45,068 bases of DNA from Gemmatimonadota bacterium (GTDB taxonomy: Bacteria > Gemmatimonadota > Gemmatimonadetes > Longimicrobiales > Gaopeijiaceae), in the NCBI GenBank assembly GCA_022560615.1, contig JADFSR010000035.1, positions 1 through 45,068 on the forward strand, written 5' to 3'. How positions within the stretch are numbered: position 1 is the first letter of the stretch; the number at the start of each line of letters is the position of its first letter. The position numbers and the translations under genes are program-made. Of this stretch, positions 1-45,068 are shown one piece after another. The notes beneath the pieces were generated by a model. That model made no database searches and was not told where the DNA came from. It worked only from the letters and a program-made list of their open reading frames with translations.

Positions 1-873
1 GAGCGCGCCGCCATCGGCGTCGAGCAACTGGAGATCCTGTCGGCGGCCGTCTACGAGAAGTGCGACGGGTCGGACGGCCTCGAGGACGGGGTCATCGAGA
101 ACCCACCCGCGTGTGGCTTTGATCCCGCCACGGATCTGCCCGTCTGTGACGGCGCATCAGCAGGACTCGACTGCTTCACACAGGACCAGATCGACGCCTT
201 GAAGAAGGTCTACGACGGGCCGCCCTTCTTCCCCGGCCGTGTGGTCGGGGGGGAAGTGTTCGTGGAGGGCCGGAATGGCCGGTTCAGCGGCTGGCAGCGG
301 GTTATAAACCCCGACGTCGGCAGGTTTGCCGAACCCTTCTTCAAGTACATGGCGTTCGAAGTGCCCGACTCCGCGTCCGATTGGCGAACCTTCGATTTCG
401 TAGAGGATCTCCCGAAAGTGGAGTGGCTGCGACGGATCATCGACGCCACCGACCCGGATCTGAGGCGCTTTCGCGAACATGGCGGCAAGATGCTCATGTA
501 CTTCGGGTGGGCCGACACGTCCCTCAATCCGCTTCGAGGAGTGCAGTATTACGAGGCCGTACTGGATGAGATGGGACCCTCGACGACCGACTTCTTCCGT
601 CTCTTCATGATCCCGGGCATGTTCCACTGTGGGGGCAGTGTCGGAGTCAATCGACTCGAGCACGACGGCGAGCAAAACGCCTGGTATAATGAGACGGATT
701 ACTTGCAGGACTGGGTGGAACAGGGCGTTCCGCCAGAGCAACTCTCCGGGTTGCGGGTCGAGCAAGGACGCGTCCTCTGGACCCGGCCGATCTGCCTGTA
801 TCCGCTCGTGGCTCGCTACACCGGCCGCGGTGACAGCGACGATGCCGCCAACTTCGTGTGCAGGGACTCCTGA
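1..873 (+). CDS. Tannase/feruloyl esterase family protein, C-terminal part (5' end outside window)
   Basis: The frame is open from the first base of the window to a TGA at 871-873, so only about 290 C-terminal residues are present. The family (PF07519) is a secreted serine alpha/beta-hydrolase that cleaves ester bonds of gallates, hydroxycinnamates or related aryl esters. Visible signatures are the Ca-binding lid segment CDGSDGLEDGVIENP with a following Cys-rich CGFDP, the catalytic Asp in GWADTS (codon 514-516), and the catalytic His in GMFHCGGS (codon 625-627) followed by Cys. The Asp and the His-Cys pair are the second half of the CS-D-HC motif, in which a disulfide links the neighbours of Ser and His; the CS part lies upstream of the window. 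Exact substrate cannot be told. The next 145 bases (874-1018) hold nothing I can assign. Confidence 0.88.
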   Translation, partial: ERAAIGVEQLEILSAAVYEKCDGSDGLEDGVIENPPACGFDPATDLPVCDGASAGLDCFTQDQIDALKKVYDGPPFFPGRVVGGEVFVEGRNGRFSGWQRVINPDVGRFAEPFFKYMAFEVPDSASDWRTFDFVEDLPKVEWLRRIIDATDPDLRRFREHGGKMLMYFGWADTSLNPLRGVQYYEAVLDEMGPSTTDFFRLFMIPGMFHCGGSVGVNRLEHDGEQNAWYNETDYLQDWVEQGVPPEQLSGLRVEQGRVLWTRPICLYPLVARYTGRGDSDDAANFVCRDS

Positions 874-1018
874 GCAAGGCTCGCTGGGCAGCATCCTAAT
901 CGCTCTGAGAGAATCCGGTGGGGACGTAGCAAGCTCGTCCGAATCGGCTGAAAGCAGTCGGTTGAAGAACCGCTGGCTTCGCTCGTGTCTCGCGATGACC
1001 GCTGCCCCCTCGACCTGA

Positions 1019-1694
1019 TTCGCACGGAACTCCTTCGCGAGCGCAGCCAGCACCTCTTGTTCTTCGCTCCGCTCCTCCGAGCGCGAGAACCGCCGACTCC
1101 GTCGGCTCCTGCAACTCGCCAAGCTCCGCCTCGATGCCTCCCTCGAGGACATCGACTTCCGATCCCCGCGAGGCATCGACAACTCCGTCGTGCTTCGTCT
1201 CGTCGGCTGTGACTGGGTCCGCAACCACCAGGTCGTCTTGATCACTGGAGCGACGGGTACGGGCAAAACGTATCTCGCGTGCGCCCTCGCTCAGGCCGCG
1301 TGCCGCCACGGCCTCTCCACTCGCTACTTCCGATTCTCCCGGTTCCTCGACGAACTCGCCCTCGCCAAGGCAGACGGATCGTACCCAAAGTTCCTGAACC
1401 GCCTACTCCGTACCCAGCTCGTCGCGCTCAATGACTTCGGAATGGCGCCCCTAACCGATGCGCAGCGCCGTGACCTCCTCGATGTCCTCGAAGACCGCCA
1501 TGGCCGCCGCGCGACCCTCGTCACCAGCCAGCTCCCGATCGAGCACTGGCATGACGCCATTGGCCGATCCCACCTTCGGCGACGCCATCCTAGACCGCCT
1601 CGTCCACCACGCTCATCGTATCACCCTGCAAGGACCTTCTATGAGACGAAACAAGCCCAACGCCCCGTCCGAGTCCGACTCGGCTACCCAATAA
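1019..1694 (+). pseudogene. istB: IstB-type transposition helper ATPase of an IS21-family element, truncated and frameshifted
   Basis: Residues from RENRRLRRLLQLAKLR onward match the canonical IstB N-terminal helix, followed by the Walker A motif GATGTGKT (about 1250-1273) and the downstream LNDFGMAPL segment. The first 40-60 residues expected of IstB are missing: an in-frame TGA sits at 1016-1018 and no upstream frame continues the match. After IEHWHDAIG (to about 1564) the family sequence [19 protein letters not shown] continues only in the next frame, which is explained by one extra C at about 1564-1565; that frame ends with TAA at 1692-1694. No IstA transposase precedes it. The copy is therefore dead. 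IS21 IstB normally acts as the AAA+ partner of the DDE transposase IstA. Confidence 0.88.
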
Positions 1695-1709
1695 TCCACC
1701 CCAGCGTCG

Positions 1710-1788
1710 CTTCGCTCCGATCCCGTGCCACTTGCTCCGAACCGAGCCTTCCGCTTGCTCCGAACTGGCCCTTCCACTTGGCCGAAAT
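1710..1788 (+). repeat. Terminal repeats of the IS21-type element (right end)
   Basis: Directly after the istB remnant, the motif CTTGCTCCGAAC occurs at 1731-1742 and 1754-1765, with degenerate versions at 1710-1721 (CTTCGCTCCGAT) and 1777-1786 (CTTGGCCGAA). Spacing is 21-23 nt. Multiple short direct repeats at each end are typical of IS21-family elements, where they bind the transposase, so this is read as the right terminus. The sequence then runs directly into a fragment of an unrelated IS. Confidence 0.6.
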
Positions 1789-1813
1789 GCTCAATGGGCC
1801 CTCGGCCGCCCTG

Positions 1814-2053
1814 AGGGAGAGGAACCGCAACATCCGCTCGATCCGAGCTCTCGGTCGACGCGAGTGGCATACGCACTCAGGCTACAGCAGGCGCAGCCTG
1901 GTGGAGAATACCGTCTACCGGTACAAAACGATCATCGGTCGAAGTATGCGAAGTCGAACCTTGGCTGGACAACGAGTTGAGGTGCAGCTCGGTTGCAGGA
2001 TCCTCAACACGATGACCCACCTCGGGATGCCGGACAGTTACCGAGTGGCTTGA
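1814..2053 (+). pseudogene. C-terminal fragment of an IS5-type (DDE) transposase
   Basis: About 80 residues beginning RERNRNIRSI and ending at a TGA (2051-2053) match the C-terminal end of IS5-group transposases. The block GYSRRSLVENTVYRYKTI contains the catalytic Glu of the DDE triad (in the SLVEN motif), followed by the typical tail SRTLAGQRVE and LNTMTHLGMPDSYRV. The N-terminal two thirds with both catalytic aspartates are absent. It happens to be in the same frame as the istB remnant, giving one misleading continuous frame, but the IS21 terminal repeats lie between them, so these are two elements, one inserted next to the other. Confidence 0.8.
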
Positions 2054-2182
2054 TCTCCCGCTCGGGGAAGGGGGAATCTGTCCTCAGTTCGGAGCCATGC
2101 ACCAACGCCTGGGCGAGCCTGCGGTGGTCGGCCGGCGACCGAGTGTCGTAGGAAGCTGTTGATCGGCGCATTCCGACTTCTT

Positions 2183-3211
2183 TCATCCACCCAGCGGGCC
2201 GCCTTCTTGAATGTGTCCTTCGAGCGATCGGAGAAATGCCAGCAGCGCCGCTTTGTCGCGGTCGGTCAGCCCGAGCGGCCGTAGACGTTGGTCGAGATAC
2301 GGATTGGCGTGCCCCCCATCGTCGTAGAAATCGACCACCTCTTCGAGCGTAGCAAGACTCCCGTCGTGCATGTACGGAGCGGTGCGCGTGACGTGCCGCA
2401 GCGTGGGCGTCTTAAATGCACCTACATCCACGGCCTGCCCGGTTACCAATGCCCGACCGGAGTCCGCCGGCTCCCCATTTCGCCAAGCGACGCCGGTGTT
2501 GTGAAAAGCCAGGTCGGTGAGCAGCGCGCCGAGGTGGCATCGGGCGCACCGTGCGCGCCCTTGGAACAGGCTCATACCTCTCCGTTCGAGTGCATTCAAA
2601 GCGTCCCGATCGCCATCCGCGAACCGATCGAAGCGAGACCCCCCGGCACGAATGGACCGGACGTACGCCGCAAGGGCTCGGGCCAGACCGTCACGCGTAA
2701 CATCTTCCCCAAGTGTTCTATCGAAGAGTCGGCGGTAATCCACATTCTGACGAAGCCGCTGAACGACGTCATCCACCGTCACGTCCATCTCATTAAGGGC
2801 CACGAGCGGCTGGAGTACTTGCTGCTCGAGCGTCGCGGTCCGGCCGTCCCAGAAGAACGCCTTTCCCCATGCCAAGTTCAAAATGGCGGGGACATTCCTA
2901 GTTCCTGTCCGACCAAACACCCCCACACTGACTTTCCGGCTGTCGGCGAATCCCCGTCCCGGCTGATGGCACGAGGCGCAAGCCAGAGTAGAGTCGCGGG
3001 AAAGGTCCGCATCGAAAAACAGTCTCCTCCCAAGTGCCACGACATCTGGCCCCACCCTGCCACCGGGAGGTATCGGCACGTAGAGATCCAATCCACCGGG
3101 GGCTGCTGCAGCCCGGCGAGCCTGGGCTTTCGCCGTCACCGGCAGCGCGGCTCCGGCGGTGAGCGCCGAAACCGCGGCTGCCACGAATACGAATCGCCAA
3201 GACTGGTGCAC
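2183..3211 (-). CDS. Di-heme cytochrome c peroxidase / MauG-family protein
   Basis: A 342-aa secreted protein with an N-terminal signal peptide (hydrophobic stretch about residues 7-28, Ala-rich cleavage region). Two c-type heme sites are visible: CASCH at residues 78-82 and CARCH at 222-226, with PYMHDGS near 279-285 in the place where the family carries the axial-ligand/gating loop. NVPAILNLAW and FFWDGR are further signatures. Family members reduce H2O2 in the periplasm with electrons from small cytochromes; the MauG/MbnH branch instead oxidises protein or peptide substrates, so the substrate is open. The start is GTG at 3211, with AGGGAAG upstream. It lies 8 nt behind the preceding TPR/propeller gene and is likely cotranscribed with it. 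Confidence 0.88.
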   Translation of the reverse strand: MHQSWRFVFVAAAVSALTAGAALPVTAKAQARRAAAAPGGLDLYVPIPPGGRVGPDVVALGRRLFFDADLSRDSTLACASCHQPGRGFADSRKVSVGVFGRTGTRNVPAILNLAWGKAFFWDGRTATLEQQVLQPLVALNEMDVTVDDVVQRLRQNVDYRRLFDRTLGEDVTRDGLARALAAYVRSIRAGGSRFDRFADGDRDALNALERRGMSLFQGRARCARCHLGALLTDLAFHNTGVAWRNGEPADSGRALVTGQAVDVGAFKTPTLRHVTRTAPYMHDGSLATLEEVVDFYDDGGHANPYLDQRLRPLGLTDRDKAALLAFLRSLEGHIQEGGPLGG

Positions 3212-3219
3212 GATCTTCC

Positions 3220-5499
3220 CTACCGTCCGGTGTCGTCTTGCCAGGGAAGGCCTTCGGCCAACCAGAGCTCGTTAAACCTCTTCATGACCGTGTACGCGAC
3301 CCGCACGCCGTCGGGATGGAACCTCAAGTTGGCCAGTTGATATGGCGTGATCGGGAGGTCCAGACTTCTTGGCGCTCCCCCGCTTACGTCGACGATCCGG
3401 ATCTCAACATCGTCCGCATCCCCGCCGGTCGGCTCGACCACATAAATCAACTGCTTTCCATCAGGCGTCCACTTCAATGCGTCTATGCGCCCTGAGTGTT
3501 TGTCGGCCTCATGCTCGACCCTGTCGAGCTCACGCGGTGCGCCCCCGGTCAGCGGAAGCACGACGAGAACCGAGATCATCGCCGTGTCGCTGGTCATCGC
3601 CGCCGCGAGCGTCATGCCATCGGGCGACAACTGCCACTGCCCCATATTGGGCCACTCCCCCAAATAGGCGAGTTGGGGTATGGGTTCACTCGGTGCCGTG
3701 AACAACGACTCCTGATCAGTGAGCGAACGGATCCATTTTATTCCGTTCCGCACGAAGAGAAGATCCTCACCGGGGCGTTGCGGTTCGTCACCACTCGAGA
3801 AAAGGTCAAGGTCGGTCTGCCCGATGATGCGAATGCCCAAAGAGCGCAGTGCCTGTGCCTGGCGTCCATCGGTGAAGTGGAACTCGGTCACATCGCCCAC
3901 GGCCAGGCCCGCGAAATCCCGGCGATAGTCCTCCCGTGCGACTTCGCCGGTCAGCACATCGATGCGGTACGACACACGACCCGGCGCATCACTCTCGAAG
4001 TCTCCCCCCTCCACCCATACGAACCGTCCATCTTGAGACCAATCGGGTCGGCTGTCCCTCTCAAGCAACCGGAACGGAAGGGGGTGAGCGTGCTCCTCAC
4101 CCGTCGAGAGGGTTTTCACGACCAGGTGTAATGACTCCTTGGCAACGCCGCGACGGGAGAGATACGCGATTCGCTCGCCGTCGGGCGACCACGCCGGCCG
4201 CATGTTGGTGCCGAGGTGCAGCTCGGTAAGTCGCGACGTGTTAGCAAGCGATCCGGAGCCTGAGAGGTCCAACTCCGCCACATACACCTCGCTTTCGCTT
4301 CCGCGGACCCGGAAGTACGGTGCTCCCGAACTGGTGAGACCCATCGGAACCATCGGCCCGAGGTTCGGCTGCACCAACTCGGGCTCGCCGTTGACCCGCC
4401 CGTCCTCCCAGCGGACGGCCCACAGACCCCGTTGCCCCGACCGGTCGCTCGTAAAAACGATGCGACCGCCATCCGGTGTCCACATGGGCATTTCGTCATC
4501 GGTCGGATGCTGCGAGATCGGTATCTCCTCCGATCCGTCCGTGGCCAGCACGAACACGTCGTGCGTTTCTTCCCCTTCGGTTGGAGGATACGCGAAGGCC
4601 ACGTAACGCCCGTCGGGAGAGAGAGCGAGAGATGCCGGGCGGTGGGTCCCAAGCGTCTTGAGGATGGTGAGCGACCCATCGGTGGACACGAGACCGACAC
4701 TGAAAACGTCGTCCCAACCCTTCAAGATGACGGCCACGGTCGAAGTGCGAGAGGAGAAGGCCCCCGGCACCACCTCCGCAAACTGGAGGTTGTCGAGGAT
4801 CACCCGATCCTGCGATCCGTCGGATCGCACGACGCTGAGCCGCTGATGCGTCCACTCCTTTACCCACTCGGCGTACGCCAACCACGCACCGTCCTCGGAC
4901 CAAATCGCGCGCGTGATGTACCCGTCGATCGGGCCCTGTGAGTAACGGTCAGTGACGAGGCGCGAGCGTCCGCTTCGGATGTTGTAAACGGCGACATCCG
5001 CATGGCCTCGAAGGGGGGGAGCATCTGCGAGTCCCCAGTCCACAAAGAGGACCTCGCGGCCATCCGGCGACAGGCCGCCGGGATTGAGGCCCACGTCGGC
5101 AGACCACAATCGCCGGGTCCTCAAGCCATGCTCATCGGTGTTTCGTTGCGCGTCGTCCCCCACCAGCACGGCGAGGCGGGCGCGCGCACGTTGGGCTGCC
5201 TCGCGCTGGTCCGCATAGTCGCGCAGCACCCGATTGTAGGCGTCCTGCGCTTGCGCCTGACCCAGCGTTTCATACGCCTGGCCGAGTTCGACGAGCGCCA
5301 GCGCCGCGATGTCGCGATGGTCGGGAAAATCCTCGATGAGACTACGGTAGAGACCGATGGCCGCATGCACGTCTCCGCGGACGTCGACCTCGTAGCGCGC
5401 CGCCTCGAGGCGAACAGTAGGGCTCGTCTGTTGTGATGCGACTGCCGGTGCCGCAAGCAGAAGGATCAATGCGAAGCTGCAGAGTATGGAACGTTTCAT
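3220..5499 (-). CDS. Secreted TPR plus TolB/WD40-like beta-propeller protein
   Basis: A 759-aa protein. The ATG at 5499 is chosen because GGAGG lies seven bases upstream and the protein then begins with a clean signal peptide (MKRSILCSFALILLLAAP). Residues about 30-120 form a tetratricopeptide-like helical region (GDVHAAIGLYRSLIEDFP, ALVELGQAYETLG). The rest is repeated PD40/TolB propeller blades, recognisable as SPDGRE, SPDGRYVAFAYP, TPDGGRIVFTSDRSG, SPDGERIAYLS, SPDGMTLAAA and TPDGKQLIYV. Such proteins are periplasmic or exported scaffolds; some are peptidase-associated, but no peptidase domain is present here. It is followed 8 nt later by a di-heme peroxidase and preceded by a two-component regulator, which suggests regulation by that system (inference). 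Confidence 0.82.
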   Translation of the reverse strand: MKRSILCSFALILLLAAPAVASQQTSPTVRLEAARYEVDVRGDVHAAIGLYRSLIEDFPDHRDIAALALVELGQAYETLGQAQAQDAYNRVLRDYADQREAAQRARARLAVLVGDDAQRNTDEHGLRTRRLWSADVGLNPGGLSPDGREVLFVDWGLADAPPLRGHADVAVYNIRSGRSRLVTDRYSQGPIDGYITRAIWSEDGAWLAYAEWVKEWTHQRLSVVRSDGSQDRVILDNLQFAEVVPGAFSSRTSTVAVILKGWDDVFSVGLVSTDGSLTILKTLGTHRPASLALSPDGRYVAFAYPPTEGEETHDVFVLATDGSEEIPISQHPTDDEMPMWTPDGGRIVFTSDRSGQRGLWAVRWEDGRVNGEPELVQPNLGPMVPMGLTSSGAPYFRVRGSESEVYVAELDLSGSGSLANTSRLTELHLGTNMRPAWSPDGERIAYLSRRGVAKESLHLVVKTLSTGEEHAHPLPFRLLERDSRPDWSQDGRFVWVEGGDFESDAPGRVSYRIDVLTGEVAREDYRRDFAGLAVGDVTEFHFTDGRQAQALRSLGIRIIGQTDLDLFSSGDEPQRPGEDLLFVRNGIKWIRSLTDQESLFTAPSEPIPQLAYLGEWPNMGQWQLSPDGMTLAAAMTSDTAMISVLVVLPLTGGAPRELDRVEHEADKHSGRIDALKWTPDGKQLIYVVEPTGGDADDVEIRIVDVSGGAPRSLDLPITPYQLANLRFHPDGVRVAYTVMKRFNELWLAEGLPWQDDTGR

Positions 5500-5607
5500 C
5501 GGTAACCTCCGACCGGGACATGCCATCGTATTTCGATGCAACGATATCCCGGTCCTTCGACGCTTGCCCGAAGCCCGGATGGGCGCTTGGTGAAGACTAT
5601 GCGAAGT

Positions 5608-6291
5608 TCATTCCGCGAACCGGTATCCCACGCCTCGGACCTGAATGAGATGTCGGGGTGCCGCGGGATCGTCTTCGAGCTTCCTTCTCAAGTTCGCGAT
5701 GTGCGTGTCGACGGTTCTGGGAAAGACGGAACCGGGATCATCCCACAGGTGATCCAATATGTCGGAACGGCTCACCGCCTCGTGCCGATGCTCGATCAAA
5801 TACTTGAGGAGATCGAACTCCAACTTGGTCATTTCCAGTGGCTCGCCTTTCCGTGTCGCCTCGTACTTCCGGAAATCGACCTCGACGTTCCCAAAGCTGC
5901 AGGTATCCGCTGTTGCAGGTGCGGACCTCCCACGTCGCAGTATGGCCTTGATGCGAGCCCCAAGTTCCCGCGGGCTGAACGGCTTGGTGACATAGTCGTC
6001 CGCACCAAGCTCGAGACCAAGCACCTTATCGATTTCCTGTCCCTTGGCCGTGAGCATGAGAATCGGCGTCTGCACGCCCTCTCCACGTAGTCGCTTGCAC
6101 ACCTCGAAACCGTCCATGCCAGGTAGCATGATGTCCAGGATGACGAGGTCCAGCTTTGACTCACTGGCTTTGCGCAAACCCGATATACCGTCCCGCGCCG
6201 TCTCCAGCTCATAGCCCTCGAGTGTGAGGTGATCTTCGAGAGCCATGAGAATGCTCTCTTCGTCCTCAATGATCAGGATCTTCGGCATCAC
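5608..6291 (-). CDS. Two-component response regulator, OmpR/PhoB type
   Basis: A 227-aa regulator. The receiver domain (residues 1-120) has the acidic pair E9/D10, phosphoacceptor D53 in LVILDIMLPGMDG, T81 (LMLTAKG) and K103 in the VTKPF motif. The C-terminal winged-helix domain (about 130-225) ends with the typical NLRRKLEDD and GVGYRFAE. It would bind DNA as a phosphorylated dimer. Its ATG overlaps the stop of the histidine kinase gene by 4 nt (ATGA), so the two are translationally coupled and almost certainly partners. A CATCG-TATTT-CGATG inverted repeat lies in the 108-nt gap to the next gene downstream and could be an operator, but is short. Confidence 0.95.
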   Translation of the reverse strand: MMPKILIIEDEESILMALEDHLTLEGYELETARDGISGLRKASESKLDLVILDIMLPGMDGFEVCKRLRGEGVQTPILMLTAKGQEIDKVLGLELGADDYVTKPFSPRELGARIKAILRRGRSAPATADTCSFGNVEVDFRKYEATRKGEPLEMTKLEFDLLKYLIEHRHEAVSRSDILDHLWDDPGSVFPRTVDTHIANLRRKLEDDPAAPRHLIQVRGVGYRFAE

Positions 6292-8396
6292 GTTCGCCCC
6301 CGTTTGTGAGTTACCGACGGATCGGCGACTAGCGGGAGGCGCATGGAAAACGTGCTGCCTCGACCGGGTTCACTGTGCACCTCGACATCACCTCCGTGCG
6401 CTGCGACGATTTGCTTGACGAGGGTAAGACCGAGGCCCGTGCCCTTGACACTTCGGGTGAGTTCGCCTCCGCCGCGATAGAAACGGTCAAAAACCTTGTC
6501 GGCCTCTTCAGCTGCCAATCCGATTCCGAAATCCCGGACGGCGATGACGATGTGGGCATTCTCGCGGAAGCTCCTCACGACCACCTCTCGCGACGAGCCG
6601 GAATACTTCACACCATTGTCGATGAGGTTGTTGAGTGCCTGGCGAATGGCATCGGCGTCGAGGAATGCACTGGGAAGCGAATCTTCCAATTCGGTGCGAA
6701 CGGTAAATCCCTGGTGAAGCACGCGATGCTGCGCCTCCGTGACGATATCCTCGACCAACGATTTCACGTCCACAGCCGCCCTGGACATTTCTCGTCGGCC
6801 TTCCTCCATCCGGGCAAAGTCGAGCACGTTGTCGATGAGCATCGACAGGCGTTCGCTCTGCTCAACAAGGACGTCGTAGTAGCGACGCCGTCTGTCCTCC
6901 GATGGAACCATGTCCGCCTGGAGCATCTCGGCCAACTGGCGTATCGACGTGAGCGGGCTCTTGAACTCGTGGGACACCGTAGAGACGAAATCCGATTGCA
7001 TGCGAGCCAACTCCAGCTCTCGGCTGACACTTCGGATCGTGAGTACCAGACCGCCCAGCAAGATGCCGGCGAGCAGCAGAAAGGCGTAGAAATACACCGC
7101 GCGCCGTGAGGTCAGAAAATTCTCGGCGAGTCCCATCGATTGGGGCGATAGTTGCAGAGTCCAAGGCGGGAAGTCGCCAAGGCTCGCCGTTACCGTGAGC
7201 GATCTTGCCGGCGGCGCCACATCAGACGCAGCGAGTGTGTCACCGCCCTGCGATCGTAAAACCCATACCACGCGACTTGCTTGTTCGGTTTGTGCTACCT
7301 GGGCGATGTATTGTGCAAAGGCTTCGGCGTCGAGAAGAAATCCCCAGTCGACCGGCGCCGTCCGAACCGCGCCCGGCGTGAGCACCACCGTATGAAAGGC
7401 GCGGCCCCCAGGGCCAACCACCGAGCGCCGCACATCGCCGCTTCCCACACTGAGCTGCCCGCTGGCCATCACTTGGAACTCAAGGAGCGACGCCGCACGT
7501 TCGCGATTCACCGTCTCCGCGGCGATGAGCCCCGCCACGGTATCACCGTATGAGGCATATACATCGTCCTTCACGACTTCTTCGAGCACCTGACGCGTAC
7601 GGGTGGCAAGCAATTCGAAATGTGCCGGAGTCAGGGGCCACCGTCCGCCCACGAGAGACGCGTACAAGTCGACGTAGGCATTCACCCCAGAGACGCTGTC
7701 CCCGGATTCGAACAGGATCGAGCCGTACTCCAATCCGGCGGATGCGCCGAACGGCATACCGCTCGGCATCAGCACGGGGCCGAGTTCGTCGCGGATCTTC
7801 CGGTACGTCTCGCCGGCCTCGGCCAGGTTGCCGAGTTTCCGTCGGACCCGAGCCACCGCATTCATAGCATCACCGCGTTCCTGGTCGTTGGCCGCGCGCT
7901 CGATCAGTTGTCGATAGAGTGTGAGTGATCGACGAAGGTCGCCGGACCGGAGTTCGCGCTCCCTGGCCGCGTTGAAGCTGCTCGTCCATCCACCCCTTGC
8001 GGACACCGGCGCGCGCCGCTCTGGCTCCATCTCGAACCAGAGGCCTTTCGCCGCCACGACGCGCAGAGGACCTCGGGGCTCGACCGTAAACACCGCCCAA
8101 ATCAGCGGCTCTTCCCGGACCAGGCTATCGATATCCGCTATGACATCGGAACCCCGCGAATCCGCCGCCGCGACTACCGATGCAAGCGCGTCTTCGAGGC
8201 CATCCAATCGCCCCTCAACCCCCCGTCGAACCTGGTTCGCCATCTCCTGGAGCCGCGTTCGCTGCTCACGCTCCACCAGCGCCCGGTCGTTTTGGATTCC
8301 CCTGAATGCCAGATAGCCCAGGAGGCAGCTCGGGAGAGCGATCCCGAACAGAAAGGACAGCAGGATACGGTTTCGGACGTGCCTACCCGACGTCAT
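6288..8396 (-). CDS. Membrane sensor histidine kinase with large extracytoplasmic TPR-like sensor region
   Basis: A 702-aa kinase. Membrane segments lie at about residues 10-31 and 432-454; between them is a roughly 400-residue periplasmic region that includes a tetratricopeptide-like stretch (about 150-205, SLTLYRQLIERA, LAEAGETYRKIRDELG). The cytoplasmic part holds HisKA with phospho-acceptor H476 in VSHEFKSPL, N-box NNLIDNGVKYS (589-599), G1 DFGIG (622-626), F-box FDRFY and G2 GTGLGL (652-657), so it looks catalytically complete. The sensor region does not match a PAS or Cache pattern that I recognise; its signal is unknown. It is first in a minus-strand block and overlaps the response regulator by 4 nt. 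The upstream region carries repeats rather than an obvious promoter. Confidence 0.93.
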   Translation of the reverse strand: MTSGRHVRNRILLSFLFGIALPSCLLGYLAFRGIQNDRALVEREQRTRLQEMANQVRRGVEGRLDGLEDALASVVAAADSRGSDVIADIDSLVREEPLIWAVFTVEPRGPLRVVAAKGLWFEMEPERRAPVSARGGWTSSFNAARERELRSGDLRRSLTLYRQLIERAANDQERGDAMNAVARVRRKLGNLAEAGETYRKIRDELGPVLMPSGMPFGASAGLEYGSILFESGDSVSGVNAYVDLYASLVGGRWPLTPAHFELLATRTRQVLEEVVKDDVYASYGDTVAGLIAAETVNRERAASLLEFQVMASGQLSVGSGDVRRSVVGPGGRAFHTVVLTPGAVRTAPVDWGFLLDAEAFAQYIAQVAQTEQASRVVWVLRSQGGDTLAASDVAPPARSLTVTASLGDFPPWTLQLSPQSMGLAENFLTSRRAVYFYAFLLLAGILLGGLVLTIRSVSRELELARMQSDFVSTVSHEFKSPLTSIRQLAEMLQADMVPSEDRRRRYYDVLVEQSERLSMLIDNVLDFARMEEGRREMSRAAVDVKSLVEDIVTEAQHRVLHQGFTVRTELEDSLPSAFLDADAIRQALNNLIDNGVKYSGSSREVVVRSFRENAHIVIAVRDFGIGLAAEEADKVFDRFYRGGGELTRSVKGTGLGLTLVKQIVAAHGGDVEVHSEPGRGSTFSMRLPLVADPSVTHKRGRT

Positions 8397-8686
8397 GTGA
8401 AGTGCCGCCCGATCAAGAGAGAGCCACGGTCCGTTTCAGGTTTTCGATTATGAGATCCCACACAACGTAGGAAAGTCCCCACCCCAGCGCTCGAAGAGGA
8501 GAGGAAGTTTATGTCAACGTTGTGTGAAGCCAGCTCGATGACCGGTATCCGACGCTTAGGGATAGGGATAGAAGAAGGAACTCCAACCGCCCTCTTGGTC
8601 CAGTTGTAGGCGCCGAGTGAACATTTCCCAAAAAGCGGCGGCCTGCGTAGCGACGAACCCGTCCCAAACTGTGCCAAAAACTGTGT

Positions 8687-8766
8687 CGACGCCCACCGAC
8701 GCTTGCCGACGCAAATGACGCAGAATCCCTGTATTTCCAACGCTGACCGACGCTCACCAACGCCAG
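8687..8766 (-). repeat. Decamer direct repeats resembling integrase arm-type sites
   Basis: Read on the minus strand, units of about ten bases with the core GCGTYGG repeat in two groups. One group lies at 8738-8766 (GCGTTGGTGA, GCGTCGGTCA, GCGTTGGAAA). The other lies at 8687-8721 (a degenerate GCGTCATTT, then GCGTCGGCAA, GCGTCGGTGG, GCGTCGACA). The array ends six bases from a tRNA-Pro fragment. Short direct repeats flanking a tRNA-derived core are what tyrosine-recombinase attachment sites look like (arm-type binding sites). No integrase gene is in the window, so the function is inference. Confidence 0.5.
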
Positions 8767-8772
8767 AAAGTC

Positions 8773-8795
8773 GCTCCCAAAGCAGGTGCGCTACC
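8773..8795 (-). other. tRNA-Pro(UGG) fragment, probable attachment-site remnant
   Basis: On the minus strand these 23 bases read as the 3' part of the D arm (GGTAGCGCACC) followed by the anticodon stem-loop start CTGCTTTGGGAGC, including the anticodon TGG within the loop TTTGGGA. This agrees with bacterial tRNA-Pro(UGG) as I know it. The acceptor stem, the 5' half of the D arm, the variable loop and the T arm are missing, so it cannot be a functional tRNA. With the neighbouring decamer repeats it is best explained as a piece of a tRNA-gene attachment site left by an integrative element. Confidence 0.55.
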
Positions 8796-8804
8796 GCGCA
8801 ACAG

Positions 8805-9030
8805 ACCTCGCGTCGCATGGTAAGCGAAGCCTCCCAAAGCCAAGGCACCCCGAAGGCGAGCGGCCCCAGGTGGAAGGAGGCAACAGGCTCGAGGGCCCCG
8901 TACGGGGCGCGCGCTCCCTGGGGTATCGACGCGACGCACCTGAATAAGTCACCTTACCGCAAAAACCCCGCGTCGCGTCGCTAAGCGAGCCCCCCAAGCA
9001 AGGAACCCCGAACAGGCGAGCGGCCCCTGG
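8805..9030. repeat. Two diverged 66-bp direct repeats
   Basis: Unit A (8805-8870) and unit B (8965-9030) align along about 66 bases: both begin ACCYCGCGTCGC, continue through TAAGCGA and CCCAA, and end GGCGAGCGGCCCC. Similarity seems to extend a little further left (TACCGC at about 8792 and 8956). Together with the inverted arms at 8894-8923 and 9024-9053 they fill the 3' flank of pilC. The rest of the 682-base gene-free stretch (8397-8686) shows no gene; an apparent small frame there overlaps the kinase start and has no recognisable features. Confidence 0.6.
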
Positions 9031-9053
9031 GAGCGCGCGCCCCGTACGGGGCC
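8894..9053. repeat. Near-perfect 30-bp inverted repeat with internal palindromes
   Basis: The arms are 8894-8923 and 9024-9053; they are reverse complements at 29 of 30 positions. Each arm contains the 12-base palindrome CCCCGTACGGGG (8896-8907 and 9040-9051). The loop of about 100 bases includes most of direct-repeat unit B. On the transcript running out of pilC the second arm alone can form a strong hairpin, so it may serve as a 3' stabiliser or terminator without a T-tract. Confidence 0.7.
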
Positions 9054-9078
9054 CCAACCTCGAAAGGCGAAGAGAGCC

Positions 9079-10281
9079 TTACTTCACCGCGTTAATCATG
9101 TCAAAGATCGGCAAGTACATAGCCACGATCATTCCACCCACCACCACACCCAGCACGACGATCATGATCGGCTCCATCGCCGCGAGCAGCGCCTCGACCG
9201 CGGTATCTACCTCGTCGTCGTAGAAGTCGGCGATCTTGGTGAGCATCTCGTCCAGCCCACCGGTCTGCTCACCGACGTTGATCATCTGCACCACCATGGG
9301 TGGGAACACCCCCGATTCCTTCAGCGGTCCGGCGATCGTCTCACCACCCGCGATCGAGGCTCGCGACCCCATCACCGCGTCGTGGATGACCCGGTTGCCC
9401 GCCGTCTTCGCCGTGATCTCCAGGCCCTCGAGAATTGAGACACCCGAGGAGACCAACGTGCCGAGCGTGCGCGTAAAGCGCGCCACTGCCGACTTGCGTT
9501 GAAGGTCGCCGAGAACCGGAAGCGTCAGCAGAATCCTGTCGATCATCAGGTTGCCCTTGTCGGTGGCGTAATACCGTCGAATACCCACCACGAAAAGGAT
9601 GATCCCCCCGGCGCAGGCCCACCAGTACCCCTGCAGGAAGGCGGACATCCCGATGACGATGAGGGTCGGGAGAGGTAGCGGGATTCCGGCCGCATCGAAC
9701 ATCGTCTGGAAGGTCGGGATCACGAAGAGCAGCAGGATCACGATGGCGCCAGCGGCCACCGAGAAAATCACACCCGGGTAGATCATCGCGGCCTTGATCT
9801 TCCGGATGAGCGCGTCGTTCTTCTCCAGGAACGTCGCGAGGCGCAGCAGAATCGTGTCGAGGATACCACCGGCCTCACCAGCGGCGACCATGTTCACGAA
9901 GAGCTCGGTGAAGACCTTCGGGTGCCTGCCCATCGCGTCGGCCAGCGTATGACCGGACTCGATGTCGTACAGCGTCTCACTGATGACCTTTCGAAGCGCC
10001 ATGTTCTCGGTCTGCTCCGCAAGGATGTCGAGACTCTGCACCAGCGGCAGACCCGCGTTGATCATCGTCGCGAACTGACGAGTGAAAATCACGATGTCGC
10101 GCGTCGTGATCCCGGTCCCGAAGTGAAAGCTGATCTCTTTCGACTTCTCCCGGACGGAAACCGGGATCAGCTTCTGCTTGTGAATGTGGGCGAGGACATC
10201 GTCCTTGGTGGGGAGGTCGACTTCCCCAGACTGGATGTCGCCGCCCGACGCTGGTCTCGCGCTGTACGCAAACGTTGGCAT
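9079..10281 (-). CDS. pilC: Type IV pilus inner-membrane platform protein PilC
   Basis: A 400-aa GspF/PilC-family protein. It shows the duplicated T2SSF domain: first copy about residues 65-190 (FTRQFATMINAGLPLVQSLD, MVAAGEAGGILD), second about 265-395 (FTRTLGTLVSSGVSILEGLE, MINVGEQTGGLDEML), with hydrophobic segments near 165-190, 215-235 and 370-395. The protein forms the membrane platform that couples the cytoplasmic ATPases to pilin insertion and extraction. It is the last gene of the block comEA-like, pilB, pilT, pilC on the minus strand, 34 nt behind pilT. The presence of pilT makes this a type IV pilus rather than a type II secretion platform. No pilin gene is present in the window. 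Confidence 0.93.
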   Translation of the reverse strand: MPTFAYSARPASGGDIQSGEVDLPTKDDVLAHIHKQKLIPVSVREKSKEISFHFGTGITTRDIVIFTRQFATMINAGLPLVQSLDILAEQTENMALRKVISETLYDIESGHTLADAMGRHPKVFTELFVNMVAAGEAGGILDTILLRLATFLEKNDALIRKIKAAMIYPGVIFSVAAGAIVILLLFVIPTFQTMFDAAGIPLPLPTLIVIGMSAFLQGYWWACAGGIILFVVGIRRYYATDKGNLMIDRILLTLPVLGDLQRKSAVARFTRTLGTLVSSGVSILEGLEITAKTAGNRVIHDAVMGSRASIAGGETIAGPLKESGVFPPMVVQMINVGEQTGGLDEMLTKIADFYDDEVDTAVEALLAAMEPIMIVVLGVVVGGMIVAMYLPIFDMINAVK

Positions 10282-10315
10282 GTCTCTTTACCTTACTTGG
10301 GTACGCTAGAAGAAG

Positions 10316-11443
10316 TTACTCACCAGGCACCGGCTCGCCTACTGCGCGCAGCAACTCGTTCTGATCACCGGAACGCTTGAGCGCCTCCTCGAGCGTGACG
10401 TCACCCTTCATGTACAGCATATGGAGCGCGTCGTTCATCGTCTGCATCCCGTGCTTCTTCCCGGCCTGCATGAGCGAGTACACCTGATGGATCTTGTCAT
10501 CGCGGATGATGGCTCGAATCGCAGGTGTGCACACCATGATCTCGCACGCGCAGACACGTCCCCTCCCCTTCGCCTTCGGGAGTAGCATCTGTGTGATGAC
10601 GCCCTCGAGAACGAACGCCAGCTGGGTGCGGATCTGACTCTGTTGATGTGCCGGGAACGCATCCACGATACGGTTGATCGACTCAGCCGCCGAGTTGGTG
10701 TGCAGGGTCGCGAGCACCAGGTGGCCTGTCTCTGCGATGCTCACCGCGGCGCTGATGGTCTCCAGATCCCGCATCTCGCCTATGAGCACGATGTCGGGGT
10801 CCTGCCGAAGCGCATACTTGAGAGCGGTGGTGAAGCTCTGCGTATCCGACCCCACCTCCCGCTGGTTGATGATACAGCTCTTGTGGCGGTGAATGAACTC
10901 GATCGGATCCTCGATGGTGATGATGTGACTCTTCCGCTCCCGGTTGATCTTGTCGACCATCGCGGCGAGCGTCGTCGACTTGCCCGAGCCGGTCGGCCCC
11001 GTTACCAAGACGAGGCCTCTCGGGCGTTCGGCGAGCTTGTTGACGATCGGGGGCATCCCGAGCTTGTCGAGCGCGATGATCTCGTAGGGAATCTGCCGGA
11101 TCGCCATCCCGACGCAGCCGCGCTGCTTGTACACATTGCCGCGGAAGCGCGAGAGATTCTGCACCCCGAAAGAGAAATCGAGCTCGTCTTCGACTTCGAA
11201 GCGCTTTTTCTGGTTTTCGGTGAGAATGGAGTACGAGAGCGCGAGTGTGTCCTTCGGAGTGAGCACCTGGCCTGTCTTCGACTTGGTCAGGTCTCCGTCG
11301 ATGCGGATCATGGCCGGGTTCCCCACGGTGATGTGGAGGTCCGACGCGCCGCGCTGGAGCATTTCCTGGAGCAACGAGCGGAGACTCAGCTCCTGCTGTT
11401 GCTCGCGTTTTTGGTGTCCTGCCGGAGCAGCCGGCTGGTCCAT
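10316..11443 (-). CDS. pilT: Type IV pilus retraction ATPase PilT
   Basis: A 375-aa hexameric AAA+-like ATPase that powers pilus retraction. The Walker A motif GPTGSGKS is at residues 149-156, the Asp box IITIEDPIEF at 174-183, Walker B DIVLIGEMRD at 217-226 and the His box around HLVLATLHTN (241-250). The PilT-specific AIRQIP motif at 114-119 and SAAESINRIVDAFP distinguish it from PilB. Start is ATG at 11443. It sits 29 nt downstream of pilB and 34 nt upstream of pilC, consistent with one transcript. Confidence 0.95.
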   Translation of the reverse strand: MDQPAAPAGHQKREQQQELSLRSLLQEMLQRGASDLHITVGNPAMIRIDGDLTKSKTGQVLTPKDTLALSYSILTENQKKRFEVEDELDFSFGVQNLSRFRGNVYKQRGCVGMAIRQIPYEIIALDKLGMPPIVNKLAERPRGLVLVTGPTGSGKSTTLAAMVDKINRERKSHIITIEDPIEFIHRHKSCIINQREVGSDTQSFTTALKYALRQDPDIVLIGEMRDLETISAAVSIAETGHLVLATLHTNSAAESINRIVDAFPAHQQSQIRTQLAFVLEGVITQMLLPKAKGRGRVCACEIMVCTPAIRAIIRDDKIHQVYSLMQAGKKHGMQTMNDALHMLYMKGDVTLEEALKRSGDQNELLRAVGEPVPGE

Positions 11444-11472
11444 TAGGGCATCCTTATGTCGGGGGCGCGCGG

Positions 11473-13191
11473 CTACTCCTCGGTGGTGGCCGTGGTCTCT
11501 TTCACCAACTCTTCAATCGTGGTAATGCCTCTCTCGACCTTTTTCATTCCGTCTTCCCGGAGGGTCAACATCCCTTCCGAGCACGCCAAGTCTCGCAGCT
11601 CGTCTGTCGACACCTCCCGCATGATCATTTTGCGCAGCTCCGTCGACATGATCATGACCTCGTAAAAGCCGCAGCGGCCTTTATAGCCCGATCCACCGCA
11701 CTCGTTGCATCCCTCGCCCCTGTAGAACGTGTTCTGGTCCGCCCAGTCGAGCGGGAGCTTGGCTGAGTTGAGGAAGTCTTCGTCGTACGTCGCTTCGATC
11801 TTGCAGCTGGTGCAAATGCGGCGGGTGAGTCGCTGCGCCGTGAGTAGGTTGAGCGCAGAGGCCACGTTGAACGGCTCGAGCTTCATGTCGATCAGTCGAG
11901 TGATCGTGGACGGACAATCGTTCGTGTGCAGCGTGGAGAGCACCAAGTGACCGGTGAGCGCAGCTTTGATCGCAATACTACCCGTCTCCAAGTCACGAAT
12001 CTCACCGAGCATGATGATGTTCGGGTCCTGTCGAAGGAACGCCTTGAGCGCCGCGGCGAACGTCATGCCGACCTGGTTACGGACCAGAACCTGGTTGATT
12101 CCGTACAGATTGAACTCGACCGGGTCCTCGACCGTCATGATGTTCGTTTCGATGGTGTTGATCTGTGACAGCGCCGAATAGAGGGTCGTGGTCTTGCCCG
12201 AACCCGTTGGCCCCGTCACCAGAACCATGCCGTACGGGCGAGAGATCGCCCACATGAAGTCCTTTTCGGCCTTCGGTTCGAAGCCGAAGGTGGTCAAGTC
12301 GAAGGTCAGGTTTCCTTTGTCGAGGATACGGAGAACGATCTTCTCTCCGAAGATCACCGGCAGGACCGAGACACGGAAGTCGACGACCTTGCTCTTCATC
12401 TTGAGCTTGATGCGGCCGTCCTGGGGAATACGACGCTCAGCGATATTGAGATCGGCGAGGATCTTCACGCGAGAGGTGAGCGCAGCTCTCATTCTGAACG
12501 GCGGCTTCATGACTTCCAGAAGAGAACCGTCAATCCGATACCGGATCCGGATCTCCTTCTCGAACGGCTCGATGTGGATATCGGAGACGCCCTTTAGTAC
12601 CGCGTCCGTGAGAAGGCCGTTGATGAACTTGACGACAGGGGCCGAGTCGATCTCGGCCGCCATCTGGGAGTAGGCCTCTTCCTCCTCGATGATCTCGACC
12701 TCGTCCTCACCCCACTGCTCGAGCAGATTCGCCATCTGCTCGTCGTCCGTCTGGCTGAAGTACTCCTCGAGGTGCTTGCGGAGCGTATACTCACCGACGA
12801 TGACCGGCTCGATTTCGAGCTTGGTGATGAACTTGAGGTCGTCGATTGCCGAGAAGTCCGTGGGATCGGTCATCGCTACCGTAAGCATCCGCCCGACTCG
12901 ACGCAGCGGGAGGACCAGATGCTTGAGAGCGACATGAGCGGGGATAAGCTTCAGGATCTTCTCGTCCACCGTGACCTTGTCGAGGTCGACCGCAGGGACG
13001 CGGTACTGCCTCGCGAGCATCCGCGTGAGCTCTTGCTCCTGGACGAACCCCAGGTGGACCAACGCGTACCCGATCCGGTGGCCTTCTGTCCTGGAGACGG
13101 CGAGGCCTTCCTTCAATTGCTCCTCGGTGATCAGGCCTTCACGAACGAACAGGTCTCCGAGACGAATCTCCTGTACAGCCTTGGCTCCCAT
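11473..13191 (-). CDS. pilB: Type IV pilus extension ATPase PilB
   Basis: A 572-aa GspE/PilB ATPase. The N-terminal MshEN domain (residues about 5-145, LGDLFVREGLITEEQL and LARQYRVPAVDL) resembles c-di-GMP-binding MshE domains, so control by c-di-GMP is possible. The motor domain has Walker A GPTGSGKT (327-334), the Asp box VEDPVEF, Walker B NIIMLGEIRD (391-400) and LSTLHTND. A tetracysteine zinc site (C460, C463, C495, C498) is typical of extension ATPases and absent from PilT. It starts 142 nt downstream of the comEA-like gene. That gap contains a GC-rich hairpin and a possible promoter, so pilB may also be transcribed on its own. Confidence 0.95.
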   Translation of the reverse strand: MGAKAVQEIRLGDLFVREGLITEEQLKEGLAVSRTEGHRIGYALVHLGFVQEQELTRMLARQYRVPAVDLDKVTVDEKILKLIPAHVALKHLVLPLRRVGRMLTVAMTDPTDFSAIDDLKFITKLEIEPVIVGEYTLRKHLEEYFSQTDDEQMANLLEQWGEDEVEIIEEEEAYSQMAAEIDSAPVVKFINGLLTDAVLKGVSDIHIEPFEKEIRIRYRIDGSLLEVMKPPFRMRAALTSRVKILADLNIAERRIPQDGRIKLKMKSKVVDFRVSVLPVIFGEKIVLRILDKGNLTFDLTTFGFEPKAEKDFMWAISRPYGMVLVTGPTGSGKTTTLYSALSQINTIETNIMTVEDPVEFNLYGINQVLVRNQVGMTFAAALKAFLRQDPNIIMLGEIRDLETGSIAIKAALTGHLVLSTLHTNDCPSTITRLIDMKLEPFNVASALNLLTAQRLTRRICTSCKIEATYDEDFLNSAKLPLDWADQNTFYRGEGCNECGGSGYKGRCGFYEVMIMSTELRKMIMREVSTDELRDLACSEGMLTLREDGMKKVERGITTIEELVKETTATTEE

Positions 13192-13253
13192 CGGCGAGCA
13201 ATCCTAACTGTGGGACATCGCGGGGGGCGCCGCAGACGCTGCGCCGCCAACGA

Positions 13254-13283
13254 ACAATACAAAAGCGTACCGTCACTCTACAA
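13254..13283 (-). promoter_or_regulatory. Possible sigma-70 promoter for pilB
   Basis: On the minus strand TTGTAG (13278-13283) is followed after 18 nt by TATTGT (13254-13259), about 60 nt upstream of the pilB start. Both boxes match the housekeeping consensus only partly, and this is the most A+T-rich stretch of the gap. A GC-rich hairpin lies between it and the pilB start. Suggestive only. Confidence 0.3.
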
Positions 13284-13333
13284 GAGAGATGGCGGAACGC
13301 CCAATCGGCCTTGCGGCCCAACCGACCTCGGCG

Positions 13334-13972
13334 TCATCGTCGGCTCCCACCCGCAGTCACGAGAGGACGCAGTCGCTCGAGCGTGGCAGGCCCGATTCCG
13401 TGCACACGCACCAGATCCTCAACGCTCGCAAACATCTGTTCTCTTCTCATGTCGACGATGCGTGCGGCGAGCGCTGGCCCGATCCCAGGCAACGCGATCA
13501 GGTCGTCCACCGTCGCGCGATTGATGTCGACGGCGGGCGCAGAGGACGTCCGGGGCGGCCGCGGGCGGCCCCGCGGCGCCGGGAGGGGCCTCGACACCGC
13601 GATGTGGGATTCGAACTTCGCGACGGTGGCCGGACCTATGCCGCGCACACGCGATAGGTCGGCGGCGTCGCGGAACGGACCCGTCCGCTCTCGCTCCGCC
13701 ACGATCGCCAGCGCCACCACCGCACCGACCCCCGGGAGCCGATCCAGCTCCTGGACAGTCGCAAGGTTGGGGTCGATGCGCTCGCCTGGCTCGAGTGGCC
13801 GGGACCTGCGCTCAGCATCCGCGAGCCCCTCCTGGCTCACCGCGAGCAAGGAATCTGTCACCTCGGCGACGTCCGGTGCCACGCCCCCGACCGGCCAAGC
13901 CCAGCGCACGGCGCTCACGGCGAGCAACAACAGCGCGGTCCGGCGCAGTGCTCGGGTCTCGGAATCGTGCAT
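13334..13972 (-). CDS. ComEA-like protein with two helix-hairpin-helix DNA-binding units
   Basis: A 212-aa protein with an N-terminal hydrophobic segment (about residues 9-28, LLLLAVSAVRWAWPVGGVA) that acts as signal anchor or signal peptide. It has two ComEA-type HhH modules. The first, about residues 68-125, contains NLATVQELDRLPGVGAVVA and GIGPATVAKFE. The second, about 147-205, contains NRATVDDLIALPGIGPALAA and GIGPATLERL. ComEA binds incoming double-stranded DNA in the periplasm during natural transformation; most ComEA proteins have one such module, so the duplication is unusual but not unique. Its position before pilB-pilT-pilC supports a DNA-uptake pilus. Just upstream a 21-bp near-duplicate of the start gives an in-frame six-residue mini-ORF (MHDSDF) ending in TAA directly before this ATG. 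Confidence 0.85.
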   Translation of the reverse strand: MHDSETRALRRTALLLLAVSAVRWAWPVGGVAPDVAEVTDSLLAVSQEGLADAERRSRPLEPGERIDPNLATVQELDRLPGVGAVVALAIVAERERTGPFRDAADLSRVRGIGPATVAKFESHIAVSRPLPAPRGRPRPPRTSSAPAVDINRATVDDLIALPGIGPALAARIVDMRREQMFASVEDLVRVHGIGPATLERLRPLVTAGGSRR

Positions 13973-14054
13973 TTAGAAATCGGAGTCGTGCATCTAGAAA
14001 ATTGACGTCGCCGCGGGGACATCCGCATGTCCCGAGGGGTCGGACGGGAGCAGC

Positions 14055-14423
14055 CCGTGGTAGAAGTACAGTGGGCCGCCACCCGCAAGCGGGTACCCGG
14101 GGGTCTCGCGAGTTCAAGAGTAGGAAGGACGACGAGTCGTAGCCGTAGCGGGCACCGCCGCCGAAGGCGGTGGTCCGAGGAGGAGAGACGACCTATTGGG
14201 CCGCGACCCCCCTGCGCCCAACACCGCGAGTGACATATGATCTTCCAGGACGTGGGTTACGGTGGCACGGCCCCATCTCCGTCGTTGGAGCTCCTAGCCG
14301 TAGCGACGGCTATGGCGTCGTCGCACCGCGACCCACGCTACGCGCGGGTTCCCCTCTGGAGCCGTGGCACCCGGGGACCCGTGCGTAGCACGGGTGGCGG
14401 CCCCCGCTGTACTTCTACCACGG
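14055..14423. repeat. TIR-bounded dispersed repeat element, copy 1
   Basis: The ends are inverted copies of CCGTGGTAGAAGTACAG followed by a GGCCGCCACCCG-like stretch (left end from 14055, right end to 14423). The interior carries hairpins: CACCGCC/GGCGGTG near 14155-14172, and TAGCCGT-AGCG-ACGGCTA near 14295-14312. A 78-bp core (14252-14329) is nearly identical, in reverse orientation, to 37365-37442, and shorter matches continue over the rest of the element. No coding capacity is apparent, so it is MITE-like or a structured intergenic repeat. Its right end abuts the stop codon of the sprA-like gene at 14427-14429. It fills most of the 454-base gap between that gene and the comEA-like gene. 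Confidence 0.75.
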
Positions 14424-14426
14424 ACG

Positions 14427-17400
14427 CTACGGACCACGCGGGCGCCGCGGGATCGTGCCCGCCGAGAACTGGAGCTGCCCCCACAGCATGAGCTGGAACT
14501 GCGTCGATCCGGTACGCTGCCCGACGAAAGACTGACGGTCATCGTAGCTCATCTGAACTCCTATCTCGAAACCGTTGACGCTGGTGTCCAGCGACAGGTT
14601 CACGCTCCTGAGGATTTGGTCCAGGAAAGCGACGCATTCCTGGCGAGCGGTGGTCGTGCGGCACTCACGCTCCGATGTGTATCCGGCGATCAGCGAGAGT
14701 CTGACCGCACGATCGAGGCGGTGAGCGAGCCCGCCAGGCGGGACGAACAGCGAGGACACCGTGATGTGGTGCTCACGTCGGTCCCGCTCCGTGTTTCCGG
14801 TCGGATCCACGCCGCGCCCCTCTCGAAACGCCCCCCGGTAGCTCGTCACGAGGGTCCCCCGCCAGGCGACCGAGAGGTTGATCGGGATCTGCACGTCCTC
14901 GTCGAAGCGGCGCTGCACGCCGCCGCCGCCGAATTCGGTCTCTCGCTCGATGCGCGTAATCCCCGAAGAGAGGCTAACGGACCGAATTTTCGTCGCGGCC
15001 GGCAGGGTCAACGCAGGTAGCCGAGCGCGCACGTCCGGCCACCGCTTGAGCACCGTGCGGCGATCGCTGCGCGTGTCCAGCGTCGTGGCCTCGGTCTGTT
15101 GGAAGCCAGCGTCGATACCGAAGCCGCCCGGGAGCACCACGCCCCAGCCGAGCGTCCAGGCAGACCGGTCCGTGAACGTCGCAGCAGTATCGCCCTCGAT
15201 GATTCGAAAGCCCTCGGGGCCTCCAAAGCCGAACTGATAGCCGAGCCCCGGGTCGACCGGGTCGCGATTGAATCGCGAGACGATTCCGTCCTGGTACGTC
15301 ACTGTGAGAGGACGCAGAGCGCGGATCGCAGACCGGAACTCAGCGATACTCGCGGGATCGTCCTCCTGGCCAGGACCGAGCCACGACTCGACCATCCGAG
15401 TGGGGTCGAGGGAGAAGTTCGCTCGCCAGTCCCGCCGGCCGCTCGCGTTACGAGCGAGAGCGAGAGTGGTGTCACCGTCGAGAATCTGACGATCCAGAAG
15501 ATTCGCGTTGCGGTCGGTCCGGTACACCGTATTCCAATCGAAATCGCTCCTCAGCCATGAGAGCACACTCGGCCCGAAGGACACTCGGGTCTGTAGAGAG
15601 CGACTGGTCTCCCACCCGAGGTCGAGGCCCGCAGCGCGAGTCCGCTCTGCCCGTATGAGTTCGCGCACGCGCTCGTCGCTCACGGCTTCTTCCGGCGGGA
15701 GCACATCTCGCACGCTCGCCATCGTGATGCTCGCCGAGAGAGGCGGCAACGGTCTGAAGCGAACATCGGTGGCCGTCTGAAAAGCCTCGCGCGGGGCTCG
15801 CGTCACGAGCGACAGCGAGTCGTCCGCGTGCTCGGTGATGCGGTCGAAGCGCAGGATTCGGTTGTCGATCCTCGAATAGCTCGTCCCGATCGAAACACGT
15901 TCAGGGCTCCACCGAAAGCGCGAGCCCAGCACCTTCTCCTCCAGAAAGCCGGGGAGCAGCGCGCGCACCGCGTCGGTGGCGAATCCTGGTACGACGGCAA
16001 AGTCGCGCACACCAGGGTCCCGAGCCCAGGCCAATCCCGCATCGACGGCTCTGGCGTCGTGCTCGGTCGTGACGGAGGAGCCGGCCACTGTCGAATACGC
16101 GAGCCGGGCATTGAGCCCGTCCACGACGAGGCCGACCCATGGATTCGCGGACCGCGTCCGCTTCCGGAACGAGAGACCGACTCTGGTCTGGCGCGTGTCC
16201 GTGGCGCGGAGACCCTCCAAGCGATCAGCCCGCACGTCAGAGTTCGCGAGGAAGAGGGGTGCCTGCGTCGCACGGTCGTGCTCGAGCGTGACCGGCAGAT
16301 CGATACCCCACTCCGCCGGCATCCACCGGTCCAGTGCGAGCGTCGACCTTACGTTGATGGTGCGGTCGTTCTGGTACGTCGGGTCGTCACGGAGCTGCCG
16401 GAAGAACGCACCCCGACTGGTGAGGTTCGCGCGGGTCGTGAGCACGCCCGCGCCATCCAACTCGAAGTCTACCGACGTCGCTACGCCGGCGTCCCGCACG
16501 GGCCGGCCCAATCGAAGCTCGTCGATCCAGATCTCACCGGAGATGGGCAACATGCCTTCGTTCCAAACCCCCATCGACAGCTCCCGCACGGCGGCCAGGT
16601 TCGGCGCACGTCCGCGGTCCTTGAGCACCACCGCATACGTCGAGTCGGAGCCCCAGACCGTCACCGGTGGATCACCGGGACCACGCGGCGTAAGCAGGAG
16701 AGCCTCTTCGGCGCGGCGGCGCAGATCGAACCACTCGACGAAGTCGATCACGATCTCCGGCAACCAATTTCCCGGGGTGACGCCGGCGGAGCTCGCCGGA
16801 GCCTGCAGCGGAGTCCGGAACAGGTAGAAGTTCTCCGCGTCGCTCCCCACCTTGAAGAAGAAGTAGTGCGGTCGGTCGGGTCCGAAGTCGCCCTCGCGAG
16901 GGACGACCCACAGCTGCGCGCGCCGGTAAGCCAGGAAGTTGCGCGGCCTCTGCGCAAACCGGTGATAGACCTCGGCGCGACTGTGCGCGGGGATGTCTTC
17001 GAAGCGGATGCCGAGCGACTTCTCGTTGAACTCGATGCCCTCCCCTGAAAACGCCGAAGTGGGGTTGATGAGCTCTTCCAGCACGCCCGGCGGTGAGGCG
17101 TATTCGTCCCCTTCGGTGACCCGTGAGACCGAGGCGACCTCCAATCGGCCGAAGCCCACGAGCGTGTCTCCGATGATGCCGCTCAAGACGCCCTCTCCGG
17201 CTCGCTTGATCCAGCGGGAGCCGACGAGTCTCATGCGGGCAATCTGCAGGCGGCGGTTCTCTGCCCCGGAAACGGTAAGGCGCATGTGCCGCACCGCTCG
17301 CAGATCCGCATCGCTGAACGCACCACCGACCTCGATCGCATCCGTGCCCCGGATCGGGATCCGGTACAGCTGGAATTCGGTGCCGGTCTCCTCCTTGGTG

Positions 17401-20400
17401 CGAGCCAAGAAAGGGGACGTGCCATCGAGGCGCACCACGTAGCGGAGGTGTCGCTCGCGTACGTCCAGGTTGCCGTCCTGATCGAGATCTTCGGTATCCT
17501 GGCGCCCGTTCCCTCGAGTGCATGGCGCGCGCACGTCGGCGATCCGGTAGATCCGACCGCGCTGACCCTCGCAGGTCTCGTCCCAGACGCCGCGAGAGTC
17601 GGCCTCGTCGTTCCAGATCTCTCCAAGCCGGGGATCGGCCTCTTGATCGAGCAGACCAAGTCCCCATCGCTCTCCGGTCGAGGCGCGCAGGCCGGACGTA
17701 TTCCCGAGCGAGTCTATGAAGAACGCGTCCTCGCTGACTGTGCCGAGGTCGATCACCAGCGTGAGTTCCCGCGCACCTGACGCATAGAACTCGATGAATT
17801 CCGTCTTGGTCAGGTCGAGTCCGTTCGTGGACAGCGAGGTCGTGATGGAACGCCAGGACGGCTCCCGCACCGGCCCCTGCCCGAACGACAGGAGCATTCC
17901 GGGCTCTCGGACCTCCGCACCTGCGACCCGGATCTCTCGGTCGATGTCGAGTCTGGGGAAGAAGCCCTCGTGAACCCCGACGCTGTCACCGACCACCGAC
18001 TCGACCACCCAGGAGTGCTGCCAGACCAGGGGGACGGCAGTCGAGGCGTCGAGCGAGGCCGGCAGAGTCGACTCCGCTCCGTCCCTCTGGGTCGGCGCGC
18101 TCCCCAACTGCCAGTTGTAGGAGAGCAACGACACCGGGAGCTGAGCCCGGGCGTCGAAGTCGTCGAGAAACGCCTGACCCTTGGTATTGGGGTTCGGTAA
18201 CGACACGGCGAACTCGCCGTTCACGGAAACCGAGGTCTCGCCGTCGAGGCGCAGCCCGGGAAGCCCGTCGAGCACGCGGTCGAGCCACGCCACCCGAGTC
18301 TGGTAGGACCCGCTCACCCCACCGAGCAACGTCGCCCCGGGCTCGGTCCCGAGAATCGGCCGGTTGACAACGGAGCGCTCCGAGCGGTAGAGCCCTAGCA
18401 CGTCGACGCCTCCTCCCACACCGAGGTCGGCATGTGTGCTGATGCCGAACACCTGGGTCGGCGAGACCTGGAACAACGCACGCTGCTCCCATGTCACACG
18501 AACCGGGGCGTCGGGGTTCGCGGCAAAAAGCTGGTCCGGCTCGAGCAGCCGGACCTGGCCGACGTCGTAGTCGATCTCGTAGTCGACCCCCTGCGTCAAC
18601 AAACGGTCTCCGAGGAAGATGCGTTCGCTCCCGTCTCGGATCCCGAACGCCCCGAGCGAGAAGGACGAGATGACGCCTTGGCTGCGCAGACGGTACCCTA
18701 GCGTGAGCCGAAACCGGCCCGCGTTGTCACGCTCGAACGGGTCCTCTTCCTCGTAGATCCGCCCGTTGGCGTCCTCTCCGAGAATCCGGCTGGTTTCGAG
18801 GTCCGTGAGCCCCAAGGCCGGAAGCGGCGGTGGCACGGCGAAGGGACGCAGCGTGGGAAAAACCACGAAGGTCCCCTGCACCGGTGGCTGCTCCTGGAAA
18901 AACTCCGCACCCGGCGAGTACACGAACGAGGGGTCGAGCGCATCGACGGGAGCCTCCTCGTCGAGGCCGAAGAGTCTGAGGAACGTGACGTCCTCCCCCG
19001 TCGGGCCACGCTTGAACGTTCGGCCAGCGGACAGCTCGCCGAGTGAAATCGTGAGCTCCACTGACGAGTGCTCCACGTCAGGCGACCCCGAAACCCGATA
19101 GACCTGGTGCATCTCTTGGTCCCACGTGGGCCGGCCAGGTTGATGGTTCGCCCCGGACGCCTTGAGCAGCTTGAGCGTGGGGCGCCCGCCCGCGTTGTGG
19201 ATCCTCTCCGGGTTGTAGTCCCCGACGGTATCCCCGACCGCGGTCACGTACGTGACCGCGAGCATTTCGTCTCTTCGCAGCGGCGATCGGAGCGCCACCC
19301 AGAGTCCGCTCGGGTGCACGAAGTAATCGAGGCCGGGCTGCAAGTATCGGAACCAGCCGGACTCGCCGACGGCGCCCTCCTCGTTCTCGGCGACCGCATC
19401 CGCTTGGATGAATCCCTCGACCTGCTGCTGGAAGACCGGATCGTCTTCGAAGCGGTACAGCTGGATCGGGTCGAATCCTGGCGCAACGGACGGCGGCGCG
19501 GACGCAGGATCCAAGGCCAACGCGTCAACGTGCGGGTACTCGTCGATCTCGCGCGGGTCGACCAGAAAGAAGAACTGACCCCGCACATAGTCCGCATCAT
19601 CGAGCACCAGCGTGTCTTGCTGCACGAAGCCGCGCTGGTCGCCGAGACCCGTCAGCCTGAACTGGCGCGAGTTCAGGTCGCCCCTCTGCTGCGCCCACAC
19701 CGACTGGAACTCCAGCGGGCCGAGCTGTCCCTCCGCCTGGAACCCGAAGTTCCCGGCGGGGATGCCCTCGGTCAGAAAGCGGGAGTTGGTGGGCAACCGG
19801 AAGTCGACGTCGCCTACCTCGACACGCTGCAGGATGTCGTCCTCCCGACCCTCGTAGAAGATGTTGATGCGGTTCGAAGCATCGAACTCGCGCGATTGGT
19901 CGAAGTCCACATCCACGCGGATGCGGTCCGCGATGGTGCCATCGACCTGCACGCCGAACCGCAGTTCGGGGCTCAGTTGGGGTATGAGATTGGGTCTGCA
20001 ACTGACCTTGAACCGTTCGTCACACGGCCGGAAACGCGCCCACTCCCCGCCGACCTCCATCCGGCTCGTGACCATCAGAGCCAGGTCGGCGTATTCGCTC
20101 TGAAACCTCGGCGGGGCGTCCGGCGCCGCTGGAGCTTCGCCAACACGACGAATTGGTTCTGGCGCGGCCGGCAGGAACAACGTCGAATCAGCCGCGTTCT
20201 GCCCGAAGGTGAGCACCCTCCACAGTTGGGTCGGGTCGAGCAGAGGGGCGGCGACGGCGGAGGGAAGCCTCGCAAGGACCAGACCGGGCGCTTCGTGGGC
20301 AGCGCGAAGCCCCAGGCGGCCCTCGTACACGGGGATTCGCTTCAACCCGAGCCGCACATGGGGTTCGTCCGCGGCGGCGACCAAGCCCGAACGGACGGTC

Positions 20401-20546
20401 GTCGCCGGGACTGACAGGTCACTGCGCAGAATCGTGTCGAGCCCGATCTCGAGGCTCGGAACGGCCGCGTGCGCACGGGTCCCGGCGCTGGCTGGAAGCA
20501 CCGGCATGAGCAACGCCAGCCCGAGCAAGAGCGAAAAAACGCGCAC
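14427..20546 (-). CDS. sprA: SprA-like giant outer-membrane protein
   Basis: A protein of 2039 residues. I place the start at GTG 20546, because GAGGGAG lies just upstream and the protein then opens with a signal peptide (VRVFSLLLGLALLMPVLPAS); the frame is open further upstream but runs into the lptF region. The SprA N-terminal signature appears at about residues 170-290 (RIRVDVDFDQSREFDASNRI, IFYEGREDDILQRVEVGDVD, RFLTEGIPAGNFGFQAEGQL, WAQQRGDLNSRQF). The remainder is long, beta-rich and Arg/Asp-rich, as expected for a very large barrel. In Bacteroidota SprA is the channel of the type IX secretion system; here other T9SS genes are not visible, so export function is inferred. Divergent from lptF with an 87-nt intergenic region; the stop codon abuts a repeat element. 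Confidence 0.85.
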   Translation of the reverse strand: MRVFSLLLGLALLMPVLPASAGTRAHAAVPSLEIGLDTILRSDLSVPATTVRSGLVAAADEPHVRLGLKRIPVYEGRLGLRAAHEAPGLVLARLPSAVAAPLLDPTQLWRVLTFGQNAADSTLFLPAAPEPIRRVGEAPAAPDAPPRFQSEYADLALMVTSRMEVGGEWARFRPCDERFKVSCRPNLIPQLSPELRFGVQVDGTIADRIRVDVDFDQSREFDASNRINIFYEGREDDILQRVEVGDVDFRLPTNSRFLTEGIPAGNFGFQAEGQLGPLEFQSVWAQQRGDLNSRQFRLTGLGDQRGFVQQDTLVLDDADYVRGQFFFLVDPREIDEYPHVDALALDPASAPPSVAPGFDPIQLYRFEDDPVFQQQVEGFIQADAVAENEEGAVGESGWFRYLQPGLDYFVHPSGLWVALRSPLRRDEMLAVTYVTAVGDTVGDYNPERIHNAGGRPTLKLLKASGANHQPGRPTWDQEMHQVYRVSGSPDVEHSSVELTISLGELSAGRTFKRGPTGEDVTFLRLFGLDEEAPVDALDPSFVYSPGAEFFQEQPPVQGTFVVFPTLRPFAVPPPLPALGLTDLETSRILGEDANGRIYEEEDPFERDNAGRFRLTLGYRLRSQGVISSFSLGAFGIRDGSERIFLGDRLLTQGVDYEIDYDVGQVRLLEPDQLFAANPDAPVRVTWEQRALFQVSPTQVFGISTHADLGVGGGVDVLGLYRSERSVVNRPILGTEPGATLLGGVSGSYQTRVAWLDRVLDGLPGLRLDGETSVSVNGEFAVSLPNPNTKGQAFLDDFDARAQLPVSLLSYNWQLGSAPTQRDGAESTLPASLDASTAVPLVWQHSWVVESVVGDSVGVHEGFFPRLDIDREIRVAGAEVREPGMLLSFGQGPVREPSWRSITTSLSTNGLDLTKTEFIEFYASGARELTLVIDLGTVSEDAFFIDSLGNTSGLRASTGERWGLGLLDQEADPRLGEIWNDEADSRGVWDETCEGQRGRIYRIADVRAPCTRGNGRQDTEDLDQDGNLDVRERHLRYVVRLDGTSPFLARTKEETGTEFQLYRIPIRGTDAIEVGGAFSDADLRAVRHMRLTVSGAENRRLQIARMRLVGSRWIKRAGEGVLSGIIGDTLVGFGRLEVASVSRVTEGDEYASPPGVLEELINPTSAFSGEGIEFNEKSLGIRFEDIPAHSRAEVYHRFAQRPRNFLAYRRAQLWVVPREGDFGPDRPHYFFFKVGSDAENFYLFRTPLQAPASSAGVTPGNWLPEIVIDFVEWFDLRRRAEEALLLTPRGPGDPPVTVWGSDSTYAVVLKDRGRAPNLAAVRELSMGVWNEGMLPISGEIWIDELRLGRPVRDAGVATSVDFELDGAGVLTTRANLTSRGAFFRQLRDDPTYQNDRTINVRSTLALDRWMPAEWGIDLPVTLEHDRATQAPLFLANSDVRADRLEGLRATDTRQTRVGLSFRKRTRSANPWVGLVVDGLNARLAYSTVAGSSVTTEHDARAVDAGLAWARDPGVRDFAVVPGFATDAVRALLPGFLEEKVLGSRFRWSPERVSIGTSYSRIDNRILRFDRITEHADDSLSLVTRAPREAFQTATDVRFRPLPPLSASITMASVRDVLPPEEAVSDERVRELIRAERTRAAGLDLGWETSRSLQTRVSFGPSVLSWLRSDFDWNTVYRTDRNANLLDRQILDGDTTLALARNASGRRDWRANFSLDPTRMVESWLGPGQEDDPASIAEFRSAIRALRPLTVTYQDGIVSRFNRDPVDPGLGYQFGFGGPEGFRIIEGDTAATFTDRSAWTLGWGVVLPGGFGIDAGFQQTEATTLDTRSDRRTVLKRWPDVRARLPALTLPAATKIRSVSLSSGITRIERETEFGGGGVQRRFDEDVQIPINLSVAWRGTLVTSYRGAFREGRGVDPTGNTERDRREHHITVSSLFVPPGGLAHRLDRAVRLSLIAGYTSERECRTTTARQECVAFLDQILRSVNLSLDTSVNGFEIGVQMSYDDRQSFVGQRTGSTQFQLMLWGQLQFSAGTIPRRPRGP

Positions 20547-20633
20547 GAGCTCCCTCAGCGGCCGAACAGACGGGTCGGACGCGGGGTAGGGAGTGGCCGA
20601 CACACTATCAGCCACGACTTCACGGACGCTTCG

Positions 20634-22094
20634 ATGGGCATGGGAGTCCTTACCAGATACCTGATCAGGGTCCACGTCGGCCCCTTCCTGTTCGCCCTCT
20701 CGACGCTGACTGCGCTCCTTTTCCTCAACGCAGTCGCACAACGAATCGAGGGGCTCCTGGGCAAAGGGCTCCCGTGGCAGGTGGTTGTTGAGTTTCTGGC
20801 CCTCTCCTTACCTCATACGATCGCGTTGTCCCTCCCGATGTCGGTGCTCGTGGCGGTGCTCTACGCATTCAGCGACATGACGTCGTCAAACGAGATCACC
20901 GCAATGTCCGCCGGAGGCATTCGCCCGGCGCGCCTCCTCGTACCTCTCGTGGGCATGGGCGCCCTCATGACAGGCGTCATGTTGTACTTCAACGACGTCG
21001 TGCTGCCCGAATCCAACCATCGGTTAAAGAACCTCATGGTGGACATCGCTCGCAAGAGCCCGACGCTTGAGTTGCGAGAGCAGATCGTAAACGAGATCCC
21101 CATCGAATCGGGGCTCGACAGGTACTTTTTGATCGCGACGCGCATCGACCCCGTTGAGAGTACGCTGGAAGAAGTCACGATTTTCGACGGGAATAATCCG
21201 ATCCGCCGGCGCACGACGTACGCCGCGCGCGGCGAGATGGTCTTCAATGAGGAGAAGACGGATCTCTACCTGACGCTCTACGACGGCGTCGTGCACGAGG
21301 TGCAGAGCGACCGCGTAGGGGGCTTCCAACGCCTCTACTTCGAGAAGCAGATCATCCCGCTGCGCGGTGTCGGGAACGAATTGGTGCGGCGCTTCGGTGG
21401 TACCGACCGCTCGGACCGCGAGATGGGCTTCGCTCTGCTCGCCGAGAACGCCAGGGCGAGAGAGATCGAGCTAGACTCAGTGCGGAGCGAGAGTCAGGCC
21501 GCGACCTTGGAGGCCGTGAGGCTGGCGCTGGGGCGGCCCACGAGCGACGACTCGGCCGCGGTCGCGAAGCTGCGGGCTGGGCGCGTGCGCGGACTGGTGG
21601 CGGTCACCGGGGACGGTGAAACGCTGCTTTCCCGGGACGCGGTCACCCAGGGCGCTGTGATCTCCAGCCGCACACGCGCAATCCGGGCAGCGTCGCTGAG
21701 ACAGACCGCTTACCGTTACAGGGTCGAGATCCACAAGAAGCTCGCGATCGCCTTCGCGTGCATCGTCTTCACGTTGATCGGCCCGCCCCTCGCGATGCGC
21801 TTCCCGCGGGGTGGAGTCGGCATGGTCGTGCTGGCATCGAGCATGATCTTCAGCATCTACTGGACCGGACTCATCGGCGGCGAGATCCTCGCGGACCGCC
21901 GCATCGCGGGCCCCGCAGTCACGATGTGGATGGCGAACGTGGTCTTCTTCATCGTCGGCATCGTCTTGGTCAGCCGTATGGGACGCGCGGGCTCTACGAT
22001 CCGTGGCGGCGGCATGCTCGACGACCTCTTGAGCAACGCGGGCGACAGCCTTGCGCGCCTCCTGGGAGGCCGGAGAGAAGGAGTGGCCCCGTGA
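20634..22094 (+). CDS. lptF: LPS export ABC transporter permease LptF
   Basis: A 486-aa YjgP/YjgQ-family permease. With ATG at 20634 (alternative ATG at 20640) the protein begins with the family N-terminus LTRYLIRVHVGPFLFALSTLTALLFLNA. Three membrane segments lie in the N-terminal part (about 15-35, 60-85, 105-125), a periplasmic beta-jellyroll region follows, and three more segments lie at the C-terminus (IAFACIVFTLIGPPLAMRF onward). LptF and LptG with LptB2 extract LPS from the inner membrane. It is longer than E. coli LptF (366 aa) because of an extra region of about 100 residues before the last membrane segments (around residues 270-370, RAREIELDSVRSESQAA onward). The last bases GTGA overlap the lptG start. 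Confidence 0.92.
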   Translation: MGMGVLTRYLIRVHVGPFLFALSTLTALLFLNAVAQRIEGLLGKGLPWQVVVEFLALSLPHTIALSLPMSVLVAVLYAFSDMTSSNEITAMSAGGIRPARLLVPLVGMGALMTGVMLYFNDVVLPESNHRLKNLMVDIARKSPTLELREQIVNEIPIESGLDRYFLIATRIDPVESTLEEVTIFDGNNPIRRRTTYAARGEMVFNEEKTDLYLTLYDGVVHEVQSDRVGGFQRLYFEKQIIPLRGVGNELVRRFGGTDRSDREMGFALLAENARAREIELDSVRSESQAATLEAVRLALGRPTSDDSAAVAKLRAGRVRGLVAVTGDGETLLSRDAVTQGAVISSRTRAIRAASLRQTAYRYRVEIHKKLAIAFACIVFTLIGPPLAMRFPRGGVGMVVLASSMIFSIYWTGLIGGEILADRRIAGPAVTMWMANVVFFIVGIVLVSRMGRAGSTIRGGGMLDDLLSNAGDSLARLLGGRREGVAP

Positions 22095-23161
22095 TCCGGA
22101 TTCTCGACCGGCTCGTTGCCGGGACCTTCCTGCGCCACTTCCTGGTCTTCGTGTTCGCCGGCCCCCCGCTCCTCGTCATCGGCCACATCACGGAGAACAT
22201 GGACGACTTCATCGATCGCGGCCTGAGCGTCGCCGAGGTCGCGGAGGCGTACGTGTTCATGATGCCGATGTTCATCAAATGGTCATTCCCGTTCGCTGCC
22301 CTGATCGCGGCGGTCTTCACGGTCCACGGAATGACGACCCACCGTGAGCTCGTCGCGGCCAAAGCCGGGGGCATTTCGTTTCATCGCATCATTGTGCCCA
22401 TCGTGGTGATGGGCGTGCTGCTCACCGGTGTGGCGCTCGCGCTCACCGAGCTCGAGCCGCGCGGCAACCGCATCGCCGCGGCGATCCTACGAAACGAGGA
22501 TCCGCGGCGCTCTTGGCGCACCGACTTCGTCTACCGCTCCGAGAGCGGTCTGACATGGCAGATCGGTCGACTCACTGCCGGCGACGGGCGCATGACGGGG
22601 GTAGTGATCGAGCGTCCACCCAAGGACGGTTCGACCGGACTGCACATACTCGCGGAGTCTGCGGTCTGGGACTCAATACAAGGATGGAGGTTGCAGCGAG
22701 GTTATCTGCGCACGCTCACGGCCGATTCGGCGGAGCAGTCCATCCAGTTCAATCGCCTCGTCATGCGGGACATGGTCGAGAGACCGGACGAGCTGTTGGA
22801 AGCTCCGCGTGAGCCGGACGAGATGACCTACGCTGAGATCGGTCACCTCGCGGGCATCCTCGAGCGCACGGGGGGCAATGCCGCGGAACTGCTGGTAAAA
22901 CGTGAGCAGAAGCTGTCGCTCGCGGTCGCAACGCTCGTCGTGCTCTTGTTCGGTGCGCCGCTGGCGACGAGCAACCAGCGGGGTGGGACAGCCTACGGGA
23001 TAGGCATCTCGCTCGGGACCGTGATCGTCTACATCCTGATGCTCAAGATCTCCGGGGCGGTCGGTGAGGCGGGAGCCATCTCGCCGCTCATGGCGGCGTG
23101 GCTCCCCAACTTCGTCTTTTTTGGGGCGGCTCTGGTACTCCTGGCGCGAGTACGCACCTGA
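22091..23161 (+). CDS. lptG: LPS export ABC transporter permease LptG
   Basis: A 356-aa YjgP/YjgQ-family protein, size typical of LptG. The start is GTG at 22091, overlapping the lptF stop by 4 nt (GTGA); the family N-terminus IRILDRLVAGTFLRHFLVFVF follows directly. N-terminal membrane segments (about 15-40, 55-80, 100-120) are followed by a periplasmic domain and a C-terminal set beginning LAVATLVVLLFGAPLATSNQ with the conserved RGGTAYGIGIS. It pairs with LptF in the LptB2FG extractor; lptB, lptC and lptA are not in the window. It converges with the DapF-like gene, leaving 32 nt between stops. Confidence 0.92.
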   Translation: MIRILDRLVAGTFLRHFLVFVFAGPPLLVIGHITENMDDFIDRGLSVAEVAEAYVFMMPMFIKWSFPFAALIAAVFTVHGMTTHRELVAAKAGGISFHRIIVPIVVMGVLLTGVALALTELEPRGNRIAAAILRNEDPRRSWRTDFVYRSESGLTWQIGRLTAGDGRMTGVVIERPPKDGSTGLHILAESAVWDSIQGWRLQRGYLRTLTADSAEQSIQFNRLVMRDMVERPDELLEAPREPDEMTYAEIGHLAGILERTGGNAAELLVKREQKLSLAVATLVVLLFGAPLATSNQRGGTAYGIGISLGTVIVYILMLKISGAVGEAGAISPLMAAWLPNFVFFGAALVLLARVRT

Positions 23162-23193
23162 CCGAAGGGTGCTCCCTGATCGGTGATCGCAGC

Positions 23194-24096
23194 TTAGTAG
23201 CTTACAGGCGCCGCGAATCTCGAGACCCACCCTGCCGCTAGTTCGCCGCTCAGCACTTCCTCGACCGGCCCGCGCAAGACGGTGTGGTACTCGGAGCTCA
23301 CCGATACCACCAGCGAGCCGCCGGGCATCTCCACCGTGACGTCACCCGCCTCCACGAGCCCTTCAGCCACCGCCGCGACCGCAACCGCGCACGCGCTCGT
23401 GCCCGAAGCACTGGTGCGCCCTACGCCCCGCTCCCAGATGAGCGCTCGGACGTGGCCGGGACCGAGCGGCGTCGCGAGCTGTACGTTCGCTCCGTCGCTC
23501 AGAGCGGGGTGGGATACCAGGAAGGGGCCGAGACTCTCGAGCAGCTCTTCGGTGAGGTCGGGCACGAGGGTGACTAGGTGTGGATTGCCCACCGAGACCG
23601 GGACGACGTGGAGCGGCAGGCCATCCGGACCGGTGAGCCCCCCCTGCGCCTCGAGCGCGGTCGCCTCCAGACCGACGGCTTCGGGCCCGACGCGACACCG
23701 CCCCATGTCGACTGAGACATCGTATGTGGCTCCCCGAACCCCGTGGACGGTCATCTCGATCTGAGCCCCACCGACCTCGACCGTGAAGGGCGCCTCGCCC
23801 ACGAGGCCCTCCCGCGCGAGGTACGACGCCATGATCCGCAGTCCGTTCCCGCTGCGCTCGAACTCGCTGCCGTCGGGGTTGAACATGCGCAACCGAATTC
23901 CGTCGAGATCGTGGTCCGCGAGAAGCACCACGACCCCGTCTGAACCGACACCCCGGTGCCGATCGCACACGGCCTCGACCGCCTCGGGAGTCGCCGCCCA
24001 AGCCGAACCCTCCCGGAAGACCAGGTAGTCGTTCCCTAAACCGTGTGCCTTGTAGAACGAAGTGCCGAGACTGGGTCGGGGAGGCCAGCGTTTCAT
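23194..24096 (-). CDS. DapF-fold epimerase-like protein lacking both catalytic cysteines
   Basis: A 300-aa protein with the diaminopimelate epimerase fold signatures: FYKAHGLGNDYLVF at 14-27, FNPDGSEFERSGNGLRI at 72-88, VSVGNPHLVTLV at 168-179 and WERGVGRTSASGTSACA at 221-237. DapF interconverts LL- and meso-DAP with two cysteines, in (C)GNG and A(C)GTG. Here both positions are serine (S82, AGC codon; S231, TCG codon), and the conserved Glu of GET is Arg. The start ATG 24096 fits the usual N-terminus; longer upstream reading is not family-like. Either this is a DapF paralogue with altered chemistry or a divergent DapF branch; I cannot show DAP epimerase activity. It is divergent from metH. 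Confidence 0.8.
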   Translation of the reverse strand: MKRWPPRPSLGTSFYKAHGLGNDYLVFREGSAWAATPEAVEAVCDRHRGVGSDGVVVLLADHDLDGIRLRMFNPDGSEFERSGNGLRIMASYLAREGLVGEAPFTVEVGGAQIEMTVHGVRGATYDVSVDMGRCRVGPEAVGLEATALEAQGGLTGPDGLPLHVVPVSVGNPHLVTLVPDLTEELLESLGPFLVSHPALSDGANVQLATPLGPGHVRALIWERGVGRTSASGTSACAVAVAAVAEGLVEAGDVTVEMPGGSLVVSVSSEYHTVLRGPVEEVLSGELAAGWVSRFAAPVSY

Positions 24097-24145
24097 GAGT
24101 CGTTTCGTTTGGTGTCGGGTGGCTTGGCTCGCGCGCCCCGTCAAC

Positions 24146-24174
24146 TTGGCGCTCCCGGTGACCGACGCTAGTTT
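24146..24174 (+). promoter_or_regulatory. Possible promoter for the metH leader transcript
   Basis: TTGGCG (24146-24151) and TAGTTT (24169-24174) are separated by 17 nt and would place the transcript start near 24181. This fits a leader of about 130 nt that contains the terminator at 24267-24301. The -10 box is weak. Confidence 0.35.
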
Positions 24175-24190
24175 CCTGTGAGTAGATTTT

Positions 24191-24301
24191 GGGGCGATTT
24201 GAGGAATATTGCGGCCCGCGGGATTCGTCCACGGTGATGAGCCCGCGAACGAGCTAAAAGACCAACGCCCCGTCGCGCACTGTCGCGAGGGGCCTTTTTT
24301 T
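24191..24301 (+). promoter_or_regulatory. Probable riboswitch or attenuator in the metH leader, class not recognised
   Basis: An intrinsic terminator (24267-24301) stands only 12 nt before the metH start and cannot end any plus-strand gene, since the gene upstream (dapF-like) points the other way. GGGGCG at 24191-24196 is perfectly complementary to CGCCCC at 24266-24271, the 5' arm of that terminator, so the two structures exclude each other. Between them lies a 6-bp helix CGCGGG (24217-24222)/CCCGCG (24242-24247), followed by ACGAGCTAAAAGACC. TTCGT in the loop (24224-24228) can pair with ACGAG (24249-24253) as a pseudoknot. I see no cobalamin box, SAM-I core or SAH motif. The GCTAAA string recalls SAM-II/SAM-V, but the topology does not fit. 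Confidence 0.55.
24267..24301 (+). terminator. Intrinsic terminator in the metH leader
   Basis: The stem GCCCC-(G)-TCGCG pairs with CGCGA-GGGGC (ten base pairs with one bulged G), closed by the six-base loop CACTGT, and is followed by seven T residues (24295-24301). The T-tract ends 12 nt before the metH ATG, which implies conditional termination rather than an end-of-gene terminator. Confidence 0.8.
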
Positions 24302-24313
24302 GTCGAGGGATCA

Positions 24314-27300
24314 ATGGCGTCATCCGCGGGTCGGGCCCGTTTGATTCGGGAAGAGTTGCAGCGCAGGATCCTCGTCCTCGACGGCGCCATGGGCACCATG
24401 ATCCAGCATCACGATCTGAGCGAAGAGGACTTCCGCGGTCAGCGCTTCACCGACACCGACTCCGACCTTTTCGGAGCCAATGACATCCTGTGCCTTTCGC
24501 AGCCCGATTTGATTCGCGGGATCCATGTGGAGTACCTGGAGGCGGGCGCAGACCTGATCGAGACCAATACGTTCAGCGCCAATCGGATCTCACTCGCGGA
24601 CTACGGGCTGCAAGAGATCGCACGTGAGCTCAATCGCGCGGCCGCCCGTCTCGCGCGCGACGCCGCGGACGACATCGAGGCGCGCGATCCCTCCCGCACG
24701 TGCTGGGTCGCTGGCGCGCTCGGCCCCACCAACCGCACGGCATCCATCTCGCCCGACGTGGGTGATCCCGGCGCGCGCAACGTCACCTTCGATGAGCTCG
24801 TGCGCGCGTTCCAGGAACAGGCGCATGGCCTGCTCGAAGGCGGAGTCGACATCCTTCTCATCGAGACTGCGTTCGACACGCTGAACGCAAAAGCGGCGCT
24901 GTACGCGCTCTCTCTGGTGCTCGCCGAAGCGGGGGTCGATACGCCGGTGATGATGTCCGGGACGATCACCGACCAGAGCGGGCGCACGCTCTCCGGCCAG
25001 ACGCCCGAGGCGTTCTACAACGCGATCGTACACGGCGTGCACCCGGGACCGGGTCGCGAGAGCGGGCTACTCAGTGTAGGGCTCAACTGCGCGCTCGGAA
25101 TCGACCAGCTGCGACCGCACCTGGAAGAGCTGTCCGACGTAGCTCGGCTTCCCATCAGCTGCTATCCCAATGCAGGGCTTCCGAACGAGTTCGGCGAATA
25201 CGACGACACTCCGGAGCACATGGCGAGCGTGACGTCGGACTTCGTGGACGCGGGATTCCTGAACATCGTGGGCGGCTGCTGCGGGACGACCCCAGACCAC
25301 ATCAGGGCGATCGCAGATATCGTCGCGGGGCGGGCGCCGCGCACCGTCCCCGAGCCGCCTCGACGTACGCGGCTGTCCGGTCTCGAGCCGCTGACGATCG
25401 GTCCTGACTCGCTGTTCGTGAACGTCGGCGAACGCACCAACGTCTCGGGCTCCAAGCGCTTCGCAAGCCTCATCGAGGAAGGTGACTACGAGGCCGCGGT
25501 CGAGGTCGCCCGTCAGCAGGTGCAGGGCGGAGCCCAGATCATCGATGTGAACATGGACGAGGGGCTGCTCGACGGAGTCGCCGCGATGCCGCGCTTCCTC
25601 AACCTCCTCGCGTCCGAGCCGGAGATCGCGCGCATCCCGGTGATGGTCGACTCCTCCGACTGGGACGTGATCGAGGCCGGCCTCAAGACGCTTCAGGGCA
25701 AGGGCGTCGTGAATTCGATCTCGCTGAAGGACGGCGAGGACACGTTCCGCGAGCGAGCGCGCCTCGTGCGCCGGTACGGCGCCGCAGCAGTCGTGATGGC
25801 GTTCGACGAAGAGGGCCAGGCGGACACCCTTGAGCGCAAAGTCGAGATCTGTGAGCGCGTCTACAGGATCCTCGTAGACGAAGAGGGCTTCCTTCCCGAG
25901 GATATCATCTTCGACGCCAACGTCTTCGCCGTGGCAACCGGAATGGAAGAGCACGACGAATACGCGATCCGGTTCATCGAGGCGGTACGGCAAATCAAAC
26001 AATCGTGTCCGCACGCGCTGACGAGCGGCGGCATCAGCAACGTTTCGTTCTCCTTTCGGGGCAGCCCAGAGGTGAGAGAGGCGATGCACACGGCCTTCCT
26101 CTACCACGCGATCGCCGCAGGGCTCGACATGGGCATCGTGAACGCGGGTGCCTTGCCGGTCTACGATGAGATTCCAGCAGAGCTGCTCGAGCCCGTGGAG
26201 GATGTGCTCTTCGCGCGATCTCCAGACGCCACCGAAACCCTCACTCAAATCGCTCTGAACCGGTCCGGCACCACGGAACGCCGCACCGAGGAGGACCTGA
26301 CGTGGCGGACGCTCGACGTTCATGAGCGGCTGAAGCACGCGCTCGTGCAGGGCATCGACAAGTTCGTCGAGGAGGACGCGGAAGCAGCGCGCCAGGAGCT
26401 TCCGCTGGCGCTCCACGTCATCGAGGGCCCGCTCATGGATGGAATGAATGTCGTCGGCGACCTCTTCGGCAGCGGACGCATGTTCTTGCCACAGGTCGTG
26501 AAGAGCGCGCGAGTGATGAAGAAGGCGGTGGCGTACCTGACTCCGTTCCTGGAAGCGGAGAAGTCGGGCGCGACCGACAAGGGCACCGTGCTGCTCGCCA
26601 CGGTGAAAGGTGACGTGCACGACATCGGCAAGAGCATCGTGGGCGTCGTGCTTCAGTGTAACGGCTACTCGGTGATCGACCTCGGGGTCATGGTGCCCGC
26701 CGAGCGCATCCTGGAAACCGCGCGCGCGCAGAAGGTCGACGTGATCGGCCTGTCCGGGCTGATCACACCGTCGCTTGTCCAGATGGTGCACGTCGCCAAG
26801 GAGATGCAGAGGACGGGCTTCGACACGCCGCTCCTGATCGGGGGCGCGACGACATCAAAGGCGCACACCGCTGTGAAGATCGAGCGCAACTACGACGGCG
26901 CGACCGTGCACGTGCTGGACGCCTCCCGAGCGGTCGGGGTCGTGTCCGCGCTGCTCGATGAAGAGCGTCGAGACGGCTACATCGCCGAGGTGCGAGCTGG
27001 TTATGAGTCCGAGCGCGAGCGGCGTGCGCAGCGCACCGCTCGAACAGAGTTGCTGTCGATCGCGGTGGCCCGCGAGCGCGCCGAGAAGCTGGATTGGTCC
27101 TCGTACGACCCGCCAGCACCGTTGCGGCAAGGGGTTCATGTCTTCGACGTGGAGATCGCGGAACTGCGGCCATACATCGATTGGACGCCCTTCTTCCAGG
27201 CCTGGGAGTTGGCAGGCAAATATCCGGCGATCCTCGACGACGAGATCGTCGGCGAACAGGCTCAGAGCCTATGGGCCGATGCCGGGGCGCTCCTGGACCG

Positions 27301-28039
27301 TCTCGTAACCGATGGTCGGGTGCGCGCGCGCGCCGTCGTGGGCTTCTTCCCTGCCAACGCGATCGGCGACGACGTCGAGCTGTACACATCAGCTGACCGC
27401 ACAGAACGCCTCACCGTGCTCCACCATCTTCGTCAACAGTTCGCGAAGGGTGGGAGGGCGAACCGCTGTTTGGCGGATTTCGTCGCTCCGGCTGACGCCG
27501 GCAAACCCGACTGGGTCGGTGGCTTCGCGGTTACGGCCGGCATTGGCGTAGAGGAGATGGCGCGCGAGCTGGAGGACGCCAACGACGACTACAGCGCGAT
27601 TCTGGTGAAGTCGGTCGCGGACCGGCTCGCGGAGGCACTCGCCGAGCTCATGCACGAACGCGTCCGCCGCGAACTGTGGGGGTACACTCCGGAAGAACAG
27701 TTGTCGAACGACGCGCTCGTCCGGGAGACGTACCGAGGGATCCGGCCGGCCCCCGGTTACCCCGCGTGTCCGGACCATACCGAGAAGCGCACACTCTTCG
27801 AGCTGCTGGACGTCGAGAAGTCGCTCGGCATCGAGCTCACAGAGAGCTTCGCGATGACCCCGACGGCATCCGTGAGCGGTTGGTACCTGTCGCATCCCGA
27901 CGCGGTGTACTTCGGCGTGGGCCGCATCGCGCGCGATCAAGTCGAGGATTACGCCAGGCGAAAAGGGTGGACCATGGAAGAAGCGGAGCTCTGGTTGTCG
28001 CCCAATCTCGGTTACGATCCGGAAGGAGACACACCGTGA
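24314..28039 (+). CDS. metH: Cobalamin-dependent methionine synthase MetH
   Basis: A 1241-aa full-length enzyme that transfers a methyl group from methyl-tetrahydrofolate via cobalamin to homocysteine. The homocysteine domain has zinc ligands C259 (GLNCALG) and C322/C323 ([10 protein letters not shown]). The pterin domain begins around 370 ([15 protein letters not shown]). The cobalamin cap and binding domains contain DVHDIGK with axial H769. The C-terminal reactivation domain carries the SAM-binding [15 protein letters not shown]. All four modules are present and intact. The start ATG 24314 has GAGGGA just upstream and matches the usual N-terminus ([14 protein letters not shown]). The stop overlaps the following GTG start by GTGA. 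Expression is probably controlled by the leader at 24191-24301. Confidence 0.97.
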
Positions 28040-29883
28040 GAGCATTGATCGAGGACGACCTCGTTCACGTATTCGATGGCGCGATGGGTACGCTGCTCTA
28101 CGGCCGAGGTGTGTTCGTCAACGTTTGCTACGACGAGCTCAACAGGCGCCGACCCGAGCTCGTGCGTCAGATCCACGACGAGTATGTCGCGGCCGGCGCC
28201 GAGATTCTCGAGACGAACACGTTCGGCGCCAACCCGGTGAAGCTGTCGTCGTATGGGTTGGCCGAGCAAACCGAAGAGATCAACCGGGTAGCCGCCGAGC
28301 TGGCGCGAGCCGCTGCGGGCGACCGCGCTAGCGTCGCAGGCGCCATCGGCCCGCTCGGCATTCGCATCGAGCCATGGGGCCCGACCGCGCGGGACGAGGC
28401 GGTCAACTTCTTCAGAAGACAGGTGAACGGGCTTCTCGAGGGGGAGGTCGATGGATTCGTGCTCGAGACGTTCTCAGACATGAGCGAGATCGGATGCGCG
28501 GTCGCGGCCGTGCGAGGACTGAGCGACCTGCCGATCATAGCCCAGATGACCGTGGGGCCGGGCGGCAAGACCGCTTATGGAAACGACGCGACGCTGATCG
28601 CCCGTGAACTGACCGAGCTTGGAGTCGACGTCGTCGGCCTCAACTGTTCGGTCGGCCCAGCGGTCATGCTCGATGCCATCGAGGAGATGGCAGAGGTGAC
28701 CAACTTGCCGCTGATCGCTCAGCCCAACGCCGGCCTGCCCCGCACCGTGCGAGATCGGAAGATGTATCTCGCCAGCCCCGAATACATGGCGCAATATGCG
28801 AAGCGCATGATCGATGCCGGCGCGCGCTTCGTAGGGGGGTGCTGCGGCACGACCCCGGACCACGTGAAGCAGATCCGGATCGCGGTAGCTTCGGTGCAAC
28901 CGAAGAGCGTCGTCGTCGCCGAGCCCGTGGCGGCAGCAGGCGTCGAGGCAGCCCGAGAACCGGTACCGCTCGATGTTCGCTCCGCATGGGGCCGCAAGCT
29001 GGCTCGGGGAGAGCCGGTGGTGTCGGTGGAGATCATTCCTCCGCGCGGTTGGGACCGAGTCGCGCTCATCGAGCCCGCCCGGCGCTTGAAGGTCGCGGGG
29101 GTCGACACGCTGGCGATCGTGGACAATCCGAGATCGGTCAGCCGAATGGGCGCTCTCTCTGCCGCGCTGATCGTCGAACACGAGGTCGGCATCGAATCGC
29201 TGGTTCACTACACCTGTAGGGACCGCAACATGCTCGGCATGATCTCGGACCTCCTGGGAGCCGCCGCCGCGGGTATTCGAAACGTTCTCGTGGTCAGTGG
29301 CGAACCGCTGCTGCAGGGTCCCTACCCGGACGCGACTGCTGTCTTCGACATCGACTCCATCGGGCTGACCAACGTCATGAACGGTCTGAACCGCGGCATC
29401 GATCCGGGCGGCAACTCGATCGGGACACCCACAGAGTTCGTGCACGGCGTCGCGGCCAACCCCGGCGCGGTCGATCAAGAGCGCGAAGTCGAACGCTATC
29501 GGTACAAGGTCGAGGCCGGGGCCGACTTCGCCGTCACGCAACCGATCTTCGACCCGCAGGCACTCGAGCGCTTCCTCGAGCGCGTGGGAAGCGGAAGCAT
29601 CCCGGTCATCGCGGGGATTTGGCCTTTCCTGAACCTCCGCAACGCCGAGTTTCTCGCGTGCGAGGTGCCGGGCGTGGTAGTACCCGACGAGATCGTCGAG
29701 CGCATGCGCAGCGCCCAGGAAAGCGGTTCTGACGCCGCCCTCGAGGAAGGCGTGCTCATCGCTCTCGAGATGATCGAAGCGGTGCGGCCGCACGTGCAAG
29801 GATTCCACCTCAGCGCCCCGAGCCGGCGCGTCGACGTAGCGCTGCGCGTGCTTCGTGAGGCAGGCGTCAGCGCGACCGCTTGA
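28036..29883 (+). CDS. Bifunctional homocysteine S-methyltransferase / methylenetetrahydrofolate reductase
   Basis: A 615-aa fusion like Bacillus YitJ. The N-terminal half (about 1-290) is a zinc-dependent homocysteine methyltransferase: [10 protein letters not shown], then zinc ligands C204 (LNCSVG) and C269/C270 ([10 protein letters not shown]). The C-terminal half (about 320-605) is an FAD-dependent [18 protein letters not shown] carries the catalytic Glu region, and [20 protein letters not shown] and [19 protein letters not shown] are family signatures. MTHFR makes the methyl-THF that MetH uses. GTG 28036 overlaps the metH stop (GTGA) and has GGAAGGAG eight bases upstream. The extra homocysteine methyltransferase module duplicates the first domain of MetH next door; its methyl donor is unknown. 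Confidence 0.93.
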
Positions 29884-29913
29884 TGCCTGTGTAGCCCTGG
29901 GGAGCTGCTAAAG

Positions 29914-30777
29914 CTAAACCTGATCCAAGATCCTGCGGAGACGACGGCCCGCGCCGCGGTTCCCCAGGTTGCTGACGTAGACCTTCTCGGCCCCGACGCG
30001 TCGCAGCGCGCGAATCGTACGCGCGCAGATCTCCTCAGCGGAAGCGCTCTCGAATTCGCGCGTCACCTCTTCGGCCGGGACCGGGAAGAAGCCTCCGAGG
30101 ACCTCTAGAGTCTTTGCGTTGGCACTGCGGTAGAAGAAGACCCCGAATACCGTGGGCACCGTCGCCCCGACCGCGTGCATGCGTTCCAGAAAGCGCTCGA
30201 CCCCCTGGAGGCTGTGATGCGAAACGACCTGCGTCAGAGCGAAGTCCGCGTGGGCGTCGTCCGCCGCCAGGAACGCAACCTGCTCCTCGGCGTCGCGGTG
30301 CGGGTTCGCCCACCCTCCCAGGACCAGGTCAGGGAGTCGCCCGCGCAGGAGCTCGCGGAGGTCGCGTCCGTGAGGCACGCAACGCGGCACACCGACCGAC
30401 TCGTCGCCTCCGAGGACCGTGAGCGCATCGAATCCGTCGGATTTCGCGCGCGATGCGAACATCATGCAGTAGTCGAGCGTGTGCTTCGCGGTCAGAATCG
30501 GGATGATGCGGCGCAGGTCGACGTCGTCACCCGCGTTCGCGCCGACGTGCGCGAGATTCTCCTCTTCGGCCGCCCCCACCGCGTTGTCAGTGAGGAAGAC
30601 GAAGAGGTCGTCGCTGGTCAGCCGGCCGAGTGAGTGGTGCAGGTCGATCCAAGCGCCCATGCCGTCTTCGGCCTCTAGATCCGACCGCGGGGGCCGTAAC
30701 TCCACGGCCACGAGCGGACCGGGCTGGTGCAGACGCTCGAGCAGAAGGGCGTGACGTCCGGCAGCGGGTGTCGTCAA
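29914..30777 (-). CDS. Divergent methylenetetrahydrofolate reductase-like protein
   Basis: A 287-aa TIM-barrel protein resembling MetF but clearly diverged. LVAVELRPPRSDLE matches the MetF strand-1 motif with the catalytic Glu; FDALTVLGGDES corresponds to the region of conserved nucleotide contacts; DFALTQVVSHHSLQGVERFLERM parallels FITQ-x-FFD with the following helix. The flavin and folate contacts are not all conserved as in the reductase half of the neighbouring fusion protein. Its start is TTG at 30777 in a TTGA overlap with the stop of the aminopeptidase gene, so it is translationally coupled to pepP. It converges with the metH operon (30-nt gap). It could be a reductase for another C1-folate or a non-catalytic folate-binding protein; unresolved. 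Confidence 0.72.
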   Translation of the reverse strand: MTTPAAGRHALLLERLHQPGPLVAVELRPPRSDLEAEDGMGAWIDLHHSLGRLTSDDLFVFLTDNAVGAAEEENLAHVGANAGDDVDLRRIIPILTAKHTLDYCMMFASRAKSDGFDALTVLGGDESVGVPRCVPHGRDLRELLRGRLPDLVLGGWANPHRDAEEQVAFLAADDAHADFALTQVVSHHSLQGVERFLERMHAVGATVPTVFGVFFYRSANAKTLEVLGGFFPVPAEEVTREFESASAEEICARTIRALRRVGAEKVYVSNLGNRGAGRRLRRILDQV

Positions 30778-32108
30778 CGGGCGCCTACCAGAGCCTCGAC
30801 CTCGTCCTCGGCCGTGGGTAGCGACGCGGTCAGCACCTCGCAGCCCTCGTCGGTGACGAGCACGTCATCCTCGATGCGCACGCCGATGCCCGAGAACCGA
30901 GGAGCGGATTCTTCGCAGACACCCGGACGGAAGTAGAGACCAGGCTCTATCGTGAAGACCATGCCCGGTTCGAGCACCCTCGACTCACCCGCTACCACGT
31001 AGTCCGCGGGATCGTGCAGGTCGAGCCCGAGCCAGTGAGACGTCTGATGCGGAAAGAACGGTCGGTACGTAGCCTCGCTGAGCAGCTCCTCCGTGGAGCC
31101 CGAGAGCACACCGAGCCCCACCAACCCGTCGACGATCCTACGAGCCGCAGCGTCGTGAACCGAGGCGATCGTGACCCCCGGGGCAACCTGCTCCACCGCC
31201 GCCCGGCGCGCGGCTTCGACGATTCGATAGACGTCGCGTTGCGTGTCTGAGAAGCCACCGCCAGCCGGATACGTGCGCGTGACGTCTCCGTTGTACAGCG
31301 CCACCTCGGCTCCGGCGTCGATCAAGACCAGCGCACCATCGGCGATGGTGTCTCGGTTCTCCACGTAGTGGAGGATACATGCGTTGGCGCCGGACCCGAC
31401 GATCGTCGCGAAGCCCGGTCCCATGGCCCCCGCGGCCCTGAACCCAGCGTCTACCGCAGCCTCCACGACCCACTCCCCCACCCCGGCCGCGATGGCAGCA
31501 GCGCCCGACCGGTGACCCTCGGCGCTGATGCGTGCCGCGGCTCGGATCGCCTCGATCTCCTCGGCATCCTTCCGCAAACGCAACGCATCCAGGATCTCAC
31601 CGGGATCGACCAGCCCGCGGGGTCCGGTGCCCCGTCGCATGCCGCTGGCGCGCGCCTGCTCCAGGGCTCGGCGAACGAAGTCGTCCGCTCGGTCGCCCGC
31701 CCCCAGACGATAGTGGATGCGATCACCCGCTTGCAGCAGACCCGGCAGTCTGTCCTCCATCTCCGACACCGAGTAGCATTCGTCGGCGCCGAATCGCTCC
31801 GCCGCGGCATCGGGCCCGAGCCGCGGACCTGCCCACCGCTCCTCCTTCGCATCGCGCGGGCGGACGAAGAGAACGAAGCGTGGATCGTCCCCACCCACGA
31901 GCACAAGGAGGGTTCCCGGCTCCGTCGTCCCGGTGACGTAGTACAGCTCACTGTCAGGGCGATACCTGTACTCGGTATCTCTCGAGCGGTACCGCTGCGG
32001 GGCGGACGGCAAGATCATGACTGCGGAGCCCAGTCGGCTCAGAACGGCCTCACGTCTGCGCCGGCAGGTCTCGACCGAAGGGCCGTCCAGAGTCGGGAGT
32101 TGGCTCAT
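30774..32108 (-). CDS. pepP: Xaa-Pro aminopeptidase (aminopeptidase P)
   Basis: A 444-aa M24B metallopeptidase that removes N-terminal residues preceding proline. The N-terminal creatinase-like domain spans about 10-140 (RDTEYRYRPDSELYYVTG). The pita-bread domain carries the five metal ligands D264 (LIDAGAE), D275 (GDVTRTYP), H358 (HQTSHWLGLDLHD), E388 (FTIEPGLYF) and E413 (GVRIEDDVLVT), all present, so it should bind two Mn ions and be active in the cytoplasm. No signal peptide is seen. It lies upstream of, and overlaps, the MTHFR-like gene. The functional link between the two is unclear. Confidence 0.94.
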   Translation of the reverse strand: MSQLPTLDGPSVETCRRRREAVLSRLGSAVMILPSAPQRYRSRDTEYRYRPDSELYYVTGTTEPGTLLVLVGGDDPRFVLFVRPRDAKEERWAGPRLGPDAAAERFGADECYSVSEMEDRLPGLLQAGDRIHYRLGAGDRADDFVRRALEQARASGMRRGTGPRGLVDPGEILDALRLRKDAEEIEAIRAAARISAEGHRSGAAAIAAGVGEWVVEAAVDAGFRAAGAMGPGFATIVGSGANACILHYVENRDTIADGALVLIDAGAEVALYNGDVTRTYPAGGGFSDTQRDVYRIVEAARRAAVEQVAPGVTIASVHDAAARRIVDGLVGLGVLSGSTEELLSEATYRPFFPHQTSHWLGLDLHDPADYVVAGESRVLEPGMVFTIEPGLYFRPGVCEESAPRFSGIGVRIEDDVLVTDEGCEVLTASLPTAEDEVEALVGAR

Positions 32109-32147
32109 GGCGGCAAACTAGCGGCCGCCACCGGGCATCGGCACCCC

Positions 32148-32179
32148 AGCAGCCCGTGGTAGAAGTACCACCGGCTGCT
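32148..32179. repeat. Hairpin containing the dispersed-repeat terminal sequence
   Basis: AGCAGCC-C-GTGGT (32148-32160) pairs with ACCAC-C-GGCTGCT (32167-32179) around the loop AGAAGT: twelve base pairs and one C-C mismatch. The first 21 bases are identical to the left terminus of the repeat element at 14051-14073, but no internal body follows. It is thus a solo terminus or fold-back form. It sits in the divergent gap between pepP and the carboxypeptidase-regulatory-like gene. Confidence 0.65.
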
Positions 32180-32207
32180 AGGGCAAGCGGCAAGCTCGCT
32201 CACGACT

Positions 32208-32213
32208 TATGAT
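32208..32213 (+). promoter_or_regulatory. Possible -10 box for a leaderless gene
   Basis: TATGAT ends only 6 nt before the GTG start at 32220, so transcription would begin at or next to the start codon. No Shine-Dalgarno sequence precedes the GTG, which agrees with a leaderless transcript. No clear -35 box is seen. Confidence 0.35.
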
Positions 32214-32219
32214 TTACGC

Positions 32220-33926
32220 GTGCGAATTCCATGCCTTGGGGTGACGTGCCTGCTCGCGCTCGCGGGTCACGCCGCAGCGCAGACCGTGCGAGGTGTCGTA
32301 GCGGAGGACGGCGCCGGGACCCCTCTCACCGGCGCGATGGTCGTTCTCTTCGACGTCGACGGCGAGGTGGTCGACCGAGTGCTCACCGACGCCACCGGCG
32401 GGTTCATCACGCAGGCGGACCACCCCGGCCGCTACTACGTCCGCGTCGACCGGATCGGGTACTCGAGCCTGACGACGGATCCGTTCGACGTACCGGTGCG
32501 CGGCACGTTCCGGCGCATCGATGTACCGATCCGTCCCATCCGGCTTCGCGGGCTCGACGTGTCCGGCTCACCACGGTGCGAAGTCCGGCCCGAGGAGGGG
32601 CGCGTCACCGCCCGAGTGTGGGCCGAGACACGAAAGGCGCTGGAAGCCGCCGCGTGGACCCAGTCGACGGGGATCTACCGCTATACGCTGCTGCATTTCA
32701 TTCGGGACCTCGACCGAAGCGGAGATGACATCCTGGACGAGCAGCGGTCCTTTAGTCGGGGCTCGACGAACGCCCCGTTCGTCAGCCTGCCCGCTGGGGA
32801 GCTCGTAGCCAAGGGCTTCGTTCAAGAGGATCCCGACTCCGGCACCATCTACCACGCTCCGGATGCCGAGGCGTTCCTGAGTGACGCTTTCCTCGACACG
32901 CATTGCATGGGAGTGCGTCGCGGTGATGCCGGCTCGATCGGTCTGGTGTTCGAGCCGATCGAGGGCCGGACGCTCCCGGACATCAAGGGCGTCTTGTGGC
33001 TCGACGAGGAAACCGCCGAGCTGGACCGACTGGAGTTTTCATACGTGAATGTCTCCCCGGGCAGGGAGATCGGTGAGCCGGGCGGGCACGTGGCCTTCAC
33101 GCGACTGCCCAACGGGACTTGGATCGTGCGTGAGTGGTGGATCCGCATGCCGATCATGGCGGTCGACGCGTACGGCCGGCTGCGTCGGCGCGGGTACAGG
33201 GAGGAGGGCGGCGTCGCGTGGCGGGTCACCGAGCGTTCGGGCGAGATCGTGCTGGAATCGTCCACCGCAACGATTTCGGGTTCCGTACAAGACTCCATCC
33301 GGGTGGGACCGGCCCTATCGGTTACCGTTCGCGTGCTGGATACGGGCGAGGAAGGGGACATCAAGCCCGACGGGTCGTTTTTGCTGCCTGGACTCGCAGG
33401 CGGCCTGCACAAGCTCGTGGTTCGGCACCCACTGCTCGACACGCTCGGCTTGCCGGCCCCGGTCACGGAAGTCGAGAGCGTGCTCGGTCAGATGACTCAC
33501 GTCAGCCTACGTGTGCCGACGCTCGCGGACGCTTTGAGAGAGGTGTGCGGCGGAGAGCCTCGGCCGCCTCAGACGGCGCCCCTGTTCGGCCGGGTGACCG
33601 ACGCGGCGGGTCGGCCCCAGGCCAACATCGAGGTAAAGCTGGCGTGGCTGAAAACCGCCGACTACAAGCCGCCCTTGCTCGCGGTGCCCCGGGGCCTTGG
33701 CGGAGAGGTCGCGCGGGAGTGGACACTCGGATCAGAAGAAAACCGGACGACGGTTGAGACGATGACCGATTCGCGCGGCATCTTCGTGCTTTGTGATGTC
33801 CCCCATGGATCGCGCCTGCGTCTGGACGTCGCGCGGTCGGATGGAGCCGGCGCATCGAGGCGCCCGCTTGTGCGAAGGGGTGCCGAAGTTGCGATCGTCA
33901 CGGTGACGATCGAGGACGGCAGGTAG
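32220..33926 (+). CDS. Secreted carboxypeptidase-regulatory-like domain protein
   Basis: A 568-aa protein with a signal peptide (MRIPCLGVTCLLALAGHAAA, cleavage after AQ-like region). Residues about 22-105 form a CarboxypepD_reg-like beta-sandwich (TVRGVVAEDGAGTPLTGAMV, DATGGFITQADHPGRYYVRV, IGYSS). A second such unit is suggested near 355-420 (ISGSVQDS, KPDGSFLLPGL) and a third near 455-550 (LFGRVTDAAGRPQANIEVKL, DSRGIFVLCDVPHGSRLRL). The central part (about 115-350) is unassigned. No peptidase motif is present, so the role is structural or in ligand binding at the cell envelope (inference). It ends 3 nt before the stop of the convergent TonB-dependent receptor. Confidence 0.8.
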   Translation: MRIPCLGVTCLLALAGHAAAQTVRGVVAEDGAGTPLTGAMVVLFDVDGEVVDRVLTDATGGFITQADHPGRYYVRVDRIGYSSLTTDPFDVPVRGTFRRIDVPIRPIRLRGLDVSGSPRCEVRPEEGRVTARVWAETRKALEAAAWTQSTGIYRYTLLHFIRDLDRSGDDILDEQRSFSRGSTNAPFVSLPAGELVAKGFVQEDPDSGTIYHAPDAEAFLSDAFLDTHCMGVRRGDAGSIGLVFEPIEGRTLPDIKGVLWLDEETAELDRLEFSYVNVSPGREIGEPGGHVAFTRLPNGTWIVREWWIRMPIMAVDAYGRLRRRGYREEGGVAWRVTERSGEIVLESSTATISGSVQDSIRVGPALSVTVRVLDTGEEGDIKPDGSFLLPGLAGGLHKLVVRHPLLDTLGLPAPVTEVESVLGQMTHVSLRVPTLADALREVCGGEPRPPQTAPLFGRVTDAAGRPQANIEVKLAWLKTADYKPPLLAVPRGLGGEVAREWTLGSEENRTTVETMTDSRGIFVLCDVPHGSRLRLDVARSDGAGASRRPLVRRGAEVAIVTVTIEDGR

Positions 33927-33929
33927 AGC

Positions 33930-36113
33930 CTAGTCGCGGCCTCCCCAGGATGCTCGGAAGCCGACCTGGAACGACAGATCGGGTCCAGGCTCGAAGAATC
34001 GGCTACCGAACGCGTTCACCGCCACGGAAGCGATGTAGTCCTTGTCCAACGCGTTCGTCAGCGCGACCCAGGGGGAGAGGTTCATGTTGCCCAAGGTGAT
34101 CTCGTCGAGCCCAGCCCTGAGGTCCACCAGGAAGTAGGAGGGTGTCGTCGTCGTATTCCGATCGTTCACCGGCACTTCATCCATATACGTCCCGGCGATC
34201 TCCGCCCACACCCGACCCGGGCTGAAGCGCAGGACAGCCTGGCCTCGGTTCGGAGACACACCGGGAACCTGGTTGCCGCTCAGGTCGTCCCCACCCAACT
34301 CATATTGCTCGAATTGAGCGTCTATGTGCGCGTAGCTCACATCTCCCCGGACGACCCCGTCACTGGACGCAACAGACAGTGTCGCCTCCAGACCGCGATG
34401 CCGCGACTCGCCCGAGTTTCGGAAGAAGCTCACGTCGTCGAGACCCTCTACCTCGAAACGGACGAGCTCATTTCGGAGATTCGTCTGGTATCCGGTCACT
34501 TCGAAGACGGCGTTCGACCCCATGCTACCACGGATCCCCAATTCGTAGGACTCTCCTCTCATCGGATCGAGGTCCGGGTTGAAGCCACCGGCGGCGTTCG
34601 GTTGATTCGAGAGTTCGCTCGTCGTCGGAGTTTCGAACACCGTGCCGAACGAGGCGAACAGGTTGACGGACGGCCCCGCCGGTACGCTGATCCCGATCGA
34701 AGGACTCACCGCATCCATCGTCCGCGTGCCCGAGTCGTCGGGGTTCTCCGGGGTCACAGGTACGCGGTCGTCGGCTGTGAAGTCGTGGTTGTCATACCTC
34801 AGGCCCGCTAGAACGATCGCTCCGCCCACCAACTTCAGCGTTCCCTGAAGGAAGACGCTCGCACTCCGCACATCCTCAGCTTGATCGAGGAAGGGAGCGG
34901 CTCCCGCCGCAGGCTGACCCGTCCCAAACCCCCTTGCGATCTCCGATCGATCGTCGTTCTGCAAGTTGTAGTCGAATCCACCTTGCCAGTTGAAGTCCGC
35001 AGAGCCGGCCGAAACGGTACTGCCCAACTGGGCGCGAAAGCCCCCTCCCTTCCTCGAGAGATCGATGACGTCGAAGGGGATCGGATTGTTGATGGTCCTG
35101 TGCACGCCGTATGCCGAGAAGTCCGCCTGAAGCGCATCTCCCAGAGGGCCTGCCCAGCGCACACCAGCCTGCTGCTGCTGCAGTGTCTTTCCGGTTCTGA
35201 ATCTGAGATATAGGTCGTTGATCTGACGGTAGACATCGCTTTCGAAGTCATCCGTCTTCGATCCCGCGTTCTCGGCGTCCAGATCCAATACGTTGGCGGT
35301 CAGCGACAGCTCGCCTCCCGCAAGCGGCGTCGTGACTCGCGCGTTGAACCCGAGCCGGTCCGACCCTCCGTAGTTCGTGCCGAGCGTATCGATGCGGGGC
35401 GATCCCGCAGCGATCGTCCGATAGCCGTCCCACCTCTGGGCTGACACGGTCACGAGGTAACCGGTGTTCTCCACCGTCCCGGACGCGGTCAACTGTCCGC
35501 GCCACAACCCGTCACTGCCCGTCACGCCCATGACTTCTGTTTCGAACGGGATCGTCGCGGGATCCCGGGTCGTAAAAGAAAGCACCCCGCCCGCAGCGTT
35601 TCCGAACAGCGCCGACGCTGGCCCTCGGAGGGCCTCGACTCGCGCCAGCGAGCCGATATCCAAATGATCGAGGCTGCTCTGTCCATCGGGGAGCGTCGCT
35701 GGGATCCCGTCGACGATCACCCTAATCCCTCGGAGTCCGAACTGGGCTCGGGCTCCGAACCCGCGAATCGCCACGCGCTCTCCTACGGCCGGGTTGAAGC
35801 GGTTCTGTACCTGGACACCGGGCAACAGCTGGAGCGCGTCCCCCAAGAAGAAGCCACTTCGTCCGCGCTGGAGATCCCTCCCCCTCAACGCCGAGACGGA
35901 GAGCGGCGCCGCGTTTTGCAAGATGGGAGTCCTGAGAACCCGGACCTCGATCGGTGCCAGCGGAATCGTGTCACTCGCTTGCTGCAGCAAGGGAGCGGGT
36001 ACCGCGGCCGCTGCGAAAAGGCCGCTCGGTTGCGACAGAACAACCGTAGCAACGAGGGTCATCAAGGCGAGGGGTCCCAGATTTCCGGGGCTCCTGGTCT
36101 TTTCGCGGGACAT
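33930..36113 (-). CDS. TonB-dependent outer-membrane receptor
   Basis: A 727-aa receptor. ATG 36113 is supported by AGGAGG five bases upstream; an N-terminal signal sequence follows (about residues 15-40). After a TonB-box-like region (PIEVRVLRTP) comes the plug domain (about 60-175) with GVQVQNRFNP, VAIRGFGARAQFGLRGIRVI, VDGIPATLPDGQSSLD and LRGPASALFGNAAGG. The rest is a 22-stranded-type barrel (many alternating aromatic/polar stretches) ending in a GPDLSFQVGFRASWGG tail. It would import siderophores, cobalamin or another scarce ligand with TonB energy. The plug resembles siderophore and iron-type receptors. No substrate-specific neighbours are present, and a link to the cobalamin-dependent MetH is only speculation. 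Confidence 0.93.
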   Translation of the reverse strand: MSREKTRSPGNLGPLALMTLVATVVLSQPSGLFAAAAVPAPLLQQASDTIPLAPIEVRVLRTPILQNAAPLSVSALRGRDLQRGRSGFFLGDALQLLPGVQVQNRFNPAVGERVAIRGFGARAQFGLRGIRVIVDGIPATLPDGQSSLDHLDIGSLARVEALRGPASALFGNAAGGVLSFTTRDPATIPFETEVMGVTGSDGLWRGQLTASGTVENTGYLVTVSAQRWDGYRTIAAGSPRIDTLGTNYGGSDRLGFNARVTTPLAGGELSLTANVLDLDAENAGSKTDDFESDVYRQINDLYLRFRTGKTLQQQQAGVRWAGPLGDALQADFSAYGVHRTINNPIPFDVIDLSRKGGGFRAQLGSTVSAGSADFNWQGGFDYNLQNDDRSEIARGFGTGQPAAGAAPFLDQAEDVRSASVFLQGTLKLVGGAIVLAGLRYDNHDFTADDRVPVTPENPDDSGTRTMDAVSPSIGISVPAGPSVNLFASFGTVFETPTTSELSNQPNAAGGFNPDLDPMRGESYELGIRGSMGSNAVFEVTGYQTNLRNELVRFEVEGLDDVSFFRNSGESRHRGLEATLSVASSDGVVRGDVSYAHIDAQFEQYELGGDDLSGNQVPGVSPNRGQAVLRFSPGRVWAEIAGTYMDEVPVNDRNTTTTPSYFLVDLRAGLDEITLGNMNLSPWVALTNALDKDYIASVAVNAFGSRFFEPGPDLSFQVGFRASWGGRD

Positions 36114-36486
36114 AACGCCTCCTGAAAGGGTGGGCTTCTTGGTGCCCACGGAGCGTAGAAGAGAGCAGCCCGCAGCGTCGGTGTCCAGGCAGAATCGCTA
36201 CGCCCCCAAACCCCTCGACTAGCGCCCCCTGCACAGCCCCCGGCCTCTTGGCGGACTACAGGTATCGGTACACGACCACCCGGACCGAGCGGCACCGTTC
36301 GGACCGCGTCCGGCGGGACGATTTCGAGGACAGCTGCCGGAAGTCGCTTGGAGAGCATCGGCGGTGCGTCGGGAGGGGCGCCGACAGACACCAGCACGGC
36401 CAAGAGACGTTGGCGAAACCGGCCGGACGCAGGAGGCGAGACCGCCCGTGGACCCGTCCCGACCTCCTGTCTATACTCCGGCTCCC
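36114..36486. other. Divergent intergenic region
   Basis: These 373 bases separate the divergent TonB-dependent receptor and small envelope-protein genes. They contain the receptor's ribosome-binding site (36118-36123) and, near the other end, a TATACT box. CGGACCG occurs twice near 36280-36305. No gene, repeat shared with the rest of the window, or structured RNA was recognised. Confidence 0.5.
36472..36477 (+). promoter_or_regulatory. Possible -10 box upstream of the small envelope protein gene
   Basis: TATACT lies 9 nt before the ATG at 36487, with GTGGAC as a weak -35 candidate about 18 nt further upstream. It implies either a leaderless transcript or use of the internal ATG at 36520. 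Confidence 0.35.
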
Positions 36487-37020
36487 ATGACCCAACTCCC
36501 CACGTCTTTCCCCACCACGATGCGGCATTTCGCCCTTCTCACAGCGCTGATCTCGGCCTCGGCGTACGTCCCTTCGGCGGCGCGCTGTCAGAGCTCGACG
36601 GACGACGATGGCATCCGTATAGGCATCAGTGTTGGCGGCGTGAGCACGGTGGGTCTGTTGCTCGAGTACTTCGACGGCAACCGCAGCCTCGACCTGACCG
36701 TGGGCACGTGGGCCTTCCGTGACCTGAGTCTCTCGCTCGTGGTGAAGCAATACTTTGGGGCCAACGCCGTGAGACCCTTCGTGGGCGCGGGCCTGTGGGT
36801 GGTCGCGGCCAAGCCGTCGGACGAGAGACTCGGCCTCGCAGCCGTGCTGAGAGCGCCCGTGGGTGTCGACTGGAACGTGGCCGGCGCACACTCGCTCGGC
36901 GCGAGCATCAACGTCAGCCGAGCGCTTTGGGTTCGGCGCACCGACCCCGAAGACGACCGGCCACTCAACCGCAGGTGGGTCCCGCTCCCCGGCATCTACT
37001 ACCGGTTCGAGCCGCGCTGA
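36487..37020 (+). CDS. Small secreted, probable outer-membrane beta-barrel protein
   Basis: Up to 177 aa from ATG 36487; the internal ATG 36520 gives 166 aa and places the start directly at a classic signal peptide (MRHFALLTALISASAYVPSA), so either start is possible. The mature part alternates polar and hydrophobic residues (RIGISVGGVSTVGLLLEYFD, DLTVGTWAF, LSLVVKQYF, PFVGAGLWVVAA), consistent with a small barrel of about eight strands, and ends LPGIYYRFEPR. No specific family is recognised. It is convergent with the 84-aa gene at 37049-37303. Confidence 0.7.
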   Translation: MTQLPTSFPTTMRHFALLTALISASAYVPSAARCQSSTDDDGIRIGISVGGVSTVGLLLEYFDGNRSLDLTVGTWAFRDLSLSLVVKQYFGANAVRPFVGAGLWVVAAKPSDERLGLAAVLRAPVGVDWNVAGAHSLGASINVSRALWVRRTDPEDDRPLNRRWVPLPGIYYRFEPR

Positions 37021-37048
37021 AGACTAGGCACATGCAACTGCGCCACGC

Positions 37049-37303
37049 TCACCATTCCTCAGGTTCGTCCCAGCTCTCGGACCAGAACTTTCGCTCTTCC
37101 TCATCGATCTCTCTGATGTCGAGCGGCTCATCTTCATCGGCGGTCAGGGTCCCCGTAATCAGGATCGCATCGAGGGCCTCGTCGTCGACCACCGGGATTC
37201 GAGGGCGCAGGTGCTCACGCAAGCGTAGCCGGAGACTGATGCCAGCCGCGAAGGCCAGCAGAACCAGTCCGGTCCAGAAGACGAGCCAGAAGAGTGCGAC
37301 CAT
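37049..37303 (-). CDS. Small single-pass membrane protein, unknown function
   Basis: An 84-aa protein with one N-terminal membrane helix (about residues 3-23, ALFWLVFWTGLVLLAFAAGI), a basic juxtamembrane stretch (LRLRLREHLRPR) and a strongly acidic, Trp-containing tail (DEDEPLDIREIDEEERKFW, SESWDEPEEW). The topology suggests N-out or a short periplasmic N-terminus with a cytoplasmic acidic tail; the charge pattern argues that it is a real protein. I do not recognise a family. The ATG (37301-37303) touches the left end of the repeat element at 37302, so its upstream region is that element. Confidence 0.55.
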   Translation of the reverse strand: MVALFWLVFWTGLVLLAFAAGISLRLRLREHLRPRIPVVDDEALDAILITGTLTADEDEPLDIREIDEEERKFWSESWDEPEEW

Positions 37304-37612
37304 TAGAAGGCTGTTGAAGAGGTACAGCGGGCCGCGTTGGGGATGCCACGGCCCCAGGTCCTAGGCGGGGCGACGACGCCATAGCCGTCGCTACGGCTAG
37401 GAGCCCCAACGACGGAGATGGGGCCGTGCCACCCCAACCCACAGACCTGTGTGTTCAAATCTGCCATGGCGTTGGGCGCATGGCGGTTACGCGGTTGATC
37501 CATCGTCTCTCCTCGTCGCCGTAGCTCGGCTACGACTCCTCGTCGTTCCTTGCCTGAACGCGCGCAAGCGCCACGCGCGCGGCCCACTGTACTTCTTCAA
37601 CAGCCTTCTAAT
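37302..37612. repeat. TIR-bounded dispersed repeat element, copy 2 (inverted relative to copy 1)
   Basis: The ends are inverted copies of ATTAGAAGGCTGTTGAAGA, then a GTACAG and GGGCCGCG stretch (left 37302-37336, right ending at 37612), with two mismatches over about 35 bases. The core 37365-37442 matches 14252-14329 in reverse orientation at roughly 95 percent by eye, including the hairpin TAGCCGT-AGCG-ACGGCTA. Further matches to copy 1 include the CGACGAG/GAGTCGTAGCCG and GAGGAGAGACGA stretches. The right TIR includes the TAG stop of thrC (37608-37610); the left TIR reaches the start codon of the 84-aa gene. No coding capacity. It fills the whole 304-base gap. Confidence 0.78.
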
Positions 37613-38795
37613 CGATCGGCTCCATACCCACGTACTTGAGACCGCTTCCCGTATTGAAGAGCACGACCTCGTCGTCTGCAGAGATCAAGCCCTTCTCCAT
37701 CAGCATGGGGACTGCGGCTGCCGTCGCGCCACCCTCCGGCGCCGCGAAGATGCCGGTGTCCGTCCCGATGTGTCGGACCCACTCTGCCATCACATGGTCC
37801 GCGACGGCAACCGCTCCACCACCAGACTCCCGGAGAGCCCGCAGGATGAGGAAGTCCCCCACTGCACCGGGCACACGCAGCCCCGAAGCGTACGTCGCGG
37901 CTCCCTGCCACGTCTCGGCGCTCTCGCGACCGGCCTCCCACGCCCGTACCATCGGCGCACAGCCGGCGGCCTGCACGGTGAACATCTTGGGTCGCTCGGA
38001 GCCGATCCACCCCAAGCGCTCCATTTCGTCGAATGCCTTCCACATCCCGATCAAACCGGTCCCACCGCCGGTCGGGTAGACGATCGAGTCGGGAAGTCGC
38101 CCGCCCAGCTGCTCGTGAAGTTCGTAGCCCATGGTCTTTTTGCCCTCCACGCGATACGGCTCCTTGAGCGTGGAGAGGTCGAACCATCCGTGCTGCTCGA
38201 CACCTTGCTTCACGACTCGGCCGCAGTCACTGATGAGGCCATCGAGTAGCTGAACGTCCGCGCCGAACGCCGTCATCTCTTCGAGGATCGGCCTCGGCGT
38301 GTCCGTGGGAACGACAACGTGCACGGGGAGACCGGCGGCGGCTCCGTACGCCGCGGCAGCACTGCCAGCGTTGCCCGCAGAGGGAAGCGCGAGCTCCTTC
38401 GCGCCCAGCTCGAGGGCTCGCGAAACCGCGAGGCAGAGGCCCCGATCTTTGAAGCTCCCGGTCGGGTTCTGACCCTCGTCCTTGATCCAGACCTTGCTGA
38501 CTCCGAGACGTGACGCGGTGCGTGGGGCGTCGATGAGCGGCGTCCAACCCTCCCCCAGCTTCACCTGGGCGGAACGATCCCGAACAGGAAGAACCTCTTC
38601 GTAGCGCCAGAGGCTAGCCTCACGCCCAGCGACAGCGTCCGGCGTGAACCGGTCGGCGATGGCGTCCAGGTCGTACCGTGCGAAGAGCGGTTTGCCCGCA
38701 GCCGACAACCCGATCAACTGCTCGCTCTCGACGACTTCGCCGGAGCCCGTGCACTCGAGGTGGGTGGCGCCGGGAAGGGGCGTCTGCTCCGACAT
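37608..38795 (-). CDS. thrC: Threonine synthase
   Basis: A 395-aa PLP enzyme of the threonine synthase/fold-type II family, which converts O-phosphohomoserine to threonine. PLP lysine K116 is in the NPTGSFKDRG motif (110-119). PSAGNAGSAAAAYGAAAGLP (188-207 region) binds phosphate, and YPTGGGTGLIGMWKAF forms the glycine-rich loop. The N-terminal zinc-ribbon-like segment of this subgroup is present in outline (THLECTGSGEVVE then GLSAAGKPLFARYDL), but three of its usual cysteines are lost. ATG 38795 overlaps the CPBP protease stop by one base, suggesting coupling. The last codon TAG lies inside the terminal repeat of the element at 37302-37612. Confidence 0.92.
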   Translation of the reverse strand: MSEQTPLPGATHLECTGSGEVVESEQLIGLSAAGKPLFARYDLDAIADRFTPDAVAGREASLWRYEEVLPVRDRSAQVKLGEGWTPLIDAPRTASRLGVSKVWIKDEGQNPTGSFKDRGLCLAVSRALELGAKELALPSAGNAGSAAAAYGAAAGLPVHVVVPTDTPRPILEEMTAFGADVQLLDGLISDCGRVVKQGVEQHGWFDLSTLKEPYRVEGKKTMGYELHEQLGGRLPDSIVYPTGGGTGLIGMWKAFDEMERLGWIGSERPKMFTVQAAGCAPMVRAWEAGRESAETWQGAATYASGLRVPGAVGDFLILRALRESGGGAVAVADHVMAEWVRHIGTDTGIFAAPEGGATAAAVPMLMEKGLISADDEVVLFNTGSGLKYVGMEPID

Positions 38796-39658
38796 CAGCT
38801 CTCTCTCTCGTTTCGTGTTGCATAGGTGGATTCCGCGCCTTCAGCACGCAGCACGCGGACCCCCAGCGTCAGTGCGATCGCCGCGAACGGAACAAGCCAG
38901 AGCGGAGGGGGAGCCTCGGGATCCGACAGGAGCTCCCTCGACATCGGCATGGAAGCGAGTACGACGATCGACGCGTTGTTGACGAGGTGCATGAGCACAC
39001 CAGTCCAGATCGAGGCGGTGCGCCACACAGCCCATGCAATGACGATACCCAACGAGGCAGTCGGGAGGAACCGGATCACGGTCTGAAACGACAGGTGGAA
39101 CGCGCCGAACATGGCGCCGTTGAGCAGCACGAACCGCCATGGATCGAGCGCGCGCGTACCTCCGAGAAGCACGCCCCGAAAGACGATCTCCTCACAGAAC
39201 GCGGGCGTCACGGCGAGAAGGAGTAGAAGCCACGCCAGTCGCCCCGCGCTGTCCGCAGTGACGAGCTCTTCGAGACCCTCGAGAGTCTCCCAAGGGATAG
39301 GCAGGAAGAACGTCTGGAGCCACCCGACAAACCACGCGGCCGGGGTCGCCCCCGCGATGAGCAGCAAGGCTCCCAGTGCGCCCCGCCGAGTGGGGCGGCC
39401 GAGCGATAGCGTGCGACCGAGGTCGAAGCCCCCCAAGTAGACGAAGAGTAGCGCCGGCACGAAGAGCAGAAGCCACTCCGCGGCGAGCAGGCCGCTCTCG
39501 CCTAGCATGATCTGAAGACGAACGCCCAGGAACAGGAAGAGAAGCGCCACGAAGGCGACGAATCCCAACGCCTGTCCCGGGCGTGGGACTCCGCGGGTGG
39601 GGCCGTGCGCCGGCATGCGCACGCCGTACCGCCTTGCAAGGTCGCGGAAGCGAGTCAT
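38795..39658 (-). CDS. CPBP-family intramembrane metalloprotease
   Basis: A 287-aa polytopic membrane protein of the CAAX/Rce1-like (PF02517) family. Hydrophobic segments cluster at about residues 32-50, 58-78, 95-118, 140-155, 170-190 and 205-270. The family signature is intact: EE at 156-157 followed by FRG (TPAFCEEIVFRGVLLGG), and H188 in FGAFHLSFQ. A later NNASI stretch matches the second conserved His/Asn box. Members cleave membrane-associated peptides or protect against bacteriocins, and some act in regulated proteolysis. It is upstream of thrC with a one-base overlap; an ECF sigma cluster begins divergently 151 nt away. Confidence 0.9.
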   Translation of the reverse strand: MTRFRDLARRYGVRMPAHGPTRGVPRPGQALGFVAFVALLFLFLGVRLQIMLGESGLLAAEWLLLFVPALLFVYLGGFDLGRTLSLGRPTRRGALGALLLIAGATPAAWFVGWLQTFFLPIPWETLEGLEELVTADSAGRLAWLLLLLAVTPAFCEEIVFRGVLLGGTRALDPWRFVLLNGAMFGAFHLSFQTVIRFLPTASLGIVIAWAVWRTASIWTGVLMHLVNNASIVVLASMPMSRELLSDPEAPPPLWLVPFAAIALTLGVRVLRAEGAESTYATRNERES

Positions 39659-39710
39659 CGATTCAGACTAGGCGTTTGAACGTCGGACGCGCCAGCGGCA
39701 TCGTTCGTGA

Positions 39711-39737
39711 AGTGTACATTCACCATGGAGTGTACAT
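39711..39737. promoter_or_regulatory. Paired AGTGTACAT direct repeats, candidate operator/promoter of the sigma cluster
   Basis: AGTGTACAT occurs at 39711-39719 and again at 39729-39737, 18 bp apart (under two helical turns); each copy contains the palindrome TGTACA. They lie in the divergent gap between the CPBP protease and the ECF sigma gene, about 75-100 nt before the sigma start. They could be tandem activator or repressor sites, or the -35-like and -10-like elements of a self-regulated promoter. Confidence 0.45.
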
Positions 39738-39809
39738 CCGCGTGGGGCCTACGACATCTACACACGTAGAAGCAACCCTGTGCGGGATACGGCGCATCGA
39801 AGCGAAGGA

Positions 39810-40391
39810 ATGAAAGAGATCTCTGCGGGACCTTCTGAGAGTCAGTTGATCCGGCTGGCCGCAGCTGGTGACGCCCGAGCGATCCGGACGCTGTACGACC
39901 GGTATTCGCCAAGGGTCTATGCCGTGGTGCGCCGAATCGCCGGCGACGATGATCTGGCTCAAGACTATGCGCAGGAGGCCTGGATCCGAGCGATCCGGGC
40001 CTTACCGACGTTCAGAGGTGACGCGCGCTTCTCGACGTGGCTGCACCGGATCGCGGTGAACGCGGCGCTGCAGGCACTCCGGAAGTCGGAGACCAGAAAG
40101 AAGCGGGAAGGACCGGTACCCGACCAGGTACCGGTAGCGCCCCGCGGAGGCGATGCACTGTTGCAACAGCGGCTCGAGCGAGCTCTAGACGAGCTGCCGC
40201 ATGGAATGAGACGCGTTCTTATCCTCCACGATGTGGAGGGCTATACACATGAGGAGATCGGAGACACGCTGGGCGTGACCTCCGGCACATCGAAGTCACA
40301 GCTGTTCAAGGCGCGAGCGAAGATGAGAGAGATGCTCACTGTCTTGCACGGCGCAGCGCAGGAACATGGAGCAGAAGCATGGAGCATCTAA
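39810..40391 (+). CDS. ECF-family RNA polymerase sigma factor
   Basis: A 193-aa sigma factor from ATG 39810 (a GTG at 39780 is possible; GAAGGA lies immediately before 39810, closer than ideal). Region 2 is seen as ALYDRYSPRVYAVVRRI-like (RTLYDRYSPRVYAVV), DYAQEAWIRAIRALPTFRG and ARFSTWLHRIAVNAAL. Region 4 is LDELPHGMRRVLILHDVEGY and THEEIGDTLGVTSGTSKSQL with KARAKMREML. Region 3 is absent, as in ECF factors. The gene overlaps the following zinc-finger anti-sigma gene by 13 nt. Such sigma factors usually direct envelope-stress regulons and their own promoter. The tandem repeats at 39711-39737 are candidate control sites. Confidence 0.93.
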   Translation: MKEISAGPSESQLIRLAAAGDARAIRTLYDRYSPRVYAVVRRIAGDDDLAQDYAQEAWIRAIRALPTFRGDARFSTWLHRIAVNAALQALRKSETRKKREGPVPDQVPVAPRGGDALLQQRLERALDELPHGMRRVLILHDVEGYTHEEIGDTLGVTSGTSKSQLFKARAKMREMLTVLHGAAQEHGAEAWSI

Positions 40392-41053
40392 ACACTGAGA
40401 CGCTGGCACGGCTGGTGGATCACGCTCCCCGGCCCGAGGAAGCGGCCCATATCGCCGAGTGCGGGGCATGCTCCGCAGAATTGGAGGCGATGCGCGGTCA
40501 GACGGATGCGCTGCGCTCGCTGCCGGAGATCAGGCCTCCTCAGGGGGATTGGCATGGGCTCGAAGCGCGCTTGCGCTCCGAAGGGCTAGTGGAGGACCCC
40601 GGACTATTCCGCAAGATGGGCCTCGCTCAGACACCGGCGTGGATGCGAGCCGCCGCCGCGATCATGCTCTTCCTCTCGGGGACCGGCGCAGGCGCGCTGC
40701 TCACATCGCAGGGCGCGGCGGAGCCGCTGGGCGAGCTCGCGATGCTCTCCAACGCGGCATTCTTCGCGAATACCACGAGCGTCGAAGAAGGGGCGTCAGC
40801 GGTGCGGGTGGCCGAACAGAACTACGTGACAGCGATCACTCGGTATCAACAACTGCTGATCTCACGGTCCGGCATCGAGGCCGGGGTCGATCCGATGAGT
40901 CGGTACGCGGCGCTCGAGCACCTGGCCGCTGTCAGTCAGGCGGCGGTCCGACAGGCTCCGGGTGATTTGTTCCTGAACGGGCTGCTCGTCTCGGTGCTCG
41001 GTGAGCGTGAGGCCACGGCCCGGTTGGTGGCGAGCCGGGACAACTGGTTCTGA
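40379..41053 (+). CDS. Zinc-finger anti-sigma factor with one membrane helix
   Basis: A 224-aa protein. The N-terminus has the ZAS-type motif H24-x3-C28-x2-C31 (AAHIAECGACSAEL), which wraps the partner ECF sigma factor. A membrane helix lies at about 90-109 (RAAAAIMLFLSGTGAGALLT), leaving about 115 residues outside the cytoplasm that have no recognisable domain. The start ATG 40379 overlaps the sigma stop. A 13-14-nt tandem duplication (ATGGAGCA twice) around 40365-40386 provides two closely spaced ATGs, of which only the second is in this frame. Its stop overlaps the PDZ gene start by one base (TGATG). Together they form a sigma/anti-sigma/PDZ operon. Confidence 0.85.
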   Translation: MEHLNTETLARLVDHAPRPEEAAHIAECGACSAELEAMRGQTDALRSLPEIRPPQGDWHGLEARLRSEGLVEDPGLFRKMGLAQTPAWMRAAAAIMLFLSGTGAGALLTSQGAAEPLGELAMLSNAAFFANTTSVEEGASAVRVAEQNYVTAITRYQQLLISRSGIEAGVDPMSRYAALEHLAAVSQAAVRQAPGDLFLNGLLVSVLGEREATARLVASRDNWF

Positions 41054-42360
41054 TGCTCCTTCGAACGCTGTACCGCCTTGCGGCCGTCGGAGCGCTGATC
41101 CTGATGCCCACGTCTGTGCCGGCGCAACGCGCCGACGCGCGCTTCGGGGACGCGTCGCCGGGATGGATCGGAATCTCGATCGCCGTCGTCAGGACCCAGA
41201 CCACCAGCGATGGCGCGACAGCTACCGTCGTGATCACGGACGTGAACGATCCGAGCCCGGCACGCGCCGCGGGGCTACGAGCCGGAGACGTGCTTCTCCG
41301 CATCAACGACATCCGTGACGTGAGGGGCTTCGAGAACGTCGCCAGTCGGCTGTATCTCGATCCCGGTGACCCTGTGCACATCGTGTACGTGAGAGACGGA
41401 CGACGGCACCAGATCGATCTGAGGGCGGGTGATCGCTTCCGAGCCGAGCCCGCGCCCACGTACACGCTTCGCTTCCAGCCGGACTCCATGGTCGAGACCG
41501 CGTTTCGGGCGATGAAGTCGCTCCGCGTGCGGCTCGTGCAAGCCCGTGGCCGCAACGTCCCGCTCGTTGACGTGGCGGTAGACCCCCCGGACCCGGACCC
41601 TGTGATCGCCCGCATCAGGGCGCGCGAAGTCATTGTGGGTCGCGTGACCGAGCCCACACGGCCGGACGACCGGTGGCTCTTCCCCGGACTCGGCACAACA
41701 GCGCGAAGCTGGGTGACCCAGGAGGTCCAAGCACCGTTCGCGTTCTTCGTCTTTCCCGGCGAGCAGCACGACTCGTTGCAGCGGGAGATGGACGAACTGA
41801 ACAATTCGTTTCGCGAAGTGCGGGCGCGTGAGGAAGAGCGGCTCCGTGACCTGATGCGCATTTCGGGCACCCTGCGCGGCAACGAATACGACCGGCAGCT
41901 CGTGCAGATCCGCGGCGTACTGGAGGACCTATCGCGGCGTTCCTCGGGCCTTCGGAAGGCAATGGAAGAGGCGACCGTTTCCACTGCGAGCAACCGTTAC
42001 GCGCTGTCCTTCTCGACGGGAAGGGTCCAGGAGAGGGAGAGGGAGCCGAGAGCCGAGTTTCGACCCCTCGCGCCCTACCTACTCGGTCAGAACCGAGCCA
42101 TAGGCGCTGAAGTGATGGATCTGCGCCCAGAGTTGGCGGCATACTTCCAGGTCGACGGCGGCGTGCTCGTGACCGACGTGCCGAACGAGACGCCTGCGGC
42201 GGCAGCGGGGATCAAGCCCGGCGACGTCATCACCCGGATCGATGGCATCGCCGTGCGGTCGGTGCAGGGCCTGCGACTGGCACTGTCCCGGACCGACGCG
42301 ACGATCCCACTGACGCTGGTTCGCCAGGGGGCGACCAGGACGGTTCTCCTGCGGAGATAG
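41053..42360 (+). CDS. Secreted twin-PDZ protein
   Basis: A 435-aa protein with a signal peptide (MLLRTLYRLAAVGALILMPT, cut near PAQ). The first PDZ domain spans about 35-125 (GWIGISIAVV, PSPARAAGLRAGDVLLRIND). The second spans about 350-435 (GGVLVTDVPNETPAAAAGIK, PGDVITRIDGIAV). Between them are an Arg-rich region and a coiled-coil-like helix (about 235-310, REMDELNNSFREVRAREEER). There is no trypsin-like or other protease domain, unlike DegS/HtrA. Being coupled to an anti-sigma factor, it probably senses or presents misfolded outer-membrane protein C-termini in the periplasm (inference). Its stop TAG directly abuts the convergent stop of the MacB-like gene (sequence TAGCTA). Confidence 0.85.
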   Translation: MLLRTLYRLAAVGALILMPTSVPAQRADARFGDASPGWIGISIAVVRTQTTSDGATATVVITDVNDPSPARAAGLRAGDVLLRINDIRDVRGFENVASRLYLDPGDPVHIVYVRDGRRHQIDLRAGDRFRAEPAPTYTLRFQPDSMVETAFRAMKSLRVRLVQARGRNVPLVDVAVDPPDPDPVIARIRAREVIVGRVTEPTRPDDRWLFPGLGTTARSWVTQEVQAPFAFFVFPGEQHDSLQREMDELNNSFREVRAREEERLRDLMRISGTLRGNEYDRQLVQIRGVLEDLSRRSSGLRKAMEEATVSTASNRYALSFSTGRVQEREREPRAEFRPLAPYLLGQNRAIGAEVMDLRPELAAYFQVDGGVLVTDVPNETPAAAAGIKPGDVITRIDGIAVRSVQGLRLALSRTDATIPLTLVRQGATRTVLLRR

Positions 42361-43575
42361 CTACTCGTACCGTAGGGCGTCGATCGGATCCAGCAAAGAT
42401 GCCCTACGCGCGGGCCAGATGCCGAAGAAGAGCCCGATCGCGGCGCTGAAGCCGAGCGCGACCGCCACCGACTGGGGTGCCACAACCGTCTCCCACTCGG
42501 CGATCCTCGTCATCATCTCCGCCGCCCCGTAGCCGACGGCCACCCCCAGGACGCCGCCCAGGACACACAGGAAGAGCGCCTCGACCAGGAATTGGGTCAT
42601 GATCGCGCGGCGCGTCGCGCCCAGCGCCTTGCGCACACCGATCTCGCGAGTGCGCTCGGTCACCGACACCAGCATGATGTTCATGATGCCGATGCCCCCT
42701 ACGAGCAGGCTCACTGCCGCGATCCCCGCCAGCAACAGCGTGAACGTCTCGTTCGTCTCGTTGAACGTTGCGAGAAGGTCCGCTGAGTTGCGGATGTTGA
42801 AATCCGCCTCCTCGCCGGGGCGAATGCGATGCTCTCGACGCATGACTCGATCGATCTCGCCGTACGCCTTGTCGAGTTCCTCGGTGTGCTGCGTCGCGGC
42901 ATAGATCGCGTTCAGCCGGTCACGGCCCCCCATCACACGAAACTGTGCCGTGGACTGCGGAATGAATATCTGGTCGTCCGGCCGCACCCAGGCGGCGTCG
43001 CCCTTCTCCGCGAGCACCCCGATGACCTCGAAGGGGATGCCCCGAAGCTGAATCGTCTGGCCGATGAGCAACTCGGGAGGAGTCTCGCCGAGACTCGTGG
43101 GCAGATTGTGCCCGAGGACGGCGACACGTCGGCGCCCGCGCAGTTCACCCTCGGTGAAGAAGCGCCCGGCGACGAGCTCGTGGTGGTAGATCTCGAAGTA
43201 CTCCGGCCATACGCCCATCAGCGTGTTGCTGGAGTTCCAACGCAGGTAGGTGACCTGCATCCGCGATTGCAGCTCAGGCGACACCTTCAGGAGCCCGATC
43301 GTCGCACTCCTGAGGGCCTCGGCATCTTCGATCTTCAACCGTGCGTCCCCGCGCGAGACACCCCCCCAGAACTGCTGGCCGGGACGGATCGTGAGAACCG
43401 TGGTACCCATGCTCTCGATCTGCTGCTGCACGCGCTGCTGCGCTCCCTCACCGAGCGCGACCATGGTGATCACCGCCCCGACACCGATAACGATGCCGAG
43501 GGTGGTCAGGACGGAGCGCAGGGCGTTGGCGCGTATCGCGCCCATCGCGACCGCGATGATCTCGAAGACAAGCAT
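42361..43575 (-). CDS. MacB/FtsX-type ABC transporter permease
   Basis: A 404-aa permease without an ATPase domain. An N-terminal membrane helix (about 20-42, LTTLGIVIGVGAVITMVALG) precedes the periplasmic MacB_PCD domain (about 45-260). Three C-terminal helices follow: about 278-302 with the typical VSVTERTREIGVRKALGATR coupling segment after it, then about 328-352 and 370-390. MacB-type systems couple ATP hydrolysis in the cytoplasm to extrusion via a periplasmic adaptor. The partner adaptor lies 10 nt upstream on the same strand. The ATP-binding subunit is not between them and is likely beyond the right edge of the window. It could export a peptide, lipid or drug. Confidence 0.92.
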   Translation of the reverse strand: MLVFEIIAVAMGAIRANALRSVLTTLGIVIGVGAVITMVALGEGAQQRVQQQIESMGTTVLTIRPGQQFWGGVSRGDARLKIEDAEALRSATIGLLKVSPELQSRMQVTYLRWNSSNTLMGVWPEYFEIYHHELVAGRFFTEGELRGRRRVAVLGHNLPTSLGETPPELLIGQTIQLRGIPFEVIGVLAEKGDAAWVRPDDQIFIPQSTAQFRVMGGRDRLNAIYAATQHTEELDKAYGEIDRVMRREHRIRPGEEADFNIRNSADLLATFNETNETFTLLLAGIAAVSLLVGGIGIMNIMLVSVTERTREIGVRKALGATRRAIMTQFLVEALFLCVLGGVLGVAVGYGAAEMMTRIAEWETVVAPQSVAVALGFSAAIGLFFGIWPARRASLLDPIDALRYE

Positions 43576-43585
43576 GGATCAGCCG

Positions 43586-45068
43586 CTACCTGCGAGGCCC
43601 GCGTCCACCGCCCATGCCGCGTGTCGAACCGCCGAACGGGTTACCCCCGCCCATGCGCTCCCGCATGCGGTCGAGGAACGCCTGCTGTTGGGCCATGAGC
43701 TGCGCAGCGCCAACGACGACAAGAACCTCGCCTTCCTCGACGCCGCTCACGATCTCCGTACGGTCCCAGTCGTTGAGGCCGATCTGCACTTGTCGCGGCA
43801 CCGGCACCGAGTCAGCACCCATTACGAATACGACCGCCGCCCGGGACTGGCGCGGCGGTCCACCCTCTCCACCGGAGCCAGCGAAACCCGCCATCGCACT
43901 CTGGATGCGTGCGCGCATCTCATCCTGGGTGATTTCTCCTGCCTCGAGTTGAGCTCGAAGCGCTTGCATTTGAGCGGCGGCAGCTCCGCCTTGACCGCCT
44001 CCGCGCTGACCGTCAAAACCAGCGCTCTGTCCGTCGCCCCCGCCCCGCTGACCACGTCCGGCATTCTGACCGCCGCCGCGCTGGGCACCGTCGCCGCCGC
44101 GGCCAGCTCCTTGACCTCCCTCACGACCTCTATTGAAGCCACCTCTGCTGAAGCCACCTCTGCCGGAGCCCATGAACGCGGTCAGATCCATGTTTTCCAC
44201 GTCGAGGCCGAGCGCCATCGCCGCCGGACCGACATCGGTCGTCTTCACGATCGCGTTGTTGGGCACGACGAGAACATTCACAGCCTCATCCACCATCACT
44301 TCGACCTCAGCGTTCATGCCCGGCATCAAGAGCCGTCCGCGATTGTCGATGCTCACGATGACCGCGAACATCGTCACGTTCTGCTCGACGGTCGCTTGCG
44401 GCTCGATCTTCTGGACCTCGCCCTGGAAGGTGCGATCGGGGAATGCCTCCACCGTTACGTTGGCGACCATCCCGGGTCTCAGCTGACCCATGTCTGTTTC
44501 GTCGACCAGCGTGCGCACCTGCATTTCGCCGAGATTCGCCATGAGGAAGAGCGTGGTGCCACCCGACACGTTACCGGAGGCGGACTGAATGACCATGCCC
44601 TCTTCGACGTTTTTCTGGATGATCGTGCCCGTCATAGGCGCCGTAATGCGCACGTCCTCGAGTTGGAGCACCGCGAGCTCGTGGTTCGTGCGAGCCTTCA
44701 CGAGGTTGGCCCTCGAGTTGGCATACTCGACCCGAGCCCCTTCGTGCTCTTGAGCCGTGATGACGTCCCGCTCGAGCAGAAGTGTCGAGCGATCGATCTG
44801 GGATTCGGCAATCTCGAGCCGCACCTGCGCCACCTCGAGGTCCGCTTCGGTTTGATCGAAACGGTTCTGCACGTCTCGAGGGTCGATGTCCGCGAGCAGC
44901 TGCCCAGGCCGTACCTCGTCGCCAATGTCGGCGTGCAGCCTGAGAATCTCTCCGGACGCTTTCGACTTGACCTCGACCTCGCGGATCGGCTCCACCGTCC
45001 CGGTGGCCTCCGCGCTGATCAGGAGATTTGCTCGCACGACCTCAACGGTCTCGAAGCTCGAGACGGCT
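43586..45068 (-). CDS. MacA/HlyD-type periplasmic adaptor, N-terminus outside window
   Basis: The frame remains open to the right edge, reading AVSSFETVEVVRANLLISAEA at its start, so the signal anchor is missing. Present in order are the lipoyl-like half (GTVEPIREVEVKSKASGEIL), a coiled-coil hairpin (QTEADLEVAQVRLEIAESQI and LVKARTNHELAVLQLEDVRI), the returning lipoyl half (APMTGTIIQKNVEEGMVI), beta-barrel (MGQLRPGMVANVTVEAFPDR) and the membrane-proximal region. The unusual feature is an insert at about 43982-44170, some 60 residues almost entirely Gly, Arg, Gln and Asp in RGG-like repeats (GRGGFSRGGFNRGREGGQGA). It is followed by a helical stretch (AQMQALRAQLEAGEITQDEM). A downstream MacB-type permease makes this a tripartite exporter adaptor. 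Confidence 0.92.
   Translation of the reverse strand, partial: AVSSFETVEVVRANLLISAEATGTVEPIREVEVKSKASGEILRLHADIGDEVRPGQLLADIDPRDVQNRFDQTEADLEVAQVRLEIAESQIDRSTLLLERDVITAQEHEGARVEYANSRANLVKARTNHELAVLQLEDVRITAPMTGTIIQKNVEEGMVIQSASGNVSGGTTLFLMANLGEMQVRTLVDETDMGQLRPGMVANVTVEAFPDRTFQGEVQKIEPQATVEQNVTMFAVIVSIDNRGRLLMPGMNAEVEVMVDEAVNVLVVPNNAIVKTTDVGPAAMALGLDVENMDLTAFMGSGRGGFSRGGFNRGREGGQGAGRGGDGAQRGGGQNAGRGQRGGGDGQSAGFDGQRGGGQGGAAAAQMQALRAQLEAGEITQDEMRARIQSAMAGFAGSGGEGGPPRQSRAAVVFVMGADSVPVPRQVQIGLNDWDRTEIVSGVEEGEVLVVVGAAQLMAQQQAFLDRMRERMGGGNPFGGSTRGMGGGRGPRR

Follow-up and report, generated by a model that had tools for sequence, protein, structure and literature searches.

SAM-II riboswitches (RF00521, SAM_alpha, and RF01726) are H-type pseudoknots built from a P1 helix, a GATTTG third strand, a P2 helix of TTGC with GC-U-AA and an outer extension of that helix, P2a. 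They accompany methionine-cycle genes, and their P1 usually has the form (C)GTGG(T/C)/(G/A)CCAC(G), with an L3 of the TTAAACAAGTC type. Terminators are known in SAM-II leaders, for which an OFF switch has been proposed (PMC1273637; PMC6061858). In the SAM-II leader of Sinorhizobium meliloti metZ, held to be an OFF switch, binding of SAM to the aptamer is predicted to let a terminator downstream of it form (PMC9373788). The related SAM-V class (RF01826), marine and translational, has a four-pair P1 and, between P1 and the adenines that make A-minor contacts, a P3 hairpin that is absent from ordinary SAM-II elements (PMC6061858). A search of the available literature for SAM-II in Gemmatimonadota found no relevant paper.

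Here we describe the leader of metH in a 45,068-nucleotide stretch of Gemmatimonadota DNA, referred to in its entirety as the window. We assign positions 24187-24301 to the SAM-II class of S-adenosylmethionine riboswitches, acting as an OFF switch of metH by premature transcription termination, and put the probability of this reading at roughly 0.93. The element is a divergent SAM-II with a SAM-V-like hairpin that is mostly missed by Rfam, and it represents a known class, not a new one. With SAM-II it shares the H-type pseudoknot and all its parts, the methionine-cycle gene, the terminator downstream and, probably, the promoter just 5' of P1. The features of the locus are as follows.

24146-24174, plus strand: likely promoter, TTGGCG (24146-24151), 17 nt, TAGTTT (24169-24174); 7 of 12 consensus bases
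24192-24195, plus strand: P1 5' strand GGGC, pairing with 24214-24217; 99.2% of cells paired in 30 leaders
24196-24201, plus strand: GATTTG, third strand of the P2 triple helix; conserved in 30 leaders and the Rfam SAM-II consensus
24203-24204, plus strand: P2a 5' strand GG, partner CC at 24262-24263; assigned from P2a covariation in relatives
24208-24212, plus strand: A followed by the P2 5' strand TTGC, which is invariant in 30 leaders
24214-24217, plus strand: P1 3' strand GCCC; pairing in the alignment of 30 leaders
24218-24246, plus strand: inserted P3-like hairpin in L3, GCGGG/CCCGC extended by TTCGTC/GATGAG; from transcript folding
24247-24250, plus strand: GAAC linker with invariant A24249; from the alignment of 30 leaders (compare A41/A42 in SAM-V)
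24253-24263, plus strand: GCTAAAAGACC, comprising the P2 3' strand, bulged T24255, A24258 and then the P2a 3' strand CC; GCTAA invariant
24266-24271, plus strand: antiterminator 3' strand CGCCCC, doubling as terminator 5' arm; perfectly complementary to GGGGCG at 24191-24196
24267-24301, plus strand: intrinsic terminator, 10 pairs and T7; -17.3 kcal/mol
24314-28039, plus strand: metH, cobalamin-dependent methionine synthase, the regulated gene; NCBIfam equivalog models NF007024 (2016 bits) and TIGR02082 (1701 bits)
28033-29883 (start approximate), plus strand: bifunctional homocysteine S-methyltransferase / methylenetetrahydrofolate reductase (MTHFR); NF006396, 676 bits

The nearest gene upstream of the leader is dapF, which starts at about 24096 on the minus strand and diverges from metH; the divergent arrangement described in an earlier, sequence-only reading of the locus is correct. 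The products of dapF, metH and the bifunctional gene all pass NCBIfam cut-offs, and the latter two genes are probably carried on one transcript. Transcription may start at about 24181, as the promoter-like TTGGCG-17-TAGTTT weakly suggests; its position just 5' of the element agrees with the short promoter-to-P1 distance of SAM-II (PMC1273637). The pattern TTGG..-17-TA..TT likewise lies 16-20 nt 5' of P1 in several relatives (L005, L006, L009, L020 and L058), and the best promoter score, averaged over 30 leaders, is 6.2 compared with 4.4 in shuffles. Elsewhere in the window, the minus strand at 14427-20741 carries a very large open reading frame of 2104 aa that by eye looks like an SprA-type outer-membrane secretion protein.

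Read from its bases, the metH leader has the SAM-II/SAM-V pseudoknot layout, namely P1, the GAUUUG third strand, the P2 5' strand, the P1 3' strand and GCUAAA as the P2 3' strand, in the order GGGC-GATTTG-AGGAATA-TTGC-G-GCCC-[hairpin]-GAAC-GA-GCTAAAAGACC. The core GATTTG ... TTGC ... GCTAAA is common to the window and the RF00521 consensus, contrary to the first impression that no core motif of a known methionine-cycle riboswitch was visible. Pseudoknot P2 is formed by TTGC (24209-24212) with GC-AA (24253-24257); the TTCGT/ACGAG pseudoknot that had been suggested finds no support, TTCGT being located in the variable hairpin and not conserved, whereas the CGCGGG/CCCGCG helix noticed at the same time does exist (24217-24222 with 24242-24247). 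A motif alignment to the SAM-V crystal structure, with ligand contacts taken from PMC6061858, equates T24198-T24200 with U8, U9 and U10, and 24208-24212 with A18, U19, U20, G21 and C22; the 7 nt between the equivalents of U10 and A18 match the SAM-V spacing. The pocket is nearly identical to that of SAM-V, all of the SAM-contacting bases (U8, U9, U20, U47, A48 and A50) being present as T24198, T24199, T24210, T24255, A24256 and A24258. By analogy with those contacts, T24255 would read the adenine of SAM and A24258 its aminoacyl end, and A24249 probably makes an A-minor contact to P1. The window has P1 of GGGC/GCCC, of the four-pair type GGGY/RCCC that characterizes its branch, in place of the usual SAM-II form, and its L3, instead of being of the TTAAACAAGTC type, holds an added hairpin (24218-24246) situated, as in SAM-V, between P1 and the adenines that precede P2. 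It further deviates from the consensus beside the pocket (AATA, not CGTA) and has lost the third P2a pair (A24205/A24261).

The metH N-terminus served as query against 59 whole genomes from the window's family and its order, and the leaders were then read. In the window's Gemmatimonadota family (35 genomes), metH was matched in 34, and the element is present in 30 of these 34 leaders; it was not seen in the metH leaders L023, L024, L028 and L053. In the alignment of the 30 leaders (A1), 98.8% of the cells in P1, P2 and P2a are standard pairs, compared with at most 56% when the structure is slid by 1-3 columns as a control, and 19 cells show double changes versus 5.4 in shuffles. The inner P1 pair alternates between C-G (15 leaders), U-A (12) and U-G (3), and P2a, the outer part of the pseudoknot helix, varies among GGC/GCC, GGT/ACC and AGC/GCT, that is, by C-G/U-A and G-C/A-U changes. 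Inner P2 is paired in all 30 rows and never varies, and is therefore silent as to covariation, speaking neither for nor against the helix. The collection of leaders that had been proposed as a check thus yields conserved P1, P2 and P2a helices, with compensatory changes in P1 and P2a. L3 is at least 26 nt long in 14 of the 30 leaders, and each of these 14 is predicted to fold there into a hairpin of unconserved sequence, which begins directly at the end of P1 or shortly beyond it. When the window and the sister genome from its genus are left out of a covariance model, the sole match of that model in the 45 kb is the window's element, at 54.9 bits (E 1.3e-12).

The relation to SAM-II was established through these homologous leaders and not, as had been envisaged, by an Rfam search of the leader itself. 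At gathering score no Rfam family matched the window, the SAM-I, SAH, SAM/SAH, cobalamin and THF riboswitches included, and none matched the leader even at E 10, a search that measures detection by one model and does not test the fold; RF00521 found nothing above cut-off across the window's own genome, with matches elsewhere in it at chance level only. RF00521, whose cut-off is 36, matches the metH leader L019 of the same family, a row of A1, at 53.2 bits; L021 (22.8 bits), L022, L025 and L032 align to this model over their full length, below the cut-off. For the family's remaining metH leaders Rfam reports no SAM-family element, which explains why the class had gone unnoticed. The metH leaders of a sister family (f3) match RF01726, the 'SAM-II long loop', and its cut-off is passed by four of them (L035, L036, L042 and L044). 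RF01826 finds nothing at E 1 in the genomes of 39 relatives, the window's included, and the element is accordingly filed as a SAM-II variant and not as SAM-V, with which its terminator is also at variance.

Across the phylum, RF00521 is above cut-off in 93 of 150 genomes and the family model matches in 242 of 395. The two models often match the same sites, as before metH in G102:C24 (56.5 and 55.3 bits), G070:C1 and G096:C265, before a bifunctional methyltransferase/MTHFR gene in G078:C100, and in G089; the genes beside the first four sites were recognized by eye from their translations. Outside the phylum, the signature recurs in Latescibacterota, Fermentibacterota, Aminicenantes, Anaeromyxobacter and others, and 10 of the 18 such loci scanned are above the RF00521/RF01726 cut-off. 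The sequences form a continuous series, from CGTGGTGATTTG...CCACGTTAAACAAGTCGCTAAA to GGGGCGATTTG...GCCC-[hairpin]-GCTAAA. Three further observations concern individual genomes. In G005, G027 and G028, of family f1, ordinary RF00521 elements occur away from the metH site found by the family model, so that one and the same genome holds both the standard and the divergent form of SAM-II. Locus L209 (G080:C13) has two SAM-II elements back to back, at 14227-14302 on the minus strand and 14510-14583 on the plus strand (60.6 and 35.5 bits), the first of them followed by a gene for what by eye is a PanB-like ketopantoate hydroxymethyltransferase, an unusual SAM-riboswitch target. Finally, a record of an uncultured Marinomonas, entered as a gammaproteobacterium (L143, CANLRQ010000015.1), gives a weak full-length match to the SAM-II-variant model at 6999-7078 (24.5 bits, E 3e-4).

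The terminator consists of GCCCC (24267-24271), a bulged G24272, TCGCG (24273-24277), the loop CACTGT, CGCGA (24284-24288), GGGGC (24289-24293), a C and T7 (24295-24301), and the metH ATG at 24314 follows 12 nt beyond the T tract. These bases and coordinates, and the perfect complementarity of GGGGCG to CGCCCC, are just as first read. A simple terminator scan did not list the structure at 24267-24301, probably because of the bulged G, and the minimum free energy of the whole leader is not unusual (z -0.45) and uninformative. Terminators of this kind occur in 17 of the 30 homologous leaders, whereas dinucleotide-shuffled versions of these stretches would give 3.9; the other 13 leaders have none under the rule applied. 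When folding of the growing transcript is computed, with energies that leave out pseudoknot and ligand, the antiterminator pair 24193:24269 has a probability of 1.00 from the synthesis of CGCCCC until that of the terminator 3' arm, and 0.01-0.03 afterwards.

The two pairings are mutually exclusive, which suggests the following mechanism. With SAM scarce, the nascent GGGGCG, which includes the P1 5' strand, would pair with CGCCCC as an antiterminator, the terminator 5' arm would be occupied and polymerase would continue into metH. With SAM plentiful, the pseudoknot would be locked and GGGC kept in P1; the P1 5' strand would then be unavailable to the antiterminator, so that CGCCCC should remain unpaired and thereby favour the terminator and a stop 12 nt before metH. 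On average, the P1 5' strand complements the terminator arm only modestly better than it does shuffled arms (7.8 versus 6.3), and for the window 6.5% of shuffles do as well. The shuffled mean is exceeded, mostly unstrikingly, in 15 of the 17 terminator-bearing leaders, L029 and L032 being below it. This modest mean, together with the 13 leaders that have no terminator, indicates that the expression platform varies. In the window and in a few relatives (L009, L018, L056 and L058) the antiterminator can be considered well founded, and in the remaining terminator-bearing leaders plausible.

The same aptamer might instead control metH mainly at the level of translation, or the gene might be expressed constitutively, the terminator merely lowering read-through and SAM acting on translation or RNA stability. 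The leaders devoid of a terminator are compatible with this, as is the outcome of folding, which without ligand ends in the terminator state as the more stable one; moreover, PMC9373788 reports for S. meliloti metA a SAM-II leader whose terminator, lowering read-through only, is apparently not SAM-switched. Against it, complementarity between the P1 5' strand and the terminator arm is perfect in the window and in L009 and almost perfect in L005, L018 and L056, and the metH start lies about 50 nt beyond the end of P2, which leaves no ribosome-binding site directly masked. We regard such control as unlikely. The metZ leader is a close parallel in its aptamer and terminator, although it precedes another gene in another phylum and no L3 hairpin is described for it in the text consulted.

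A change of ligand, for example to SAH, methionine or folate, within an aptamer of SAM-II/SAM-V shape appears very improbable. Ligand-switched variants do exist, as in the change from SAM-I to spermidine (PMC10853860), and the window is off consensus by the pocket; the ligand-contacting bases are nevertheless all unchanged, both sulfonium-facing U included, metH makes methionine, the precursor of SAM, and the orthologous leaders are ordinary SAM-II. SAM, which was among the candidates initially listed with SAH, methionine, folate and B12, would thus fit the class, and SAM binding, rejection of SAH and termination upon SAM are what membership in SAM-II would predict. Hardly any weight is left for an unrecognized riboswitch class, to which the window's lack of an Rfam match had pointed, given that orthologous leaders are recognized as SAM-II and that models run in both directions pick out the same sites: the terminator-gated methionine-cycle riboswitch with an antiterminator put forward by the sequence-only reading is well supported, but its claim of novelty lapses, with L019 and leaders of related families passing Rfam SAM-II and the element belonging to that class. 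Leader-peptide attenuation, for which there is a tiny open reading frame (ATG AGC CCG CGA ACG AGC TAA, 24237-24257) whose ATG, inside the variable hairpin, is missing in the sister genome L005 and which lacks a run of methionines, and a stray terminator of another transcript, at odds with dapF as the nearest upstream gene being on the opposite strand, can be set aside as equally remote.

The SAM-II assignment bears on the relationship between SAM-II and SAM-V, because the optional P3 hairpin comes and goes within one family of orthologous leaders. It appears somewhat probable that the Gemmatimonadota harbor a structural bridge between the two classes, a transcription-terminating SAM-II-like lineage, mostly overlooked by Rfam at metH, that has gained a SAM-V-like P3 and shortened P1 to GGGY, with the 5' strand doubling as antiterminator. 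The alignment of 30 leaders could be used to widen the Rfam SAM-II model. For the organisms themselves, the finding means that in a family of uncultured Gemmatimonadota SAM very probably switches the B12-dependent methionine synthase by way of a SAM-II aptamer that goes unrecognized by the reference database.
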